Position numbers and translations under genes: made by a program | DNA from: Rhodothermia bacterium | GTDB lineage: Bacteria; Bacteroidota; Rhodothermia; Balneolales; Balneolaceae | NCBI GenBank assembly: GCA_030427885.1 | Contig: JAUICM010000004.1 | Span: forward strand, 1-64,000 | DNA length: 64,000 nucleotides | Reading direction: 5' to 3' | The notes under the pieces: generated by a model | The model's database searches: none | What the model was told of the DNA's origin: nothing | Seen by the model: the letters and a program-made list of their open reading frames with translations, nothing else | In this document: piece after piece, positions 1 to 64,000 of the stretch | Position numbering within the stretch: position 1 is the first letter of the stretch | Layout of the letters: the number at the start of each line of letters is the position of its first letter

Positions 1-2
1 CA

Positions 3-65
3 TTGGAATTTAAATGTGATTACTGTAATGAAATTGTCAAGTATGAAAAAGAATCATTCGGCTAA
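3..65 (+). CDS. 3' end of an integron cassette ORF (partial)
   Basis: An open frame enters from the left edge and ends at the TAA at 63-65. The visible residues include a Cys-x-x-Cys pair (CDYC), as in small zinc ribbons. The stop codon lies inside the 5' box of the first attC site, a typical arrangement for the last codon of an integron cassette gene. The start lies outside the window, so the product cannot be named. With only 20 codons visible, coding status is inferred mainly from position. Confidence 0.4.
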   Translation: MEFKCDYCNEIVKYEKESFG

Positions 66-183
66 CAAGCGTTTCAAGTCGGACGCAGGTAGGGTTCGCC
101 GGAAAGCTTGTGGGCAATAAAATTATTCAGTTACTTCAATTAAAAACGAACACCTGCGCCGCTTAAACGCCGGGTCGTTATGC
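60..183 (+). repeat. attC recombination site 1 (integron)
   Basis: This site is about 124 bp. The 5' box is GGCTAAC at 60-66 and the 3' box is GTTATGC at 177-183. The inner arms AGCGTTTcAAG and CTTaAACGC are complementary apart from one extrahelical base, and GCAGGT/ACCTGC extends the fold further in. This is the imperfect-hairpin architecture of attC sites recognised by integron integrases. The central part is nearly identical to attC3 and to the remnant at 27243-27342, as expected for the lineage-specific attC family of a sedentary chromosomal integron. Confidence 0.85.
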
Positions 184-201
184 CGCTCTAACCCAAGCTC
201 A

Positions 202-720
202 ATGAAGACAGCACCAATCGAATTCAAGCCACTATCTGAAACAGATCTCCCCCTGCTTGCTGACTGGCTTTCACGAGCACATCTTCAAAAATGGTGGAGA
301 GAAGATGAAATAACTATTGAACGAATTCGAGAGAAATATTTACCTCGTATTTTTGGTGAGGATGATGCCAGACCTTTTTTAGTGTACTTAGATTATAGTC
401 CAGTTGGATATATCCAATATTACCACGCTTGGATAAACCAAGACTGGTGGCCAGACAAGCCGGAAAAGGGAGTATTGGGAATTGATCAATTCATTGGTGA
501 TAAAAATAATTTGGACAAAGGAATCGGGAGTAGATTTATATCAGAATTTGTGCAACGGCTATTCGATGATCCCGAGGTTACGGAAATTCGCGTGGACCCA
601 AGACCTGATAATGTGCGAGCTATTCGATGCTACGAAAAAGTGGGGTTTGAAAAAGTAAACCAAATTAATACTCCCGATGGACTCGCTATTATGATGGTCC
701 TTAACAGAAAAACCTTCTAA
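202..720 (+). CDS. AAC(6')-Ib-like aminoglycoside N-acetyltransferase (GNAT)
   Basis: This 172-residue GNAT protein would transfer acetyl from acetyl-CoA to the 6'-amino group of aminoglycosides. It follows the AAC(6')-Ib pattern along its length: YLP at 46-48, the tryptophan pair at 82-83, GIDQ at 93-96, the CoA pyrophosphate loop DKGIGS at 105-110, LFDDPEVTEI, RAIRCYEKVGFE and TPDG at 157-160. The residues matching Trp102 and Asp179, which are altered in the fluoroquinolone-acetylating -cr variant, have the ordinary form here. The gene fills a cassette between attC1 and attC2 and has no evident promoter, so it probably depends on upstream array transcription. The family call is strong; the true substrate in this organism is inferred. 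Confidence 0.9.
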   Translation: MKTAPIEFKPLSETDLPLLADWLSRAHLQKWWREDEITIERIREKYLPRIFGEDDARPFLVYLDYSPVGYIQYYHAWINQDWWPDKPEKGVLGIDQFIGDKNNLDKGIGSRFISEFVQRLFDDPEVTEIRVDPRPDNVRAIRCYEKVGFEKVNQINTPDGLAIMMVLNRKTF

Positions 721-745
721 GTTAAAAGCCTCATAGAAGTTTGCG

Positions 746-867
746 GCATAACAAGCGCATCAACTGGGACGCGGAAATGCCGTTGGTTTCCAGAGATGCT
801 TGTTTTAAAATTTTCACCGTTAATTAAATCATAATCCCCGCGCCCGTTATGCGCCAGGCCGTTAGGC
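746..867 (+). repeat. attC recombination site 2 (integron)
   Basis: The 5' box is GCATAAC (746-752) and the 3' box is GTTAGGC (861-867), an exact GTTRRRY match. The inner arms GCGCATcAAC and GTTATGCGC pair with one extrahelical C. The centre differs completely from attC1 and attC3, so this cassette comes from a different attC lineage. Length is about 122 bp. Confidence 0.8.
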
Positions 868-883
868 TACCTTTTCATAAAGC

Positions 884-915
884 TTGACAATAAGTACGGA
901 ATAGCGTACGTTTTG
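884..915 (+). promoter_or_regulatory. Promoter and operator of the toxin-antitoxin cassette
   Basis: A TTGACA element at 884-889 is followed by TACGTTTTG at 907-915, one base away from the Bacteroidota -7 form TAnnTTTG. Two GTAC cores at 894-897 and 906-909 lie 12 bp apart, and GTACG/CGTAC form an inverted repeat overlapping the -7 region. In E. coli, YefM-YoeB binds paired TGTACA hexamers over its own promoter, so autorepression is likely here. Promoter and operator roles are inferred from sequence. Confidence 0.6.
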
Positions 916-940
916 AAAGCGTTCACTAATTCGTATTGCC

Positions 941-1183
941 ATGAAAACACTTACAGCTACTCAAGCTCGCAAAGACATTTATCGATTGCTGGATGAAGCT
1001 TCTGATACCCATAAACCGATTCAGATCACCGGGAAACGCTCCAATGCCGTATTGGTCAGTGAAGAAGATTGGAGGGCTATTCAGGAAACGCTTTACCTTT
1101 CTTCCATTCCGGGCATGCAAGAGTCTATTGTGGAAGGAATAAATACCCCACTTGAAGAAACCGAGGAAGAACTTGACTGGTGA
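941..1183 (+). CDS. yefM: YefM/Phd-family antitoxin
   Basis: This 80-residue protein has the Phd/YefM DNA-binding fold at the N-terminus (TATQARKDIYRLLDEA) and a beta segment with ITGKRSNAVLVSEEDW. Its acidic C-terminal tail would wrap the toxin. It neutralises the adjacent YoeB and, as a complex, represses the promoter at 884-915. The stop codon overlaps the GTG start of the toxin gene in a GTGA junction, indicating translational coupling. The pair forms one complete cassette between attC2 and attC3. Toxin-antitoxin cassettes are known to stabilise large integron arrays. Confidence 0.93.
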   Translation: MKTLTATQARKDIYRLLDEASDTHKPIQITGKRSNAVLVSEEDWRAIQETLYLSSIPGMQESIVEGINTPLEETEEELDW

Positions 1184-1446
1184 GCACCTATAAACTCGTT
1201 TACACCAAACAAGCTAAGAAGGATGCTATAAAAGCCGCTTCTTCAGGTTTAAAGTCCAAAATCGAAGACTTGTTGGAGATCATTGAGAAAAATCCCTTTG
1301 AAGAATACCCTCCCTATGAAAAATTGGTTGGTAATTTAGAAGGGGCATACTCTCGACGAATCAATATCCAGCATCGCTTAGTATATCAGGTTTACGAAAA
1401 AGAGAAAGTCGTGAAAGTAATCAGAATGTGGACTCACTACGATTAG
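1180..1446 (+). CDS. yoeB: YoeB/Txe-family ribosome-dependent mRNA interferase toxin
   Basis: This 88-residue RelE-superfamily toxin cleaves mRNA in the ribosomal A site. The family signature is clear: NPFEEYPPYEKL, SRRINIQHRLVY and the C-terminal MWTHYD. The residues matching the E. coli catalytic set Glu46, Arg65 and His83 are Glu47, Arg66 and His86. The start is GTG, overlapping the antitoxin stop by 4 bp. The gene ends 6 bp before attC3. One extra Asp follows the usual terminal Tyr. All catalytic positions are present, so the toxin is probably active. Confidence 0.94.
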   Translation: MSTYKLVYTKQAKKDAIKAASSGLKSKIEDLLEIIEKNPFEEYPPYEKLVGNLEGAYSRRINIQHRLVYQVYEKEKVVKVIRMWTHYD

Positions 1447-1452
1447 CCGGTA

Positions 1453-1598
1453 GTATAACAAGCGTTTTAAGTCGGACCCTGATCTTCATCAGTGCAGGCT
1501 CCGGTAGGGTTCGCTGGGAAGCTTGTGGGCAATAAAATAAATCAGTTACTTCAAATAAAAACGAGAACCTGCGCCGCTTAAACGCCGGGTCGTTATAG
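1453..1598 (+). repeat. attC recombination site 3 (integron), enlarged
   Basis: The 5' box is GTATAAC (1453-1459) and the 3' box is GTTATAG (1592-1598). Apart from about 22 extra nucleotides near the 5' arm, it matches attC1 almost throughout. The extra segment contains its own small inverted repeat, CTGATcttcATCAG. GCAGG/CCTGC still pairs on the inner stem. Total length is about 146 bp. Confidence 0.82.
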
Positions 1599-1616
1599 CC
1601 AGGTCCAATAAAGAAA

Positions 1617-2021
1617 ATGAATAAGTTTTCAGTAATTCTTTTTTTGATGCTTTGTTCTATTTGGAGTGAGGCACGAACACAAAGTATTGTTGGTACAACT
1701 TGGGTAAATAGTAATTTTGATGATTGTACAAGTACGATTAAGCTTTTAGGAGAAAAAATAGTCCATTTTTACTATTGTGGAGTTAATGAGACTGTAACTG
1801 GCATTTATTCTTTCTCAGCTGATACATTAAAACTTGATCTGTACGAAAATGACCAAACACCCATTTCATTTGGTGGTTCAGATGAATCGTATCTAAGATT
1901 TAAGTATACATTTGTTCGTGATGATACTACACTTACAATGTTGAAATACACAGATGTTAAATATGAGTATGAAGAAATAGTCAATGATTGGCAACGTAAC
2001 TTCAAACTAATTGATAACTAA
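1617..2021 (+). CDS. Secreted cassette protein of unknown function
   Basis: This 134-residue protein has an N-terminal signal sequence (hydrophobic residues 5-15, then a likely cleavage near SEARTQS). The mature part resembles small lipocalin-like or META-like domains in layout: GTTWVNSNFDDCTSTIKLL, then alternating beta strands with TGIYSFSADTLKL. It has two cysteines that could form a disulfide. The ATG lies 18 bp after the attC3 3' box, and a truncated attC follows the stop, so this is the last cassette gene seen. I recognise no specific family. Confidence 0.7.
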   Translation: MNKFSVILFLMLCSIWSEARTQSIVGTTWVNSNFDDCTSTIKLLGEKIVHFYYCGVNETVTGIYSFSADTLKLDLYENDQTPISFGGSDESYLRFKYTFVRDDTTLTMLKYTDVKYEYEEIVNDWQRNFKLIDN

Positions 2022-2027
2022 AATTGG

Positions 2028-2050
2028 CTATAACAAGCATTTCAAGCGGA
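2028..2050 (+). repeat. Truncated attC (5' half only), end of cassette array
   Basis: TATAACAAGCATTTCAAGCG matches the 5' arm of attC1 and attC3. The central region and the 3' arm ending in GTTATG are missing, and the sequence runs into unrelated DNA ahead of the SDR gene. This marks the distal end of the array, probably fixed by deletion. Confidence 0.6.
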
Positions 2051-2177
2051 TCTATTAATAAACCTTTCCCTTTCCGGAACGTTCGCTGAATAATCCTGCT
2101 TTTTAATGTTCCGGTAACAATCACTTCGGTTCTGTTTGTTACTATGAAACAAACTTTTAAAAAATGAGGGGCCTGCC

Positions 2178-3152
2178 ATGCCACAATCTATTCAAACCAA
2201 GCATCTTGACGAAGTTATTCAAAACCATACTCATGATATGACCGGTAAGGTCGTTGCCATTACTGGTACAACAAGTGGAACCGGATATGTATGTGCCCGG
2301 GAAATGGCGAAACTTGGCGCCGAAGTCATCTTACTGAACCGGGCCAGTGCCCGTTCTGAGTCTTCTCTTTCTCAATTAAAAGATGAGGTTCCTTTTGGGA
2401 CATTTGTATCAGTAGAATGTGATCTTCAGGATTTTGAAAGTGTCCGGACGGCAGCTGATGTGATCAAGACTTCCTACCCGACACTGGATGTGCTGTGCAA
2501 TAATGCCGGCGTGATGGCCATGCCCGATCAGGCTACCAAAGACGGGTACGATGTTCAGATGCAGACCAATTGTCTCTCACACTTTCTACTGACCAAAGAA
2601 CTGTTTTCGTTGCTAAAAGAGAGTTCGGAAGGGCGTATTGTGAATCATACTTCTCAGGCACGCCTGGGCCCTCCTTTGGAGGAAAAATATTTCCAGCAAC
2701 GTGGCGGTGATCTGGGTGGTGACGGAACAGATGAGGAGAACAACAATTTTTCTGGTCCCCGCTGGAAAAGATACCGGCAGACTAAACTGGCCAACTGCGC
2801 CTTTACCTACGGACTGATCAATAGGCTGGAAAAAGCCGGTATTAATAACATCAAAGTATTACTTGCCCATCCCGGACTAGCTGCTACCCAGCTACAGGTA
2901 ACAACCGCTAAAACGGGAGGAATGGAAAAAGACTCTGATCTCATGACCCGGGCACAATCTGCTGAAGACGGAGCATTGGGTATCATTCGTTGCTGTGCGG
3001 ATCCCAATGTGGAAACCGGAGATTTTTATGGTCCGGATGGATGGAAAGGATTTCCCGGAAAGCTAACTCCGGAAGATTCATTGTCAGACCCGGAAAACAT
3101 CCGCATCAACTGGGAAGGTTGTGAAGCAGCTGTTGGAAAGTTCTTGACCTAA
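2178..3152 (+). CDS. Short-chain dehydrogenase/reductase
   Basis: This 324-residue NAD(P)-dependent oxidoreductase has a Rossmann fold with the cofactor motif TGTTSGTG (29-36), NNAG (108-111), Ser159 in NHTSQ and the catalytic pair Tyr199-x3-Lys203. It resembles the retinol dehydrogenase/WWOX/protochlorophyllide-reductase-like SDR branch, with an insertion between the Ser and Tyr motifs. The ATG is preceded by a GAGGGG stretch about 10 bp upstream, a plausible ribosome binding site. Its substrate cannot be deduced. It is the first normal chromosomal gene after the integron array. Confidence 0.9.
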   Translation: MPQSIQTKHLDEVIQNHTHDMTGKVVAITGTTSGTGYVCAREMAKLGAEVILLNRASARSESSLSQLKDEVPFGTFVSVECDLQDFESVRTAADVIKTSYPTLDVLCNNAGVMAMPDQATKDGYDVQMQTNCLSHFLLTKELFSLLKESSEGRIVNHTSQARLGPPLEEKYFQQRGGDLGGDGTDEENNNFSGPRWKRYRQTKLANCAFTYGLINRLEKAGINNIKVLLAHPGLAATQLQVTTAKTGGMEKDSDLMTRAQSAEDGALGIIRCCADPNVETGDFYGPDGWKGFPGKLTPEDSLSDPENIRINWEGCEAAVGKFLT

Positions 3153-3161
3153 GTAGTATTT

Positions 3162-3269
3162 GTCATGCTGAACTCGTTTCGGCATCTGTAAAGAATTGAA
3201 ACGTTGATACATTTCTTATTCAAAGCAACGCTCCGCTCCTGACAGACCCTGAATCAAGTTCAGGGTGAC
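3162..3269. repeat. GTCAT-type MITE-like repeat, copy A
   Basis: This 108 bp element has imperfect terminal inverted repeats GTCATGCTGAAC and GTTCAGGGTGAC. The interior aligns with the reverse complement of 39066-39172; the first 19 bases are identical. It lies directly after the SDR stop codon and carries no ORF. Confidence 0.65.
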
Positions 3270-3379
3270 GGCTTTAAAATTATCTTTCCCACTTTTTTCT
3301 ATATCCCTGTAAATATTCCTTAAGGCTTCTATATAAGCCGGCTTTTTTATTTATACTCTTTTTGGGATATATCTAACTA

Positions 3380-4642
3380 ATGCTTTTCAATATGAAGTCT
3401 TTTCGAACTCACTTGTCTTTTCTGAATCTTGCAGTGCTTTCTGTTTTTATCATTACTGCTTGTGGCGGTCCTCAGGAGCCCGAAACACCTCAAAAATGGG
3501 TGGGAACCTGGAGCACAGCCCTTCAGCTCACAGAGCCGCGAAATAATCCTCCGGAACCGGGACTGAACGGAAATACTATCCGTCAGGTGGTTCATGTTTC
3601 CCTGGGCGGTGAAAGACTCCGTTTTCGGGTATCCAATGTTTTTGGAACTAAACCTGTGAGTATCACCGAGATCCGTATTGCACAATCTGCTGGAAACGGA
3701 GCTATTGTGGAAGGTACAGAGACTATCCTCACCTTTGAAGGAGAAAAGGCTATAACACTGCCGCCTGACAGTGCCTTGCTTTCTGATCCTTTTGATTTTG
3801 ATCTGGCCCCGCTCTCAGATGTGGCTGTGACCATGTATATTTCTTCGATTGGAGAAGAGATCACCGGGCATCCAGGTTCGCGAACAACTTCATACATCCT
3901 TGAGGGTAATACTTTAGACCAAACGGCCTTTACAGATGCAGTAACTACCGATCACTGGTATATCATTGATGCCCTTGATGTTTTGGCCCCAGACACTTCT
4001 GTGGCCATTGCCTTGCTGGGCGACTCCATCACCGATGGGCGTGGTTCCGGAACTAATAAACAAAACCGCTGGCCCGATGAACTTGCGCGCCGGCTTCAGG
4101 CTAATCCCGGAACCGGACATATTGCTATCCTCAATCAGGGGATCGGGGGAAATTGTGTGTTAAGACCCTGTTTAGGTCCCGCTGCCCTTGACCGTTTTGA
4201 GCGGGATGTGCTGAATCAGACCGGCGTAAAATACCTGGTGATCCTGGAAGGAGTGAATGACATTGGCGGGATCCAAACGGAAGAAGAAGCCCGGGAAGTG
4301 GCTGGCGCTTTGCTCACCGCTTACGAGGAAATGATAGATAAAGCTCATGAACAGAATATCCTTGTTTATGGTGCTACTATCATGCCATTCGGGGACTCTT
4401 TTTATTATCGAGAAGCCAGTGAACTCGCCCGCCAGATGGTGAATGAGTGGATCCGGGCAAGCGGCGCCTTCGATGCGGTTATCGATCTTGATCAGGCTCT
4501 TGAAGACCCTGATAATCCAGGTCGTTTATTACCCGCCGCTGACGATGGCGATCACCTTCACCCTAGTCAGGAAGGGCACCGACTAATGGCTGAGGCCGTT
4601 GACCTCTCTCTCTTTCTGGAAACGGAGATCATTGAGTTTTAA
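3380..4642 (+). CDS. SGNH/GDSL-family esterase lipoprotein
   Basis: This 420-residue exported esterase has a lipobox (IITACGG, Cys28), so it is probably membrane-anchored. A beta-rich N-terminal domain precedes the SGNH hydrolase fold: block I LGDSITDGRG near residue 214, a Gly/Asn block with GVNDI, and the block V Asp-His in DHLHPS near residue 392. SGNH enzymes of this layout often deacylate plant or algal polysaccharides. A second ATG 12 bp downstream (3392) would give an equally good signal peptide. The specific substrate is unknown. Confidence 0.88.
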   Translation: MLFNMKSFRTHLSFLNLAVLSVFIITACGGPQEPETPQKWVGTWSTALQLTEPRNNPPEPGLNGNTIRQVVHVSLGGERLRFRVSNVFGTKPVSITEIRIAQSAGNGAIVEGTETILTFEGEKAITLPPDSALLSDPFDFDLAPLSDVAVTMYISSIGEEITGHPGSRTTSYILEGNTLDQTAFTDAVTTDHWYIIDALDVLAPDTSVAIALLGDSITDGRGSGTNKQNRWPDELARRLQANPGTGHIAILNQGIGGNCVLRPCLGPAALDRFERDVLNQTGVKYLVILEGVNDIGGIQTEEEAREVAGALLTAYEEMIDKAHEQNILVYGATIMPFGDSFYYREASELARQMVNEWIRASGAFDAVIDLDQALEDPDNPGRLLPAADDGDHLHPSQEGHRLMAEAVDLSLFLETEIIEF

Positions 4643-4668
4643 CGGTAATTAGTATTTATCAAACGGTA

Positions 4669-4698
4669 TTGCGGATTATCAACGGGGATTTATATTTC
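4669..4698 (+). promoter_or_regulatory. Bacteroidota-type promoter for the 4725 gene
   Basis: TTG at 4669-4671, a 19 nt spacer, and TATATTTC at 4691-4698 match the -33/-7 pattern with one mismatch in the final base. It lies 26 bp before the ATG. Confidence 0.5.
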
Positions 4699-4724
4699 GC
4701 TGAAATTAATCGCCCATACTGCTT

Positions 4725-5510
4725 ATGAACATCCGCATCACTCTTTTTTTATTCATCCTTTGTACTTGCTGGGCCTGTTCGGCTGATCCGGTTAACCCTG
4801 TTACAGACCCGGATCCTGAGGAAGAAGTTGAGTTGAATTTCACCCCAACCACGGAATTTGATTTCAAGGTGAACGGGTATACCAATTTTAACTTTTCGGG
4901 TTTTAACCTCCTGGTTCAGACCACTATCAGTAATAACCAGACCGCACTTGCCAATACTGCCCTGGAGATCATCGATAACGACCTTGCGAAAATATTGACT
5001 TTAAACTTCAATGATCAGATAAAGTCCGAGCTTCTAGCCGTTCCCATTTTCCTTGATCTGAATACTACCACGGGTGGTGCGGTATATCATCCAAGTGCTG
5101 AGTGGCTTTCTCAGAATGGTTATATAACTGAAAAAGCCCGGTCTGTTGAAATCTCAAACATCCGGAACTTCATTAACTGGACAAAACAGAATCAGCCCTA
5201 TATGCTGCTCCATGAGTTGGCTCATGCCTACCATCACCGGGTCTACAACTTTGCAAATGCCGATATCACCGGAGCCTATGATCATGCCATTGCGGTGGAT
5301 CTGTATACCAATGTTTCCTACCATTCCGGTAACGAAAATTATACCACCGCCAGCAGAGCCTATGCACTCAATGATGAACGGGAGTTCTTTGCAGAACTTA
5401 CAGAGGCCTATTTTGGCCGAAATGATTATTACCCTTTCGTTCGCAGTGAGCTCCGAACATATGATCCCGCCGGTTTCGATATGATCGAAAGCGTCTGGGA
5501 GCAGGAGTGA
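4725..5510 (+). CDS. Putative zinc metallopeptidase lipoprotein
   Basis: This 261-residue protein has a lipoprotein signal (CTCWACSAD). The zinc motif HELAHAYHH begins near residue 163, and a downstream helix with REFFAELTEAYF (about 218-229) could supply the third Glu ligand of a gluzincin. The arrangement resembles anthrax-lethal-factor-like and related extracellular metallopeptidases. The N-terminal 130 residues are beta-rich and unassigned. Peptidase activity is inferred from the motif; the substrate is unknown. Confidence 0.8.
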   Translation: MNIRITLFLFILCTCWACSADPVNPVTDPDPEEEVELNFTPTTEFDFKVNGYTNFNFSGFNLLVQTTISNNQTALANTALEIIDNDLAKILTLNFNDQIKSELLAVPIFLDLNTTTGGAVYHPSAEWLSQNGYITEKARSVEISNIRNFINWTKQNQPYMLLHELAHAYHHRVYNFANADITGAYDHAIAVDLYTNVSYHSGNENYTTASRAYALNDEREFFAELTEAYFGRNDYYPFVRSELRTYDPAGFDMIESVWEQE

Positions 5511-5568
5511 CCGGATTTTTTTCTTCCTTATTTTTGGTTCCCAGCGGTCTATCTGTTATGATTAGTTT

Positions 5569-6306
5569 ATGGACTCAGGCAGCGGACAACCTTCGATAGA
5601 CATTTTTGGTGTAACGATCATGGAACCCATGGTCACCTTCACCGACCTTTGGATCACCAGTGTCTGTGTGTATGCCTTTGTACAGCTCCGGCGTCTCAAC
5701 AAGCAAGGAAAGGTACATCAGTATATGCGCTGGTACTTTTCCATTATGGCCATTGCCACCTTTCTGGGTGGATTGCTCGGTCATGCCTTTCAACACGCTG
5801 TGGGTCTGGAATGGAAATTACCCGGCTGGCTGATCAGTATGCTTTCGGTGATGGCCGTTGAACGGGCGACCATTATGCATGCCCGGCCGGTGATCAACTC
5901 CCATTTTGGTAAATTTCTGGAGATCGCTAATGTGTTGGAGCTGCTCACTTTCGCCGTGATCACTTTTACTACCTTAAACTTTTTCTTTATTCAGGTTCAT
6001 TCTGCTTACGGACTTGGTCTTGTTGTTTTGCCCCTGCATTTCCTTGTCTTCTGGCGAACCCGAAATACAGGAAGCCGCATTTTTGTGCTCACGGTATTAT
6101 TTGCAACACTGGCTGCATTCTTCTATACAAGTGAGATCGGTATACATAAATGGTTCAATCATTTAGACCTGGCTCACACTGTTATGGCCATCAGTATGTA
6201 TTGCTTTTATCGGGGTGCCCGTAAACTTGAAGTACTTGAGCCGGATGATATTCTGGAAGAAAAGGGTACATTTTCTCATTCTCTCAAAATGTTATTCAAA
6301 TCTTGA
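5569..6306 (+). CDS. Multi-pass membrane protein of unknown function
   Basis: This 245-residue protein has about seven hydrophobic segments. Conserved-looking polar residues sit in or near membranes: GHAFQH (about 67-72) and NHLDLAHTVMA near the C-terminus. The spread of His and Asp is reminiscent of CREST-type membrane hydrolases, but I cannot assign it to that superfamily. A TATTTTTG element at 5529-5536 fits a -7 box. The C-terminal 30 residues are cytoplasmic and charged. Confidence 0.75.
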   Translation: MDSGSGQPSIDIFGVTIMEPMVTFTDLWITSVCVYAFVQLRRLNKQGKVHQYMRWYFSIMAIATFLGGLLGHAFQHAVGLEWKLPGWLISMLSVMAVERATIMHARPVINSHFGKFLEIANVLELLTFAVITFTTLNFFFIQVHSAYGLGLVVLPLHFLVFWRTRNTGSRIFVLTVLFATLAAFFYTSEIGIHKWFNHLDLAHTVMAISMYCFYRGARKLEVLEPDDILEEKGTFSHSLKMLFKS

Positions 6307-6454
6307 TATTCCTTAGTCTGACCTTTCAGAAGCACGATGAAATTCTTTTCGCCACATACCCTTTATCTGAAATTTTTACATTGGCGGCAGGTTATAACTA
6401 TAATGGTTGAATAGTATCAACTCTTGCGATATTTAATTTTCCAGGGCTTATAAC

Positions 6455-7123
6455 CTATCCGCCCAAAATTTCTTTCGCTTTATCTTTGAGCTGATCTACC
6501 ACTCCACCTTTTACGGCTTCCTGAATGGCTGAAGAAATAAGTGGTTCCAGTATCTTCCTGACTCCATCTTTTATCGTGCTTTCACCATCCCGGCCTATTC
6601 CTTTGAGTTCAATCTGGTCGATTTTGGCGGATGCTGTTCTTTCCCGGTCTATGGCTGTGCTCACTTTAACCATGCTGTTCTCGACCATAAGACGTTCTAT
6701 TATCATGGTTTTGTCTGACGGGCTTTCAGATGAAAATTCCATGTTGTCATTCAGGGTGCTCAGATTGGTACCAAATCCCTGTTGTTCAAAATACAAGTTT
6801 GGTTCTTTAACATAGAGCTCCTCGATCACTATCTGCTTTGTAAAAATGGAGGACAGGTCTATAACGATCTCCGTTTCTTTAATATCAATTGCTGGTATAT
6901 CAGAGAACCTATCCGGGTTCTTAACTTTAAACCCATAAAGGGTTCCTTTTCCGCTAAAAATAGAAATATCCACGTCTTCAACCTGTACTTCTGTTTGAAG
7001 GAGTTCAGATCCATTACTCTCGATCCCGGCTTTAATTATTCCATCAAGCGATATCGATACTACGATTAAAGTTGCTACAATGGCGAAAACGAGTCCGCCG
7101 GCTATTTTCATTCTTTTACTCAT
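6455..7123 (-). CDS. AsmA-like single-pass envelope protein
   Basis: This 222-residue protein has one N-terminal membrane segment (about 7-26), then a beta-rich region of the AsmA N-terminal type (VEDVDISIFSGKGTLYGFKVKNP, with IDLSSIFTKQIVIEELYVKEP). AsmA-like proteins act in the periplasm in envelope lipid handling. Here only the N-terminal part of the usually much longer family is present, followed by an amphipathic tail. A second Met at residue 5 is an alternative start. It is transcribed divergently from the 7271 gene. Confidence 0.75.
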   Translation of the reverse strand: MSKRMKIAGGLVFAIVATLIVVSISLDGIIKAGIESNGSELLQTEVQVEDVDISIFSGKGTLYGFKVKNPDRFSDIPAIDIKETEIVIDLSSIFTKQIVIEELYVKEPNLYFEQQGFGTNLSTLNDNMEFSSESPSDKTMIIERLMVENSMVKVSTAIDRERTASAKIDQIELKGIGRDGESTIKDGVRKILEPLISSAIQEAVKGGVVDQLKDKAKEILGG

Positions 7124-7270
7124 GGCGTTTTTTTTCTTGATTTAAAGGCACTTACCGGATTTTTGTTCCTTTCAATGTATTCACAGCTACTTTAAGAACG
7201 GGCATATCCGGTTTTTAAATTTTTTTTATAAATACATATTTATTAAACTCTTGAATAAAATTATACTACA

Positions 7271-8341
7271 GTGAATAATACTTTCTACCCGCATTTCTTT
7301 TCTTTAATTATTTTCACCTTTTTGGGGATTTCATGTAATAATCAGGGGAAATTAAACCCTATAGACCAAGCATATATTTCTCTCCCTATTCCCCAGGATC
7401 AGCAGACCAGAATATGGAAGGACATATCATTCCGGGAAATGGCCCGATCCAAAAGTTTCATCTCCTCAGTATCAATGAATTATGGCGATAACAGCTTGAT
7501 ATACGTCAGTGATTATACTCGCCTGAATATTGGGGTTTATAACCAAAACGCCGAGTTGATCGACAGCCTCGGAAAAGGTGCGGGTAAGGGCCCTGGGGAG
7601 TTTCTTTCAGTATTCGCCACGACATTAGATCCTGAAGGAAATGTTTGGGTAAATGATAATAGCAATGGCCGGATCACTATTCTGGATCCAAATAATAACG
7701 ACAAGTGGCGAATTATCACTCCGGAAAATATTTCGATCAATGCAATCCCACTGGATTCTGGTAAATATGTACTGGATGAATTTATCCGGTCAAGGTTAAT
7801 CAGCTTTTCAGCTCAGAACGAACCACAAATTGAATACGAGCCTATCTTTCAAGACCCGCTTCCATGGATTATTCTGCAACAGGGCTATTATGCTGCCGCT
7901 GCGGACAATTCCATATTCAAGGCTTTCGTGTTTACAAACAACCTTATCAAATATAATACAAACGGCGAGATTGAGTTCTTTAGACATCCCATTGAACCTG
8001 TAGCAATGGCTTCTATTTCAGAAGCTGAAGAACCCAATGATGCCGGGGTTTTTGAAAAGAGGTACGACTTTTTAGGTGCCGAACAATTTACCTCCGGAAT
8101 GGACATCTCCGGGAATACGATCCACCTTTTAATCTCAAGAAAAGACCCTTTAATTGAAGAACCGAGTGTCCCCCGAATAAAAGAGTTTGTGGATGTATAT
8201 GCTGCTGATTCAGGAGATTATCTTTACAGCTACAACTTACCGGAAGCGGTTAACCATTTTACGATCTCTGATAACTCTCTGGCCGCAACTTCTTATGAAA
8301 CCGGTGAGCTGGTAATCTGGCACCCTGATGAAACCTGGTAA
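7271..8341 (+). CDS. 6-bladed beta-propeller lipoprotein
   Basis: This 356-residue lipoprotein has signal GISCNNQ (Cys at about 22). Repeated blade-like segments follow, for example LIYVSDYTRLNIGVYN, GNVWVNDNSNGRITIL and GNTIHLLISRKD. It resembles the 6-bladed beta-propeller proteins common in Bacteroidota, which are cell-surface or periplasmic and of mostly unknown role. The start is GTG. The next gene begins 163 bp downstream if the internal ATG is used. Confidence 0.8.
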   Translation: MNNTFYPHFFSLIIFTFLGISCNNQGKLNPIDQAYISLPIPQDQQTRIWKDISFREMARSKSFISSVSMNYGDNSLIYVSDYTRLNIGVYNQNAELIDSLGKGAGKGPGEFLSVFATTLDPEGNVWVNDNSNGRITILDPNNNDKWRIITPENISINAIPLDSGKYVLDEFIRSRLISFSAQNEPQIEYEPIFQDPLPWIILQQGYYAAAADNSIFKAFVFTNNLIKYNTNGEIEFFRHPIEPVAMASISEAEEPNDAGVFEKRYDFLGAEQFTSGMDISGNTIHLLISRKDPLIEEPSVPRIKEFVDVYAADSGDYLYSYNLPEAVNHFTISDNSLAATSYETGELVIWHPDETW

Positions 8342-8504
8342 ATCCATTGGCTTCTCATTTTCATTCTTTTACTCGCACTTAATTTCTTTTGTTTTACAAG
8401 CACTTAGTTTCATTATCCTTGCCAACTCTACTATCCTGCTCTTTTTTGTCTGTTCATTTTTTATAAATTCAGACAAAGGAACTTTTAAACACTTATGGTC
8501 ATTT

Positions 8505-10226
8505 ATGCAGATCAAATCTTCGTCTAAAATGTATGACGCTGTTATCGTCGGTTCGGGAGCCGGCGGAGGGATGGCAGCTAAAATTCTCTCAGAATCGGGC
8601 TTAACGGTTGCCGTGTTGGAAGCCGGCCCCTATTTCGATCCCGCCAAAGATGAATACCGGAGCCAGCTTCGCCCAGCCTGGGAATCACCCCGGCGGGGGG
8701 CCAGTACTCCTCTCCGAAACTTTGGAGACTGGGACGCAGCTTACGGCGGCTGGGAACTTGATGGAGAGCCTTATACCAAAGCGGAAGGAACCGAATTCGG
8801 ATGGTTTCGTTCTCGTATGTTGGGAGGCCGAACCAATCACTGGGGTCGTATCTCTCTGCGCTTCGGGCCTCTGGATTTTAAACGAAAAGACTTCGACGGA
8901 CTTGGCGACAACTGGCCGATCAGCTATGATGATGTGAAGCCCTACTATGACCGGGTTGATAAACTTATCGGTGTTTTCGGAAGTAAGGAGGGAATGTATA
9001 ATGAGCCCGATGGCTTTTTCCTTCCTCCACCAAAACCGAGGCTTCATGAGCTGTTCTATATCAAAGGAGCAAAAAATGCCGGCGTCCCTGTTATCCCATC
9101 CCGATTATCCATTTTAACCAAGCGCCTCAATAATGATCGTGGGGTTTGCTTCTATTGCAGCCAGTGTAACCGAGCCTGCCAGATCTATGCTGATTTCTCT
9201 GCGGGTACATGCCTGATCTTTCCTGCTCAGAAAAGTACCGGACGTATCGACCTTTATGTAAATGCTATGGTTCGCGAAGTAAACACGAATGATGAAGGAA
9301 AAGCTACCGGTGTTACTTATATCAATAAGGAAGACGGCACGGAAAATAAGATCAACGGGAAAGTAGTGGTGATGGGTGCTTCGGCTTGTTCAACAGCCCG
9401 CATCCTGCTGAACTCCAAAAGTGCCCAGCACCCGAATGGCCTTGGAAACAGCAGCGGAATGATCGGTCGCTATTTGCATGATTCTACCGGAACCAGCCGC
9501 AGTGCCTTTGTGCCGGAGTTAATGGATCGTAAGATATATAATGAAGATGGTGTTGGGGGAATGCACGTGTACACCCCGTGGTGGCTGAATGAAGCCAAGC
9601 TCGATTTCCCGCGCGGATATCACTTTGAGATTTGGGGAGGAATGAGTCAGCCTTCGTATGGATTCGGATTTAACACGACCAATATGAACCGTCACATTGA
9701 TGGGGTTGTTGGTGGATATGGTGATAAGCTCCGTGATGATGTCAAGAAATTCTATGGCTCTACTCTTGGTATTTCCATGCGGGGAGAGAGTGTTCCACAG
9801 TATAACAACTACTGCGAGATCGACCCTGATAAAAAGGATAAATGGGGTATTCCTGTTCTTCGCTTCAACTACAAATGGACCGATTATGAACGAAATCAGG
9901 CCCGCCATGCTCATGAAGTAATGGAACAGATCCTTACCGAAGCCGGCGGAGTATTGAATGGTGAAAAACCCGGGGCCGACCGTGATTATGGCCTTGCTGC
10001 GCCTGGCCAGATCATTCACGAAGTTGGAACAACCCGCATGGGTGATAATCCCGGTACCTCTGTTACCAACAGTCATTCTCAGCTGCACGACTCTGATAAT
10101 GTATTCATAGTTGATGGAGGTACTTTTGTATCTCAGGCTGATAAAAACCCAACCTGGACTATTCTGGCGCTCTCTATGCGGGCATCTGAGTACATCGTTG
10201 ACCAACTGAAAAAGCAAAATATTTGA
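8505..10226 (+). CDS. GMC-family FAD-dependent oxidoreductase
   Basis: This protein of about 573 residues has the FAD dinucleotide motif GSGAGG (16-21), the GMC N-domain with ML-GGRTNHWGR, and the C-terminal GMC_oxred_C segment with HEVGTTRMG and NPTWTILALSMR. A Cys cluster (CFYCSQCNRAC) near residue 210 is typical of the glucose/gluconate dehydrogenase branch. It would oxidise a sugar or alcohol and pass electrons through a membrane chain with the next gene. I chose the ATG at 8505; the upstream in-frame extension overlaps the previous gene and precedes the conserved fold. Confidence 0.93.
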   Translation: MQIKSSSKMYDAVIVGSGAGGGMAAKILSESGLTVAVLEAGPYFDPAKDEYRSQLRPAWESPRRGASTPLRNFGDWDAAYGGWELDGEPYTKAEGTEFGWFRSRMLGGRTNHWGRISLRFGPLDFKRKDFDGLGDNWPISYDDVKPYYDRVDKLIGVFGSKEGMYNEPDGFFLPPPKPRLHELFYIKGAKNAGVPVIPSRLSILTKRLNNDRGVCFYCSQCNRACQIYADFSAGTCLIFPAQKSTGRIDLYVNAMVREVNTNDEGKATGVTYINKEDGTENKINGKVVVMGASACSTARILLNSKSAQHPNGLGNSSGMIGRYLHDSTGTSRSAFVPELMDRKIYNEDGVGGMHVYTPWWLNEAKLDFPRGYHFEIWGGMSQPSYGFGFNTTNMNRHIDGVVGGYGDKLRDDVKKFYGSTLGISMRGESVPQYNNYCEIDPDKKDKWGIPVLRFNYKWTDYERNQARHAHEVMEQILTEAGGVLNGEKPGADRDYGLAAPGQIIHEVGTTRMGDNPGTSVTNSHSQLHDSDNVFIVDGGTFVSQADKNPTWTILALSMRASEYIVDQLKKQNI

Positions 10227-10228
10227 TC

Positions 10229-10936
10229 ATGGATAGAAGAGAATCTATTAAAACAATGTTGATCGGAGCTCTTGGCGCCGGCTTATTAGCTAACGGTTGT
10301 GCTCCGGGATCGCCCGAACACCGCAAACTGCAGGAAGTCTACGATTTCAGCTCCTATGGCAGAACACCTGAGGAGAAAGCCCGCGACAAAAAGCTCTTCG
10401 AAGAAAATTTCTTTTCTGATCATGAGTTCGAAACCGTTGCTGTTCTTTGTGATATGATCTTGCCAGCTACAGCAACAGCCGGCGCTGCCTCCGAAGCTTT
10501 TGTACCTGAGTTCATCGACTTCGCTGTGAAAGAGTGGCCTCATTTACAGGATCGTTTTCGTAATGGCATAGAATGGCTGGATCAATATTCCCGCAAGCAA
10601 AATGGAAAGGATTTTATCTTTGCCACTGCTGAAGCTCAGACGGCGGTTTTGGATGCCATTGCCTATCCCGATAAGGCGACCGAGGAAACCAAACCTGGTG
10701 TCAATTTCTTTAACGAGATCCGAAACTTCACTCTTTGTGGCTATTATACAACGGAGATGGGATACAACGATCTCGGCTATGTAGGAAACCGCCCTAATGT
10801 TTGGGATGGTATTCCACAAGATGTCCTAGACGGACTTAGCGTTGATTACGATGAGGAGTGGTTGGCAAAATGTGTGGATCAAACCAGGCGTAATGATATC
10901 GCCAAATGGGATAAGGATGGGAATCTCCTGACCTGA
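10229..10936 (+). CDS. Gluconate 2-dehydrogenase subunit 3-like protein
   Basis: This 235-residue small-subunit partner of GMC dehydrogenases has an N-terminal twin-arginine-like signal (DRRESIKTMLIGAL) and a possible lipid-attachment Cys in ANGCAPG. The mature part has DMILPAT and FIDFAVKEW, characteristic of the gluconate dehydrogenase subunit 3 family. It helps Tat export and maturation of the flavoprotein in known systems. It starts 2 bp after the GMC stop. No cytochrome c subunit is adjacent, so the electron acceptor must lie elsewhere. Confidence 0.9.
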   Translation: MDRRESIKTMLIGALGAGLLANGCAPGSPEHRKLQEVYDFSSYGRTPEEKARDKKLFEENFFSDHEFETVAVLCDMILPATATAGAASEAFVPEFIDFAVKEWPHLQDRFRNGIEWLDQYSRKQNGKDFIFATAEAQTAVLDAIAYPDKATEETKPGVNFFNEIRNFTLCGYYTTEMGYNDLGYVGNRPNVWDGIPQDVLDGLSVDYDEEWLAKCVDQTRRNDIAKWDKDGNLLT

Positions 10937-10963
10937 TCTTTTTCTTGATACTTGTATTTTTAA

Positions 10964-11035
10964 GTCATCCTGAGGATACTTCCGAAGGATCTTATCGCTG
11001 CAACGGTGAGATCCTTCGCTATCGCTCAGGATGAC
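10964..11035. repeat. GTCAT-type palindromic repeat, copy B
   Basis: This 72 bp element has perfect 11 bp ends GTCATCCTGAG / CTCAGGATGAC and a nested inner pair AAGGATCT / AGATCCTT. A T-run follows, so the transcript could form a strong hairpin and terminate the upstream dehydrogenase operon. Confidence 0.7.
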
Positions 11036-11057
11036 TTTTTATTTCAACCCCATCAAT

Positions 11058-11567
11058 ATGAAACCCATTACCTTCAAAACCTATCTGGAACCACAGAATA
11101 AGGTTGGATATGCTCATATTACCGTTCCCACTGAGATCGTGGAGAAGGTGGGTGGTTTCAATACCCGGCTGCTTTGCTCTTTGAATGGCCATAAGAAAAT
11201 GCATTCGGGACTAATGGGTAAAGGTGATGGCCGTGGAATGATCATCGTTAATAAGGCCCGCCAGAAAGCCTGGAATCTGAATTTCAATGATGAGATCACT
11301 GCTGTGATCGAGATCGATAACTCAAAGTATGGCATGGAAATGCCCGAAGAACTGGAGGCCTTACTGGAACAGGACCGGGAGGGCTCGAACCTCTTTGAAG
11401 AGATCACCCCGGGTCAGCAGCGCTATATCATCAACTATGTGGATGGGGTTAAGTCTGTTCAGAAGCGGGTTGACCGGGCAATCATGATGATCGAAAACCT
11501 GAAAACCATGCCTGGTGATAAATTCGACTTCCGGCATCTCCTGGGACTTCCTCCAAGAGAAGAGTAA
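11058..11567 (+). CDS. DUF1905 / YdeI-OmpD-associated family protein
   Basis: This 169-residue protein has an N-terminal DUF1905 beta-barrel-like domain (ITFKTYLEP, GYAHITVP, LNGHKKMHSGL) and a C-terminal helical YdeI-like domain (TPGQQRYIINYVDGVKSVQKRVDRA). The function of the family is unknown; members are soluble. The ATG at 11058 is preferred because an upstream in-frame ATG lies within the palindromic repeat. Confidence 0.85.
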   Translation: MKPITFKTYLEPQNKVGYAHITVPTEIVEKVGGFNTRLLCSLNGHKKMHSGLMGKGDGRGMIIVNKARQKAWNLNFNDEITAVIEIDNSKYGMEMPEELEALLEQDREGSNLFEEITPGQQRYIINYVDGVKSVQKRVDRAIMMIENLKTMPGDKFDFRHLLGLPPREE

Positions 11568-11587
11568 GAAACACCCAACATTGAATC

Positions 11588-11610
11588 TTCAATATTGGAT
11601 GTTCAATATT
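11588..11610. repeat. Short AT-rich repeat between convergent genes
   Basis: TTCAATATT occurs twice (11588-11596 and 11602-11610), preceded by ATTGAA, so short hairpins are possible. It lies between convergent stops and may act as a weak bidirectional terminator. Confidence 0.3.
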
Positions 11611-11613
11611 CAT

Positions 11614-14199
11614 CTAGTTGGCTGTACTTCCACTGATCGTATGCCCGAAGAAGATCGCATTAGCAAATAATTTGTTCGTTCCGTACCAGAAAGCCCGGAA
11701 ATTGGGATTATCCACCATCGCAATCACTTTTCCACTTCCACTTCTGCTGATAACCACAGAGGCCGTATTTTTGAGCCTTTCCAGATTCTCATCCGAAATA
11801 TAACCCGCTGCCAGTGGCTGGTCGGTATAATATACCGGCGTTGAGTAGGGATTCCCGCCTTTCTTCACAAACATGGTACTGTTTCTGAAAATGGTCATCT
11901 CATCATCATTGAACCCATAGGCTATCGGGTGTGTCAGATCGAGTTTGGCATTAAATATCGCACCACCAATAACCTGTGCTCCGGAATCATTGCTTTGATT
12001 GATATAGGCCTTTGTCTCCACCTCATCATCACTGTTTGATGTTCGTTCAGCATATTCAATATCAGCAAGATCATTTTGCATTGCCCATGAAACCGCCTGC
12101 TTCATCGCTATCAAAACACCGCCGCCCTGAACCCATTCTTTGATGTCATCAACGGCTCTGTTTGAGAGATCACCATAACTATATCCTGTCATGATCAGCA
12201 CATTGTATCTGCTCAGGTCTGCTCTTCCCAGATCGCCTTTATCGAGGATTGTCAATGGCATATGATATCTCTGATCAAGCAGGTGCCATGCTTCCCCAAC
12301 TTCATATGAGTTAGTGCCACTTCCCCCGACCATGGCAATACTTGGCTTTCGCAGATTCTCAAAACTATTACTTCCCAAATCCACTCCACCAGATGAAAGA
12401 CCGGTATTAAGAGCATATACCGTTATTCCGTCTTCCTCGGTTATGGTCTTTAAGATATCCAGAACTTTCGCCGGATCATCCTGTACGCCCATTGGGATCA
12501 GTATCGTACCGAAGTCGAAATTCTTTTGCCCGATCTGGGTAACTCCTGAAAAGGTTCGTGATGCTACTTTCGCTCTTACTCCGGCATCCAACAACCGATA
12601 CATTGCCCGTGGTGCATAATATTCATCCCATTCAAAGGCATAGGCATATCCATTTTCTCCGCCTATAAATTCTCCTTCAAAGCCATCTATGCCGGTAAAC
12701 TCTGCCCCGAGCTGACCCGTGTTAAATTCACGCGAGCTTAACTCTGCAAATGGAAGGTTGAATGCATACGGCATAGTCCAGGCTGAAATGTCATAGAAGA
12801 GACTATCGGTAAACGTAGTTCTACGCTCAAACAGAGCGGTTATCAGCTTGAACTGCGGTTGATTTGCCGGTACGATAAATGCTTTACCTTTATCAAAGGA
12901 TTCTCCATTAGTATTAAGGGTCTCATTCAGCTCATACACTTTGATCTTATGCTGGATAAGCAGTTCTGCCAGTTCTTTTGTCCTGGCCTGATCGGCATAC
13001 TCGCCAAACACATACGCTTTGATGGAAGACCGGGAAGCCTCGCTCATGGCTTCTTTGTAAAATAAGCGCTGGTGTTCCAGCAACTCGGTCTTCAGGTCCA
13101 ATGCTGCTTTTAGAGTTGAAAAAGATGCTGTTACGTGATTTCTGATCGTGAATGGAAATTCAACAATGCCATGTACACTTTCCTGGGCGTGTCCTCTTGA
13201 GCTGGCCTGCTCAAAAAGAATTCCGATCGATCCCTGAACATCCGGATACGTTGATCCTTTTCCATAGTAAAAATCATCGAAGCCTTCTTTTGAATAGTAG
13301 AGCGATTGAATTTTATCGAGTTCATCTGCATGATATTCAGCGATATTAGCTGTCAGGTCCTGATTTCGTTGGGGCGTAAGTGGATGAGTCCTGCTCTGAA
13401 CACCGGGCTGAAAAAAGAAGGTCGAATTGGTTCCCATCTCGTGGTGGTCTGTCAGGATATTGGGCTTCCATTCATGAAATTTAGCAATTCTTCCTACACT
13501 CTCCGGGTGCTGAACCAGCATCCAGTCCCGGTTCAGGTCAAACCAATAGTGGTTGGTTCTGCCGCCCGGCCAGTTTTCATCAAACTCCAGGCTGTTCGGA
13601 TCTGTAACCAGTACATTTTTGCTTTTATGTGTATTCGCCCAGTGTGCAAAACGGTTCAGGCCGTCAGGGTTAATACTTGGATCTATCAGTATTACAGCAT
13701 TATCTAGGAGCTCATCTATCTCCGGGCCCTGCGCTGCCGCCAGATGATACACAACCACCAGCGATGCATTTGTTCCACTTGGCTCATTACCATGCACACT
13801 ATAACTCATTTGCACTACCACCGGCATATTCTCCACATTGTAGTCTGACGACTTAGCCGGGTCGCTTAATGCTACATGTTCCTGCTTTATCAATTCTATG
13901 TTCTCTTGATTTTCAGGAGATGTGATCACCAAAGAAAGCAGTGGTCGGTTCTCATAGGTTCTGGCATACTCTGATATTGTTACCCGGTCAGAGGCTTCTG
14001 CCACTGCGTACATGTAGTTGACCAACTGATCATGACGAACATGCCATTCTCCAACTTCCGCACCTAAAATATCTTTCGGGGTTGGAATGCTTTCATCATA
14101 GGTGACGCCCTCCGGTAAAAAATAATCCAGTGTTTTTTGTGCCTGTATTGAGTTGGCCGAGATCAAAATGACGGCTGTAAATAGTACTGTCTTCTTCAT
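11614..14199 (-). CDS. M14-family zinc carboxypeptidase, secreted
   Basis: This 861-residue protein has a signal peptide (to about residue 20). Its M14 domain shows the zinc pair His136/Glu139 in HGNEPSG, the segment FDLNRDWMLVQHPES, a later zinc His in TDHHEMG, and the catalytic Glu in ILFEQASSRG. About 400 C-terminal residues form a large region with a GATase-like motif (VLIMTGYSYGDLS). Bacteroidota enzymes of this class degrade extracellular peptides. It is convergent with the DUF1905 gene. All catalytic positions are present. Confidence 0.92.
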   Translation of the reverse strand: MKKTVLFTAVILISANSIQAQKTLDYFLPEGVTYDESIPTPKDILGAEVGEWHVRHDQLVNYMYAVAEASDRVTISEYARTYENRPLLSLVITSPENQENIELIKQEHVALSDPAKSSDYNVENMPVVVQMSYSVHGNEPSGTNASLVVVYHLAAAQGPEIDELLDNAVILIDPSINPDGLNRFAHWANTHKSKNVLVTDPNSLEFDENWPGGRTNHYWFDLNRDWMLVQHPESVGRIAKFHEWKPNILTDHHEMGTNSTFFFQPGVQSRTHPLTPQRNQDLTANIAEYHADELDKIQSLYYSKEGFDDFYYGKGSTYPDVQGSIGILFEQASSRGHAQESVHGIVEFPFTIRNHVTASFSTLKAALDLKTELLEHQRLFYKEAMSEASRSSIKAYVFGEYADQARTKELAELLIQHKIKVYELNETLNTNGESFDKGKAFIVPANQPQFKLITALFERRTTFTDSLFYDISAWTMPYAFNLPFAELSSREFNTGQLGAEFTGIDGFEGEFIGGENGYAYAFEWDEYYAPRAMYRLLDAGVRAKVASRTFSGVTQIGQKNFDFGTILIPMGVQDDPAKVLDILKTITEEDGITVYALNTGLSSGGVDLGSNSFENLRKPSIAMVGGSGTNSYEVGEAWHLLDQRYHMPLTILDKGDLGRADLSRYNVLIMTGYSYGDLSNRAVDDIKEWVQGGGVLIAMKQAVSWAMQNDLADIEYAERTSNSDDEVETKAYINQSNDSGAQVIGGAIFNAKLDLTHPIAYGFNDDEMTIFRNSTMFVKKGGNPYSTPVYYTDQPLAAGYISDENLERLKNTASVVISRSGSGKVIAMVDNPNFRAFWYGTNKLFANAIFFGHTISGSTAN

Positions 14200-14288
14200 A
14201 TGGTAATAATTGGGTGCAGAAATTGGTGTTATAGTAGACTATTGAATTGAAAAATACTGAAAAAGGATTCGCAGGTAATGTAATACAC

Positions 14289-14296
14289 TATCTTTG
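14289..14296 (+). promoter_or_regulatory. -7 element TATCTTTG upstream of the transporter gene
   Basis: This is an exact TAnnTTTG match 65 bp before the ATG at 14361. No good TTG is found 19-21 nt upstream, so the promoter is only partly supported. Confidence 0.35.
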
Positions 14297-14360
14297 GAAA
14301 CGCTTTTCTGATTAACTAAAAAATTTGTACTCTCCCGAAATCAAATTTTTAGGATCCTTT

Positions 14361-15611
14361 ATGAACCAGACTGAAAGTAAAGTCAAATCGACCTTTAAAC
14401 ATGCGCTTGGTCCCGGTCTCATTCTTGCCGCTGCAGCAGTAGGAGTTTCCCATCTCGTTCAATCTACGCGTGCCGGTGCCGGTTATGGCTTTACCCTGGT
14501 CTGGGCCGTGGTTCTTGCAAACCTGTTCAAATATCCTTTTTTAGAATTTGGGCCCCGTTATGCTATTGCCACCAAGCAGAGTATGATCGCTGGTTATAAA
14601 AAACTTGGAAATTGGGCTTTCTGGATCTTTGTGATCTTTACTCTGGGAACCATGTTCGCTATTCAGGCAGCCGTCACCATTGTTACTGCCAGCCTTGCCA
14701 CAGAATTAACCGGTTTGGATTTCTCCTTACTGGCCTGGAGTGCTATTATTCTGGCGATATGTATTCTGATCCTTTTTCGGGGTCAGTATTCCGCGCTTGA
14801 TACCAGTATCAAAGTCATCATGGTTGTTTTATCGATTTCTACATTAGCTGCTGTGATCACGGCTTTTTCAAATGTTAGTCCTTCTGAGATCACCGGAGCC
14901 CCATCAATATGGGATGCGGCTGGTATCTCGTTTCTGATTGCCCTTATGGGATGGATGCCCATTCCAATCGATGGTTCAGCATGGCATTCTCTTTGGTCTT
15001 TGGAGCGTATAAAGCAAACCAACCATCATCCAACCGTAAAAGAAAGCTTACTGGATTTTAATATCGGATATATTGGTGCCGCTATTCTGGCCCTGTTTTT
15101 CCTTTCGCTAGGTGCGCTCATTATGTTCGGTTCAGGAATCGAATATGCTTCCAGTGGAGCTGCCTTCGCTCAACAACTGGTTAGTTTGTATACACAAACC
15201 CTTGGCGAGTGGTCGTATTGGGTGATCATCATTTGTGCTTTCACCACCATGTTCAGTACCACACTTACCGTAACAGATGCCTATCCCCGTGTCTCCCGTG
15301 AGATCATCAGCGTACTCAAGGGCAAAGAAGTTGAAGAAACGGGGCTCTACTCTTACAAAACACTAATTATTGTCATTTCAATATTGTCCCTGCTCCTGCT
15401 TTATCTCACCGGCAGCCGCTTCACTTTTATGGTCGATTTTGCTACTACGCTCTCTTTTCTGACGGCTCCCGTATTGGCATTTATAAATTACAAACTAGTC
15501 ATGCATAAACATTTCCCGGACGAGCACCGTCCGCCCATGTGGCTTCGTGTATTGAGCTGGGGAGGTATTATTTTCTTATCAGGCTTTGCCTTACTCTATT
15601 TGTATTGGTGA
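14361..15611 (+). CDS. Nramp-superfamily transporter with divergent metal site
   Basis: This 416-residue transporter has about eleven membrane segments. The overall Nramp layout is recognisable (GPGLILAAAAVG at the start of TM1). Yet the DPGN motif of TM1, which ligates transition metals, is replaced by GVSHLVQSTRAG, and the TM6 MPH region reads MPIPID. The cargo is therefore probably not the classic Mn2+/Fe2+, and an Nramp-related Mg2+-type or other substrate is possible. The ATG at 14361 has AGGATCC about 5 bp upstream; a TTG 36 bp earlier is less likely. Confidence 0.85.
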   Translation: MNQTESKVKSTFKHALGPGLILAAAAVGVSHLVQSTRAGAGYGFTLVWAVVLANLFKYPFLEFGPRYAIATKQSMIAGYKKLGNWAFWIFVIFTLGTMFAIQAAVTIVTASLATELTGLDFSLLAWSAIILAICILILFRGQYSALDTSIKVIMVVLSISTLAAVITAFSNVSPSEITGAPSIWDAAGISFLIALMGWMPIPIDGSAWHSLWSLERIKQTNHHPTVKESLLDFNIGYIGAAILALFFLSLGALIMFGSGIEYASSGAAFAQQLVSLYTQTLGEWSYWVIIICAFTTMFSTTLTVTDAYPRVSREIISVLKGKEVEETGLYSYKTLIIVISILSLLLLYLTGSRFTFMVDFATTLSFLTAPVLAFINYKLVMHKHFPDEHRPPMWLRVLSWGGIIFLSGFALLYLYW

Positions 15612-15656
15612 TGCCTTTTTGAGTAAGTTTTGTCTTTCTAAATAAGTCCCCCTTTT

Positions 15657-16313
15657 TTGATCAAATATTTATTCCCTGTTCGGGAACCCTTCAACGCTTT
15701 TTCCCACTTTCTTGGTGCTGTCATTGCTCTGGCATGGCTTGGCCTGTTATTGTTGCGGGCTTCTGATGCTCCTTTAACTTACCAGATATCTTTCCTGGTT
15801 TATGGTATTACCGTCATTTTTATGTTCCTTTCCAGCGCTGTTTACCATGCTATAAATGTCTCTTTTGAAGCGGAAGAAAGATACAGACTATTCGACCACA
15901 TCATGATCTATCTGGTTACTGCCGGTACCTACACCCCTATTTGTGTGATCGTTCTTGAAGATGGATGGAATACGTGGATGCTCATTGGGGTCTGGAGCTT
16001 TGGTCTGCTCGGAACTCTTAAAAAGTTTTTCTGGCTTAATGCTCCGCGTTGGTTTTCAACCGTTCTTTACCTGATCATGGGCTGGGTCTCTGTACTTATT
16101 TTTCCACAAATGTGGCGGTTGCTCCCACATGGTTTTTCATATTGGGTGGCTATTGGTGGAGTTTTTTACACAGTTGGGGCGATTATTTATATTTTCCAGA
16201 AGCCTGATCCGTTCCCGGAGCGGTTCGGCTTTCATGAGATCTGGCATATTTTTGTGATGGGCGGTGCTTTTTCTCATTTCTGGGCTATCTATAAATATCT
16301 GCCCGGTTACTGA
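15657..16313 (+). CDS. HlyIII/TrhA-family membrane protein
   Basis: This 218-residue seven-segment membrane protein of the hemolysin III/PAQR family is part of the CREST superfamily. It shows EPFNAFSH at the start, SSAVYHAI in segment 2-3, LFDHIMIYLVTAGTYTP, and HEIWHIFVMGGAFSHFWAI at the end. These supply the conserved Ser, Asp and three His that bind zinc. Bacterial TrhA proteins influence membrane lipid and energy homeostasis. The start is TTG; no in-frame ATG precedes the first conserved motif. Confidence 0.92.
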   Translation: MIKYLFPVREPFNAFSHFLGAVIALAWLGLLLLRASDAPLTYQISFLVYGITVIFMFLSSAVYHAINVSFEAEERYRLFDHIMIYLVTAGTYTPICVIVLEDGWNTWMLIGVWSFGLLGTLKKFFWLNAPRWFSTVLYLIMGWVSVLIFPQMWRLLPHGFSYWVAIGGVFYTVGAIIYIFQKPDPFPERFGFHEIWHIFVMGGAFSHFWAIYKYLPGY

Positions 16314-16322
16314 TCATCTGCT

Positions 16323-19181
16323 ATGAAAAAATTGAGGCTATCATCCCTGTTGTTTCTTCTTGCCTGCTTACTGGCTGGAGATTCTTATGCACAGTTGGTC
16401 TATCCACGTTATACTGCCGCTAATCGTCCCGGAGGATTGGATTGGCAGGAACTCAATACTCCCCACTTTCGCCTGATCTTCCCCAACGGGGAGGATTCTT
16501 CCGCTTACGCAGCCGGTCGTATACTTGAACAACAGTATCCTGGTTCTCAAAAACTGTCCGGTGGCTCTCTTTCCCGGTTTCCTGTAATTCTGAAAAACTA
16601 CTCTGACCGGGCGAACGGGTTCGTAACGCCCATGAACTTCAGAATGGAATTTGATCTGGCTCCTTTCAAGGCCAAGGGGATCAACCCTGCTTCCGGAAAC
16701 TGGTTGGAGGCTGTTCTTCCTCACGAGCTAGTACACGCTTCTCAAGGTAATGTGAACAAGTTTTTAAGCCTGCCGGGACTGGCGCGTATTTTGAGTCCTG
16801 ATCTGGCCCGTGTTGTTAACTTCTATCCACCCGCCGGTGTTCATGAGGGCCTGGCTGTGTACCAGGAATCTCATGCCGTTCTGGATGGTGGAGGACGGGG
16901 TAATCTTGGTTTTTTCAATAACCAGTTTAATGCTAACCTGAACTCTGATCACCCCTGGAATATGGGACAGACTTTACTTAGTTCTTCCAGAACAATTCCA
17001 TACGACCGGCATTATATATCAGGATACACTTTTACGAATTGGCTGCAGGATACTTATGGAGAGGACGCCAGCCTGAATGCCATTCGTTTTCATTACAGCT
17101 ACTTCTTTTTTGGTTATGGCCTGGCTCTCAAACATGTTACCGGAAAATGGCCCGCTGAGCTATATGATGAGTATAATGAAGCAATGAACGCGGATGAATC
17201 GCAGCGCTTATCTCTTATCAGTGATCGAACCGAGTCGGCCCAGAAGCTTCATCCTACTTCCTTCCGGGGAACCCAGATGAGAAAACCGGTCTGGATCGAT
17301 GATCATACTATTTTATACTACGGTACTTTCTACAATGCCCGTCCCGGTTTTTATACCTATGATCTTAATACCAACAAAACAAGGCTTCTTTCTGAAACCA
17401 TCGCTGTATCTGATTACAACTACCAGTTACTTGATGATCATACTTTGCTCTACTCTACTTACACTCCCGGGATTTTATATGGCTCTTCCTTCAAGGCAGA
17501 TCTTGTCACTCTCGACCTCCGCTCCGGAAAAACTCATAAACTGACTCATAAAAAACGGGTCTATTCTCCTGCTGATATTGGCTCAGCCACCCTGGCTCTG
17601 CAGACCAACGGTTCCTCCGCCAATATTGTGACCATTTCTTCTGGTGTTGTTACGGATACTTTAAAAGAGTTTACCCGGAACATCCCTGTTGCCCTTGTTG
17701 CTTCACTTTATGACCCGAACCGGCTTGCTGTTCTCATCAACAGACGGGGCGCTCAGGCCTTGTGGATCACCTCACTACAGAATCTATCCAGTGACCTCGA
17801 CAGCTCACCCACCATCGCTTTTAAAACTGGCTCGGTTTATGACCCTCAGTGGCACCCTTCAGAAGATAAACTCCTTTTTTCAATGGATGAACCTTCAGGG
17901 ATGAATGTGTATGAATATGATCTTGACTCCCATTCTGTTATTCAGATAACGGACTCAAAATACAATGCTTTTGAAGCTTCCTATTCTCCGGATGGGTCAC
18001 AAATAGCCTATGTGGTTCAAAACGATAATGAAAAGATCCTTACCACACTTGATCGTCAGGATTTTTTGAACACTCCTGTTCAGTCTGCTTCATTGTATAC
18101 TGATGCTGAGTTTGAAACCCGTCAACAGATACCTGTTGTTGGTTCTAAGATCTCCGTCTCTGACTGGACCGTCGGAAAGTATAGGGCATTTCCGGGCTGG
18201 CTTAAGCCCCGCGGTGTCTTTCCTGTCTTCAGAAAGGGAGATGGCACATCCACCATTCAGTGGGGGATGGCCATGTTCAGCACCGACCCACTTCAGAGTC
18301 AGGCATACTATGGTGAGATCACCGGTATCAACAACCGGCTTTATTTTGATATTGATTACAATCTGGAAACTTTTACTCCGGGTCTGGGCCTTAGTCTTTC
18401 AACTTCTCCTGTTTTCGGGTATTACCAAAACCAGTCCTCAACACGTATTGACGATGAGCTTGAAATATCCACTTCTCAAAGTTTCATTTTAAGACAAGAC
18501 ACCCGGCTTACGTATTTATCATTTCGGCCCTCATTCACCATCAACCGTTTCCGGTATTACACTCTCCAGAATGAGCCGATCTCAGATCATTTCAAAAGAC
18601 AGTATGCTTCTTTATTCACTCAGTTTGTAGCAAACATTCTTACGCTTCCCAGAGATGTTCAGCCTTCCTCCGGAATCGGGACCTTTGCCTTACTAGAGAA
18701 AGATGTTAGCTCCGACTATCCCAACAAACGGGCAGTAGCTTATGGTGGTGTTTTCGGATATCTGTCTCCATTGCGTCGTTTCAATCAATCTTTGCGACTG
18801 GATCTTCACTTTTTAAGTCAGACTTCTGGTTCCAAATTTTATGGTAATACCACCATCATTCCTCAAGGATTTACTGACCGACAGTCTTTTGATGCTGCCA
18901 ATAACTTAGCCCGGTTCAGTACCCGTTATTCTATTCCAATTCTATATCCTGATAACGGCTGGCTAACCGTTCCTTTGTATCTTAACTATGTGTACCTGGG
19001 ACTGTTCTCGCATACGATCACGGATCTCAATTCTGGTGATCTGTACAACAGCAGCCGAAGCATATATGGGGCCAGCTTGAATTTTAGCTTTAAAGTCTCA
19101 AATTTTGATTTTATTCTTGAGCTTGGGTTTGCTTACGAACCCACCCGAAACAAAACCGAATTTATCCTTGGTGACTTCTGA
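16323..19181 (+). CDS. Large envelope protein: gluzincin-like domain, TolB-like propeller, C-terminal beta-barrel
   Basis: This 952-residue protein has a signal peptide (to about 24). An N-terminal metallopeptidase-like domain carries HELVH at 134-138 and a second motif HEGLAVYQ near 174-181 that could donate the third ligand. Residues of about 310-600 contain TolB/PD40-type propeller repeats (WHPSEDKLLFSMD, SYSPDGSQIAYV). The last 300 residues alternate in the way of outer-membrane beta-strands. It is probably a surface-anchored protein that processes or binds peptides. The gene starts 9 bp after the HlyIII stop. Confidence 0.85.
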   Translation: MKKLRLSSLLFLLACLLAGDSYAQLVYPRYTAANRPGGLDWQELNTPHFRLIFPNGEDSSAYAAGRILEQQYPGSQKLSGGSLSRFPVILKNYSDRANGFVTPMNFRMEFDLAPFKAKGINPASGNWLEAVLPHELVHASQGNVNKFLSLPGLARILSPDLARVVNFYPPAGVHEGLAVYQESHAVLDGGGRGNLGFFNNQFNANLNSDHPWNMGQTLLSSSRTIPYDRHYISGYTFTNWLQDTYGEDASLNAIRFHYSYFFFGYGLALKHVTGKWPAELYDEYNEAMNADESQRLSLISDRTESAQKLHPTSFRGTQMRKPVWIDDHTILYYGTFYNARPGFYTYDLNTNKTRLLSETIAVSDYNYQLLDDHTLLYSTYTPGILYGSSFKADLVTLDLRSGKTHKLTHKKRVYSPADIGSATLALQTNGSSANIVTISSGVVTDTLKEFTRNIPVALVASLYDPNRLAVLINRRGAQALWITSLQNLSSDLDSSPTIAFKTGSVYDPQWHPSEDKLLFSMDEPSGMNVYEYDLDSHSVIQITDSKYNAFEASYSPDGSQIAYVVQNDNEKILTTLDRQDFLNTPVQSASLYTDAEFETRQQIPVVGSKISVSDWTVGKYRAFPGWLKPRGVFPVFRKGDGTSTIQWGMAMFSTDPLQSQAYYGEITGINNRLYFDIDYNLETFTPGLGLSLSTSPVFGYYQNQSSTRIDDELEISTSQSFILRQDTRLTYLSFRPSFTINRFRYYTLQNEPISDHFKRQYASLFTQFVANILTLPRDVQPSSGIGTFALLEKDVSSDYPNKRAVAYGGVFGYLSPLRRFNQSLRLDLHFLSQTSGSKFYGNTTIIPQGFTDRQSFDAANNLARFSTRYSIPILYPDNGWLTVPLYLNYVYLGLFSHTITDLNSGDLYNSSRSIYGASLNFSFKVSNFDFILELGFAYEPTRNKTEFILGDF

Positions 19182-19195
19182 TGGGCATCACTAAT

Positions 19196-19744
19196 ATGAA
19201 GGCGTTTAATTTTTACGGAGCTCTCTTCATTTGTCTTAGTCTGGCTTGTGGAAGAGGCTCATCGGAAGAGAAAGATGCCCCGGTGGGAAACCGGAAAAGT
19301 CCTATCGCCATTTCCTCTGTGAAGCATGACGGAACCTATATCAAAGTCGTTTATGGTCAGCCTTACAAAAATGGACGCACTATTTTTGGCGATTGGGAGC
19401 CTTATGGCCAGATCTGGAGAACCGGTGCAAACGAAGCAACCGAGATCACTATCACCAACCCGGTATTTATGGGTGAAAATGTTGTTGAAGCCGGAACCTA
19501 TGCTCTTTTCACGATCCCTGAGGAAGAAAAATGGACCATTATTCTCAATAATGATCTGGGTCAGTGGGGAGCTTTTGAATATTCTGAACAACGAGATTAT
19601 CTGCGCTTTGATGTTCCCGTGATTGATCTTGAAGATCCTGTTGAGGCCTTCACTATCAGCTTCTCTGATGTAAGCTATTCTATGACTACTATGTCGATGA
19701 GCTGGGATACCGTTCAGGTTGATATCCCCATTCGGTTTTACTAA
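19196..19744 (+). CDS. DUF2911 lipoprotein
   Basis: This 182-residue lipoprotein has a signal (ICLSLACGRG). The DUF2911 core is typical: YGQPYKNGRTIFG, PYGQIWRTGANEATEIT, and AGTYALFTIPEEEKWTIILN. The family is widespread in Bacteroidota and has no known function. A start at 19181 would overlap the preceding stop; the ATG at 19196 gives a normal lipoprotein signal. Confidence 0.88.
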   Translation: MKAFNFYGALFICLSLACGRGSSEEKDAPVGNRKSPIAISSVKHDGTYIKVVYGQPYKNGRTIFGDWEPYGQIWRTGANEATEITITNPVFMGENVVEAGTYALFTIPEEEKWTIILNNDLGQWGAFEYSEQRDYLRFDVPVIDLEDPVEAFTISFSDVSYSMTTMSMSWDTVQVDIPIRFY

Positions 19745-19751
19745 TCGGTCA

Positions 19752-20093
19752 CTATTCGACCAGACTCAGCAACTCATCCGGAACATCTATATCCATTCTT
19801 AGAACCTGGGAAGCGTGTGTTTTTCCCTGTGCATCCAGTTTCAGTGAAACCGTTCCACCACCACCAAGACTTTCGTGCAGCAGAAAATTCAGCGCCCCTA
19901 AATTCGGTAATTCAAAACGTTCGACCTTGCCTTTGCACACATGCTTCATGTGTTCTTTCACTACATCGGTAGTGAGCTTCTCTTTCAGAAATGGATATAT
20001 TTCTGGGTGACGGGCAATAATTCCCACATTACTTCCATTTCCTTTGTCCCCACTTCGTCCGTGGGCGATCTTTAAAAGTTTTACGACTGCCAT
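19752..20093 (-). CDS. Stand-alone AtuA C-terminal (ferredoxin-fold) domain protein
   Basis: This 113-residue protein matches the C-terminal half of AtuA/DUF1446 proteins of acyclic terpene and branched-chain degradation: AHGRSGDKGNGSNVGIIAR and FLLHESLGGGGTVSLKLDAQGKT. The large N-terminal AtuA domain is absent here and may be encoded elsewhere. The ATG at 20093 begins directly before the conserved fold; a longer frame extends upstream without similarity. Confidence 0.85.
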   Translation of the reverse strand: MAVVKLLKIAHGRSGDKGNGSNVGIIARHPEIYPFLKEKLTTDVVKEHMKHVCKGKVERFELPNLGALNFLLHESLGGGGTVSLKLDAQGKTHASQVLRMDIDVPDELLSLVE

Positions 20094-20160
20094 GAATATT
20101 CCGCTGTTCTTTTTGATGTAAGATAGTTTATTATTCCTACTGATTACAATCTCAAGTTCT

Positions 20161-20397
20161 ATGTACGACTCCAGTTTTCTTATCCACCTTGTACAAGCCA
20201 AAATGCCCTTCGGTAAATATGAGGGTCATTACATTACTGAGCTTCCGGTTCACTACCTGGAATGGTTCAGCAGAGAAGGATTTCCTAATGGACAACTAGG
20301 TCAATATCTGTCAACGATGTACGAGATCCAAACAAACGGATTGTATAAGATTCTGGATCCAATAAAGAAAGAATTCAGAAGAAATTACTGTCCTTAA
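20161..20397 (+). CDS. DUF3820 family protein
   Basis: This 78-residue protein has the DUF3820 signature MPFGKYEGHYITELPVHYLEWF and GFPNGQLGQYLSTMYEIQTNGL. The family is small and soluble, and of unclear function; some members are described as quorum-regulated virulence factors. It is transcribed divergently from the AtuA-like gene and convergently with the lipoprotein gene that follows. Confidence 0.9.
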   Translation: MYDSSFLIHLVQAKMPFGKYEGHYITELPVHYLEWFSREGFPNGQLGQYLSTMYEIQTNGLYKILDPIKKEFRRNYCP

Positions 20398-20398
20398 T

Positions 20399-21070
20399 CT
20401 ATTGATTTATTTCAGGATTACGGTACTTGTTGTCCATACTGAATGAACCTACAATGATTAATGACTCTTCTTTTGGTGTCAATTGATTTGAATCATATGG
20501 CGGTGTCATCTCTGTTATGTGCCCATCCACTAAATCAAATACAATTTCAAATTCACCCCGGATTAATTCGCTGGATATTTCCAGAATATTCAATTTTCCC
20601 ACGCTTGAAAGATTATATCTGAACTCCTGAGTAAGTCCTGTTTTAGAAACAGGGTCGACTTCCCAAGTTAAGTACTCTAGCGCAGAAAAGAATACCCCAA
20701 CAGAGTCAAGCTCTTCTTCCCAGTCCAATGGCTTTTTTATGATCTCATACTCTTTTTCGCTCAAAAACTCATTCCACATATTAAATCGCAAAGTTATCTC
20801 ATAAAAGTGAACACTATCTTTGTTGATGTCTATATTGAAATCGATATTCACTTTTGTCTGGTTTGAGGTTCCTTCAGCATGCTCCCATCGTGAGAAACTT
20901 ACAGACTCATAATAATCATCCGATTTATCCCTTTCTATTGCCTGATTGATATCTCCTGAGATCTCATAATTGAAATACGTTTCATTAGCCTCCTGTTTAC
21001 AGCCGGATAAAACCAGTAACATTATTCCAAAAAGAAGTATGGCACAATCTAACTTTGTTTTCTTTTTCAT
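20399..21070 (-). CDS. Lipoprotein of unknown function
   Basis: This 223-residue protein has a lipobox (LVLSGCKQE). The mature part is rich in acidic and beta-forming residues and has no motif I recognise. It lies directly behind another lipoprotein gene with a 4 bp overlap. Both end in a similar pattern (DGHITEM...IIVGSFSM here, GGHLVDM...NLIGRLM there), suggesting ancient duplication. Confidence 0.75.
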   Translation of the reverse strand: MKKKTKLDCAILLFGIMLLVLSGCKQEANETYFNYEISGDINQAIERDKSDDYYESVSFSRWEHAEGTSNQTKVNIDFNIDINKDSVHFYEITLRFNMWNEFLSEKEYEIIKKPLDWEEELDSVGVFFSALEYLTWEVDPVSKTGLTQEFRYNLSSVGKLNILEISSELIRGEFEIVFDLVDGHITEMTPPYDSNQLTPKEESLIIVGSFSMDNKYRNPEINQ

Positions 21071-21672
21071 GGTGCCACCATTAATCTACCAATTAGATTA
21101 AGCGTCTTTTCCATATCTACCAAATGCCCCCCTTCATAGCCCTGAGTAAAAATCATCTTAAATTGAAACATAAAAATAAATTCTCCTGTTTCTGTCTGCT
21201 CCACTTCGATATGTCCCTCAGTGGCCCCAAACGAATATACTTTTGTGTTTGAACTTTGGGACTGATCTAAATAATTCATCTCTGCTTTAGACTTTCCTTT
21301 ACCTAGGTTTGCCAGGTTTCTGGCTTTCTCATAGTCTACAATCGTATATACTCCCGGCGCTGGGTAATTTCCTGCTAAATAAAAATCCAGATCCACTGAT
21401 TCATTATCGCTTAGTTTGAGGTTGTACTGTATAATTGTTCTTCCCTCTCTAAAATCATTCTCAGATTCGTTGCGATTATGATAGGAAATTCGCCCTCCGT
21501 AAAACGAGCTGTCCTCTTCACTTAGAATAATTTCTGTATTCAAGTCACCTTCTATCTTCAGGTATACCTTTGAATCCGGAAATTCAATCCAACTTATTGT
21601 TGGATTCTCAGAACATCCTGATATAGCCAGAAATACTACAGTTGCTAAAATATAGGCTGTTGTTTTTTCCAT
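21067..21672 (-). CDS. Lipoprotein of unknown function, possible paralogue of its neighbour
   Basis: This protein of about 201 residues has a lipobox (LAISGCSEN). The ATG at 21672 puts the signal peptide at the usual position. Content is mostly beta, with LKLSDNESVDLDFYLAGNYPAPGVYTI in the middle. The first of a two-gene operon, it overlaps the downstream lipoprotein gene by 4 bp. I recognise no family. Confidence 0.75.
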   Translation of the reverse strand: MEKTTAYILATVVFLAISGCSENPTISWIEFPDSKVYLKIEGDLNTEIILSEEDSSFYGGRISYHNRNESENDFREGRTIIQYNLKLSDNESVDLDFYLAGNYPAPGVYTIVDYEKARNLANLGKGKSKAEMNYLDQSQSSNTKVYSFGATEGHIEVEQTETGEFIFMFQFKMIFTQGYEGGHLVDMEKTLNLIGRLMVAP

Positions 21673-21723
21673 TGTTAACTCCAAATGAAGTTAACTTTTT
21701 TCCGATTATTTCAAATTGCTTAT

Positions 21724-22353
21724 TTAACCAAACAAGTATCCAAGCGCAGCCGGTTGGTGCAGCAACCAGCCGGTCAGACTATATCTTGGTACATTTGTTT
21801 TAAGCACTTCGTGTTCTACCACATCGCTTTTGAATAATAGTAATCGCTTTGCGATCGGTTCCACCAGGATGTTTCCGTCATCATTATAGATCTTCAGTTC
21901 TCCGCCATCACCCTTTTTCCAGTTCTCATTCAGATAAATCAGGACCGTGATCTGTCGGTTATTCCGGTTATTGAACTGATCAATATGACGATCGTAGTGA
22001 GTTCCAGCCGGATATTTAGCCAAATGAAATTCGGAACCTGATAAACTGATAAAGCAAAAGCGCCGGAGCTTTTCACTTAACTCTTCCATCAATTCAAAAA
22101 ACCCGCTTACACTGGTATCCCGCTGCTGTTCCAGCCAGTAGATGAGATCCCCACGAACTTCTTTTTTTACCTGGAAATCCAGACTTGAGCCGATGCCGGC
22201 TTTCTTTAATTCCTCTTGTTCTTCAAGCTTTTTGAAGAATCCCATGATCTGTTGATATAATTCATCCGTGATGAAATCATCAACGATCACATAGTCTTTT
22301 TCAGACAACTCATCCATCCAGGAGATCCATTTCTCCTCAGAATAAACTGACAT
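21724..22353 (-). CDS. 2OG-Fe(II) oxygenase family protein
   Basis: This 209-residue enzyme has the iron-binding His-x-Asp in YDRHIDQF, a distal His in VVEHEVL, and the 2-oxoglutarate-binding Arg in RYSLTGWL. This is the prolyl-4-hydroxylase-like double-stranded beta-helix pattern. A helical N-terminal region of about 90 residues precedes it. It probably hydroxylates a protein or small molecule in the cytoplasm; the substrate is unknown. Confidence 0.9.
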   Translation of the reverse strand: MSVYSEEKWISWMDELSEKDYVIVDDFITDELYQQIMGFFKKLEEQEELKKAGIGSSLDFQVKKEVRGDLIYWLEQQRDTSVSGFFELMEELSEKLRRFCFISLSGSEFHLAKYPAGTHYDRHIDQFNNRNNRQITVLIYLNENWKKGDGGELKIYNDDGNILVEPIAKRLLLFKSDVVEHEVLKTNVPRYSLTGWLLHQPAALGYLFG

Positions 22354-22496
22354 TTCTTTTCTAAATATAGGATAACTGACAACTGGTTTAAGGTGGGCTT
22401 AGAACCAGACATTCCTTGTTTGGGAAGCAATTAAAAATACGATTATTCCATGGTTTCCTTATATAAATTTAACTAATGGAAAAAAAGTCATACACT

Positions 22497-22516
22497 ATGT
22501 AACATATTTTTTACAT
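22497..22516. promoter_or_regulatory. Inverted repeat ATGTAA-8-TTACAT, candidate operator
   Basis: Perfect 6 bp arms (22497-22502 and 22511-22516) lie 40 bp before a two-gene unit whose second product is an XRE repressor. Autoregulation at this site is a reasonable inference. Confidence 0.4.
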
Positions 22517-22555
22517 TGCGTAAAGATTTTTTGACTTTTAATTAATCTGATCATT

Positions 22556-23008
22556 ATGTCAAGACAAGAAATACTATCATGGACCTCACTCGGCGTCTCT
22601 GTTTCAGTGTTGGTTTATTATTTACTTATCGTGTTTGGCTGGCCGGAATCCGTTCCTGATTATTCCGCTCAGTTTACCAAGGTCTTTTTCAATGTGTTCT
22701 GGATCGCGATCATTGTTGAGTTTATCGTAGACATCAACGACAGCATTCAAAAGAAAAAGGTTTCTGCTGATGAGCGGGATCTTACGATCGAGGCTCGTGG
22801 ACATAAAAATGCCTATTCGTTCGTGGTTGTAGCGATCGTCTTTATACTTTCACAAATGGTGCTTTCCAGGTTCCTCGGTGATGGACAAACATTGTATTCT
22901 TTCATTGGAAGTGAAACCATGGTCTTTCATATGCTGGTCATCACGCTATTAATATCCAGTGCTACCAAAAGAGCGACTATGCTTTGGTACTATTTCAAAG
23001 GTGTGTGA
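22556..23008 (+). CDS. Four-helix membrane protein paired with an XRE regulator
   Basis: This 150-residue protein has four hydrophobic segments and a cytoplasmic loop with SIQKKKVSADERDLTIEARGHK between the second and third. The loop pattern (ERD...) recurs in small membrane proteins encoded beside YgzD/YozG-like regulators in Gram-positives and Bacteroidota (DUF2178-like). It is followed by a single base and then the regulator gene. Function is unknown; the pairing suggests that the membrane protein senses or modulates the regulator. Confidence 0.75.
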   Translation: MSRQEILSWTSLGVSVSVLVYYLLIVFGWPESVPDYSAQFTKVFFNVFWIAIIVEFIVDINDSIQKKKVSADERDLTIEARGHKNAYSFVVVAIVFILSQMVLSRFLGDGQTLYSFIGSETMVFHMLVITLLISSATKRATMLWYYFKGV

Positions 23009-23009
23009 T

Positions 23010-23228
23010 ATGATTGAGGGTGAGATCAAAAACCAGATACGTAAACTCCGGTTCAATCATGGAGAGATAACACAACAGGAGCTGGCTGACAAGGTTGGCG
23101 TTACCAGACAGACCATCAATGCTATTGAAGCTGCAAAGTATTCTCCTTCTCTTGAACTGGCTTTTAAGATCTCGGCTGTATTTGGTCTTCCGCTTGAGGA
23201 AGTGTTTAGCTATCAAAGATCCGGTTAA
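23010..23228 (+). CDS. XRE-family transcriptional regulator (Cro/CI-type HTH)
   Basis: This 72-residue protein is almost entirely a helix-turn-helix: ITQQELADKVGVTRQTINAIEAAKYSPSL, then AFKISAVFGLPLEEVF. It is a typical stand-alone repressor or activator of this size class. The ATG follows the upstream stop by one base. It probably binds the inverted repeat at 22497-22516. Its last codons overlap the convergent DUF2914 gene by 4 bp. Confidence 0.93.
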   Translation: MIEGEIKNQIRKLRFNHGEITQQELADKVGVTRQTINAIEAAKYSPSLELAFKISAVFGLPLEEVFSYQRSG

Positions 23229-24316
23229 AAGATCTTACTAACCAGCCTTTGCGGACCAGCTGTTGAATCTTCAACCACACTAAAGTTGATGATACCCAGC
23301 ACTAATCCTTCGTCTGTGATCACGTCTACCTTCCAGTCGCCTTCCATCATATTGCCTTTATAAGTGTAGCCCCGGAAGCCTTCGTCACGTCCGCCTGTGA
23401 TATCAAAACCTATCCGGTCGATCACTTCCCATTGTTCAGTATTCGGGCTGTACCATTTCCACCGGTGATAGATCGATTTCTCAAAATCTGACGGGGCGAA
23501 TATCGAGGTGAAGATGTACACTCTTTCACCGGGTTTGTAGATCAGGTCATTTCCGTAATCTCTCCAGAATTTAAAAAACGGCGCCTTTTCATAGGTAATG
23601 GTATACTCGTTATTTTGTTTCTCAATATTGTGTGCAACCAGCGCCTGGTCCATCGCAAGAGGAACGGGGGGAATAAGATTGAAGAAGTAGAAGGTGTTGA
23701 TCATCAGGTAAATACCAATGATCATCGCAAGCACCTTATTCTTTTGAACCTGTTTTCTGGTAGAGGGACTTACTTTGTAAATGTAAAGGATCAGCCATAA
23801 TGTAGTTCCTAAACTTATCACACCTGAAAGCAGGAAAATGAACTGATTCATATGCTTCAGCAGAACGGGCAGGAAAAAAGTGAAGAAGGTGAAGTTCACG
23901 AAGAAATATGCACTGAACTGCATGTACTTATTCGAGATCCTGTCTTTGAGTAATTCGTTGGCAAACATCAGACCTATCAGAATGATGAAAAAGGTAACTG
24001 ATTTGGAGTACGATACGCTCCTTGAGTAATAGATCACATAAGCACTACACAAACCCCCGATAAAAAACTGGATGGCCAGCGGGAAATATTCTTGATACTT
24101 CTCCAAAAAGGTCTCTTTCCATTTTCCATCATCTGTAAGATTGAACAAATAGAGACAGGCGCTCAGTGCGATAAGGTAGGTTAACAATATTGCCCGGTCG
24201 AAGACCCCGTCAATTCGGCCCAGTGTTAGTGAGTCCCAGGCAAATCCCCCGACAAAAAAGAGGACTGGAGCATATTTCTGATGTAAGCGAATGAAGGCTT
24301 TTGCCCGGTTTATCAT
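23225..24316 (-). CDS. DUF2914 membrane protein
   Basis: This protein of about 363 residues has seven or eight membrane segments (FFVGGFAWDSLTLGRIDG at the first), followed by a soluble C-terminal DUF2914 domain with GERVYIFTSIFAP, HRWKWYSP and GFRGYTYKGNMMEGDWKVDV. The family appears to pair a membrane sensor-like part with a periplasmic immunoglobulin-like fold; its role is unknown. I chose the ATG at 24316. A TTG start at 24424 would add 36 residues. Confidence 0.85.
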   Translation of the reverse strand: MINRAKAFIRLHQKYAPVLFFVGGFAWDSLTLGRIDGVFDRAILLTYLIALSACLYLFNLTDDGKWKETFLEKYQEYFPLAIQFFIGGLCSAYVIYYSRSVSYSKSVTFFIILIGLMFANELLKDRISNKYMQFSAYFFVNFTFFTFFLPVLLKHMNQFIFLLSGVISLGTTLWLILYIYKVSPSTRKQVQKNKVLAMIIGIYLMINTFYFFNLIPPVPLAMDQALVAHNIEKQNNEYTITYEKAPFFKFWRDYGNDLIYKPGERVYIFTSIFAPSDFEKSIYHRWKWYSPNTEQWEVIDRIGFDITGGRDEGFRGYTYKGNMMEGDWKVDVITDEGLVLGIINFSVVEDSTAGPQRLVSKIF

Positions 24317-24460
24317 AAAAAGATTCCCGAAATTTTTGTGCTGAAGATAGCAGAGCTTCTTGTATATAGCTGTTAATTTTTCTTTGCTTTTGTGATCAGT
24401 GCTTGCGTAAAAATAACTTTTCAATTTAATTACGAGCTGGTATCAATAAACCCTATTACT

Positions 24461-25384
24461 ATGCCTAAAATGCATGTTGTTAAATCCGTTTCTATCAATT
24501 CCCCCGTAGAGACGGTTTTCCCTTATCTGAATGATATGAACTCCTGGATGACCTGGTCGCCCTGGCTGATCATGGAACATGGTGTAAATGTCACTATCTC
24601 TGATGATAACAAGTACTATGAATGGACCGGCAAAAGAGTCGGCGCCGGAAATATGCAGATTACCGCAGAAGAGGTGAACAGCTCTGTTGATTACGACCTC
24701 ACGTTCCTGAAACCATGGAAATCGAAAGCCAAAGTTAAATTTACCCTTGAACCGGATGGCAATGCCACAAAGGTCTCGTGGATCATGGACAGCTCTATGC
24801 CTTTTTTCATGTTCTGGCTGGTTGGAATGATGGAAACATTTATAGGTATGGATTTCGACCGGGGCCTAACTATGCTAAAGGAATACATAGAAAAAGGCGA
24901 GGTGTTATCGAAGCTTGAGTTTAAAGGAGGATCTCAGTTCGAAGGAATGAAATATGTTGGTATCAAAACCACTACAAAGATGAAAACCATCGGTGAGGCA
25001 ATGAGAACCGACCTGCATACACTCAATAAATTTATGTCGGATAAAGAATCCATTTCAACAGGTTTTGTGGCAACCATCTATCACGACTGGAATATGAAAA
25101 AGGGGGAAACTACTTACACCGCCTGTGTGGGAGTGAAGGAGATTCCTGCAGAAATTCCTGAGGGATTTCTTCCAGGTGAGATCCCTGCTTCAAAAGTGTA
25201 CACCTTGCGGCATATCGGTGCGTACCATCATCTCGGTAATGCCTGGACCACCTTGATGAGTATGGAGCGGGGCAAGGAATTCAAAAAGAACAAAAAGTTC
25301 GACCCGTTCGAATGGTATGTGAGCGATCCTTCCAACACCCAGGAAAAAGAACTCATCACTGATATCTGTATGGGCGTTTTATAA
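24461..25384 (+). CDS. SRPBCC domain plus GyrI-like small-molecule-binding domain protein
   Basis: This 307-residue protein joins an N-terminal START/SRPBCC cavity (SVSINSPVETVFPYLNDMNSW, about 1-145) to a C-terminal GyrI-like domain (FVATIYHDW, GEIPASKVYTLRHIGAYHHLGNAW). Both domains bind hydrophobic small molecules, so the protein may sense or carry a lipid or drug-like ligand. The ATG at 24461 begins just before the SRPBCC strand. A palindromic repeat follows the stop at once. Confidence 0.88.
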   Translation: MPKMHVVKSVSINSPVETVFPYLNDMNSWMTWSPWLIMEHGVNVTISDDNKYYEWTGKRVGAGNMQITAEEVNSSVDYDLTFLKPWKSKAKVKFTLEPDGNATKVSWIMDSSMPFFMFWLVGMMETFIGMDFDRGLTMLKEYIEKGEVLSKLEFKGGSQFEGMKYVGIKTTTKMKTIGEAMRTDLHTLNKFMSDKESISTGFVATIYHDWNMKKGETTYTACVGVKEIPAEIPEGFLPGEIPASKVYTLRHIGAYHHLGNAWTTLMSMERGKEFKKNKKFDPFEWYVSDPSNTQEKELITDICMGVL

Positions 25385-25385
25385 A

Positions 25386-25446
25386 TCTCCCCTTGAGGGG
25401 AGATGAATATTCGAAGGTGTTCTTCGAATGTTCTGAGAGGTGGCAG
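25386..25446 (+). repeat. AGTC-hairpin-GGGTG repeat, copy a
   Basis: Hairpin 1 is CTCCCCTTGAGGGGAG, hairpin 2 is ATTCGAA/TTCGAAT, and the G-rich tail is GAGAGGTGGCAGG. It begins 2 bp after the SRPBCC stop, so it may also serve as a transcript 3' end. Confidence 0.65.
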
Positions 25447-25492
25447 GAAAGTCGTCTTCCAAACTTGACAGGTTCCTCAAGAGAGTGCTTAT

Positions 25493-25984
25493 CTATTGCC
25501 CTGCAGGATTCATTTCCTGTGCAAGCTTCTGAACCCGCGTTGCCAGTTCCTGATCTGTTTGCAATGCTGCTGCAATACTTTGAAAACGCTGCTGACTTAA
25601 TTCTGAGTCTTGCACAACCTCCAGTTGCTGCTGCTGAGCCTGCATACTTACCTGCTGAAGAAACGGCTGAATAACCGTCATGCTTTTTTCTTCGGCTTCC
25701 GTGAGTTCAATGTTCGCATTCGGATTCTGCTGACTCATCATGATCTCCTGGAAACGCTGAATGGATATCTCTTCTTCCTGAAGCTTCGCCACCACTTTTT
25801 GGTCTGTCTGCATTTTAATGCTCTGCAGCTTCATAGCTGTATTTACAAAATCACTGAGTTCTTCATCAGAAACATTTTCTGCTGGTGCCACTGGCGGCAT
25901 TTGCATTTGTTGTTGAGCAAATGTGGTTGTAGTTGCAAGTACAATGGTCAGGAGCAGTGCTTTTACTGCTTTGGAAAAATTCAT
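25493..25984 (-). CDS. DUF4168 secreted protein
   Basis: This 163-residue protein has a signal peptide (to about 23, TTTFAQQ). The rest is helical and Gln-rich, with two repeats of the DUF4168 pattern: LSDFVNTAMKLQSI...EEISIQRFQEIM, and QVSMQAQQQQL...SELSQQRFQSIAAALQ. DUF4168 proteins are periplasmic and occur in halophilic bacteria and cyanobacteria. Function is unknown. Confidence 0.88.
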   Translation of the reverse strand: MNFSKAVKALLLTIVLATTTTFAQQQMQMPPVAPAENVSDEELSDFVNTAMKLQSIKMQTDQKVVAKLQEEEISIQRFQEIMMSQQNPNANIELTEAEEKSMTVIQPFLQQVSMQAQQQQLEVVQDSELSQQRFQSIAAALQTDQELATRVQKLAQEMNPAGQ

Positions 25985-26105
25985 CTTAAAATATCTGTTT
26001 TAATAGTTTGGTTGATAACAAACCTATTGATTAAAAAGCGGTAACCGAAACCCTGTGTGTTGGTTTATTGGGTTTTAACATGCCGGGAGCTCTCTTTCTT
26101 CCTTT

Positions 26106-26133
26106 GTCATCCTGAACCTTGTTTCAGTATCTG
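26106..26133 (+). repeat. Half copy of the GTCAT MITE-like repeat, copy C
   Basis: GTCATCCTGAACCTTGTTTC and the following TATCTG match the first 28 bp of the 3162-3269 element. The other terminal repeat is missing. Confidence 0.45.
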
Positions 26134-26452
26134 TGGGGCTTCAACACTTTTAAGAAGGGATAAATTTTTCTGTAGCCCCGACTCACAGACACAAAAAAAG
26201 CCTGCCCTTTTGGAGCACGCCCGCTTGTTTTTTGATTAACTGCCACCAATATACGGCAGTAACCCTCTGCTGACCAAATCTTTCTTCTATTATATAACTA
26301 ATGATAATCTATAATTATTTAATACTTACTTAATAGGTGTTAATGACTGATTTTATGGTTAATAAAAAGGACTTCTATTTAGCTTTCACAGGTATTTATT
26401 CTTTCGTTTTGATCTGCTTTTTGTGCGAAGGGATATGAATTGCAGCAAAAAG

Positions 26453-26587
26453 AAGTCTCCCCTTGAGGGGAGTACCCGCGAATGCGGGGGAGGGGTGTCC
26501 GGGTGTTGCTGTAGTTCTGTACCCTCACCGAACACCCTCCGATTTTTCCGCAAGCGGAAAATCCCACCTCCCTCAAGGGAGGACTTT
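26453..26587. repeat. Head-to-head pair of AGTC-hairpin-GGGTG repeats, copies b and b'
   Basis: The forward copy 26453-26507 has hairpins CTCCCCTTGAGGGGAG and CCCGCgaatGCGGG followed by GGAGGGGTGT. The reverse copy 26520-26587 has CTCCCTCAAGGGAG and TTTTCCGCaaGCGGAAAA with CACCCTCC. Their G-rich tails face each other across about 12 bp. Each copy carries two hairpins, showing the full modular form of this family. Confidence 0.7.
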
Positions 26588-26590
26588 TTT

Positions 26591-26625
26591 GTCATTTCGA
26601 TACCGAGAATTCGGGAGAGAAATCT
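26591..26625 (+). repeat. GTCATTTCGA dispersed repeat
   Basis: GTCATTTCGA, then a short GAATTC-centred palindrome, then AGAAATCT. The second copy is at 48878-48904. Repeats of this type are common between genes in Bacteroidota. Confidence 0.5.
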
Positions 26626-26661
26626 AACGAATTAAATACCTGAGATTAATTAGTACAAGGG

Positions 26662-26696
26662 TTCCAATATGGAAGTCTGGAGACTTCCGGAGCTTC
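26662..26696 (+). repeat. REP-like palindrome T1
   Basis: GGAAGTCTggAGACTTCC, an 8 bp stem, preceded by GGTTCCAATAT. A related copy in opposite orientation lies at 27847-27885. Such palindromes resemble REP elements mobilised by IS200/RAYT-type transposases, but no such gene is in the window. Confidence 0.5.
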
Positions 26697-26925
26697 TTCT
26701 TTTAAGTCACAGACTCAAAAGATCTGGGGAGGACTTATCTCATTAACAATAAATCCCTTAGGATTTTATTTGAACAATATTCATTTTCTCTTGTTCGCCT
26801 AATACTATGTCCAGTAGACTTTAATTCTATGAAAAAATAGAAATTTTTATAAAGAATGTATTGGTATAAATTTCACCTCCCTATGGTATATCCATTGGGT
26901 AAAAAGTAATTCAAATATAACTGTT

Positions 26926-27234
26926 ATGTTGATTTTAGGTTGGATCATATATGTTTATGTAGCCTTTACTGTTTTAAAAAATTTCTATGAACTAAGAATG
27001 ATGATTCATGCTTCTGTATCTATTGCACCACAATTAATGAATAGTTTGAGTTATAGATTTATTGGACTCATTCTATTACCAATTTTTGGTGTTCCTCCTA
27101 TTCATATTCTTTGGGTTTATTTAGTAGTAAAATTTGGGCTTCACTTTCTTCATTTATTCCCCTTTAATATCATAACTCCCGTATCTGCTCTTTTATATTC
27201 AATTGCGGGAGTAGTAATAATCAAAAAAGATTAA
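26926..27234 (+). CDS. Small membrane protein of unknown function
   Basis: This 102-residue protein has three hydrophobic segments (about 2-18, 47-70, 77-99) and ends in KKD. Its AT-rich codons differ from the surrounding chromosome. The stop lies 8 bp before a truncated attC site, so it may be an old cassette gene. I recognise no family. Confidence 0.5.
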   Translation: MLILGWIIYVYVAFTVLKNFYELRMMIHASVSIAPQLMNSLSYRFIGLILLPIFGVPPIHILWVYLVVKFGLHFLHLFPFNIITPVSALLYSIAGVVIIKKD

Positions 27235-27242
27235 ATATAATT

Positions 27243-27342
27243 GCAGGTAGGGTCCGCTGACAAACTTGTGAGCAATAAAAATATTCAGTTACTTCTACAA
27301 AAAAACGTAAACCAGCGCCGCTTCAACGCCGGGTCGTTATAG
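27243..27342 (+). repeat. 5'-truncated attC remnant
   Basis: From GCAGGTAGGGT to GTTATAG (27336-27342) this matches attC1 and attC3 almost base for base, including CAGTTACTTC and CGCCGGGTCGTTAT. The 5' arm (TAACAAGCGTTTCAAG) is missing. It stands 25 kb from the main array. Confidence 0.75.
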
Positions 27343-27346
27343 TAAT

Positions 27347-27745
27347 ATGGCAAAACTTAAAACCAATGAGTTAAATAACTCTATCTTATATAATCTCTTT
27401 AGAAAAAGATTTCCTTTTTTTAAAGTTTACCACCGTAATGACGGTGAAATAGAAAAGATAATAATCCAAAAAAATAAATCTGTAGCAATTGCAGCATTTG
27501 TTATTAATCCCACAGAAGAGAAATTCGTAAAGTCAGTCATATTTGAGCCTGCTAAAACAGATTCTTTTTTCCATAATTATATTTTACCATTTATTCTTTT
27601 TTTATTAGGTGCAATTCCATTAATCGGCACATACTTATACACATCTTATTCTCGGGGAGAATTACAAGAAAAATGTATATTCACAATCGATAATTATTAT
27701 AATGGAGTATTTGAAGATGTAGATCGAAACTTACATTTAAAGTAA
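27347..27745 (+). CDS. Membrane protein of unknown function, probable former cassette gene
   Basis: This 132-residue protein has a basic N-terminal half and one or two hydrophobic segments around residues 80-103 (FILFLLGAIPLIGTYLYTSY), then a short soluble tail. The ATG is 5 bp after the attC 3' box, the usual place for a cassette gene start. Base composition is AT-rich. Downstream, TAATAAGCGTTTTTT at 27804-27818 may be a decayed attC 5' arm. No family recognised. Confidence 0.55.
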   Translation: MAKLKTNELNNSILYNLFRKRFPFFKVYHRNDGEIEKIIIQKNKSVAIAAFVINPTEEKFVKSVIFEPAKTDSFFHNYILPFILFLLGAIPLIGTYLYTSYSRGELQEKCIFTIDNYYNGVFEDVDRNLHLK

Positions 27746-27846
27746 ATGCACTTTGATCTTTTTCATTTAGTTCGATTGGGAATCATATTTTTCATTCATG
27801 ATTTAATAAGCGTTTTTTATCCTTCAAAAGTTCTGCTTAGGAATGC

Positions 27847-27885
27847 TCACCGGAAGCTCCAGCTTCCCAATTGGGTTACTAAGGA
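27847..27885 (-). repeat. REP-like palindrome T2
   Basis: GGAAGCTccAGCTTCC at 27852-27867 with flanks CACC and CAATTGGGTTAC. In reverse complement it aligns with T1 at 26662-26696, so the two copies bracket about 1.2 kb in inverted orientation. Confidence 0.5.
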
Positions 27886-27922
27886 TGACCTTCGTAACCA
27901 TACTTAAACGAAGAATTAAAAA

Positions 27923-28123
27923 GTGAACAACGATAATTCAAGTTTTAACGCTATTAAATATATAATAATAGCATTTTTACTTTTAGCAGCTTTCACTTGT
28001 AGTACAGGTAAAAGAGTTGGCGCCAGGTGTTCTGATGGATCATATAGTCATGCAACCGGTAGAGGGGCTTGTTCCCATCATGGAGGTGTTCGTTATTGGG
28101 ATAAAGAATATTTTTGGGAATAG
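27923..28123 (+). CDS. Small exported DUF3761-like protein
   Basis: This 66-residue protein starts at GTG. A hydrophobic segment (12-25) is followed by CSTGKR, then a compact motif CSDGSYSHATGRGACSHHGGVRYW. The CxDGxYS...GACSHHGGV pattern is that of DUF3761-type small secreted proteins. It is AT-rich like its two neighbours. Function is unknown. Confidence 0.65.
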   Translation: MNNDNSSFNAIKYIIIAFLLLAAFTCSTGKRVGARCSDGSYSHATGRGACSHHGGVRYWDKEYFWE

Positions 28124-28139
28124 TCCTTAATCAGGAATT

Positions 28140-29144
28140 CTAAATTACCGTCCCCACCTCAAAAACCTCTTCGCCCAATTTGGTGGCTTCGGCGATCACT
28201 TCTTCTTTAGCGTTTTTGTCTACCACACACACCAGGCCAATTCCGAGATTGAAGGTTGCCTGCATGTCTTCTTCGGGCACGTTGCCTATTTCCTGGATCA
28301 GTTTGTAGACCGCCGGTCGTTCCCAGCCTTCCCAGTTGATATCGAGGGCAAGTCCCTCAGGTAAGATCCTTTTGGTGTTGCCCACCATTCCACCACCGGT
28401 GATGTGGGAAAATCCATTCACTCCGTTTATTCCTTTCAAAGCGGTAATGAGAGATAAGTAAGAACGGTGGACCTGAAGTAATTCTTCGGCAACGGTGCTT
28501 CCCAGTTCTTCCACATATTCATTCACTTCATATTCGCTGAACAGCACGTTCCGCGCCAGGGAATACCCGTTGGTGTGTAATCCCGAGCTTTTGAATCCAA
28601 GCAATACATCACCTTTTTTAATTCCCGCTCCATTGATCACTTTATCTTCGTCCACGATCCCCACTATGGTTCCGGCCAGGTCAAATTCACCAGGTCCATA
28701 GATATCTGGCATCTCAGCGGTTTCCCCGCCGATCAGAGCAACGCCGTTTTCTTTACAGGCTGTTGCAAATCCTTTGATCACTTCGTAACCCACGTGCTGT
28801 TCCAGTTTGCCGGTTGAGAAATAATCCAGGAAGAATAGCGGAGTTGCTCCACAAACAGCAATGTCATTCACACAATGGTTTACCAGATCCTGGCCAACGG
28901 TATCGTATTTACCTGCTTTGAATGCCACGATCAGTTTGGTTCCAACACCATCTACAGAACTCACAAAAGTTGGTTTTTTAAACCCACTCAGATCCGGACT
29001 GAAGAAACCCCCAAAACCACCAATGTTTGAAAGCACCGCATCACTGTGGGTTTCCTTTACAATTCCTTTGATCGAGTTTACCAGTTCTTCTCCCGCTTTG
29101 ATATCAACGCCGGAATCTTTGTAGGTAAATTGCTTTTTAGACAT
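28140..29144 (-). CDS. purM: Phosphoribosylformylglycinamidine cyclo-ligase
   Basis: This 334-residue enzyme catalyses the ATP-dependent closure of FGAM to AIR, step five of purine synthesis. The AIR synthase fold is evident from TYKDSGVDIKAGEELV at the start, SSVDGVGTKLIVAF, HCVNDIAVCGATPLFFLDYF, IGGETAEMPD, and ITGGGMVGNTKRILP near the C-terminus. Length is normal. It follows the bstA-like gene by 2 bp and is probably co-transcribed with it. Confidence 0.97.
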   Translation of the reverse strand: MSKKQFTYKDSGVDIKAGEELVNSIKGIVKETHSDAVLSNIGGFGGFFSPDLSGFKKPTFVSSVDGVGTKLIVAFKAGKYDTVGQDLVNHCVNDIAVCGATPLFFLDYFSTGKLEQHVGYEVIKGFATACKENGVALIGGETAEMPDIYGPGEFDLAGTIVGIVDEDKVINGAGIKKGDVLLGFKSSGLHTNGYSLARNVLFSEYEVNEYVEELGSTVAEELLQVHRSYLSLITALKGINGVNGFSHITGGGMVGNTKRILPEGLALDINWEGWERPAVYKLIQEIGNVPEEDMQATFNLGIGLVCVVDKNAKEEVIAEATKLGEEVFEVGTVI

Positions 29145-29146
29145 GC

Positions 29147-29662
29147 TTACTGTTGTGTTACTAATTGAATATGTGCCAAATGATGATCGGAATGCCAGGC
29201 ATACATGGCTGTTGCTTTTATCAATGAATAATTGATATTTCCTTCCGGATGGAAGAAGGTCTTACTGAAATCTTCTTCGGTCATTGAATCCAGAATGGCT
29301 ACCCATTTTGCATGAAGGATCCTGATGAAAGTCAGAGCATCGGTTACAGAAACAGCAGAATAATCGGCCATTTCCGCCCAGGCTGCTTCATCGTATGGTT
29401 TGATGGTTGGGTTATCTTCAGTCAAAGCCAGTCGCACCCGGATCAGTGCATTCATGTGGCTGTCACAAATATGATGTACAACCTGACGAACAGTCCAGCC
29501 ATCTTCCCGGTAAGGAGTATCCAGAATTTCATCACTCACACCATCGAGCTCTGCAGCAAGTTTTGCTGGAAGGTTTTTGATGGTATTGATCCACTGCGAT
29601 ACATCATCAAAAGTGGATGAATCATCAAAATGAAATTTTCCGACCGGGTATCTTTTATTCAT
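29147..29662 (-). CDS. YfiT/BstA-like DinB-fold putative metal-dependent S-transferase
   Basis: This 171-residue DinB-superfamily four-helix protein has the metal-binding histidines in VHHICDSHMN and WHSDHHLAHI. It opens with RYPVGKF, a hallmark of the YfiT/BstA group. Family members conjugate bacillithiol to electrophiles. Bacillithiol occurs in the Bacteroidota and Balneolota, so this role is plausible. An exact TATATTTG -7 element lies upstream on the minus strand at 29687-29694. It forms an operon with purM. Confidence 0.9.
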   Translation of the reverse strand: MNKRYPVGKFHFDDSSTFDDVSQWINTIKNLPAKLAAELDGVSDEILDTPYREDGWTVRQVVHHICDSHMNALIRVRLALTEDNPTIKPYDEAAWAEMADYSAVSVTDALTFIRILHAKWVAILDSMTEEDFSKTFFHPEGNINYSLIKATAMYAWHSDHHLAHIQLVTQQ

Positions 29663-29686
29663 TTCTATTCCTCAAATTTGATACAT

Positions 29687-29694
29687 CAAATATA
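29687..29694 (-). promoter_or_regulatory. -7 element of the bstA-purM operon
   Basis: TATATTTG read on the minus strand is an exact TAnnTTTG match 25 bp before the start codon. The -33 position is poor. Confidence 0.4.
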
Positions 29695-29718
29695 CCACCT
29701 TTAAAAAAGTTTTATGAG

Positions 29719-30100
29719 GCTCTTTTTTAAATCTTTTCCACACCGTATTAGACAAATAAAATTAGATTTAAATCTTTTGTATATAGTTATAGGCAGTGTG
29801 GATTTGTGGATAACAAACTTTTCCTTTTTTACTCACAGCTATTGACCGAACTATGTGGATATGATTGTTAATTAGTGCAGCCTTATTTCCAAGGACTTAC
29901 AGGTTTATGAACAAACTTCTCCACATCATCACATACATCTTATATAAAAATGGGAGAGGCACTGTTAACATTAAAAGTTATTCTTTTTGAATGTTGATTT
30001 GATTAGAAGAATGTGGAAACTTGTTGAGAACTCAGAGGATTTTTAGTTATCCAATAGTTATGAGCTAAATATCCACATAGTAATCCACATACTTATCCCA
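29719..30100. other. oriC: Candidate chromosomal replication origin (oriC)
   Basis: This gene-free gap holds many DnaA-box-like 9-mers. Exact TGTGGATAA is at 29805-29813, directly joined to TGTGGATTT (29797-29805). TTTTCCACA is at 29734-29742. Single-mismatch sites are TGTGGATAT (29854-29862), TTCTCCACA (29917-29925), ATATCCACA (30069-30077) and TAATCCACA (30081-30089); weaker ones are at 30012-30020 and 30047-30055. An AT-rich tract with the palindrome AGATTTAAATCT (29764-29775) and CTTTT runs could be the unwinding element. Flanking genes point away on both sides, and strand composition seems to change here. Confidence 0.62.
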
Positions 30101-30101
30101 T

Positions 30102-30542
30102 ATGAAAGTTGTTGTTCAGCGCGTAAAATCAGCCTCAGTTAAAGTTGGAAACCATATCACGGGTGCTATAGATCAGGGGCTTTTACTGCTTGTAGGTATC
30201 CATGCAGACGATACCCGTGAGCAACTGGAATGGATGTGTGAGAAGATCCTGAAACTCCGGATCTTTAATGATGAGGATGATAAAATGAATCTCTCAGTAA
30301 GTGATATTGAGGGTGGGATCCTGGTGGTTTCGCAATTCACTTTGTATGGTGATGCTAAAAAAGGAACCAGGCCCAGTTATATAACAGCTGCCCGACCGGA
30401 GAAAGCGGAACCTATGTATGAGGAAATGGTGAAATATTTTGAAATCCATTCCAAGCTTTCCATTCAAACAGGTCAGTTTGGTGCTATGATGGATGTTTCG
30501 TTAGTAAATGATGGTCCGGTAACTCTAATTCTGGAGAAGTAA
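30102..30542 (+). CDS. dtd: D-aminoacyl-tRNA deacylase
   Basis: This 146-residue enzyme hydrolyses D-aminoacyl-tRNA and Gly-tRNA(Ala), a proofreading step in translation. The signature is complete: MKVVVQRVKSASVKV at the start, SQFTLYGDAKKGTRPSY with the Ser-Gln active motif, and the cross-subunit Gly-cisPro-like segment NDGPVTLILE at the end. Length is standard. It starts 2 bp after the last DnaA-box-like cluster and is followed at 2 bp by a phosphomutase-like gene. Confidence 0.97.
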   Translation: MKVVVQRVKSASVKVGNHITGAIDQGLLLLVGIHADDTREQLEWMCEKILKLRIFNDEDDKMNLSVSDIEGGILVVSQFTLYGDAKKGTRPSYITAARPEKAEPMYEEMVKYFEIHSKLSIQTGQFGAMMDVSLVNDGPVTLILEK

Positions 30543-30544
30543 TT

Positions 30545-31435
30545 TTGGCGGTTATTTTCATTTTTATTGATGGTGTTGGATTAGGAGAGGCTTCGGAAGT
30601 GAACCCTTTTTTTAAACAGAACTACGAGAGTTTTAATATTCTTTCAGGCGGAGAATTCAATGCAACAGCTGATTCAGTTAAGACCTCAGATCATATCTTT
30701 AAACCCATCGATGCCAACCTGGATGTGGAAGGTTTACCACAAAGCGGAACAGGACAAACAACCTTGTTTACCGGTGAGAATGCATCCAAAGTGATAGGGA
30801 AGCATTTCGGGCCTTTTCCACACTCAGGGATCAAACACCTGTTGAGGGAGCAAAGTATTTTTCATGCTGTGAAGGAAATGGGGAAGGAACCATATTTTTT
30901 GAATGCCTATCCACCTATTTTCTTTGAACATTCAAAAAGAAGGAATCGCTGGAGCTGTACCACACTTATGACAAAAAGTGCCGGGATGAAATTGAATTCC
31001 ACGGAAGAGATACTCAATGAAACAGCGCTGACCGCGGAGATCATCCAAAATGCCTGGAGAGAAAGGCTGGGAATAGATATCCCAAAGATCGATACTCAGG
31101 AAGCTGGACAGCGGCTGTTGAATATGGCACAGGAGTATGACCTGTTGTTGTACGAATATTATCTGACAGATAAAGCAGGTCACAGCCAAAAACAGGAAAA
31201 CGCAGAATTGGTATTGAATACACTGAATGAGTTTTTACTCCATATCATCAAGCAAAAAAGAAGTTCAGATACATTGGTCATTACCAGCGACCATGGAAAT
31301 CTGGAAGATCTCTCCACCAAAACCCACACCAGGAATAAAGTCCCCTTATTTGTGATGGGCGAAGGAATAGATCATTTTTATGAAGTGGAAAGTTTGATCG
31401 GGGTGAAGGATGGGATATTAAGTAAAATGGTATAG
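30545..31435 (+). CDS. Metalloenzyme-superfamily (phosphomutase/alkaline-phosphatase-like) protein
   Basis: This 296-residue protein of the phosphoglycerate-mutase/phosphopentomutase metalloenzyme fold shows FIDGVGLG at the metal site, SGTGQTTLFTG with the nucleophile, LTDKAGHSQ, and SDHGNLED with the second metal cluster. It lacks the large cap of true iPGM, so a phosphatase or phosphotransferase role is likely, with unknown substrate. The start is TTG, 2 bp after dtd, suggesting co-transcription. Confidence 0.85.
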   Translation: MAVIFIFIDGVGLGEASEVNPFFKQNYESFNILSGGEFNATADSVKTSDHIFKPIDANLDVEGLPQSGTGQTTLFTGENASKVIGKHFGPFPHSGIKHLLREQSIFHAVKEMGKEPYFLNAYPPIFFEHSKRRNRWSCTTLMTKSAGMKLNSTEEILNETALTAEIIQNAWRERLGIDIPKIDTQEAGQRLLNMAQEYDLLLYEYYLTDKAGHSQKQENAELVLNTLNEFLLHIIKQKRSSDTLVITSDHGNLEDLSTKTHTRNKVPLFVMGEGIDHFYEVESLIGVKDGILSKMV

Positions 31436-31439
31436 AATT

Positions 31440-32483
31440 ATGAAGTCAGGATATCTAGAACCCAAGTATAGAATAGAGTTTATTAAATCGAACTATACAG
31501 GAATTAAATTTTTTTCCTTTGAACCCAAAGGAGAGACCAAAGAAAATTATGTACAACATGATTATAAAAATATTGATGCATTCTTAGATAGCTTAGCACA
31601 TAGGTCTAATCTGTTAGAACTTTCTACTAAGAAAAAAGAGCAATTTCTTTTTAGGGGGCATAAAAATTATAGCTGGGTTTTGGAACCAAGCTTTTATAGA
31701 AAATTAAGACTAGGAGAGGAAAATTTTATTAATGAAAGTTTTCCAATTAGAGAAATGCAACTCTACTATTCGTTTGTAGAAGAAGCTAATAAGTTGGGAA
31801 TACAAGTAGAATTTGAAGCTTTAGAAAATGCTAAAGGTTTTAATAATAATGGAATATTTGATACACAGGCTCATCTTGATAAATTATTAAAATGGCCCTC
31901 AAAAAAAGATTATAGAGTTTTAGGCCTAGCCCAACATTATGGAGTAAGAACAAGACTTTTGGATTGGACTAGAAATGCATTAACTGCTGTTTTCTTTGCT
32001 GCTACTGAAGCTTTTAATGATATAAAACCAAAAGAAAAAATTACTGAAGACAAAAAAATAGGAATATGGATTATCCCAGAGGTAATTTTCCACATTGCAA
32101 GAATTGTAAATATCGCAGAATTAATTGAAATACCAACTCATCAGAATGAAAACATCAGAGCACAAGATGGGTTATTTTCAATTCATTTTTTTTCCATGAA
32201 TAATTATGATATGTCAGAGGATTTCTATAAAAACCTTGTCCTTTCAAATTATGATTTATTAAAAATTCTTTATGAGAAAAGAGATGGTGTAGAAGATGAG
32301 TACTTCAATTTTATAACTGAAACTGATGCGATACCTAGATTATTGACTTTACCATATGAGATGGTTCCAGAATTAATATTAAAACTAAAGAGGTATAATA
32401 TTTCGTGGACACGCCTTATACCTTCTCTAGAGGGGGTAAAGAAACAAGTAGAATTAGAGTTAAAACTACAATCATATTCATGA
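31440..32483 (+). CDS. FRG-domain protein
   Basis: This 347-residue protein has the FRG signature: FLFRGHKNYSWVLEPSFYR (about 66-86), LGLAQHYGVRTRLLDWTRNALTAVFFAA (about 161-190) and RAQDGLFSIHFF. FRG proteins are uncharacterised soluble proteins found scattered in accessory regions, sometimes near defence genes. The gene is clearly more AT-rich than its neighbours, which points to horizontal acquisition. It is inserted between the metalloenzyme gene and a peptidase gene whose ATG overlaps its stop by 4 bp. Confidence 0.88.
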   Translation: MKSGYLEPKYRIEFIKSNYTGIKFFSFEPKGETKENYVQHDYKNIDAFLDSLAHRSNLLELSTKKKEQFLFRGHKNYSWVLEPSFYRKLRLGEENFINESFPIREMQLYYSFVEEANKLGIQVEFEALENAKGFNNNGIFDTQAHLDKLLKWPSKKDYRVLGLAQHYGVRTRLLDWTRNALTAVFFAATEAFNDIKPKEKITEDKKIGIWIIPEVIFHIARIVNIAELIEIPTHQNENIRAQDGLFSIHFFSMNNYDMSEDFYKNLVLSNYDLLKILYEKRDGVEDEYFNFITETDAIPRLLTLPYEMVPELILKLKRYNISWTRLIPSLEGVKKQVELELKLQSYS

Positions 32484-33943
32484 AAAAAATACTCTTCCGG
32501 TCCCTGCTTTTTCTGGTACTCCTGTATGGAGTACTAATGATCCCCGATACCAGCTCCATCAATATTGAAAGTGAAGGGAATTCCACACCATTTATATGGA
32601 ATTCGGATGAGCGGTGGGAAGAACTGGAATACCTGTTCACGGAAGCCCGGATGAATAAGGAACTCATCAATCCCGGAACCATCGATGTGATGATCTCAGA
32701 ACTGGAAGCTCAGGTTGATGATCTGTCGAAGGGAGATTTCCAACCGGAAGACCCAAGACTGGACAGCTTGCTTCAATCCTTTTTTGAAGTGGCGCCTCTG
32801 ATAGCAGCTCAGGAAGAACAGGACCCGGAATTTTTTGCAGTATATGATCAAACCCGACTCATTGTAAAAGAACAATCTGTACACTGGGATATTGATCATC
32901 TCGAAACAAGAGTAGCCTTGTATAAGATCTTATATGGTATGAGGGCTACAGTAGAAGAAATATTACTTCAATCAAACCAGCCGATCGATCCGGTGGTTTA
33001 TATTAAGAATGAACCTTCAGAAACTCCCGGAACAGATATTCTTGGCATTGAAGTTCATAGCGGAGATCTGCTGGTTTCAAGGGGTGGTGCAGAAGTTTCC
33101 GCATTGATATCCAGGGGAAATGATTTTCCGGGCAATTTCTCTCATGTGGCCCTCATTTATGTGGAAGAGGGAACGAATATTCCATACCTGGTGGAAGCTC
33201 ATATTGAAAGAGGAGTAGCCATCGCCACCCTGGAGGAATACATCAAAGACCGGAAACTGAGATTTATGGTACTTCGGCCAAGAGCGGATCTTCCACAGAT
33301 AAAAAACAATCCGATGCTTCCCCATAAGGCTGCAAAAGAAATGTATGAAGAAGCACAACAGAGACATATTCCATACGATTTCAAAATGAACTTTTTTGAC
33401 CACGAAGCCATGTTCTGTTCGGAGGTTGGCTCATCAACATATGAGAACAATGGAATTCAGTTGTGGGAATCGGAGTCAACTATTTCTTCAAATGGAGTAG
33501 TTACCTTGTTGAATACTTTTGGAGTAGAGAACTTCGTGACACAAATGCCTTCTGATCTGGAGTACGATCCTAAATTATCAGTAGTTGGTGAATGGCGTAA
33601 TACGGAAGCTCTCTTTGATGACCATTTATATAATGCCGTGATCGATGCCATGCTCGAATGTGCAGATAAAGGCGAGGAAATAGGATTTAATCCATTTATG
33701 CTCCCTGTTGTAAGAGTTGCAAAAGGATATAGCTGGATCAAAAACCAGTTTGGTGGAATTGGCCCGGTTCCGGAAGGAATGAACGCAACCCAGGCATTGA
33801 AAAGCGATGCGTTTATAACCCGGCACGAGGAACTGAAAGAGAAAGTAGCAACCGAAGTAGAAGCATTTGAACAGGAATATGGATACAGACCACCTTACTG
33901 GGAACTCGTGAGGATAGCTGGTGATGTAAGTGGGTGTGAATAG
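32480..33943 (+). CDS. YiiX-like permuted NlpC/P60 cysteine peptidase
   Basis: This 487-residue exported protein has one N-terminal membrane segment or signal (about 2-20). A helical region spans about 35-185. The permuted papain-like domain that follows has HSGDLLVSRGG, SHVALIY with the His, LVEAHIERGV, and MFCSEV with the nucleophilic Cys. This order (His before Cys) is typical of the YiiX/YebB group, which acts on lipids or peptides at the membrane. The C-terminal 130 residues are helical. The ATG overlaps the FRG stop (ATGA). Confidence 0.85.
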   Translation: MKKILFRSLLFLVLLYGVLMIPDTSSINIESEGNSTPFIWNSDERWEELEYLFTEARMNKELINPGTIDVMISELEAQVDDLSKGDFQPEDPRLDSLLQSFFEVAPLIAAQEEQDPEFFAVYDQTRLIVKEQSVHWDIDHLETRVALYKILYGMRATVEEILLQSNQPIDPVVYIKNEPSETPGTDILGIEVHSGDLLVSRGGAEVSALISRGNDFPGNFSHVALIYVEEGTNIPYLVEAHIERGVAIATLEEYIKDRKLRFMVLRPRADLPQIKNNPMLPHKAAKEMYEEAQQRHIPYDFKMNFFDHEAMFCSEVGSSTYENNGIQLWESESTISSNGVVTLLNTFGVENFVTQMPSDLEYDPKLSVVGEWRNTEALFDDHLYNAVIDAMLECADKGEEIGFNPFMLPVVRVAKGYSWIKNQFGGIGPVPEGMNATQALKSDAFITRHEELKEKVATEVEAFEQEYGYRPPYWELVRIAGDVSGCE

Positions 33944-33980
33944 ACCCCAGCCCGACCCTCCCCTTAGTAAAGGGGAGGAA
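33942..33980 (-). repeat. AGTC-hairpin-GGGTG repeat, copy c
   Basis: Reverse copy: AGACCCCAGCCCGACC then stem CCTCCCCTT/AAGGGGAGG. It overlaps the stop codon of the peptidase gene. Confidence 0.65.
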
Positions 33981-34012
33981 GCTCATTTACTAAGACTATA
34001 GTATTTAAAAAA

Positions 34013-34048
34013 GTCATCCTTCTCCGCCAGCAGGCGGATCATGATGAC
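34013..34048. repeat. GTCAT-type palindromic repeat, copy D
   Basis: GTCATC and GATGAC ends with inner TCCGCCagcaGGCGGA, 36 bp, followed by an A-run. It is a short member of the GTCAT family and could end transcription. Confidence 0.6.
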
Positions 34049-34088
34049 AAAAAAATTAAAAGCGTAGTTATTTACAGATAATTAACCC

Positions 34089-34967
34089 ATGAAAAAGAAA
34101 GTACACCTGGTATTAGGTAGCGGAGGAGCAAGAGGGATCGCCCATATCGGAGTAATTGAAGGACTCGAAAAAGATGGGTATGAGATCATCGAAGTAGTAG
34201 GATGTTCCATGGGAGCGGTGATCGGCGGTATCTACGCTGCGGGACATCTGGAAGAGTATAAACAATGGCTCATGGAGCTGAAACGAGGCGATGTATTTGA
34301 CCTTATGGATTTCACACTTACCCGGCAGGGCTTCGTAAAAGGAGAGAAGATATTTGCAAAGCATAAAGAAATGACCGGGGAACTTAAGATCGAAGATTTT
34401 CCTATTCCGTTTACAGCTGTAGCTACAGATATGAAACACAATGAGGAAGTGCATTTTAAATCAGGAGATCTGTATAAAGCGCTCAGAGCTTCGATAGCAA
34501 TTCCCGGATTTATAACGCCCGTGGTTCAGGATGGAAAAGTGCTGGTGGATGGAGGGGTATTGAATCCTCTTCCGGTGGATCTGGTTGACAAAAAAGAAGA
34601 CGCGATCATTGTCGCAGTTGATCTGAACTCAAGAGTGGAAGATGCGATCACTACGAAAGAAGGAAAAGCGGATGAGAAACCAAATTGGTTTGAAAAGCTT
34701 CTGCCTGAAAATGTGAAAGACCTGGCAAAGAAATACGAAAAACATAAAGAAAAGCAGGAAGAGGAAACATTTTCACTGCTGGAGTTAATGGAAAATACCT
34801 TCAGCTTTACTCAGGACCGCCTGACCTCGCTTATGCTGGATATCCATACTCCGGATGAGTTGATCAAGATCCCAAGAAACACCGCGGCAACATTTGATTT
34901 CTTCAAAGCTAAGCAGATCTATAAAGTAGGTCTTAAAGCCTACAAAAGAGATATGAAGAATAAATGA
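34089..34967 (+). CDS. Patatin-like phospholipase (RssA type)
   Basis: This 292-residue cytoplasmic serine lipase has the oxyanion loop GSGGARGIAHIGV (10-22), the nucleophile Ser40 in GCSMG and the catalytic Asp154 in VDGG. The family hydrolyses acyl esters of phospholipids through a Ser-Asp dyad. A helical C-terminal part with a charged linker (KKYEKHKEKQEEE) follows. A palindromic repeat begins at its stop codon. Confidence 0.93.
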   Translation: MKKKVHLVLGSGGARGIAHIGVIEGLEKDGYEIIEVVGCSMGAVIGGIYAAGHLEEYKQWLMELKRGDVFDLMDFTLTRQGFVKGEKIFAKHKEMTGELKIEDFPIPFTAVATDMKHNEEVHFKSGDLYKALRASIAIPGFITPVVQDGKVLVDGGVLNPLPVDLVDKKEDAIIVAVDLNSRVEDAITTKEGKADEKPNWFEKLLPENVKDLAKKYEKHKEKQEEETFSLLELMENTFSFTQDRLTSLMLDIHTPDELIKIPRNTAATFDFFKAKQIYKVGLKAYKRDMKNK

Positions 34968-35008
34968 GTCTCGCTCCCTAAAGTCAGGGAGGGAACAAGG
35001 GTGGGTAT
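34967..35008 (+). repeat. AGTC-hairpin-GGGTG repeat, copy d
   Basis: AGTC, stem CTCCCT/AGGGAG, then AACAAGGGTGGGT. It is nearly identical to copy f at 35479-35520 and in the same orientation. Confidence 0.7.
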
Positions 35009-35048
35009 GAAAAAGATATAGAAAAGCTTTTTATTACAAAGGAAGAAA

Positions 35049-35090
35049 AGACCCATCCCTGTCCCTTCCCTGCGTTCAGGGAAGGGGACT
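35049..35090 (-). repeat. AGTC-hairpin-GGGTG repeat, copy e (left flank of DUF559)
   Basis: Reverse copy: AGACCCATCCC then a 10 bp stem CCCTTCCCTG/CAGGGAAGGG and GGACT. With copy f it encloses the DUF559 gene in inverted orientation; the outer ends are AGACCCA and TGGGTCT. Confidence 0.7.
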
Positions 35091-35103
35091 TTTTAAATAG
35101 ATC

Positions 35104-35475
35104 ATGGATAGAAACAGAGTTTCAATAACGGAATTGGCAAGAGAGTTGAGAAAGAACCCAACCCCATCAGAAAAACTATTCTGGGATTCAGTAAGAAAAA
35201 GGCAGCTATTGGGAATGAGATTTTTGAGGCAGAAGCCCATAGTACATACTGAAACGAACGGCAGAAAATATTTCTATATAGCAGATTTTTACTGTGCTGA
35301 ATACAAACTGGTAATAGAAATTGATGGGAAAGTTCATGATTACCAGAAAGAGTATGATTACAACAGAGATATAGTTCTAAACAGATTGGGGCTGACTGTT
35401 CTGCGATTTAAAAATGAAGAGTTAAACGATATGAAATCAGTACATAAAAAGATCGCAGAACTAATATCAGTATAA
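35104..35475 (+). CDS. DUF559 endonuclease-like protein
   Basis: This 123-residue protein has the DUF559/Vsr-like PD-(D/E)xK nuclease fold. It opens with the family motif NPTPSEKLFWDSVRKRQLLGMRFLRQKPI (Glu23). The catalytic set follows: Asp61 in IADFYC, Glu72 and Asp74 in EIDG, then RLGLTVLRFKNEE. Such proteins are predicted to nick or cleave DNA. The gene is enclosed by inverted copies e and f of a dispersed hairpin repeat, with copy d in direct orientation further left. This suggests that the gene and repeats move or act together. Confidence 0.88.
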   Translation: MDRNRVSITELARELRKNPTPSEKLFWDSVRKRQLLGMRFLRQKPIVHTETNGRKYFYIADFYCAEYKLVIEIDGKVHDYQKEYDYNRDIVLNRLGLTVLRFKNEELNDMKSVHKKIAELISV

Positions 35476-35478
35476 ATA

Positions 35479-35520
35479 AGTCTCCCTCCCTAAAGTTAGG
35501 GAGGGAAAAAGGGTGGGTCT
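35479..35520 (+). repeat. AGTC-hairpin-GGGTG repeat, copy f (right flank of DUF559)
   Basis: AAGTC, an 11 bp stem TCCCTCCCTAA/TTAGGGAGGGA, then AAAAGGGTGGGTCT. It starts 4 bp after the DUF559 stop. Confidence 0.72.
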
Positions 35521-35524
35521 GAAA

Positions 35525-37420
35525 TCACCAGTCATCCGTTCGGAAAGGGACCGCTGGCAACAGCTCTTTATTGTAAAGAGATACATCCGGATTATCTGCC
35601 CAGGCATATCGAACGGCAACGGGATCATCGACTTCAGGAGAACTGACTATGATCTTGTCATCAACAATTCGTGCATCGGCCCAATAGAAGACACTGTCAG
35701 AGCCAGCAACAGCAAAACCCTCGATCGTATCGGAGCCACGTAGCATAAAACCCGAACCAATATGATCGTATGAGATCACAATCTGATTACCATCAATAAT
35801 ATGTCCACGGTACATCGGTCCGGAGTAGACATTGTCTTCGTTGTAGGCAACATGACGAGCTGATTGCCATAATCGGTATCCTACATCCTGTTTATTTCTC
35901 GGGTGGATGTCATTAGCATCACCAATGTCAATGATTGTTGCCATTCCGGTGTTAGCCAGACTCAGTGTTTGTGTTTGTGCTTCCTGAAGCCGGGCCCAAC
36001 CGGAATCGGTTGGCTTTTCATACTTCTGCTGATAATTGGCTAACTGAACAAAAAGAAAAGGGAAGGAACCCTGATTCCAGGCCGTTCTCCATTCTTCGAT
36101 CATGGATTCAAAAAGCATATTGTAATATTGGTTCTTATCCACATTACTTTCTCCCTGATACCAGATCGCACCCTTGATGGTGTATCCGGCAACCGGGTTG
36201 ATCATACCATTGTATAATACTCCGGGCCGGTGTTCATAACGGATCACCTCGGGCATTGGTGGTTCAACGGTATTACTAAATTTCCATGTTCCGCTAAGGT
36301 CGATCTTTTGATCCCCAACATGTATCCAGAAGTTCTTTTCGCTGCCAATAAATGTGGTGTTAGCCCAGTCTTCCACCGTTCTTATAGCGATCACATTCTC
36401 ACCTTCTTTCAAAACACTGGAATCTATATCGATGATCATGGGATCATCTGACCAGATCTTGTTGTAGACTTTCTCACCATTTATAAAAGCCTGTGTAAAC
36501 TTTCCGGGGTTACCGAAGGAAAGCTGGCCATTTGTTACAGTTGAAAGGTCAAAAGACTTTCGAAGCCATACAAAGTCACGAAGTGGTGTCTGATTAGGTA
36601 GTTCAACTTCACCCCACTCAGAGTCATTATAATCTGCTTTGTGAGCTCCCAGCTCCAGATATTCAGTCTGGTCTTCAACACGACGGTATTTTTCCGCATT
36701 TTTGTCCTGATTATCCTGTAGAACATTATCCCATTCTCTATCGGGATTAAGCATTTCTGCTGCTGCGTCTTCATATCCGGGAACGGTTAATAATCGCGCA
36801 GCAGGAACCCATGATTCAGCAGGAGTTCCGCCCCAGTTATCATCAATGATACCAACGGGGACATTTTTTTCGGAATGATTGTGTTTTGCAAAAAACCAGG
36901 CAACAGCAGAAAAAGCTTTCGCATTTTCTTTATTTGCTACTTTCCATTCACCCTGGTCCAGATCATCCATAGGTGAAAAAGAAATACGCTGAGCTACTTT
37001 ATAAAACCGGATCTCCGGGTAGTTTGTGTCATTTAACTCAGCCTCCATATTGTCAATGTTTCCACCAACAGGCCATTCCATATTTGACTGTCCCCCGGCT
37101 ACCCATACATCTCCAAAATAGACATCATTAAAAGAGATCTTTTTCCTGGAGGAAATGTTCAGCGTGTAAGGGCCTCCAGCTTCGTGTTTGGGAAGAAATG
37201 CTTCCCACTTGCCACTATCATCTGCAGAGGTGATAACATCTTCTCCATCTATAACAATAGAGACCACGGCTTCTGGTTTAGCCCAACCCCAGATCCGCAC
37301 ATCAGCGTCATGCTGCAAAACCATGTGGTTATTAAAGATCCGGGGGATTGTCAGCTCCTGTGCAGAGGCATTAAAAGAAACGATAAGGATCAATAGAGTG
37401 GTGAGTAGAGATTTTTTCAT
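35525..37420 (-). CDS. Sialate O-acetylesterase family protein
   Basis: This 631-residue secreted esterase has a signal peptide (FNASAQE). The SGNH-type catalytic Ser is in VAGGQSNMEWPVGG near residue 113, and WYQGESNVDKNQYYN is typical of the SASA/DUF303 domain. A central jelly-roll insertion (about 250-380) is also typical. The family removes O-acetyl groups from sialic acids or plant and algal polysaccharides. It is convergent with the DUF559 unit and divergent from glpK. Confidence 0.92.
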   Translation of the reverse strand: MKKSLLTTLLILIVSFNASAQELTIPRIFNNHMVLQHDADVRIWGWAKPEAVVSIVIDGEDVITSADDSGKWEAFLPKHEAGGPYTLNISSRKKISFNDVYFGDVWVAGGQSNMEWPVGGNIDNMEAELNDTNYPEIRFYKVAQRISFSPMDDLDQGEWKVANKENAKAFSAVAWFFAKHNHSEKNVPVGIIDDNWGGTPAESWVPAARLLTVPGYEDAAAEMLNPDREWDNVLQDNQDKNAEKYRRVEDQTEYLELGAHKADYNDSEWGEVELPNQTPLRDFVWLRKSFDLSTVTNGQLSFGNPGKFTQAFINGEKVYNKIWSDDPMIIDIDSSVLKEGENVIAIRTVEDWANTTFIGSEKNFWIHVGDQKIDLSGTWKFSNTVEPPMPEVIRYEHRPGVLYNGMINPVAGYTIKGAIWYQGESNVDKNQYYNMLFESMIEEWRTAWNQGSFPFLFVQLANYQQKYEKPTDSGWARLQEAQTQTLSLANTGMATIIDIGDANDIHPRNKQDVGYRLWQSARHVAYNEDNVYSGPMYRGHIIDGNQIVISYDHIGSGFMLRGSDTIEGFAVAGSDSVFYWADARIVDDKIIVSSPEVDDPVAVRYAWADNPDVSLYNKELLPAVPFRTDDW

Positions 37421-37559
37421 GATTCCGTGAGTTTGTATTCCAACAATGAGGGTGCAAAGTAATAAATCAAAACATTTTAGGATACCTGATTGTCACAATT
37501 TGCCCGCTTGTGAGAATGAAGTAAATCATTCATATTCTGTTGAACAAAACGAGAGTCAC

Positions 37560-39050
37560 ATGGATAAGGAATTTATACTGGCAATTGATCAGGGAACAAC
37601 TAGCTCAAGAGCCATTGTATTTAATCAATCCGGAGAAATACGTGCCGTAGCACAGAAGGAATTCAAACAATTTTTCCCAAATGATGGCTGGGTGGAACAT
37701 GATCCAATGGAGATATGGAAAACTCAGGCAGGGGTTGTGGCTGAAGCGATTATGGAGTGTGGCGCAGATGGAAAGAATATTGCTGCGATCGGGATCACCA
37801 ACCAAAGGGAGACAACGGTAGTTTGGGACCGGGAAACCGGAAAGCCTGTTTACAATGCAATCGTCTGGCAGGACCGGCGCACATCTGATTACTGTGATCA
37901 ACTTAAACAAGAAGGTTGGGTAGAAAAGATCAAAGAGAAAACAGGTCTTATTATTGACAGTTATTTTTCAGGTACAAAAGTCCGGTGGATACTCGAAAAT
38001 GTAAATGGAGCAAGACAAAAGGCAGAGCAGGGGAAACTCGCCTTCGGCACCATTGATTCGTGGTTAGTGTGGAACTTCACCAAGGGAGAGACCCATGTTA
38101 CCGATGTAACCAATGCCTCCCGGACCATGCTTTATAACATAAGGGAAGGAAAGTGGGACGAAGAGTTGCTGGAGTTGATGGAAATCCCCGAAAGCATGTT
38201 GCCGGAGGTGAAGTCGTCGAGTGAAGTGTATGCACATACAAAGACAACTATTTTTGCACATGAAGTGCCCATAGCAGGAATAGCCGGTGATCAGCAGGCA
38301 GCCATGTTTGGCCAAATGTGTTTACAGCCTGGAATGCTGAAGAACACCTACGGAACGGGATCGTTCATCATGTTCAATACAGGAAACGAGGCAGTCGAAT
38401 CAAAAAACAATCTGCTCACCACTATAGGATATGGATATCAGGATACAATCACCTATGCACTGGAGGGAAGTATCTTTATAGCAGGAGCAGTAGTGCAGTG
38501 GTTAAGGGATGGATTGGGCATCATTAAGTCATCTTCTGATATTGAAAAACTAGCACTAACAGAAAAAGATAATGGAGGCGTTTATCTGGTACCGGCTTTT
38601 GCAGGACTTGGGGCTCCACATTGGGATCAACGAGCCAGAGGTTCCATGTTTGGGCTGACCCGGGGAAGTACTGCCGGACATATCGCCCGCGCCGCCCTGG
38701 AAGGAATTGCCTATCAGGTTAAAGATGTGCTTTCGGCGATGGAAGCAGATTCTGGGATCAACATTCAGGAATTAAGAGTTGACGGTGGGGCGACGGCGAA
38801 TAATACCTTAATGCAATTTCAGTCTGATATTCTGCAGATCCCAATTATACGTCCTGAGATACTGGAGACCACCGCCCTGGGAGCGGCCTACCTTGCCGGA
38901 CTTGCTGTTGGTTTCTGGAAAGACACCGAAGAAACCAAAGCCCAATGGAAAGAAGACAAACGCTTTGAACCAAAGATGAAACAAGATCAGGTTGATGAGT
39001 TATTATTCAAATGGAATAAAGCCGTTGAGAAAAGTAAGGAGTGGATATGA
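37560..39050 (+). CDS. glpK: Glycerol kinase
   Basis: This 496-residue FGGY-family kinase makes sn-glycerol 3-phosphate from glycerol and ATP. Signatures are [15 protein letters not shown] (about 7-21), [43 protein letters not shown] and the FGGY C-terminal motif region [17 protein letters not shown]. Length is normal. The ATG at 37560 starts right at the conserved fold. It heads a locus followed by glpD, a sensor kinase and the glycerol facilitator gene. Confidence 0.97.
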
Positions 39051-39065
39051 GATTCTATTATTGAT

Positions 39066-39172
39066 GTCATCCCGGACTTGATCCGGGATCTGTAAAGGGA
39101 TATGTACTGAATAAGAATGTTAATATATCAACGAAACGATCTTTTCAGACGCTGAAACGAGTTCAGCATGAC
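39066..39172. repeat. GTCAT-type MITE-like repeat, copy E
   Basis: This 107 bp element aligns along its length with the reverse complement of 3162-3269. The right end GTTCAGCATGAC is the perfect complement of that element's left end. It separates glpK and glpD. Confidence 0.65.
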
Positions 39173-39197
39173 GATAAGTGGGCGCTATGAGAGTAAA

Positions 39198-40763
39198 ATG
39201 AACAGACAGGAATTTCTAGATACCGTTAAAGAATACAATGACTATTGGGATGTGGTCATCATCGGAGGGGGTGCAACCGGGCTGGGCTCTGCGGTTGATG
39301 CTGCTTCAAGAGGGTATAAAACACTGCTTCTGGATATGCATGATTTTGCAAAGGGAACTTCAAGCCGTAGTACTAAACTTGTGCATGGAGGTGTCCGATA
39401 TTTGCAGCAGGGAGACGTTTCATTAGTGATAGAAGCTCTGCACGAACGTGGACTTATGATACAGAATGCACCACATCTGGTGAGCCATCTTTCTTTTATT
39501 GTTCCCAGCTATAAATGGTGGAATGGTCCTTTTTATGGTGTTGGTCTGAAAGTGTATGATATGCTGGCCGGAAAGCTGGGAATCAAAAAGTCCAAGAATC
39601 TATCCAAAGAAAAGACTCTCGAAAAGATTCCTACACTGGAACCGGAAGGACTAATTGGCGGAACGATCTATTATGATGGTCAATTTGATGACTCACGTCT
39701 GGCGGTAAACCTGGCACAAACCGCTGTTGATAATGGAGCGGTGGCATTGAACTACATGAAAGTTACCGGCTTGATCAAAAATCAAAATGGTATCATCGAA
39801 GGGGTTCAGGCCCTGGATATGGTGGATGGGGATAAATATGAGATCAACGCCAGAGTGGTGATCAATGCTACGGGAATCTTTAGTGACTCTATCCTTTCCA
39901 TGGATGAAGAAGAGCATTCACCGATCATTCAATGTGCGCAGGGGGTTCATATAGTGTTAGACAAAGAGTTTCTTCCGGGTGATACCGCAATTATGGTTCC
40001 TCATACCGATGACGGAAGAGTTTTGTTTGCGGTTCCCTGGCATGGAAAGGCCCTGGTCGGAACCACCGACACCCCAATTGAGAAACCAACATTGGAACCA
40101 GTAGCTTTAAAGGAAGAAGTTGATTTCATCCTCCGACACGCGAAGCAATATCTGAGTAAAGATCCTGAACCGAAGGATGTAAAAAGTGTATTTGCCGGGT
40201 TACGGCCATTGGTAAGGCCTGAGGATGCAAAGTCTACCTCAGAGATCTCCAGAAGCCACCACCTGCAGGTGTCAGGATCGGGACTGGTAACCATTGCAGG
40301 AGGAAAATGGACCACCTACCGCAGAATGGCCGAAGATACGATCGATAAAGCAGCTTGGGTAGCGGGCCTCAAACAGGTGGATTGCAAGACACATGAGCTT
40401 CGTATACATGGCTGGCTCAAAGGACAGGATAATACGGATCATCTGTATGTTTATGGCTCAGATCGTGCAGGTCTGAAAAAACTTCTGGACGAAAACCCTG
40501 AATGGAATGAACAAATACATCCTGATCTTCCATACCTGAAAGGGGAAGTGATCTGGGCGGTGAGAAATGAGCTAGCCATAACTATTGAGGATGTGCTTTC
40601 AAGAAGAACAAGGGCGTTGTTACTGGATGCCAAGGCATCCCTTGAAATGGCCCCGATAGTAGGTAAGCTGCTTGCAGATGAGTTTGGGTATGATGATAGG
40701 TGGGTTGAACAGGAAGTTAAAGAGTATGAAGCATTGGCAAGGAATTATATATTAGCACCTTAA
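39198..40763 (+). CDS. glpD: FAD-dependent glycerol-3-phosphate dehydrogenase
   Basis: This 521-residue membrane-associated flavoprotein oxidises glycerol 3-phosphate to dihydroxyacetone phosphate and feeds the quinone pool. It shows the FAD motif IIGGGATGLGSAVDAASRG near 21-39, SSRSTKLVHGGVRYLQQ, and the C-terminal DAO_C domain with VLSRRTRALLLDA. The ATG at 39198 is used because the upstream in-frame extension overlaps a repeat element. Together with glpK it completes glycerol entry into glycolysis. Confidence 0.97.
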   Translation: MNRQEFLDTVKEYNDYWDVVIIGGGATGLGSAVDAASRGYKTLLLDMHDFAKGTSSRSTKLVHGGVRYLQQGDVSLVIEALHERGLMIQNAPHLVSHLSFIVPSYKWWNGPFYGVGLKVYDMLAGKLGIKKSKNLSKEKTLEKIPTLEPEGLIGGTIYYDGQFDDSRLAVNLAQTAVDNGAVALNYMKVTGLIKNQNGIIEGVQALDMVDGDKYEINARVVINATGIFSDSILSMDEEEHSPIIQCAQGVHIVLDKEFLPGDTAIMVPHTDDGRVLFAVPWHGKALVGTTDTPIEKPTLEPVALKEEVDFILRHAKQYLSKDPEPKDVKSVFAGLRPLVRPEDAKSTSEISRSHHLQVSGSGLVTIAGGKWTTYRRMAEDTIDKAAWVAGLKQVDCKTHELRIHGWLKGQDNTDHLYVYGSDRAGLKKLLDENPEWNEQIHPDLPYLKGEVIWAVRNELAITIEDVLSRRTRALLLDAKASLEMAPIVGKLLADEFGYDDRWVEQEVKEYEALARNYILAP

Positions 40764-40826
40764 TGAATAATCGATAAGCGTAAAGAAAGTCTTTTGAAAG
40801 CTACGTTGGTATTAACACAAAGAAAG

Positions 40827-42647
40827 ATGATGGTGAGGGGCCTGGGTTTGATCATACTTTCGATGATCTTATTCGGGGCTGTTTTTGCTCAGGAACAGCA
40901 ACCGCTTCAGAAAGTTACTCTTCAGCTAAAATGGAAGCATCAATTCCAATTTGCAGGGTATTATGCAGCTATTGAGAAAGGGTTTTATAAAGAGGCCGGC
41001 TTAGAGGTAGAGTTAAAAGAGGCACAGTCAGGGATAGAACCAGCATCGGAAGTATTTAAAGGGAATGCAGACTTCGGGATCACAACGGCCGATATACTTA
41101 TTCTTCGCTCAGAAGGATATAAGGGAGTGCTATTGGCGTCGATCTTTCAGCATTCTGCACAGATATTGATAGCTGCAAGAAGCTCTGGAATAGATCATGT
41201 GCAGCAACTTGTGGATAAAAGGATCGCAATGGAGCCTCATGCGGCCGATCTTATTACTTACATGAATGATGAGGGGGTTAGTCTTAATGAAGTAGAACTA
41301 TATAGTCATTCTTTTGATGTAAGTAGTCTTCTTAATGGTGAAGTAGATGCAATGACAGCCTATATCTCAGACGAACCATACCTGCTTAATCAGGAGGGCT
41401 TCGAGCACATTATTATTGACCCAAGAATGGGAGGCATCGATTTTTACGGAGATGTATTATTTACCACAGAGGAAATGGTAGAACAGAATCCGGATCTTGT
41501 ACAAAAGTTCACTGAAGCTTCTCTGAAAGGATGGCAATACGCTATGGAGAATCCGGAAGAGATCACAAATGTGATCTATGGAAAGTACAGTAAGAGACAC
41601 TCCAAAGAACACCTGTTATTTGAAGCTCAAAAAATGCAGCGGCTTATTATGGCCGATGTGGTGGAGATAGGATACTCTAACCCGGGCAGGTGGCAACGCA
41701 TACTGGAGATCTATAAGGAACAAAACATGCTGGCTTCAGCAATAACACTTGACGGGCTTTTTCTGTCCGATTATGTGAATACACCGAACTCCTTTCCATG
41801 GAAACTCCTCTACATTTTTGGTATTTCTCTGGTCGTGGTTGCATCAGCGACCCTGTTCTACTACAATACTGCCCGGAGACTTAAAACAGAAATGGCCAAA
41901 AGATATGATGCTCAGGAACGGCTCATTGAGAGCGAGAAAATGCTCCGTGAGTCCAATGCAGCAAAGGATAAATTCTTTTCAATTTTAGCTCACGATCTAA
42001 GGAATCCTTTTTCGGCCATTATGGGGCTTACAGACCTGATGATCCTGGACGCAAAAGAAGAGGAAAATACCGAGAATCTGGAAAATCTTAAGATCGTAAA
42101 AGAAGCTTCAATACAGGTATTAGAGTTATTGAATAACCTGCTTATTTGGTCAAGAACCCAAGTAGGTAATATCGAATATACCCCGGAAGTGTTTGATCTT
42201 TCTGAACAGATAAAAAAGAATATAGCTGTGGTAAGCAGCCAGGCAGCACATAAAAACATCAGCATAGATGCAGAACTTTCAAAGGAAATCCCTGCTTTTT
42301 GTGACCGGAATATGTTCTCAACCATAATGCTCAACCTTCTTACAAATGCGATTAAATTTACCCCAGAAAAGGGAAGGGTTACGGTTGGAGTGAATGCAAC
42401 AAAAGAGGAAATAAAGATCTTTGTGAAAGATAACGGGATAGGAATGAGAGAAGAGGATCTGGGTAAGCTGTTTATGATCGAAACGAAATACACCCGTGAG
42501 GGCACCAATTCGGAGAAAGGAAGCGGGTTGGGACTACTTCTTTGTAAGGAATTTATAGAGATGCATAAAGGGCGTATTTGGGCGGAATCAGAATTTGGAA
42601 AAGGAAGTACGTTTCATATTACATTACCGCGATTCAACACGTATTAG
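40827..42647 (+). CDS. Sensor histidine kinase with THI5/NMT1-type periplasmic domain
   Basis: This protein of about 606 residues has a signal peptide, then an NMT1/THI5 solute-binding domain (TLQLKWKHQFQFAGYYAAIEKGFY, about 28-260). One membrane segment near 320 follows, then a kinase core with SILAHDLRNPFSAIMGL (phospho-His), NLLTNAIKFTP, DNGIGM and GSGLGL. Such domains bind pyrimidine or amine ligands in transporters; here the ligand is unknown. No response regulator is adjacent. It sits between glpD and the facilitator gene, so a role in controlling glycerol use is possible. A TTG at 40794 is an alternative start. Confidence 0.88.
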   Translation: MMVRGLGLIILSMILFGAVFAQEQQPLQKVTLQLKWKHQFQFAGYYAAIEKGFYKEAGLEVELKEAQSGIEPASEVFKGNADFGITTADILILRSEGYKGVLLASIFQHSAQILIAARSSGIDHVQQLVDKRIAMEPHAADLITYMNDEGVSLNEVELYSHSFDVSSLLNGEVDAMTAYISDEPYLLNQEGFEHIIIDPRMGGIDFYGDVLFTTEEMVEQNPDLVQKFTEASLKGWQYAMENPEEITNVIYGKYSKRHSKEHLLFEAQKMQRLIMADVVEIGYSNPGRWQRILEIYKEQNMLASAITLDGLFLSDYVNTPNSFPWKLLYIFGISLVVVASATLFYYNTARRLKTEMAKRYDAQERLIESEKMLRESNAAKDKFFSILAHDLRNPFSAIMGLTDLMILDAKEEENTENLENLKIVKEASIQVLELLNNLLIWSRTQVGNIEYTPEVFDLSEQIKKNIAVVSSQAAHKNISIDAELSKEIPAFCDRNMFSTIMLNLLTNAIKFTPEKGRVTVGVNATKEEIKIFVKDNGIGMREEDLGKLFMIETKYTREGTNSEKGSGLGLLLCKEFIEMHKGRIWAESEFGKGSTFHITLPRFNTY

Positions 42648-42664
42648 ATTTAACCGGAGGCACT

Positions 42665-43375
42665 ATGGAAGCATATATTGGCGAAGCACTGGGAACATTT
42701 CTGTTGATGATCCTGGGTTTGGGTGTAAATGCTAATGTTTCTCTAAAAGGGACAAAAGGAAATAATGGAGGCTGGATTCTCATAAACTGGGGATGGGGAA
42801 TAGCCGTTTTTGTAGGCGTTTATGTGGTTGCTGGTTTTAGCGGAGCTCATATCAATCCGGCAGTTTCAATAGGACTTGCGTCAGCCGGGAAATTCACATG
42901 GAGCCTGGTTCCGGGATATATATTGTCGCAGATGATCGGTGCGATTATAGCTGCGGTCCTGATCTGGATTCATTATAAAGACCATTTCGACCAAACAGAA
43001 GATAAAGCCAGCAAACTGGGGGTGTTTAGTACTGCTCCAGCTATAAAAAATAGCAGTTCAAACCTTTATTCAGAAATCTTAGGTTCATTTATCTTAGTAT
43101 TGGGCGTGCTATATCTGGCGGAACCAGATGTTGGCCTTGGCTCAATAAGTGCACTGCCGGTTGCGTTACTTGTTTTTGGTATTGGGATGTCGCTTGGTGG
43201 TACCACCGGATATGCGATCAATCCTGCACGCGATCTTGGCCCAAGAATTGCCCACGCTTTTCTTCCTATAAAAGACAAAGGAAGCAGTAATTGGGAATAT
43301 GCATGGATCCCGGTAGCCGGCCCGATAGCTGGTGCGGTTTTAGCTTCAGGTGTATACTTGATCCTTGGACTCTAA
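42665..43375 (+). CDS. glpF: MIP-family channel, glycerol facilitator type
   Basis: This 236-residue six-segment channel has two NPA boxes: AHINPAVS and AINPARDLGPR. The Asp following NPAR is a mark of glyceroporins as opposed to water-only aquaporins. It admits glycerol for the kinase encoded upstream. The ATG at 42665 has GGAGG 6 bp upstream; longer frames overlap the kinase gene. The gene closes the glycerol locus. Confidence 0.95.
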   Translation: MEAYIGEALGTFLLMILGLGVNANVSLKGTKGNNGGWILINWGWGIAVFVGVYVVAGFSGAHINPAVSIGLASAGKFTWSLVPGYILSQMIGAIIAAVLIWIHYKDHFDQTEDKASKLGVFSTAPAIKNSSSNLYSEILGSFILVLGVLYLAEPDVGLGSISALPVALLVFGIGMSLGGTTGYAINPARDLGPRIAHAFLPIKDKGSSNWEYAWIPVAGPIAGAVLASGVYLILGL

Positions 43376-43394
43376 TTGGTATCAATAAAGCATT

Positions 43395-43982
43395 ATGAAA
43401 GGATTTTTAAAAAATACTAGCTGGAAGTTTCTTCTTCTGGAGTTGTTTGTCGTATTCATCGGTATATACGGAGCATTCTATTTAACAACGCTTCGTGAGG
43501 AACAGGTAGCTCGGGATAACCGTGTCAACTACTATAAAACGTTCATGTTAAACCTTGATGGGTTGTATTCTCAGGCAACAAAAGTAAAGGCAAAGGTTGA
43601 CACCATTTTAGTTCAGATGGATGAAGACCCGGACTACACCATCACAATAGACAGGGATATCAATTTTACTAAGAACATGCTTATTGTCAGATCCGGATTT
43701 GAATCGGAGAACTTTACAACGATCGGGCAAGAGTATCTGGCCAGCCTGGATCGGGGGTCAGATCTCATTTCAATGATTCAGAAAAGGGCGGATACTATTG
43801 AGGAAGAGACCAGAAAGTATCAGATATATGGTAATAAAAGCTCCGAAGAAGCTTTTCGTAACTGGTATAAAGATGAGATGACCTTACTGTCAGGTTTGTT
43901 AGGCGGCCTTCAAAGCACCATTATCAACGGAGCAGTTCCGGAGACAAAAGAGATCATTAAAAGGATAGAGGCGAATGAATAG
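43395..43982 (+). CDS. Single-pass membrane protein of unknown function
   Basis: This 195-residue protein has one membrane helix near 11-31 (LLELFVVFIGIYGAFYL), followed by a helical, charged domain. The topology resembles DUF6090-type Bacteroidota proteins, though similarity is only in layout. It lies 19 bp after the facilitator gene and is convergent with adk, so it may be the last gene of the glycerol transcript. No function can be given. Confidence 0.65.
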   Translation: MKGFLKNTSWKFLLLELFVVFIGIYGAFYLTTLREEQVARDNRVNYYKTFMLNLDGLYSQATKVKAKVDTILVQMDEDPDYTITIDRDINFTKNMLIVRSGFESENFTTIGQEYLASLDRGSDLISMIQKRADTIEEETRKYQIYGNKSSEEAFRNWYKDEMTLLSGLLGGLQSTIINGAVPETKEIIKRIEANE

Positions 43983-43990
43983 AAAAAAGA

Positions 43991-44548
43991 TCAGCTGTTT
44001 ACTGCGCTTTTAATACGAGCAAAGATCTCTTCTATACTTCCTATCCCGTCGATCTCTTTGACAAGCCCCTTTTCTTTGTAATGAGCCATTACGGGTGCGG
44101 TCTCATTTTCATACACCTTCAAGCGGTTTTTAATGCCTTCTTCAGTGTCATCGGTTCGGCCCTGACCTCGGGAAAGGATGCGGGAAATGAGTTCTTCTTC
44201 CGGAACAACAAGTGCGACGAAAGCATCAACCTGGCTGCCTTTCTCGGCAAGCATGGCATCAAAAGCTTCAGCCTGAGCTACTGTTCTTGGAAATCCATCA
44301 AAAATACAGCCGTTATCATAAACATCAGATTTGAGCTCTTCAGCAACAAGGTCCACCACGGTTTGGTCCGGCACTAATTCACCGGAATCAAGGATGGATT
44401 TTACTTTAACACCCAGAGGAGTTTCATTTTTGATGGCTTCTCTGAAGATGTTTCCGGTTGAAAGATGAGGAATGGAGAAGGCCTCCTGTAAAAGAGCGGC
44501 CTGAGTTCCTTTTCCTGCGCCCGGAGGGCCAAATAGAATGATGTTCAT
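43991..44548 (-). CDS. adk: Adenylate kinase (short form)
   Basis: This 185-residue enzyme interconverts ATP + AMP and 2 ADP. The P-loop GPPGAGKGTQ lies at 7-16, followed by STGNIFREAIKNETPLG, DGFPRTVAQAEAFD and RGQGRTDD. The LID is the short type without the zinc-finger insertion. Length agrees with short bacterial forms. It follows the rplS operon on the same strand but after a terminator, so it probably has its own promoter. Confidence 0.97.
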   Translation of the reverse strand: MNIILFGPPGAGKGTQAALLQEAFSIPHLSTGNIFREAIKNETPLGVKVKSILDSGELVPDQTVVDLVAEELKSDVYDNGCIFDGFPRTVAQAEAFDAMLAEKGSQVDAFVALVVPEEELISRILSRGQGRTDDTEEGIKNRLKVYENETAPVMAHYKEKGLVKEIDGIGSIEEIFARIKSAVNS

Positions 44549-44600
44549 TTCTTCGACGTTTTATGATTGAGGAGTGATAGTTCTCATTTATAAATTGTGG

Positions 44601-44646
44601 AAAATAGAAAACCCGGAGCCCAATTATTGTATATCGGGCCCGGGGT
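44601..44646 (-). terminator. Rho-independent terminator of the ffh-rpsP-rimM-trmD-rplS operon
   Basis: On the minus strand, ACCCCGGGCCC pairs with GGGCTCCGGGT (11 positions, two mismatches) around a 14 nt loop, then TTTTCTATTTT. It sits 40 bp after the rplS stop. Confidence 0.65.
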
Positions 44647-44685
44647 AAAATTCATAGCCTGTATCAGGCAGCGATAAGCCAAAAA

Positions 44686-45042
44686 TTACTTTTTGGTCTT
44701 GTCACCTTTTTCCTGAATACGAGCAGCTTTTCCACGAAGTTCGCGAAGATAGAAGAGTTTAGAACGTCTTACTTTACCACGTCTCTTAACATCGATCTTA
44801 GCGATAAATGGAGAATTCAATGGGAAGATACGCTCAACACCAATGCTACCGCTCATTTTGCGAACGGTGAAAGTTTTGTTAGGGCCGCTTCCACGCTCAG
44901 AGATCACAACGCCTTCGTATTGCTGAATTCTTTCTTTTTCACCTTCACGAACACGATAATGCACGTTTACAGTGTCACCCGCAGTAAATTCCGGGATATC
45001 ATCAACAACCAATGATTGTTCAACTAATTTTAGCTTGTCCAT
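44686..45042 (-). CDS. rplS: 50S ribosomal protein L19
   Basis: This 118-residue protein sits at the 30S-50S interface. Typical segments are [53 protein letters not shown] and [23 protein letters not shown]. Length is standard. It is the last gene of the operon, with a terminator 40 bp beyond. Confidence 0.98.
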
Positions 45043-45083
45043 TTTTCTATGTGTTAAATCCGGGCCGACAAGTCGGCAGGATG

Positions 45084-45776
45084 TTAATATTCTTTCTTAT
45101 AAAGTTCGTACAAATCTTTTCTTCGTTCTTTTGTGCGTTTCAGTGACTGTTCCTGTTGCCAGGCTTCGATCTTTTTAGGATCGCCTGAGCGTAATACTTC
45201 AGGAACGTTTAAGCCTTTGAATTCTGCCGGTCTGGTATATACTGGCGCTTCAAGCAGGCCGTCCTGGAATGAATCTTTCAACGCACTACCGGCATCTCCT
45301 ATCGCCCCGGGCAACAAACGCACAATTGCATCTGTTATCACCATGGCTGGAAGTTCTCCGCCAGACAGCACATAATCACCAATAGTATATTCTTTGGTGA
45401 TCAGTTCATCCCGCACCCGCTGATCAACTCCTTTGTAATGTCCGCAAAGGATGAGAATGTTCTTTTTCAAAGAAAGCGTATTTGCTTCTTTCTGATCAAA
45501 AACATCGCCATCTGCAGCCGTGAAGATCAATTCATCATACTCCCGCTCTGAAGTCAACTGCTCTATGCAACTGAAAATAGGCTGAGGAGTGAGAACCATT
45601 CCGGGATCACCTCCATAAGGATAGTCATCCACTTTTTTGTGTTTGTCTTCAGTATAATCCCGAAGGTCATGCACATGGATCTCAACTAAACCTTTATCGG
45701 TGGCCCGTTTCACAATACTATGATTCAACGGTCCGTCAAGAAGAGCCGGTACTGCAGATATGATATCTATTCTCAT
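45084..45776 (-). CDS. trmD: tRNA (guanine-N1)-methyltransferase
   Basis: This 230-residue SPOUT-family enzyme methylates G37 next to the anticodon, preventing frameshifts. The trefoil-knot region is evident: [47 protein letters not shown]. The ATG shares one base with the rimM stop (TAATG), so the two are coupled. Confidence 0.98.
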
Positions 45777-46321
45777 TACAGGTCTTCTAACAGGTTAAGG
45801 TTTTGACAGTAGATCGACTTGTTATTCGTATCAATGTTGAGAATATATTCATCAACAACAGGGATCATAAAAGAGCCGGATGTTGTTGCCACCACAATAA
45901 TTAGGTGAGCTCCGTTATCCATTTCATCGATCACCAGTCCCAGAGACTCGCCGGAGTCTCCCATAACTTCAAAGTCGATCAAACTGTCCTGATCTTCTGA
46001 TTCTTCAAAGAATGCCGAAGCTTTATCTGTTTCCAGAAAAATAACCCGGTTTTTCAATGATTCAGCAGAATTGCGATCAGCGATATGGTCAAATTGTACA
46101 AAGAACGATTGTTTGTTCCCTTTGCCTTCAACACGAATGTTTGTGATCCGGCAAGGGTAGAAGTCTCCACGATCATTTCGCAAATACACCATCTTTAACT
46201 CTTCGACCAATTGTGGGTTATCAGTTTCAAAAGAAACCTTAAACTCACCTTTGAGGCCTTGAGACCGGACTATTATGCCGATCTGAGAAAATGGATTTGA
46301 TGTATTGGCCGCCTGATTCAT
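45776..46321 (-). CDS. rimM: 16S rRNA processing protein RimM
   Basis: This 181-residue assembly factor for the 30S head binds S19. It has an N-terminal beta-barrel ([23 protein letters not shown]) and a C-terminal PRC-barrel ([31 protein letters not shown]). The ATG at 46321 begins 16 bp after the rpsP stop; a longer frame would overlap rpsP. Confidence 0.95.
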
Positions 46322-46337
46322 AGGAGCCAGCGTAATT

Positions 46338-47288
46338 TTATTCAGCTTGTTTGCTTTCCCAGGCTGCAAGAACAGTTTTGCGTTCTTCAGCGTCGGTTAC
46401 AAAACCTTCAAGATCAGCCAGGTCCGTATCCTGGATATGATCGATAGCTTCTTTCGCAGTCATATCTGATGAAACCTGAGTGGTTGCCTCAGCAGCAGGC
46501 TCTTCAGCGGGTGCTTCTTCAACTTCTTCTTCCTCAGCAGCAACTTCCTCTGCTGGTTCTTCAGTCTCTTCAGTCTCTTCAGGAGCTTCTTCCTCCGCTG
46601 CCGGTTCTTCCTCTGTTTCCTCAACAGCTTCTTCTACTTCGGCTTCTGGCGCAGTAGTTTCTTCAGCAGGAGCTTCTTCTACTTCGGCTTCTGGCGCAGT
46701 AGTTTCTTCAGCAGGAGCTTCTTCAACTTCTTCTTCTTTGGCGGCGGCTTCAGCTTCTGCAGTTTCCTCAGTTGTTTCTTCAACAACTTCTTCGGTTTCT
46801 GCAGCTACTTCTTCCGTTTCCTCGGTAGCGGTTTCAGCTGCTTGTTCTGCAGCTAGTTCAGCAGCAGCGGTCTCAGCTTTTTTCTCAACTTGCTTCTTAA
46901 GCTCTTTCTCTTCAGCAGCCAGAGTAGCTTTAACCTGCTCTTTGCGGGTTACTTCTGATTCAGCTTTTGAGTCTCTGTAAGCTTTCCATTCAGTTAAAGC
47001 AGCTTCGATCTCTTCTTCACTTTTGCCCCACATTACAAGGTGGCGTTTGTAAAGAATACCTTCGGTACGAAGGATTTTTCGAACAGCTTCGGTAGGTTGC
47101 GCTCCGGTCTCGAGCCAGTACATGATACGGTCTTCGTTCAGTACGGTCTCTTTTTTCTCGGTAACGCCATCGAAACGTCCAACCTGCTCAATTATACGTC
47201 CATCACGTGGAGAGCGGCTGTCAGCAACTACTATATGATAGATAGGACGACGAATACGTCCTTTTCTTTGGAGTCTGATTTTAATCAA
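46338..47288 (-). CDS. rpsP: 30S ribosomal protein S16 with long acidic C-terminal extension
   Basis: Residues 1-85 are a normal S16 (IRLQRKGRIRRPIYHIVVADSRSPRDGR). The protein continues to 316 residues, about three times the usual length. After a charged helical part (to about 145) comes a Glu/Ala/Thr-rich low-complexity tail, including a duplicated 15-residue unit encoded by a 45 bp tandem repeat at 46626-46715. The last 40 residues (TAKEAIDHIQDTDLADLEGF...ERKTVLAAW) look like a small helical domain. The gene sits in the usual ffh-rpsP-rimM-trmD-rplS order. Confidence 0.95.
   Translation of the reverse strand: MIKIRLQRKGRIRRPIYHIVVADSRSPRDGRIIEQVGRFDGVTEKKETVLNEDRIMYWLETGAQPTEAVRKILRTEGILYKRHLVMWGKSEEEIEAALTEWKAYRDSKAESEVTRKEQVKATLAAEEKELKKQVEKKAETAAAELAAEQAAETATEETEEVAAETEEVVEETTEETAEAEAAAKEEEVEEAPAEETTAPEAEVEEAPAEETTAPEAEVEEAVEETEEEPAAEEEAPEETEETEEPAEEVAAEEEEVEEAPAEEPAAEATTQVSSDMTAKEAIDHIQDTDLADLEGFVTDAEERKTVLAAWESKQAE
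46626..46715 (-). repeat. 45 bp in-frame tandem repeat within rpsP
   Basis: Two copies of a 45 bp unit (46626-46670 and 46671-46715) plus the start of a third encode a 15-residue acidic unit (EEAPAEETTAPEAEV). Such a repeat can expand or contract by slippage without a frameshift. Confidence 0.85.
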
Positions 47289-47326
47289 TGATGTATCCTC
47301 AGTGGGTTTTGTTTATATCTATATTC

Positions 47327-48667
47327 TTATTTACCTATTGGCAGATTCTTTAAACCATGAAGCATCCTGCCCATTTTTCCCATTTTGGACATGGTCTTCA
47401 TCATTTTCTTCATCTGGTCAAACTGCTTAATGAGATCGTTGATCTCTTTCACAGTGGTGCCGGAACCTGCAGCAATACGTCGTCGTCGACTTCCATTAAG
47501 TACTTCTGGGTTCCGCCGTTCCTCCGGCGTCATAGAATAGATAATAGCCTCGATGGGCTTGAAGGCATCATCATCGATGTCTGCATTTTCTATAGCTTTG
47601 CTGGCGCCGGGGATCATGGAGACGAGGTCACCGAAGTCACCCATCTTTTTGATCTTTTGAATTTGATCGAGGAAGTCTTCAAGGTCGAACTTGTCAGAGC
47701 TTATCTTCTTTTGAAGGCGCTGAGCTTCCTGTTCGTCAAATTCCTTTTGTGCTTTTTCAACAAGCGAAACCACGTCTCCCATCCCGAGAATGCGTTGTGC
47801 CATTCGGTCGGGGTAGAAAGGGCTAATAGCATCCAGCTTTTCGCCGGTACTCACAAACTTGATCGGCTTGTCTACCACAGTCTTGATTGAAAGTGCAGCA
47901 CCACCACGGGTGTCACCATCAAGCTTGGTCAGAACCACGCCGTTAAAGTTTAGTCGCTCATTAAATTCTTTCGCTGTGTTAACAGCGTCCTGACCGGTCA
48001 TGGAATCGACCACGAACAGGATTTCGTCTGGGTTAACGGCTTTTTTAATTTCCGCAACCTCGTTCATCATCTCTTCATCCACATGCAGGCGGCCGGCGGT
48101 ATCAATGATAACAGTATCCATTGCCAGGCTTTTAGCCATCGAAACGGCTTCTTTGGCAACGCGAACAGCGTCTTTCTGTTCGATCGAGTACACGGGCACA
48201 TCAATTTGCGATGCGAGTGTTTTTAGCTGGTTGACTGCGGCAGGGCGATAAACATCGGCGGCAGCAAGAAGAGGATTCCTTTTATGCTCCTGTTTGAGGT
48301 ATCGGGCTAACTTACCAGAAAAGGTAGTTTTACCTGAACCTTGCAGACCAGCTATGAGAATTACAGTAGGAGGAGTGTGTGCCTGGGCGATATCAGATCG
48401 TTCGCCACCAAATGTTTCAACCAGTTCATCGTACACTATTTTAGTGAACTGCTGACCCGGATTAACACTGGTGAGAACACCAGAGCCCATCACTTTTTCC
48501 TTGATATCTGCGGTGAACTGACGGGCAACCTCATAGTTTACGTCAGCGTCCAAAAGGGCACGACGTATCTCACGTACCGTTTCAGCGATGTTCACATCGG
48601 TGATACGTGATTCACCTTTCAGGCTCTGAAAGGCTTTGTCTAGATTTGAGGATAGATTTTCAAACAT
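47327..48667 (-). CDS. ffh: Signal recognition particle protein Ffh
   Basis: This 446-residue SRP GTPase targets inner-membrane proteins during translation. It has the N domain, the G domain with GLQGSGKTTFSGKLA, DTAGRLHVDEEMM and TKLDGDTRGGA, and the Met-rich M domain at the end (QMKKMMKTMSKMGKMGRMLHGL). Length is normal. It leads the operon; rpsP starts 38 bp downstream. A canonical promoter lies upstream at 48705-48735. Confidence 0.98.
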   Translation of the reverse strand: MFENLSSNLDKAFQSLKGESRITDVNIAETVREIRRALLDADVNYEVARQFTADIKEKVMGSGVLTSVNPGQQFTKIVYDELVETFGGERSDIAQAHTPPTVILIAGLQGSGKTTFSGKLARYLKQEHKRNPLLAAADVYRPAAVNQLKTLASQIDVPVYSIEQKDAVRVAKEAVSMAKSLAMDTVIIDTAGRLHVDEEMMNEVAEIKKAVNPDEILFVVDSMTGQDAVNTAKEFNERLNFNGVVLTKLDGDTRGGAALSIKTVVDKPIKFVSTGEKLDAISPFYPDRMAQRILGMGDVVSLVEKAQKEFDEQEAQRLQKKISSDKFDLEDFLDQIQKIKKMGDFGDLVSMIPGASKAIENADIDDDAFKPIEAIIYSMTPEERRNPEVLNGSRRRRIAAGSGTTVKEINDLIKQFDQMKKMMKTMSKMGKMGRMLHGLKNLPIGK

Positions 48668-48704
48668 GGAAAAACAGGATTTACTCCGTCAGTAACAGAG
48701 CCTG

Positions 48705-48735
48705 CAAAAATACGCACTCTTTACCGGCTTATCAA
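48705..48735 (-). promoter_or_regulatory. Canonical Bacteroidota promoter of the ffh operon
   Basis: On the minus strand, TTG (48735-48733), a 20 nt spacer, and TATTTTTG (48712-48705) match TTG-N19-21-TAnnTTTG exactly. The -7 box lies 37 bp before the ffh ATG. Confidence 0.7.
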
Positions 48736-48806
48736 CAGTAATGTGGAAAATTAGTTTTGAGTTTAAAAGTTGATGTCGCCGGGAAATGATTTGGAGGTTG
48801 GATTCT

Positions 48807-48846
48807 AAAAGTCCCCTCTTGAGAGGGGATTCAGGGGTGTGTTGGA
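48807..48846 (+). repeat. AGTC-hairpin-GGGTG repeat, copy g
   Basis: AAAAGTC, stem CCCCTCTtgAGAGGGG, then ATTCAGGGGTGTGTTGGAA. It shares a 33 bp identical core with copy h at 52754-52787. Confidence 0.7.
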
Positions 48847-48877
48847 ACATGACTGATGAACTATTAAACCTTTGTTT

Positions 48878-48904
48878 GTCATTTCGAGCGAATGCGAGAA
48901 ATCT
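48878..48904 (+). repeat. GTCATTTCGA dispersed repeat
   Basis: GTCATTTCGAGCGAATGCGA then GAAATCT. It matches the ends of the copy at 26591-26625. Confidence 0.5.
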
Positions 48905-49113
48905 AAAGGGTGTTGTTAAAGAATTAGAAAACAAGCCCGGGCGATCGTCCGGACAATTGTGATACTTAGCAGAGCGAAGTGGGGTAGTTGCGCCAGGGTG
49001 GCAGCAAATATCTAATCAATATTACTGTAAACCCCTTGCGTATTCATATGTAGAAATACCTATTTTCCAGTCTCTAACTTCATCAAATCAATGTTTTACT
49101 ATTACGCTAGCGT

Positions 49114-50226
49114 ATGCAGTTGTTTTTGATCATAGCCCTCACTCTTTCAACTTTCCTGGTTGTATTGCTTTGGTTGCGAAAAGGAAAAAACAGGGCGGAT
49201 TATATCCTGATCACCTGGATGGTGGTTCTTTCCATTCAGTTACTGGTTTTCTATGAGCTGTTTAATGGAGTATTGTATCAATATCCTAAGGTGATTGTTG
49301 CCTTCTCTCCTATTCCTTTGCTACATGGGATCCTGGTGTATTTCTATACTCTGGAGCTCACGGATAGCTTCAAAATGAAGCCCGGAATCATTTTTTTGCA
49401 CTTTATCCCATTTATTCTATTGTCGTTGTTATCAATACCATTCTATATGGTTTCAGAAGAACGACAGTTTGCGATCGTTAACGGAGACTTTTCGGGTTTT
49501 GTATGGTATATGTATCTGAAGCTGATCTTCTTTGAGGTCTCAGGCCTGACCTATTCTGCGCTTTCCATTATGGAAGTTCGCAATTTCAGGAAGCGCATAA
49601 ATAACTTCTTGTCTAATACAGACCATGTGCAGCTGAGGTGGCTTGAATTTCTAGGCGCGGGACTTGGTGTTATCTGGCTCGTCGCCCTTTTTCTCGATGA
49701 CACCTATATAAGTGCCATGGTGATCATATTTGTGATCTCAATCGCCTTGTTCAGTATCAATCAGCTCCCGATTTTATATTCAAATAAACTCGTTATGATC
49801 GAGTCGGGCCCGATGTCAAAACAAGAACAGACAGAGGAAAAGCAGTCTTCAGAAAAATATGTGAAGTCAGCACTGGACGAAGAAGGATTGACGAAGATCA
49901 TTCAAAAGGTGGACGATTTTATGCACGCCGAAAAAGCATTCACGAATCCGGAACTCACCCTGAAAGATCTTTCGGAAGAGACCGGAATACCCGGCCATCA
50001 ACTTTCACAGGCCATAAATACTCATCTTGGAAAAAGCTTCTATAATTATGTGAATAATCTCAGGGTCAATGAATTTCTTAAAATGGCGAAGGAGCCTGAA
50101 AACAAAAAGTATACTTATTTGTCACTCGCCTTTGACGCCGGTTTTAACTCGAAAACAACCTTTAATAAGTATTTTAAGCTTACTACCGGGCAAACGCCGT
50201 CCCAGTTTTTCTCATCAAATCAATAA
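49114..50226 (+). CDS. AraC-family regulator with N-terminal membrane domain
   Basis: This 370-residue protein has six or seven membrane segments (about 1-225), a charged linker, and then two helix-turn-helix units of the AraC type: LTLKDLSEETGIPGHQLSQAINTHLGKSFYNYVNNLRVNEF and YTYLSLAFDAGFNSKTTFNKYFKLTTGQTPSQF. Membrane-bound AraC regulators are frequent in Bacteroidota and may sense envelope signals. It precedes a TonB-dependent receptor gene on the same strand, the likely target. Confidence 0.92.
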   Translation: MQLFLIIALTLSTFLVVLLWLRKGKNRADYILITWMVVLSIQLLVFYELFNGVLYQYPKVIVAFSPIPLLHGILVYFYTLELTDSFKMKPGIIFLHFIPFILLSLLSIPFYMVSEERQFAIVNGDFSGFVWYMYLKLIFFEVSGLTYSALSIMEVRNFRKRINNFLSNTDHVQLRWLEFLGAGLGVIWLVALFLDDTYISAMVIIFVISIALFSINQLPILYSNKLVMIESGPMSKQEQTEEKQSSEKYVKSALDEEGLTKIIQKVDDFMHAEKAFTNPELTLKDLSEETGIPGHQLSQAINTHLGKSFYNYVNNLRVNEFLKMAKEPENKKYTYLSLAFDAGFNSKTTFNKYFKLTTGQTPSQFFSSNQ

Positions 50227-50359
50227 GTCTGGCTAAAAAAAGATTGTGGTACGCGCCAATTAACGCGAACGACCAGCATAGAGCTGACAAGTATTTTCGA
50301 TGCACATAAACCATAACCGCGAGCCGAAAAAAAGAGATGGCCGCCAAAACAAGTGCATT

Positions 50360-52726
50360 ATGAGAAGTCAAAATCAGAATAAAATAAATACAGTAGTAGT
50401 ATGCATGATCATGGTACTGCTTTTAGGTTCAGATCCTGCGTTCTCTCAGGTTACACAAACGGTAAAAGGAAGGGTAATTGATCAACAATCAAAAATAGAA
50501 CTCATTGGAGCTAGTGTATTAATAGAGGGAACCCTGATGGGAGCTGCAACTGATGTTGACGGGTATTTCAGAATCCCGAATGTGCCACTGGGAAGACACG
50601 CTATCAAAGTGAGTTATCTCGGGTACAAGCTCCTGGTGATTCCGGAAGTCCTGGTAAGTTCAGCGAAGGAGGTTGTGCTAACAATTGAGCTTGAAGAAGA
50701 ATTTATTGCCGGGAATGAGATCGTTGTGACCTCGGGAATTGAAAAAGGGACAGCTCAGAACCCATTATCAACGGTAAGCGCCCGGGCCTTTACTGTTGAG
50801 GAAACACAACGTTATGCAGGTGGGTTTGATGACCCGGCTCGGTTGGCATCAAGTTTTGCTGGCGTGACCTACGGAAATGCACAGGATAATGCGATAATCA
50901 TTCGTGGAAACGCCCCAAGTGGATTGTTGTGGAGACTGGAAGGAATCGAGATTCCGAATCCAAATCACTTTCCCGGAGGTAATGTTTTGGGAGGAGGCTT
51001 GTTCACGATCTTCAGCAGTAACCTGTTGGCGAACTCAGATTTCTTTACGGGAGCATTCCCAGCTGAATATGGTAATGCCACCTCGGGTGTATTCGATATG
51101 AGATTCAGAAACGGGAACAGTGATGTTCGGGAATACACTTTCCAGGCAGGTTTGATGGGAATTGATTTTTCAACAGAAGGCCCTATCAACAGAGGTAGCA
51201 ATGCCTCATACCTGGTTAATTACCGCTACTCAACATTGGGTCTGCTTACCGACCTTAATGCTATAGATACGGACCAGGAGATCCGATATCAGGATCTGTC
51301 TTTTAAAGTAAATGTACCGACTAAAAAAGCAGGGACCTTCTCACTTTGGGGAGTTGGTGCGCTAGACAGGCTGTTTCAACCAGCGGTTTCAGATTCTGCC
51401 TTGTGGACGGAAAATTTTGACAGGATGAAGTTTTCGGGAGATTTCACTACCGCGGCCGCAGGCTTGAATCATAAACTGGTACTGAACGCCTCAACATATA
51501 TTAATTCCACAGTCGCAGTTACAACACAGAAAACCCTTTATGATCAGGACCGGCTGGATGACGGACTTATGTTTCAGGACAATGAATATGCGGATGCGGT
51601 CAACAGTAAGATTACGCTGACTTCAACTATAAATCACAAATTCAGTTCCCGCTTAATGACAACATCAGGGTTTATTGTAGATCAGTTGTTATACAACATG
51701 GATTTTAAAGCCGCGATGGACAATGATGCATCTACTTACCAAACCTATGTAGATGAAAGTGGTTCGAGTCAGCTATTTCATATTTACTCACAGGCAAAAT
51801 ATGCGTTATCACCATCACTGGATGTCAATATCGGTGTCCGGTATCAGTACTTTGCACTGAACTCAAATGCAAGCGTAGAGCCGAGGGCAGGACTTTCATG
51901 GCAAATAGCACCACGACACGAAGCAAGCCTTGGATATGGCCGCCATAGTAAACTGGAAGACCTGCAATGTTATATGGCTGTTCAGCCCAATACACCTGGA
52001 TCAATATTGATCAATAAAGATCTGGATTTCACGAAGACAGACCACTATGTATTTAGCTACAGCTATCAATTAACCCCAAATACCCGAATTAAGATCGAGC
52101 CGTATTACCAGACTTTGTTTGATGTTCCCGTTATAGCCGACAGCTCCTTTTCTATGGTTAATTTGAAGGATGAACGTTATATAAACGATAAGTTGGTAAA
52201 TGAAGGTACAGGAACCAACTATGGTGTTGATCTGACACTCGAAAAATTCCTAAGTAATAACTATTACTATATGATCTCCGGATCACTGTTTGAATCAAAG
52301 TATAAAGGAGGAGACGGGGTTGAACGAGATACAAGGTACAACCGGAATTATGTTCTGAATGTTTTGGGTGGGCGTGAATTCAAGGTAAAGACGAATAATA
52401 TTCTCAGTCTCAATGTTAGGTTTACCTTGATGGGGGCAGAACGCACTTCACCGTTATTACTGCAACGGTCGCTCACCGAAAAGCAGGTGTATCTTGACGA
52501 GACAAGAGCCTTTGAGAACAGTTTAACAGCAAGTAAATATCTCGATTTTACACTGAACTATCGCATGAATCACAGGAAAGCATCTCATGTACTTTCGTTA
52601 ATGATCAAGAATGTATTAGGAAGCGAAAACGATTATGGATATATCTACAGCTATGAAAAGGATTCCGTTATTCGTTCAAAAGAGGCGATCGTATTGCCTA
52701 ATATCAGTTACAGAGTCGAGTTTTAA
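50360..52726 (+). CDS. TonB-dependent receptor-like outer-membrane protein
   Basis: This 788-residue protein has a signal peptide (SDPAFSQ). An N-terminal carboxypeptidase-regulatory-like domain (VKGRVIDQQSKIELIGASVLIEGT...GYFRIPNVPLGRHAIKVSYLGY), a plug (FDDPARLASSFAGVTYGNAQDNAIIIRGNAPSGLLWRLEGIEIPNP) and a C-terminal beta-barrel follow. It would take up a large ligand through the outer membrane with TonB energy. No SusD partner is adjacent, so carbohydrate specificity is not indicated. The ATG at 50360 gives the best signal peptide. Confidence 0.9.
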   Translation: MRSQNQNKINTVVVCMIMVLLLGSDPAFSQVTQTVKGRVIDQQSKIELIGASVLIEGTLMGAATDVDGYFRIPNVPLGRHAIKVSYLGYKLLVIPEVLVSSAKEVVLTIELEEEFIAGNEIVVTSGIEKGTAQNPLSTVSARAFTVEETQRYAGGFDDPARLASSFAGVTYGNAQDNAIIIRGNAPSGLLWRLEGIEIPNPNHFPGGNVLGGGLFTIFSSNLLANSDFFTGAFPAEYGNATSGVFDMRFRNGNSDVREYTFQAGLMGIDFSTEGPINRGSNASYLVNYRYSTLGLLTDLNAIDTDQEIRYQDLSFKVNVPTKKAGTFSLWGVGALDRLFQPAVSDSALWTENFDRMKFSGDFTTAAAGLNHKLVLNASTYINSTVAVTTQKTLYDQDRLDDGLMFQDNEYADAVNSKITLTSTINHKFSSRLMTTSGFIVDQLLYNMDFKAAMDNDASTYQTYVDESGSSQLFHIYSQAKYALSPSLDVNIGVRYQYFALNSNASVEPRAGLSWQIAPRHEASLGYGRHSKLEDLQCYMAVQPNTPGSILINKDLDFTKTDHYVFSYSYQLTPNTRIKIEPYYQTLFDVPVIADSSFSMVNLKDERYINDKLVNEGTGTNYGVDLTLEKFLSNNYYYMISGSLFESKYKGGDGVERDTRYNRNYVLNVLGGREFKVKTNNILSLNVRFTLMGAERTSPLLLQRSLTEKQVYLDETRAFENSLTASKYLDFTLNYRMNHRKASHVLSLMIKNVLGSENDYGYIYSYEKDSVIRSKEAIVLPNISYRVEF

Positions 52727-52753
52727 TTTGAACAGTTATCACTTACCAGAAAA

Positions 52754-52787
52754 CACCTCTTGAGAGGGGATTCAGGGGTGTGTTGGA
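52754..52787 (+). repeat. AGTC-hairpin-GGGTG repeat, copy h
   Basis: CACCTCTTGAGAGGGG then ATTCAGGGGTGTGTTGGAA. The core is identical to copy g over 33 bp; the 5' part of the stem has decayed. Confidence 0.68.
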
Positions 52788-52852
52788 ATCAAGGATATCC
52801 AACAACAAAAGAGGAATCAATTCGTAGCCCCATGAACCAAAATAATTTAATC

Positions 52853-52882
52853 TTGCTTTAAATTGCGGTATCACTATTTTTC
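52853..52882 (+). promoter_or_regulatory. Promoter of the DUF2135-DUF4398-OmpA operon
   Basis: TTG at 52853-52855, a 19 nt spacer, and TATTTTTC at 52875-52882, one base off TAnnTTTG. It lies 30 bp before the first ATG. Confidence 0.55.
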
Positions 52883-52912
52883 TGGTCGGGTACAATTAAA
52901 ACATGAGTTAAT

Positions 52913-53701
52913 ATGAAAAGAATAAAGTCGAGAGTAATCTCTCTAATCATAGTACAGCTGTTTCTGGTGGTTACATTTGTCAGCGCCCAACAAACAGAAG
53001 ACCCAAAGACAAAGGATCGTGCCGAAGATGTGTTCAGAGAAATGGAAGAAGGCGAGCTAACACTAAGGTTCATTAATGCGTTAACTGGAGACTATGTTCA
53101 GGGTGCAGATGTGACCATTGCGGGAGAATCGCACACTACTGACCATGAAGGAAGGGTGTTTTTTAAAGCGGATATTGAAGACGGTCTTGTTACTGTGACT
53201 TTTAAAAAGGAAGGGTTCATTACCAGTGAATTTGATATTGAGATCATGCTCGGGTCCGTCTGGCAAAACCGGATCTCCGTCTCTCCGGACATGAGGCCGG
53301 AGTCCATCCGGATCGTGCTGGACTGGAACAGGCGCCCCAGAGATCTGGATGCTCATCTGATCAAAGAAGGCGGATACCATATATCATATCGTAACAAGCG
53401 GGCCAGTGAAGACGGCGCCGCTCAACTCGATCGGGATGATACCAATGGAGAAGGACCCGAAACTATCACCATAAATCGTGTGGACCGGGATGGGATATAC
53501 CGGTATGTGGTTCATAACTTCAGTGATCGCAGTAGCTCAGGATCCAAAGATCTTTCAAACCGATCAAGAGCAACCGTTCGGATTTACGGCGACAACCGAC
53601 TGATGGAAACACACCGTATTACTGAAGATCGGAGAGGAACAAAATGGACGGTCTTTCAGATCAGGAACGGGAGTATTGAGGTTGTGAACACGATGGAATA
53701 G
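52913..53701 (+). CDS. Exported DUF2135/YfaP-like protein
   Basis: This 262-residue protein has a signal peptide (VTFVSAQQ). A carboxypeptidase-regulatory-like domain (LTLRFINALTGDYVQGADVTIAGE..., about 45-125) is followed by a DUF2135-type domain: IRIVLDWNRRPRDLDAHLIKEGGYHISY, LDRDDTNGEGPETITI, GIYRYVVHNFSDRS. The second domain is the YfaP fold, thought to bind calcium or assist surface assembly. It leads an envelope operon with two lipoprotein genes. Confidence 0.85.
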   Translation: MKRIKSRVISLIIVQLFLVVTFVSAQQTEDPKTKDRAEDVFREMEEGELTLRFINALTGDYVQGADVTIAGESHTTDHEGRVFFKADIEDGLVTVTFKKEGFITSEFDIEIMLGSVWQNRISVSPDMRPESIRIVLDWNRRPRDLDAHLIKEGGYHISYRNKRASEDGAAQLDRDDTNGEGPETITINRVDRDGIYRYVVHNFSDRSSSGSKDLSNRSRATVRIYGDNRLMETHRITEDRRGTKWTVFQIRNGSIEVVNTME

Positions 53702-53776
53702 CCGTAAAGAGAGTTCAAGGGAACAAACAACGGTAAACCGACTAGAACATTCAAAAGCTAATGAATAAATCTAGTC

Positions 53777-54142
53777 ATGAAACAATCAGCTACAATTGTA
53801 TTGCTGGCACTCCTTTTTGGAGCGTGCTCCAGCACTAAACCGCCTACCCAGAAGCTAACCCAGACCGAAGCATCCATACGACAGGCAGAACAGGTTGGAG
53901 CCGAGGAATACGCCCCTCTAGAGATTCGTGAAGCCCGTAAGAAACTGGAGCAATCGAAGGACCTTGTTGAGGATGAAAAGTATGAGGAAGCAAAACGAAC
54001 GGCAGACCAGGCCATGGTAAATGCCGAACTTGCCCAGATAAAATCACTATCCGCTAAAGCGCAAAAAGCAGTGTATGAATTGAAGCAAAGCATTCAGGCG
54101 CTGCAGGATGAAATTCAGAAAAATATTAACAGCAATCAGTAA
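53777..54142 (+). CDS. DUF4398 lipoprotein
   Basis: This 121-residue lipoprotein (LFGACSSTK) has a helical hairpin of the DUF4398 type: ASIRQAEQVGAEEYAPLEIREARKKLEQSKDLVEDEKYEEAKRTADQAMVNAELAQIKS. Such proteins are periplasmic and often sit beside OmpA-like genes. The next gene, 12 bp on, carries the same kind of hairpin joined to an OmpA domain. Confidence 0.9.
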   Translation: MKQSATIVLLALLFGACSSTKPPTQKLTQTEASIRQAEQVGAEEYAPLEIREARKKLEQSKDLVEDEKYEEAKRTADQAMVNAELAQIKSLSAKAQKAVYELKQSIQALQDEIQKNINSNQ

Positions 54143-54153
54143 CAGGTGTTGAT

Positions 54154-55035
54154 ATGAGAACAACGAAATTTTTACAATTACTTCTTTCCGGAACGTTAAT
54201 AATCTCTGTCTTAACAGCATGTGGAGGTCCCCCTCAGAACAACCCCTTGTTAACGGAAGCTGAGCAGGCATACAACAAGGCAGAAAACGACTCTTTGGTA
54301 GTTTTGAAGGCTCCGGTAGCACTGAAGGAAGCCGAAGAAAACCTGGAAAAGAGTCAGGAGATCTGGCAGAATAAAGGCGACAAAGAATTAGTGGAGCACT
54401 ATGCATATCTGGCGAAACAGAAAACAGCGATCGCTACCGAAACGGCCAAAATGAATGCAGCTCAGGATCAGGTTGAACGTGCAGAAGCGGAGAGAAAAGA
54501 AGTTTTGCTGGTAGCACGTAAAGCGGAAGCCGAAGCGGCTGAGCGAAAGGCTCAACAAGCTATTCAGGAATTGGAGTCTGTAAAAGCAGAAGCGAAAGAT
54601 GCTCAGAAAAGAGCGGAGGAAATGGCGGGCAGGATAAATGAACTGGAAGCAAATCAAACAGAGCGGGGACTGGTTCTTACTCTGAGTGACGTCCTGTTCG
54701 ACTTTAACAGTGCAGATTTGAAGGCCGGGTCAAGACGAGTGGTTGATGAGCTTACAAGTTTTCTGAACGAGTATCCGAACCGAAGGATCCAGATCGAGGG
54801 ACACACAGATAGTATCGGCTCCGAAGAGTATAACAAGCAACTTTCATTGCGAAGAGCAAATGCAGTAAAAGAGGCGTTAGTCTCTAACGGTATTAGTACT
54901 TCTAAGATTAACACTGTGGCATTAGGAGAGGAATATCCCGTCGCCTCTAATATTAATGAGGCCGGACGCCAGCAAAACAGGCGTGTGGAGATCATTGTTT
55001 CTGATGAAAATGGAGAAATTTCTCAGAGGAAATAA
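54154..55035 (+). CDS. DUF4398-OmpA peptidoglycan-binding lipoprotein
   Basis: This 293-residue lipoprotein (VLTACGGPP) has a DUF4398-like hairpin (about 30-95), a long Ala/Glu coiled coil (about 95-170) and a C-terminal OmpA domain. The OmpA domain reads DVLFDFNSADLKAGSRRVVDEL, IQIEGHTDSIGSEEYNKQLSLRRANAV and RQQNRRVEII, with the Asp and Arg that bind peptidoglycan. It tethers the outer membrane to the wall. It is the last gene of the operon. Confidence 0.93.
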   Translation: MRTTKFLQLLLSGTLIISVLTACGGPPQNNPLLTEAEQAYNKAENDSLVVLKAPVALKEAEENLEKSQEIWQNKGDKELVEHYAYLAKQKTAIATETAKMNAAQDQVERAEAERKEVLLVARKAEAEAAERKAQQAIQELESVKAEAKDAQKRAEEMAGRINELEANQTERGLVLTLSDVLFDFNSADLKAGSRRVVDELTSFLNEYPNRRIQIEGHTDSIGSEEYNKQLSLRRANAVKEALVSNGISTSKINTVALGEEYPVASNINEAGRQQNRRVEIIVSDENGEISQRK

Positions 55036-55157
55036 GTATAAACCAGAGTCATTTTTTATTTTTTGGGTTTAAGGTCGTGGTTTATATTATCCCTATCATT
55101 TTATTGGTAGAATGATGATTTTTACCCATTCATTAACACCCACTAAGAAATTAAAAA

Positions 55158-55994
55158 ATGAGCGAAGGTTACGGACTACTAAAAGGAAAAAAGGGAATAA
55201 TTTTTGGAGCACTGGATGAACGCAGCATAGCATGGAGGATCGCGCTGGCCTGTAAGCGGGAAGGAGCTGAATTTGTGTTGTCAAATGCGCCGATTGCCCT
55301 GAGACTTGGAACGCTGAATGGACTTGCCGAAGAAACCGGCGCAGAAATTATTCCATGTGATGCCTCAAGTGATGAAGAAATGGCTGAACTGATGGATAAA
55401 GTGAAAGAGAAGTTTGGCGGAGTCGATTTTATCCTTCACGCGATCGGGATGTCACCAAACATCAGAAAAGAAGTTGACTACAAAGAGCTGAATTACAACT
55501 GGTACCAGAAAACACTGGACATTTCAGCTATTTCTCTTCACCGTGTATTGAAATTTGCGGATGAAAAAGATGTGCTTAATAACGAAGCAAGCGTGGTAGC
55601 TCTTTCTTACATCGGGGCACAACGAATTTTCAGAAAATATTCTGATATGAACGATGCCAAAGCTTTACTCGAAAGTATTGCCCGTAACTTCGGCTATAAT
55701 CTTGCTCTCAAGAAAGGGGTTCGGGTTAATACCATTTCTCAGGCGCCAACAAGAACTTCAGCTGGTTCAGGAATTGACGATTTTGATGGGATGTATGTGT
55801 TTGCCGAAAAGATCGCCCCACTGGGCAACCCAACCGCAGATGAATGTGCTGACTACTGTGTAACACTGTTCTCGGACCTTACAAAGAAAGTAACCATGCA
55901 GAACCTGTACCATGATGGCGGATTTGTTACATCAGGAGTATCACAGGAACTCATTGATGATATGACAGAGTTGTATCTCAAAGACAAAAAATAA
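55158..55994 (+). CDS. fabI: Enoyl-ACP reductase (NADH)
   Basis: This 278-residue SDR-type reductase performs the last reduction step of fatty acid elongation and is the triclosan target. It has GIIFGALDERSIAWRIALACKREGAE at the cofactor site, HAIGMSP, SYIGAQ and the catalytic Tyr-x6-Lys in YSDMNDAK, then VRVNTISQAPTRTSAGSGI. The position after SYIGAQ reads RIFRK where other FabI proteins have a different loop. ruvC follows by 3 bp. Confidence 0.96.
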   Translation: MSEGYGLLKGKKGIIFGALDERSIAWRIALACKREGAEFVLSNAPIALRLGTLNGLAEETGAEIIPCDASSDEEMAELMDKVKEKFGGVDFILHAIGMSPNIRKEVDYKELNYNWYQKTLDISAISLHRVLKFADEKDVLNNEASVVALSYIGAQRIFRKYSDMNDAKALLESIARNFGYNLALKKGVRVNTISQAPTRTSAGSGIDDFDGMYVFAEKIAPLGNPTADECADYCVTLFSDLTKKVTMQNLYHDGGFVTSGVSQELIDDMTELYLKDKK

Positions 55995-55997
55995 TTT

Positions 55998-56567
55998 ATG
56001 CCAGACATTATCCTCGGTATTGATCCCGGATCCCGAAATACCGGTTATGCGGTACTAACCGAGGAGAATGGCTCTTTGATAGCTCTGAGATGTGATGTCA
56101 TAAAACTGGCCCATATCAAGGAGCACTCAGACCGGCTGAAACATATATATGATGCCGTTTTGAATATCATACAGTCGGTTAAGCCAAATAAATGTGCCGT
56201 TGAAACTCCGATCTATGGAGTAGACCCACAGGCAATGCTTAAACTGGGACGGGCACAGGCAGCAGCTATTCTTGCCATCAAGCAGTCGGGGCTGGAAGCC
56301 ATAGAATATTTTCCTAAAGTGGTTAAGAAATCCATCACAGGAAATGGGAATGCCAATAAGGAGCAAGTAGCTTTCATGCTTAAAAAGATGATCAGGTTGC
56401 CTGAAGAGAAACTATCCAACGATGCAACGGATGCGCTTGCTGTGGCCTGGTGCCATATGATGAATAGCGGAAAGATCCCAACGGGCTCGAAGAAAACGCA
56501 TCAGAATAATAAGAAGTCAGACTGGGCTTCATTTATTGAAGAAAATCCAGACAGGGTACGGGGATAA
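55998..56567 (+). CDS. ruvC: Holliday junction resolvase RuvC
   Basis: This 189-residue RNase H-fold endonuclease cleaves Holliday junctions together with RuvAB. It shows IDPGSRNTGYAV with the first catalytic Asp, VETPIYG with the Glu, and LSNDATDALAVAWCHM with the final Asp pair. The C-terminus is slightly longer than in E. coli and rich in Lys and Asn. It lies between fabI and ruvA with almost no spacing. Confidence 0.97.
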   Translation: MPDIILGIDPGSRNTGYAVLTEENGSLIALRCDVIKLAHIKEHSDRLKHIYDAVLNIIQSVKPNKCAVETPIYGVDPQAMLKLGRAQAAAILAIKQSGLEAIEYFPKVVKKSITGNGNANKEQVAFMLKKMIRLPEEKLSNDATDALAVAWCHMMNSGKIPTGSKKTHQNNKKSDWASFIEENPDRVRG

Positions 56568-56570
56568 AGC

Positions 56571-57167
56571 ATGATCGCATTCCTAAAGGGCTATATCGAA
56601 GAAAAGGGAGACGGGCAAGTGCTTCTGGATGTACAAGGTGTGGGCTATCAGGTTGAAATATCTACTCAAACACTTGAACAGCTGGCCTCGGCGGGAAGCG
56701 AGGTAAAGCTCCTGATCCATCACCATATCACAGAAAGTGACCAAAGATTATTCGGGTTTTACACTAAAGATGAGAAGGCACTTTTTGAGAAGCTGATCAC
56801 AGTTAAAGGAGTAGGTCCAAAACTAGGATTGACAATTTTGAGTGGTTTACCGGCATCTACATTGATCGGGGCAATCACCGCGGCAGACACCACAACACTT
56901 TCAAGAGTTCCGGGAATTGGAAAGAAAACAGCAGAGCGTATCGTACTGGAGTTAAAAGATAAACTGGCGGAGTATTCTGTTTCGGCAGGATCTGATCCTA
57001 AGCAGGGAACACCTTCAGGAGTAATGGATGAGACCATTCAGGCATTAGAGGCACTGGGCTTCAAAAAAAGAGAAGCAGAACAGGCCGTCCTTAAAGTATT
57101 GAAAGAAGAAAGTGGTCAGGAAACCTCACAAGTGATAAGGAAAGCACTATCGTTACTGAACAAATAG
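56571..57167 (+). CDS. ruvA: Holliday junction DNA helicase subunit RuvA
   Basis: This 198-residue tetrameric junction-binding protein has an N-terminal OB fold (MIAFLKGYIEEKGDGQVLLDVQGVGYQVEI), two helix-hairpin-helix motifs (ITVKGVGPKLGLTIL, LSRVPGIGKKTAERIVLELKDKL) and a C-terminal RuvB-binding domain (IQALEALGFKKREAEQAVLKVL). It begins 3 bp after ruvC. ruvB is not in the window. Confidence 0.98.
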   Translation: MIAFLKGYIEEKGDGQVLLDVQGVGYQVEISTQTLEQLASAGSEVKLLIHHHITESDQRLFGFYTKDEKALFEKLITVKGVGPKLGLTILSGLPASTLIGAITAADTTTLSRVPGIGKKTAERIVLELKDKLAEYSVSAGSDPKQGTPSGVMDETIQALEALGFKKREAEQAVLKVLKEESGQETSQVIRKALSLLNK

Positions 57168-57255
57168 CGTTCAGGTAACAATTTCTTCATTTTATATTGG
57201 TTCAGGACATTAGTACCATTATTAAATTGTGAGTTCTTAATTAAATATCGTTGCT

Positions 57256-57933
57256 GTGGCTAAACAAACTATCCTCGTTGTAGATGATGAAAAAGATCTG
57301 CTTGATCTGATCGAGTATAATCTGAAAAAAGAAGGGTTTCAGGTTCTGAAAGCCGAAAATGGTGAAGAAGGGATCAAAGTTGCCAAAGAGCACAAACCTG
57401 ATTTGGTGCTTCTGGATATTATGATGCCAAAGATGGATGGTCTGGAGGCAGTAGAGATCATGAGGATGGATGACGCCCTGAAAAAGATTCCTATAATATT
57501 CCTTACCGCCAGAAGTGATGAAAAAACGGAAGTGGAAGGCCTCGACAAAGGAGGGGACGACTTCATCACTAAGCCAATAAGCACTACTAAACTTGTTTCA
57601 CGCATCAAGGCGGTGATGCGCCGGTTTGATGAAAATCAGGAATCAGTTAATAAGCTGGAAGTGCATGACCTTGAGATCGATAAAGACCGTTACCTGGTTA
57701 AAAAATCAGGAGAAGAGTTCCAGCTGCCACGGAAAGAATTTGAGTTATTGTTTTTCCTTGCCAGCAGAAAAGGAAAGGTTCTGGACAGGCAAACACTGCT
57801 TAATAAAGTTTGGGGAGATAATATTTACGTTGTCGACCGCACGGTTGACGTACATGTCAGAAAGATCAGAGAAAAATTAGGCGACCACTATATCGAAACG
57901 GTTAAAGGGGTTGGATATCGCTTTAAAGAATGA
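57256..57933 (+). CDS. PhoB/OmpR-family response regulator
   Basis: This 225-residue protein has a receiver domain with the phospho-acceptor Asp54 in LVLLDIMMPK, Lys in FITKPIS, and a C-terminal winged helix (FQLPRKEFELLFFLASRKGKVLDRQTLLNKVWGDN...RTVDVHVRKIREKLGDHYIETVKGVGYRF). The start is GTG. It overlaps the kinase gene by 4 bp, so the two form a two-component pair of PhoB/PhoR type. A phosphate signal is possible but not proved. Confidence 0.94.
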   Translation: MAKQTILVVDDEKDLLDLIEYNLKKEGFQVLKAENGEEGIKVAKEHKPDLVLLDIMMPKMDGLEAVEIMRMDDALKKIPIIFLTARSDEKTEVEGLDKGGDDFITKPISTTKLVSRIKAVMRRFDENQESVNKLEVHDLEIDKDRYLVKKSGEEFQLPRKEFELLFFLASRKGKVLDRQTLLNKVWGDNIYVVDRTVDVHVRKIREKLGDHYIETVKGVGYRFKE

Positions 57934-59018
57934 GCAAGTCTCGTAGAAGGTCCAGGGTGTATAAACTTGGGCTTAGAATAGCATTTTACACTTCCGTACT
58001 ATCAGCAGCGGTAGCATTTCTGCTGTTATGGTACCTCTACGACATTCCAGCTATGGAGGGCCTTTCTGTTTCTCTGTGGATCATGGTCGGGGTGTTTGTG
58101 GTGAGCTATTTTGTAAGTTTTGCATTACAGTTTCGAAGGATCAAAGTTCTTGAACAGGTTTCAAAAAATATATCCAAGAAGAGATTCGAGGAAATACAGG
58201 ATCTGAGAACTTTTTATGATGATGAACTCGACTATATCATAAAGCATCTCATTAAGTCGAGCAGAACAGTTGAGCGGGAGATCCAGCGGCTAAATAGAAT
58301 TGAGAATTACAGAAAGGAGTTCATTGGCGATATTTCTCATGAGTTAAAGACTCCTATCTTTGCTATTCAGGGGTTTATAGAGACTTTGCTAAACGGTGCG
58401 TTGGAGGATGAGGAAGTAAACCGGGATTTTCTGCAAAAAGCGATGAGAAATGTTAACCGCCTGATCTTTCTCACCAAAGATCTTATGGAGATCTCCAAAC
58501 TGGAAACAGGGGAGCTTAAATCCGAGATCGAAGACGTTTATTTATATGAACTAGTTCATGATGTTTCAGAAAGCCTGGTGTATAAGGCCCAAAAAGAAAA
58601 CATCTCCATTGTAGTTAATAAATTCGACAGGAATATTCGGGTTAAAGCAGATAAGAATCAGGTTCGCCAGGTACTGATCAATCTCATTGAGAATGCTATA
58701 AAATATAATGTGCCGGGAGGAAAAGTTGAGGTTACATTGACACTTCCTCCAAAGACTCCGCACAAAGTTCATCTTCAGGTTTCAGACACAGGTATTGGTA
58801 TTGATGAATCGGACCTTCCACGTGTAACAGAACGGTTTTTCAGAGTAGACAAATCGAGATCCCGGGAAAGGGGTGGAACAGGACTTGGCCTGGCTATTGT
58901 AAAGCATATCATCGAAGCGCATGGGGAGCAGCTCAAGATCAAAAGTGAGCCTAATAAAGGTTCCACATTTATAATTACGCTCACCCGATCAGAATCTCCG
59001 CAAGAACCGGAGCGTTAA
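57930..59018 (+). CDS. PhoR-type sensor histidine kinase
   Basis: This 362-residue kinase has two N-terminal membrane segments with almost no periplasmic loop, a short HAMP-like linker, and the kinase core: DISHELKTPIFAIQGFIETLL with the phospho-His, NLIENAIKYN, DTGIGI and GTGLGLAIVKHI. The lack of an extracytoplasmic domain suggests membrane or protein-partner sensing. It phosphorylates the regulator encoded just upstream. Confidence 0.94.
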   Translation: MSKSRRRSRVYKLGLRIAFYTSVLSAAVAFLLLWYLYDIPAMEGLSVSLWIMVGVFVVSYFVSFALQFRRIKVLEQVSKNISKKRFEEIQDLRTFYDDELDYIIKHLIKSSRTVEREIQRLNRIENYRKEFIGDISHELKTPIFAIQGFIETLLNGALEDEEVNRDFLQKAMRNVNRLIFLTKDLMEISKLETGELKSEIEDVYLYELVHDVSESLVYKAQKENISIVVNKFDRNIRVKADKNQVRQVLINLIENAIKYNVPGGKVEVTLTLPPKTPHKVHLQVSDTGIGIDESDLPRVTERFFRVDKSRSRERGGTGLGLAIVKHIIEAHGEQLKIKSEPNKGSTFIITLTRSESPQEPER

Positions 59019-59032
59019 TAGCTTTTTTTGGC

Positions 59033-59040
59033 TACCTTTG
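59033..59040 (+). promoter_or_regulatory. -7 element TACCTTTG before the guanylyltransferase gene
   Basis: This is an exact TAnnTTTG match 33 bp before the ATG at 59073. No clear TTG lies 19-21 nt upstream. Confidence 0.35.
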
Positions 59041-59072
59041 GGAAAGAATGTTCTCACAGACAATACGACTAC

Positions 59073-60158
59073 ATGACCTACGCAGTAATTATGGCCGGGG
59101 GATCCGGCACCAGATTCTGGCCTAAAAGTACGAAAGCTCTTCCCAAGCAATTTCTGAATCTGTTCGGAAGTGGCACCATGATTCAGAATACAGCGAACCG
59201 AATCAAGGAACTGATTCCTCAGGAACGGATCATGGTTGTTACAAATGAGGATTATGTTTCAATCGTGAAAGAGCAGCTGCCAAAAGTGCCAGAAGAGAAT
59301 ATAGTAGGTGAACCGGTGGCTAAAAACACCGCGCCATGTGTAGCTATTGCCGCTGAGTTGTTAGCTAAGAAAGATCCGGAAGCGACCATGGTTGTTTTAC
59401 CTGCTGATCATCATATTACTGATCAGGAATCATTCCTTAAGATTCTACGGTCTGCGATAGCTAAAGCTGAAGACGGAGAGAATCTGGTAACTATTGGTAT
59501 TCAGCCAACTCGCCCCGAGACAGGCTTTGGGTATATTCACGGAAAGTCAGAATCAGGCTCCGAGTACAGCGGGAATATGGTTTACGAGGTAAATGCCTTT
59601 GAGGAGAAGCCTAATGCTATCAAAGCGCAGGAATATCTGGACTCCGGAGAATATTTTTGGAACAGCGGGATGTTTGTATGGAAGGCCAAAACGGTGTTAA
59701 AGGAGATCGAGTCTCAGTTGCCTGCTATGTACGAAGAGCTCAAACTCTCGTCCGAGGAGTTTTATACATCAACACATATTCCAGCAGTTAATGACTTTTA
59801 TCAGAATTGTGAATCCATTTCCATTGACTATGGTATTATGGAAGGGGCAGGGTCGGTATATGTGGTTCCGGGAGAATTTGGATGGAATGACGTGGGTAGC
59901 TGGACCGCTGTTTATGAACTTGCTGAGAAGGACGCCCTTGGAAATTCAGTTCAGGCTCTTAATGTGATGTTTGCAGCATCAGAAAACAATCTGGTTCTTT
60001 CCGGTGGGGAGAAAATGATCTCGCTTGTGGGAATCGATAATGTTGCTGTTGTTGAGACAGATGATGCAATCCTCGTGTGTAATCTGAATACCGCTCAGGG
60101 AGTAAAAGAGATCGTGGAACAGCTGAAGGGATCAGATGATTACGAGAAGTTCCTCTAA
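59073..60158 (+). CDS. manC: Mannose-1-phosphate guanylyltransferase
   Basis: This 361-residue nucleotidyltransferase makes GDP-mannose, a precursor of surface polysaccharide. Signatures are MAGGSGTRFWPKS with KALPKQFL at the start, ADHHITDQESF, FEEKPNAIKA and NSGMFVWKA. It lacks the C-terminal isomerase domain of bifunctional enzymes. The ATG at 59073 starts right before the nucleotide-binding loop; a frame extending upstream is less likely. Confidence 0.93.
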   Translation: MTYAVIMAGGSGTRFWPKSTKALPKQFLNLFGSGTMIQNTANRIKELIPQERIMVVTNEDYVSIVKEQLPKVPEENIVGEPVAKNTAPCVAIAAELLAKKDPEATMVVLPADHHITDQESFLKILRSAIAKAEDGENLVTIGIQPTRPETGFGYIHGKSESGSEYSGNMVYEVNAFEEKPNAIKAQEYLDSGEYFWNSGMFVWKAKTVLKEIESQLPAMYEELKLSSEEFYTSTHIPAVNDFYQNCESISIDYGIMEGAGSVYVVPGEFGWNDVGSWTAVYELAEKDALGNSVQALNVMFAASENNLVLSGGEKMISLVGIDNVAVVETDDAILVCNLNTAQGVKEIVEQLKGSDDYEKFL

Positions 60159-60916
60159 TCAAAGGTAAAGCTTAACATATCATATGCCAGCCGGATGTGG
60201 GAAGGAAGCCGTTTATTGGTTTCTTCATGATCCACAAAACTATTCATATGGATCAGATATGCCTTTGGAACTCCAAGATCATTAATAATATCCACAGCCT
60301 GAGGAATTGTTAAATGGGTGGGGTGCTCAGGTTCCCAGCGCAGAGCACTTAAGATCACAAGCTCACAATCTTTAATGAGTTCAAGAGTAGATTCTGGGAC
60401 CTCTTTAACATCAGTTAGATATGCAATGGAGTTTATTCTAAATCCAAGGATATCAAGAGAACCATGTTTTACTGGAAGTGGAGTAATCTGAATGCCATCC
60501 AGTTCCATAGCCGCGGTCATGACTTTTAAGTCGAGAGAGGTCGACCCCGGATATTTGTTTTCTCCGAACAGGTAATCAAACCTTTGTTCAATAGATGATA
60601 CGGCACTTTCGGTGGTATACACCGGAATAGAGTCTTTTCTCAGGTAATTATACATTCGAAGATCATCAATGCCACCAATATGATCCATATGTTCATGTGT
60701 GATAAGAACATGATCGACAGAGCGAATCCCGGACCGAATACTTTGGATGCGAAACTCCGGCCCGACATCAATCAACAGAGAACAAGAGTCAGACTGTATC
60801 CAGGCAGAGCAACGGGTACGTTCATTTCGGGGGTCATGCGCAAGTTCTTCTCTTTTGAAACCGCCCGCAACGGGTACACCCATAGAAGTTCCGGTGCCTA
60901 AAAAAGTAAACTTCAT
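60155..60916 (-). CDS. Metallo-beta-lactamase-fold hydrolase (PhnP/RNase Z-like)
   Basis: This 253-residue protein begins MKFTFLGTGTSMGVPVAGG, typical of the PhnP/lipoyltransferase-like MBL group. The metal motif THEHMDHIGG is intact, with later ligands in VKHGSLDI, YLTDVKEVP and HMNSFVDHEET. It is likely a cyclic phosphodiesterase or similar. It overlaps the end of manC by 4 bp on the opposite strand. The ATG at 60916 avoids overlap with the upstream gene. Confidence 0.92.
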   Translation of the reverse strand: MKFTFLGTGTSMGVPVAGGFKREELAHDPRNERTRCSAWIQSDSCSLLIDVGPEFRIQSIRSGIRSVDHVLITHEHMDHIGGIDDLRMYNYLRKDSIPVYTTESAVSSIEQRFDYLFGENKYPGSTSLDLKVMTAAMELDGIQITPLPVKHGSLDILGFRINSIAYLTDVKEVPESTLELIKDCELVILSALRWEPEHPTHLTIPQAVDIINDLGVPKAYLIHMNSFVDHEETNKRLPSHIRLAYDMLSFTFD

Positions 60917-60917
60917 A

Positions 60918-61217
60918 TCATTCCAGTTCCCACTCATCAGAGGTTTCGGCAGGGGTAACCTCTAAGCGATCCCATAATTTTTCCAGTTCCTTACGAATGG
61001 CAGGTTTAATATAACTTTCTGAGAGTTCGATCTGACCAAGAACCCGGGCGATAGTCCCTATCTGAGACTCAACCGGTTTATTCTTATTAACCATTACCAG
61101 TTTATCCCCCTCAATTACACAATCTGCACCCCGAAAAGCCCCACGCTCTTTTCTGAGTCGGTATCCCGATTGCTCAAGAAGATGTTCCAGTTCAAGTAAT
61201 AGTTTGTCGGGTTTCAC
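60918..61217 (-). CDS. Small conserved-looking protein of unknown function
   Basis: This 99-residue protein is mostly helical with a short beta hairpin in the middle (GAFRGADCVIEGDKLVMVNKNKPVE). It overlaps the start side of a membrane protein gene by 4 bp and ends 1 bp before the MBL gene, so all three are coupled on one transcript. No motif points to a function. Confidence 0.75.
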   Translation of the reverse strand: MKPDKLLLELEHLLEQSGYRLRKERGAFRGADCVIEGDKLVMVNKNKPVESQIGTIARVLGQIELSESYIKPAIRKELEKLWDRLEVTPAETSDEWELE

Positions 61218-61936
61218 AAGCCAATCCCAATTGTTATTGAGTGCACGGTAAGATCGTAGTCATATACGTTACCGTCAATATTAAATGATTTAAAGTTAAA
61301 CTCGTAACCAAAATTAAGGGCTTTTCCGAATAAAGCATCCAGAATGGTTAGCTGACTTTTGCCGTTCATATAAAAAGCAGATCCTCCGAAGAACCCTCCG
61401 TCAGAGCCACTGAATCCATAACCCGGCAGAAATTGATTGGTAAGTACCACCCTTCTCGAAAAACGATAATCTATAAACCCGCCACCGCCACCGCCAAAGA
61501 ACGATTGATTAAAGGAGTCAGGGTAAGTATCGGAACTCGAGGAAGTATAACTTGTGTGTAATTGAAGGGGAATCCCAACGAAAAGCCTTGGGCCGCGGAT
61601 CAGGGCAAATTTGTTAGACATTATAAGTCCTATCTCAAGAAAAGACTTGTCTTTTAATCCGGATACTCTGTTTCCAATGCGCCCGAAGAGCTGAACCCCG
61701 GCATATTCAAGGTTAACGGCCAGTAGCATATTATCTACTTCAAGCTCTTTAACCTGGGGGTCAACCAATTGTCCTGCATAATCAAAAGAAACAGGCGCTA
61801 CACCAATGCTTAAAAATGTAGAAGGGATCTCAATTCTTTTTGGGGCGTCATCAATGCTGAACATTTGGGATCTTCCAGTTGCTGATACCGCAAAAAGAAT
61901 AATAAAAGTAAAAGTAGCAGATTTTAACTTTTGCAT
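61214..61936 (-). CDS. Outer-membrane beta-barrel-like protein
   Basis: This 241-residue protein has a signal peptide (VSATGRSQ). Alternating beta segments, a Gly-rich loop (FFGGGGGGFIDYRF) and the end VYDYDLTVHSITIGIGL suggest an 8- to 10-stranded outer-membrane barrel. It is the first gene of a three-gene minus-strand operon with the small gene and the MBL hydrolase gene. No specific family can be named. Confidence 0.75.
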   Translation of the reverse strand: MQKLKSATFTFIILFAVSATGRSQMFSIDDAPKRIEIPSTFLSIGVAPVSFDYAGQLVDPQVKELEVDNMLLAVNLEYAGVQLFGRIGNRVSGLKDKSFLEIGLIMSNKFALIRGPRLFVGIPLQLHTSYTSSSSDTYPDSFNQSFFGGGGGGFIDYRFSRRVVLTNQFLPGYGFSGSDGGFFGGSAFYMNGKSQLTILDALFGKALNFGYEFNFKSFNIDGNVYDYDLTVHSITIGIGL

Positions 61937-61996
61937 AGGGAATGAATTAAACAATATTATTATTCTTAGAATAACGAAAAATAACGAGGTTATTTC

Positions 61997-62539
61997 ATGA
62001 AGATATTAACAATGCTGTTTTTAGCAATGATTTTACAGTCTCCTTCTTTCAATCACGATGATTCAATTTACGATTTTCCCTTTGAGGATATCGATGGCAA
62101 AGAAACCAGTCTTTCCGAGTATAAAGGTAAAGTGCTGCTTATCCTTAATGTCGCTTCAAAGTGTGGATATACTCCTCAATACGAAGGTTTGCAGGCTATT
62201 TACGAAAAGTATAAAGATAAAGGTCTGGTAATCGTAGGTTTTCCAGCCAATAATTTTAAAGGCCAGGAGCCCGGAACAGAAGAAGAGATCAAAGAGTTTT
62301 GTACACTCAATTACGGAGTTACGTTTCCTTTGGCATCTAAGGTTTCAGTTATTGGTGAAGACCAGGCGCCGTTGTTTGAGTACCTGACTTCGCTCTCAAA
62401 TCCCGATTTCACGGGAGACATTGAGTGGAATTTTGAGAAGTTTCTTATTGACCGGGAGGGTAATCTGCAAAGAAGATTCAGAAGTGCCACAAAACCGGAA
62501 AGCAAAGAGCTTATCAGCGCTATCGAGAAGTTGTTATAA
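61997..62539 (+). CDS. Glutathione-peroxidase-family peroxidase, exported
   Basis: This 180-residue protein has an N-terminal signal. The thiol peroxidase fold shows LNVASKCGYTPQY with the catalytic Cys56, FPANNFKGQEPG with the Gln, and IEWNFEKFLID with the Trp-Asn pair. As a Cys-type enzyme it is probably reduced by thioredoxin-like partners, not glutathione. It reduces peroxides in the periplasm. The tRNA-Asp gene follows. Confidence 0.93.
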   Translation: MKILTMLFLAMILQSPSFNHDDSIYDFPFEDIDGKETSLSEYKGKVLLILNVASKCGYTPQYEGLQAIYEKYKDKGLVIVGFPANNFKGQEPGTEEEIKEFCTLNYGVTFPLASKVSVIGEDQAPLFEYLTSLSNPDFTGDIEWNFEKFLIDREGNLQRRFRSATKPESKELISAIEKLL

Positions 62540-62564
62540 TTCTGATAAATTTGTGGAAAAAATG

Positions 62565-62596
62565 TTGACTTCCTTTTCGAACAGTCTGTATATTTG
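62565..62596 (+). promoter_or_regulatory. Promoter of tRNA-Asp
   Basis: TTGACT at 62565-62570 and TATATTTG at 62589-62596, an exact TAnnTTTG, with 21 nt between the TTG and the -7 box. It lies 15 bp before the tRNA. Confidence 0.7.
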
Positions 62597-62611
62597 AGGC
62601 TCTCGAAAAAA

Positions 62612-62685
62612 GGTCCGGTAGTTCAGTTGGTTAGAACGCCTGCCTGTCACGCAGGAGGTCGAGGGTTCGAGTCCCTTCCGGATCG
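62612..62685 (+). tRNA. tRNA-Asp (anticodon GTC)
   Basis: This 74 nt cloverleaf has acceptor GGTCCGG/CCGGATC with one G-T pair, anticodon stem CCTGC/GCAGG around loop CTGTCAC (anticodon GTC at 62646-62648), and T-loop GGTTCGAGTCC. The discriminator base is G62685, as required for Asp. CCA is not encoded. Confidence 0.97.
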
Positions 62686-62694
62686 CAAGAGTTT

Positions 62695-62727
62695 AAAAGC
62701 CTTTGAGTTTTCTCAAAGGCTTTTTTT
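62695..62727 (+). terminator. Rho-independent terminator after tRNA-Asp
   Basis: Stem AAAAGCCTTTGAG / CTCAAAGGCTTTT around TTTT, followed by a T-run, 10 bp after the tRNA. Confidence 0.85.
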
Positions 62728-62736
62728 ATGTCCATA

Positions 62737-63996
62737 CTATTTATCAGTCAGAGCAACTGTTTTCAGGCCACCCAGTCCGGCAGCTACGATAAGTAATTTG
62801 TTGCGATATGAAACATGATTCACAGATTCAAGATCCCCAAACTGAAGTTTTCCAAGCAATTCGGTTGTTATATTTTCTCCCGGAGAATAGTCTTCAAGGT
62901 CTTTATTAGTTTCTGCAACATATACCCCGGCCTCTCCATTTGATATAAAAATTTTATCGTCATCCGCAGATGCAGCATTAGATGTAACAACATCGGGTGA
63001 CAAGCCCAAGGCTGCAGGATCAGGCAGAGGTATTGTCGATTTGATTTGTCCGGTAGTAAGGTCCATGATCTTAACACCTTCTTTTCCTGCTGCTATAATT
63101 GCAAGATGGTTTATGAGCTCTATCGTGTTTTTAGCTTCTGGTGTATACACACCTGCAACGGGATATTCAGAAGTGATACTAAAATTAGAACGGTTAATGA
63201 GTATTACAGATCCATTTTCGTCACCATTTGTATCTCCCTTAAGCACCGCTATGTATGAGCTGTTTACATCTACCCATCGTGCATCTTCAATTTCAACATA
63301 AGCTATTCGCTCATTAAGATTTTTATTATAAACCGATAGCCCTCCCGTGTTACCGCTGGTTGCATAGACCCTATCGCCAAAAAGAACAATAGAGTTTGCG
63401 GCATAACTAGGCAGGGAGACACTTGCAGTAGAGGCATCTTCGAGCTCAAAACTTACGAAGTCATAGCTGCGAATACCTGAACTGCTTATTTCTGTTGCTA
63501 TATCCGGGTTTGAGGTAGCAACGGCAGCATAGATCTTGTCAACATCAGCATGAACTGCGTTTATATCGGCGTCAAAGAAGGTGATGTTTGAGCGAATAGT
63601 AATGTTCTTTCCATTGCCGGATATCTGAGCAACATCAACGGCTCCAAGATAACCTGAGCCTTTCAAATTATAACTTATTAAAGACCTGGTGTTGTTGTCA
63701 TCACGGCTGATCATTGTTGCCTGAACAGGAGTCCCGTTGATTTCTGGAGGATAAAGCTCAGAGACCAATTTAAGGTCGAATTTAACTTTTCCAATTTTGG
63801 ACAGTGTATTTTCAGCGGCAGTCGTATCTACAGCAATATTCTCATCTTTCTCAGCATAGCGGCTAAGCAACGACTCTTCATTATTATTAATCTGGTACGA
63901 GTCGTCTTGTTTCTTTTCATTGTTCGAAGATGAGCACGAAGTAAAAACCACACTTATCGATGCTAACAAGATTAATGAATAAAGACTTTTCTTCAT
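62737..63996 (-). CDS. Beta-propeller-like lipoprotein
   Basis: This 419-residue lipoprotein (VVFTSCSSS) has a low-complexity Asn/Glu-rich linker, then repeated short segments such as DKIYAAVATSNPDIATE, GDRVYATSGNTGGLSVYNKN, HLAIIAAGKEGVKIMDLTTG and NKLLIVAAGLGGLKTVAL. These are LVIVD-like blades of a beta-propeller on the cell surface. The binding partner is unknown. The start lies 4 bp from the window edge and looks complete. Confidence 0.85.
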   Translation of the reverse strand: MKKSLYSLILLASISVVFTSCSSSNNEKKQDDSYQINNNEESLLSRYAEKDENIAVDTTAAENTLSKIGKVKFDLKLVSELYPPEINGTPVQATMISRDDNNTRSLISYNLKGSGYLGAVDVAQISGNGKNITIRSNITFFDADINAVHADVDKIYAAVATSNPDIATEISSSGIRSYDFVSFELEDASTASVSLPSYAANSIVLFGDRVYATSGNTGGLSVYNKNLNERIAYVEIEDARWVDVNSSYIAVLKGDTNGDENGSVILINRSNFSITSEYPVAGVYTPEAKNTIELINHLAIIAAGKEGVKIMDLTTGQIKSTIPLPDPAALGLSPDVVTSNAASADDDKIFISNGEAGVYVAETNKDLEDYSPGENITTELLGKLQFGDLESVNHVSYRNKLLIVAAGLGGLKTVALTDK

Positions 63997-64000
63997 TGTA

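Follow-up and report, generated by a model that had tools for sequence, protein, structure and literature searches.

The window, by which we mean the whole stretch of 64,000 nucleotides analysed here, corresponding to the first 64 kb of contig C8, opens with an array of integron gene cassettes, the features of which are collected in Table 1. The forward-strand ORF of 172 aa at 202-720, starting with ATG, was confirmed to be present in the window. It is the one ORF of a complete cassette lying between two attC sites, with the right attC having paired R and L boxes and with R' sites as the bounds, and thus the segment has the makeup of an integron gene cassette. In the right attC, GCGCAT..GGGACGCGG pairs with CCGCGCCC..ATGCGC, and this stem pairing is followed by the spacer CAGGCC and the R' site GTTAGGC, from which the extent of the cassette, 178-861, follows. 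It is noted that the long stem of this attC closes at the GTTAGGC ending at 867, with the inner GTTATGC ending at 852 being part of the stem. Far from the array, after a 102-aa ORF (26926-27234), the right half of a native-type attC is present without its left half at 27243-27340, and this isolated half is a stray or decayed cassette.

Table 1. Features of the cassette array at the start of the window.
Feature	Coordinates	Strand	Basis
Tail of the preceding cassette, with the final codons of a 197-aa membrane-type ORF and the attC	1..177	+	97% identical to the end of the complete cassette C5:536849-537639; attC fold and motif
Left attC, the genome's common type	60..183	+	best home match 95% over 124 nt
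Acetyltransferase gene cassette	178..861	+	recombination after G177 and G861; R' sites GTTATGC (177-183) and GTTAGGC (861-867)
AAC(6')-Ib-like GNAT acetyltransferase, 172 aa	202..720	+	family models, crystal-chain matches, alignment, predicted fold
Right attC, belonging to the acetyltransferase cassette; few of its type in this genome, many in a sister genus	746..867	+	fold, attC comparisons
Next cassette: YefM-type antitoxin (941-1183) and YoeB-type toxin (1180-1446), attC (1453-1598)	862..1592	+	NCBIfam TIGR01552 and TIGR02116 over cutoff; attC
Last cassette: 134-aa ORF (1617-2021), no family assigned, then left attC half only (from 2026)	1593..2055	+	ORF call, family search; array end

A cassette that contig C5 has in full (C5:536849-537639), and for the 197-aa ORF of which the family search found no family, has its end repeated in the first bases of the window, and its start stands at the beginning of contig C3 (C3:1-120). 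The simplest reading is that this duplicated cassette probably broke the assembly and that the reversed C3 is the left neighbour of the window; if so, the acetyltransferase cassette would be the second one in its array. The genome has an integron integrase on C5 (C5:529082-530026; 436 bits versus the cutoff of 265) and is thus integron-bearing, with at least 14 attCs on C5 and further attCs on C10, C2 and C3. No intI over the cutoff was found on C3 or C8, and none was seen beside the acetyltransferase array, the left end of which is cut by the contig end. The sequence-only reading of this DNA, which had placed the cassette in a native integron, thus holds for the genome, by virtue of the C5 integrase, with no intI having been found beside the acetyltransferase array itself, and the two flanking attCs and the intI on C5 do make the gene a cassette-borne one in an integron-bearing chromosome. 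A tyrosine recombinase near the C10 array, considered as a second intI, was rejected, being XerD. A 17-bp motif, which was derived from the C5, C10 and C3 sites themselves, precedes the first cassette of these three arrays and occurs nowhere else in the stretches scanned; with the C3 flank otherwise unaligned, an attI at the C3 end is only suggested.

The arrangement is like that of chromosomal integrons and CALIN in having a genomic intI with attC arrays and an attC cluster with no visible adjoining intI, integrase-less attC clusters having been described (PMC8618304), and in the carriage of toxin-antitoxin and acetyltransferase cassettes. No difference in kind is seen, with the window array being cut by the contig end and its left part being our reconstruction. 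Our literature search on integrons in Balneolaceae found no paper. The C5 array also holds a cassette for a barstar-like protein (L028:15877-16218; Pfam PF01337, 54 bits) and, after an attC, a PtuA-type ATPase (L028:18413-19657; PADLOC PDLC00290, 538 bits), directly behind which another ORF begins; the two together probably form a Septu anti-phage system carried on a cassette.

ORF 202-720 encodes a GNAT acetyltransferase with the architecture of AAC(6')-Ib. The product is matched by the AacA4-type AAC(6') models of NCBIfam with E = 4e-51 and by Pfam Acetyltransf_8 with 100 bits versus a cutoff of 27, and in the PDB sequence comparison AAC(6')-Ib crystal chains align to its residues 8-172 with E = 3e-46, both E-values being far below what chance would give. 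In an AlphaFold2 model built from 25 sequences (mean pLDDT 93), the predicted GNAT fold is nearest to AAC(6')-Ib, with the top five PDB structures being all AAC(6')-Ib (TM up to 0.92, rmsd 1.7), followed by AAC(6')-Im, siderophore acyltransferases and SpeG. These matches bear out the proposal, made from the sequence beforehand, that the protein is an AAC(6')-Ib relative, and the segments then named as diagnostic, GIDQ, TPDG and the Trp pair, are all present, with W82-W83 being the counterpart of W102-W103 in AAC(6')-Ib and with W31-W32 likewise kept. By the curated cutoffs, however, the protein falls outside the AAC(6')-Ib/AacA4 family, as it stays under the cutoff of every AAC(6') model, with 173 versus 260 bits for TIGR04431, 173 versus 280 for NF012165 and 150 versus 400 for NF033074. 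Its identity to AAC(6')-Ib, IIa, IIc and 31 is 40-46%, being the highest to IIa (46%) and the lowest to Ib-cr (40%).

We then consider the pocket. Of 14 positions that we take to be those of the pocket in AAC(6')-Ib structures, the numbering of which agrees with the sequence, 10 are identical in the 172-aa protein, and D115, D152, Y164, Q91, Y93 and the Trp pair are kept; the changes are E73D, V75A and D100Q, together with S98, which falls within a one-residue deletion. The residue after GIDQ is Phe, whereas in the clinical enzymes it is Leu or Ser, which sets the amikacin or gentamicin preference. Because Phe is neither of the two, the substrate range is not readable from the sequence, and because the substrate loop has also lost S98 and D100, the substrate may differ. 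Asp is present at the D179 position and Trp at the W102 position, and thus neither of the two Ib-cr changes is carried. An AAC(6')-31 copy that was compared has Gly at both 100 and 179, implying that these two sites tolerate change.

Provided that the 202-720 gene is expressed, which, like the substrate range, we infer, its product would most likely transfer the acetyl group of acetyl-CoA to the 6'-amino group of 2-deoxystreptamine aminoglycosides or of a similar amino-sugar, and it is likely that the predicted enzyme acetylates aminoglycosides. Alternatively, the protein could be a GNAT having the AAC(6')-Ib fold but with a polyamine, a cell-wall amino-sugar or a siderophore precursor as its natural substrate. 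This would be in line with the scores under the curated AAC(6') cutoffs, the altered substrate loop with Phe after GIDQ, the siderophore acyltransferases and SpeG being the next nearest folds, and the homologue genes being single on chromosomes. We nevertheless consider it rather unlikely, because the nearest structures are all AAC(6')-Ib complexes, with E-values clearly better than those of other GNATs, because the pocket residues from D115 to the Trp pair listed above are retained, and because 24 of the 28 newly predicted aminoglycoside-modifying enzymes tested by Lund et al. (PMC10400643) raised resistance. The same study predicted thousands of families of such enzymes outside pathogens, and thus an uncharacterised AAC(6')-like gene of this kind is to be expected.

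For the phylogeny, a first genome scan with a single protein query found nothing, while an alignment query gave 379 relatives, 80 of which were kept; a scan of IMG/VR contributed one further match at 41% and another that is partial. In the trees of 56 and 54 rows, the rows of which are drawn from the 80 relatives nearest the window protein and are limited in sampling to that extent, the window protein forms a clade (96/95) with its homologues in G368 and G042, which belong to two other genera of the family of the window genome, and with those of a Bacteroidetes MAG and a Phycisphaerae MAG. By contrast, the clinical enzymes AAC(6')-Ib, IIa, IIc and 31 are nested among chromosomal proteins of Comamonadaceae and other Burkholderiales (clade 96/88), and a tree forced to group them with the window protein is worse by 218 log units (AU p 2e-49). 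Among the PLSDB plasmids, none has the gene at >60% protein identity and none has the cassette as DNA. The earlier suggestion had been that the protein is a source or a side branch of mobile aminoglycoside resistance, with a phylogeny of AAC(6')-I proteins as one of the checks. The trees made here reject the source on the present sampling, while the side branch is upheld by the separate supported clade outside the clinical group. That the clinical AAC(6')-Ib/II cassettes originated from the window protein or close to it would fit with the common fold, the level of identity and the carriage on a cassette in both, but it is extremely improbable in view of the nesting of the clinical enzymes, where some chromosomal proteins of Variovorax, Acidovorax and Hydrogenophaga even sit among the clinical ones, and of the cost of forcing.

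Taken together, the window protein is like the AAC(6')-Ib/II group (AacA4; TIGR04431, NF012165, NF033074) in length, in having the GNAT fold with most of the active-site residues, and in the GIDQ and TPDG motifs, as well as in the common carriage on integron cassettes, but differs from it in its identity of only 40-46%, its scores under the curated cutoffs and its own clade, in a substrate loop that is one residue shorter and without S98/D100, in the Phe after GIDQ, and in a cassette of another attC lineage that is not on PLSDB plasmids. The nearest chromosomal kin of the clinical AAC(6')-Ib/II in the trees are the Comamonadaceae proteins L109, L050, L100 and L117 (Variovorax, Acidovorax, Hydrogenophaga, with Polaromonas further out). 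Such AAC(6')-like proteins (Variovorax L109, Polaromonas L117, Hydrogenophaga) are environmental chromosomal relatives in the same wider family, but it is they, and not the window protein, that stand nearest to the clinical enzymes; with 351 bits, L109 passes the family cutoff, which the window protein, with 173, does not reach. It is also noted that in two relatives from gammaproteobacterial MAGs, L056 and L085, the AAC(6')-like domain continues in frame to totals of 366 and 430 aa, with the extension in L056 having a second GNAT-like stretch.

The attC of the cassette indicates where it came from. The assignment of resistance cassettes to taxa by their attCs is due to Ghaly et al. (PMC8352920) and is used here in a simple form. 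At home, the best other match to attC 746-867 is about 77-78% over 72-75 nt, while among the 92 genomes of the family nearly full-length matches at 80-89% are present in several genera, most of all in g5, a sister genus, with 89% (over 118 nt) in G278, 88% in G061 and 87% in G398. As a control, the left attC 60-183 has a match of 95% at home and of 91-96% in genus g2 and others. Moreover, for 27 of this genome's 29 attCs the best match is another attC at home; attC 746-867 and one on C10 are the exceptions. This comparison is biased toward the result by two g5 loci picked for matching attC 746-867, the search of the 92 genomes being the fairer one. Searching by pattern for the native attC returned 0 matches although such attCs exist, and this result carries no evidential weight. 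The expectation from the sequence that this attC is unlike the local type and that the cassette was imported thus agrees with the data. It could also be supposed that the cassette was not imported and that attC 746-867 is one of several normal local types, as two home attCs share parts with it (77% on C5; 86% over 44 nt at C10:254376-254419) and attC types occur across the family. This is improbable, however, because the nearly full-length matches are in other genomes only and because attC 746-867 departs from the home-best rule of 27 of the 29 local attCs.

Based on this, the import was most likely short-range, with the attC type being native to a sister genus within the family. The cassette would have been drawn from the cassette pool of that genus, as marked by its attC, and inserted into the chromosome by attC recombination via the C5 integrase or a similar one. 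The donor is not certain, as attC types are common to genera across the family. Since intI over the family cutoff is present in 50 of the 92 family genomes, a family-wide cassette pool is plausible.

As to the gene itself, a close homologue is present in only 3 of the 92 family genomes, with the nearest one in G368 (80% aa, 83% nt) and the other in G042 (59%); other GNATs in the family, with 26-38% identity, were set aside as a different group. The similarity to G368 spans the ORF, with none clear upstream of the ATG, and the dN/dS versus this homologue is 0.13, meaning that the acetyltransferase gene is under purifying selection. In G368 and G042 the gene is single among unrelated chromosomal genes, no attC was seen beside it on reading the flanks, and neither genome has an intI. 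Among the five clade members, four show no attC beside the gene, a result that for G368, G042, L041 and L042 comes mainly from inspection of the flanking sequences, the automatic scan having missed a clinical attC too. Because four of the five have no visible attC, the cassette form is probably derived, and because the closest homologue is in no visible cassette and its genome has no intI, the cassette has the look of a chromosomal gene that was captured. The direction of gene flow, from chromosomal gene to cassette, is what we infer from this, and our tentative proposal is that a chromosomal AAC(6')-type gene gained its attC in the integron of the sister genus and then spread as a cassette. 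The reverse order, with the cassette form being ancestral and the G368 and G042 genes being former cassettes that lost their attC, seems somewhat doubtful: it would explain the sporadic carriage, as expected for transferred genes, but it sits poorly with the four clade members having no attC next to the gene and with G368 and G042 both having no integron integrase.

In summary, we propose that the locus is a cassette of a free-living bacterium with an environmental AAC(6')-type enzyme, on a branch separate from the clinical Ib/II enzymes, that was inserted by attC recombination from the pool of a sister genus, a reading to which we give a probability of roughly three in four. The origin of resistance cassettes is an open question, and for the clinical AAC(6')-Ib/II enzymes the better lead is their chromosomal kin in Comamonadaceae. 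Here, within one bacterial family, the gene of a resistance-type enzyme occurs as an ordinary chromosomal gene and also in cassette form, with the attC pointing to a donor genus. If true, the path from chromosomal gene to cassette would be a local, traceable case of the birth of a resistance-type cassette.
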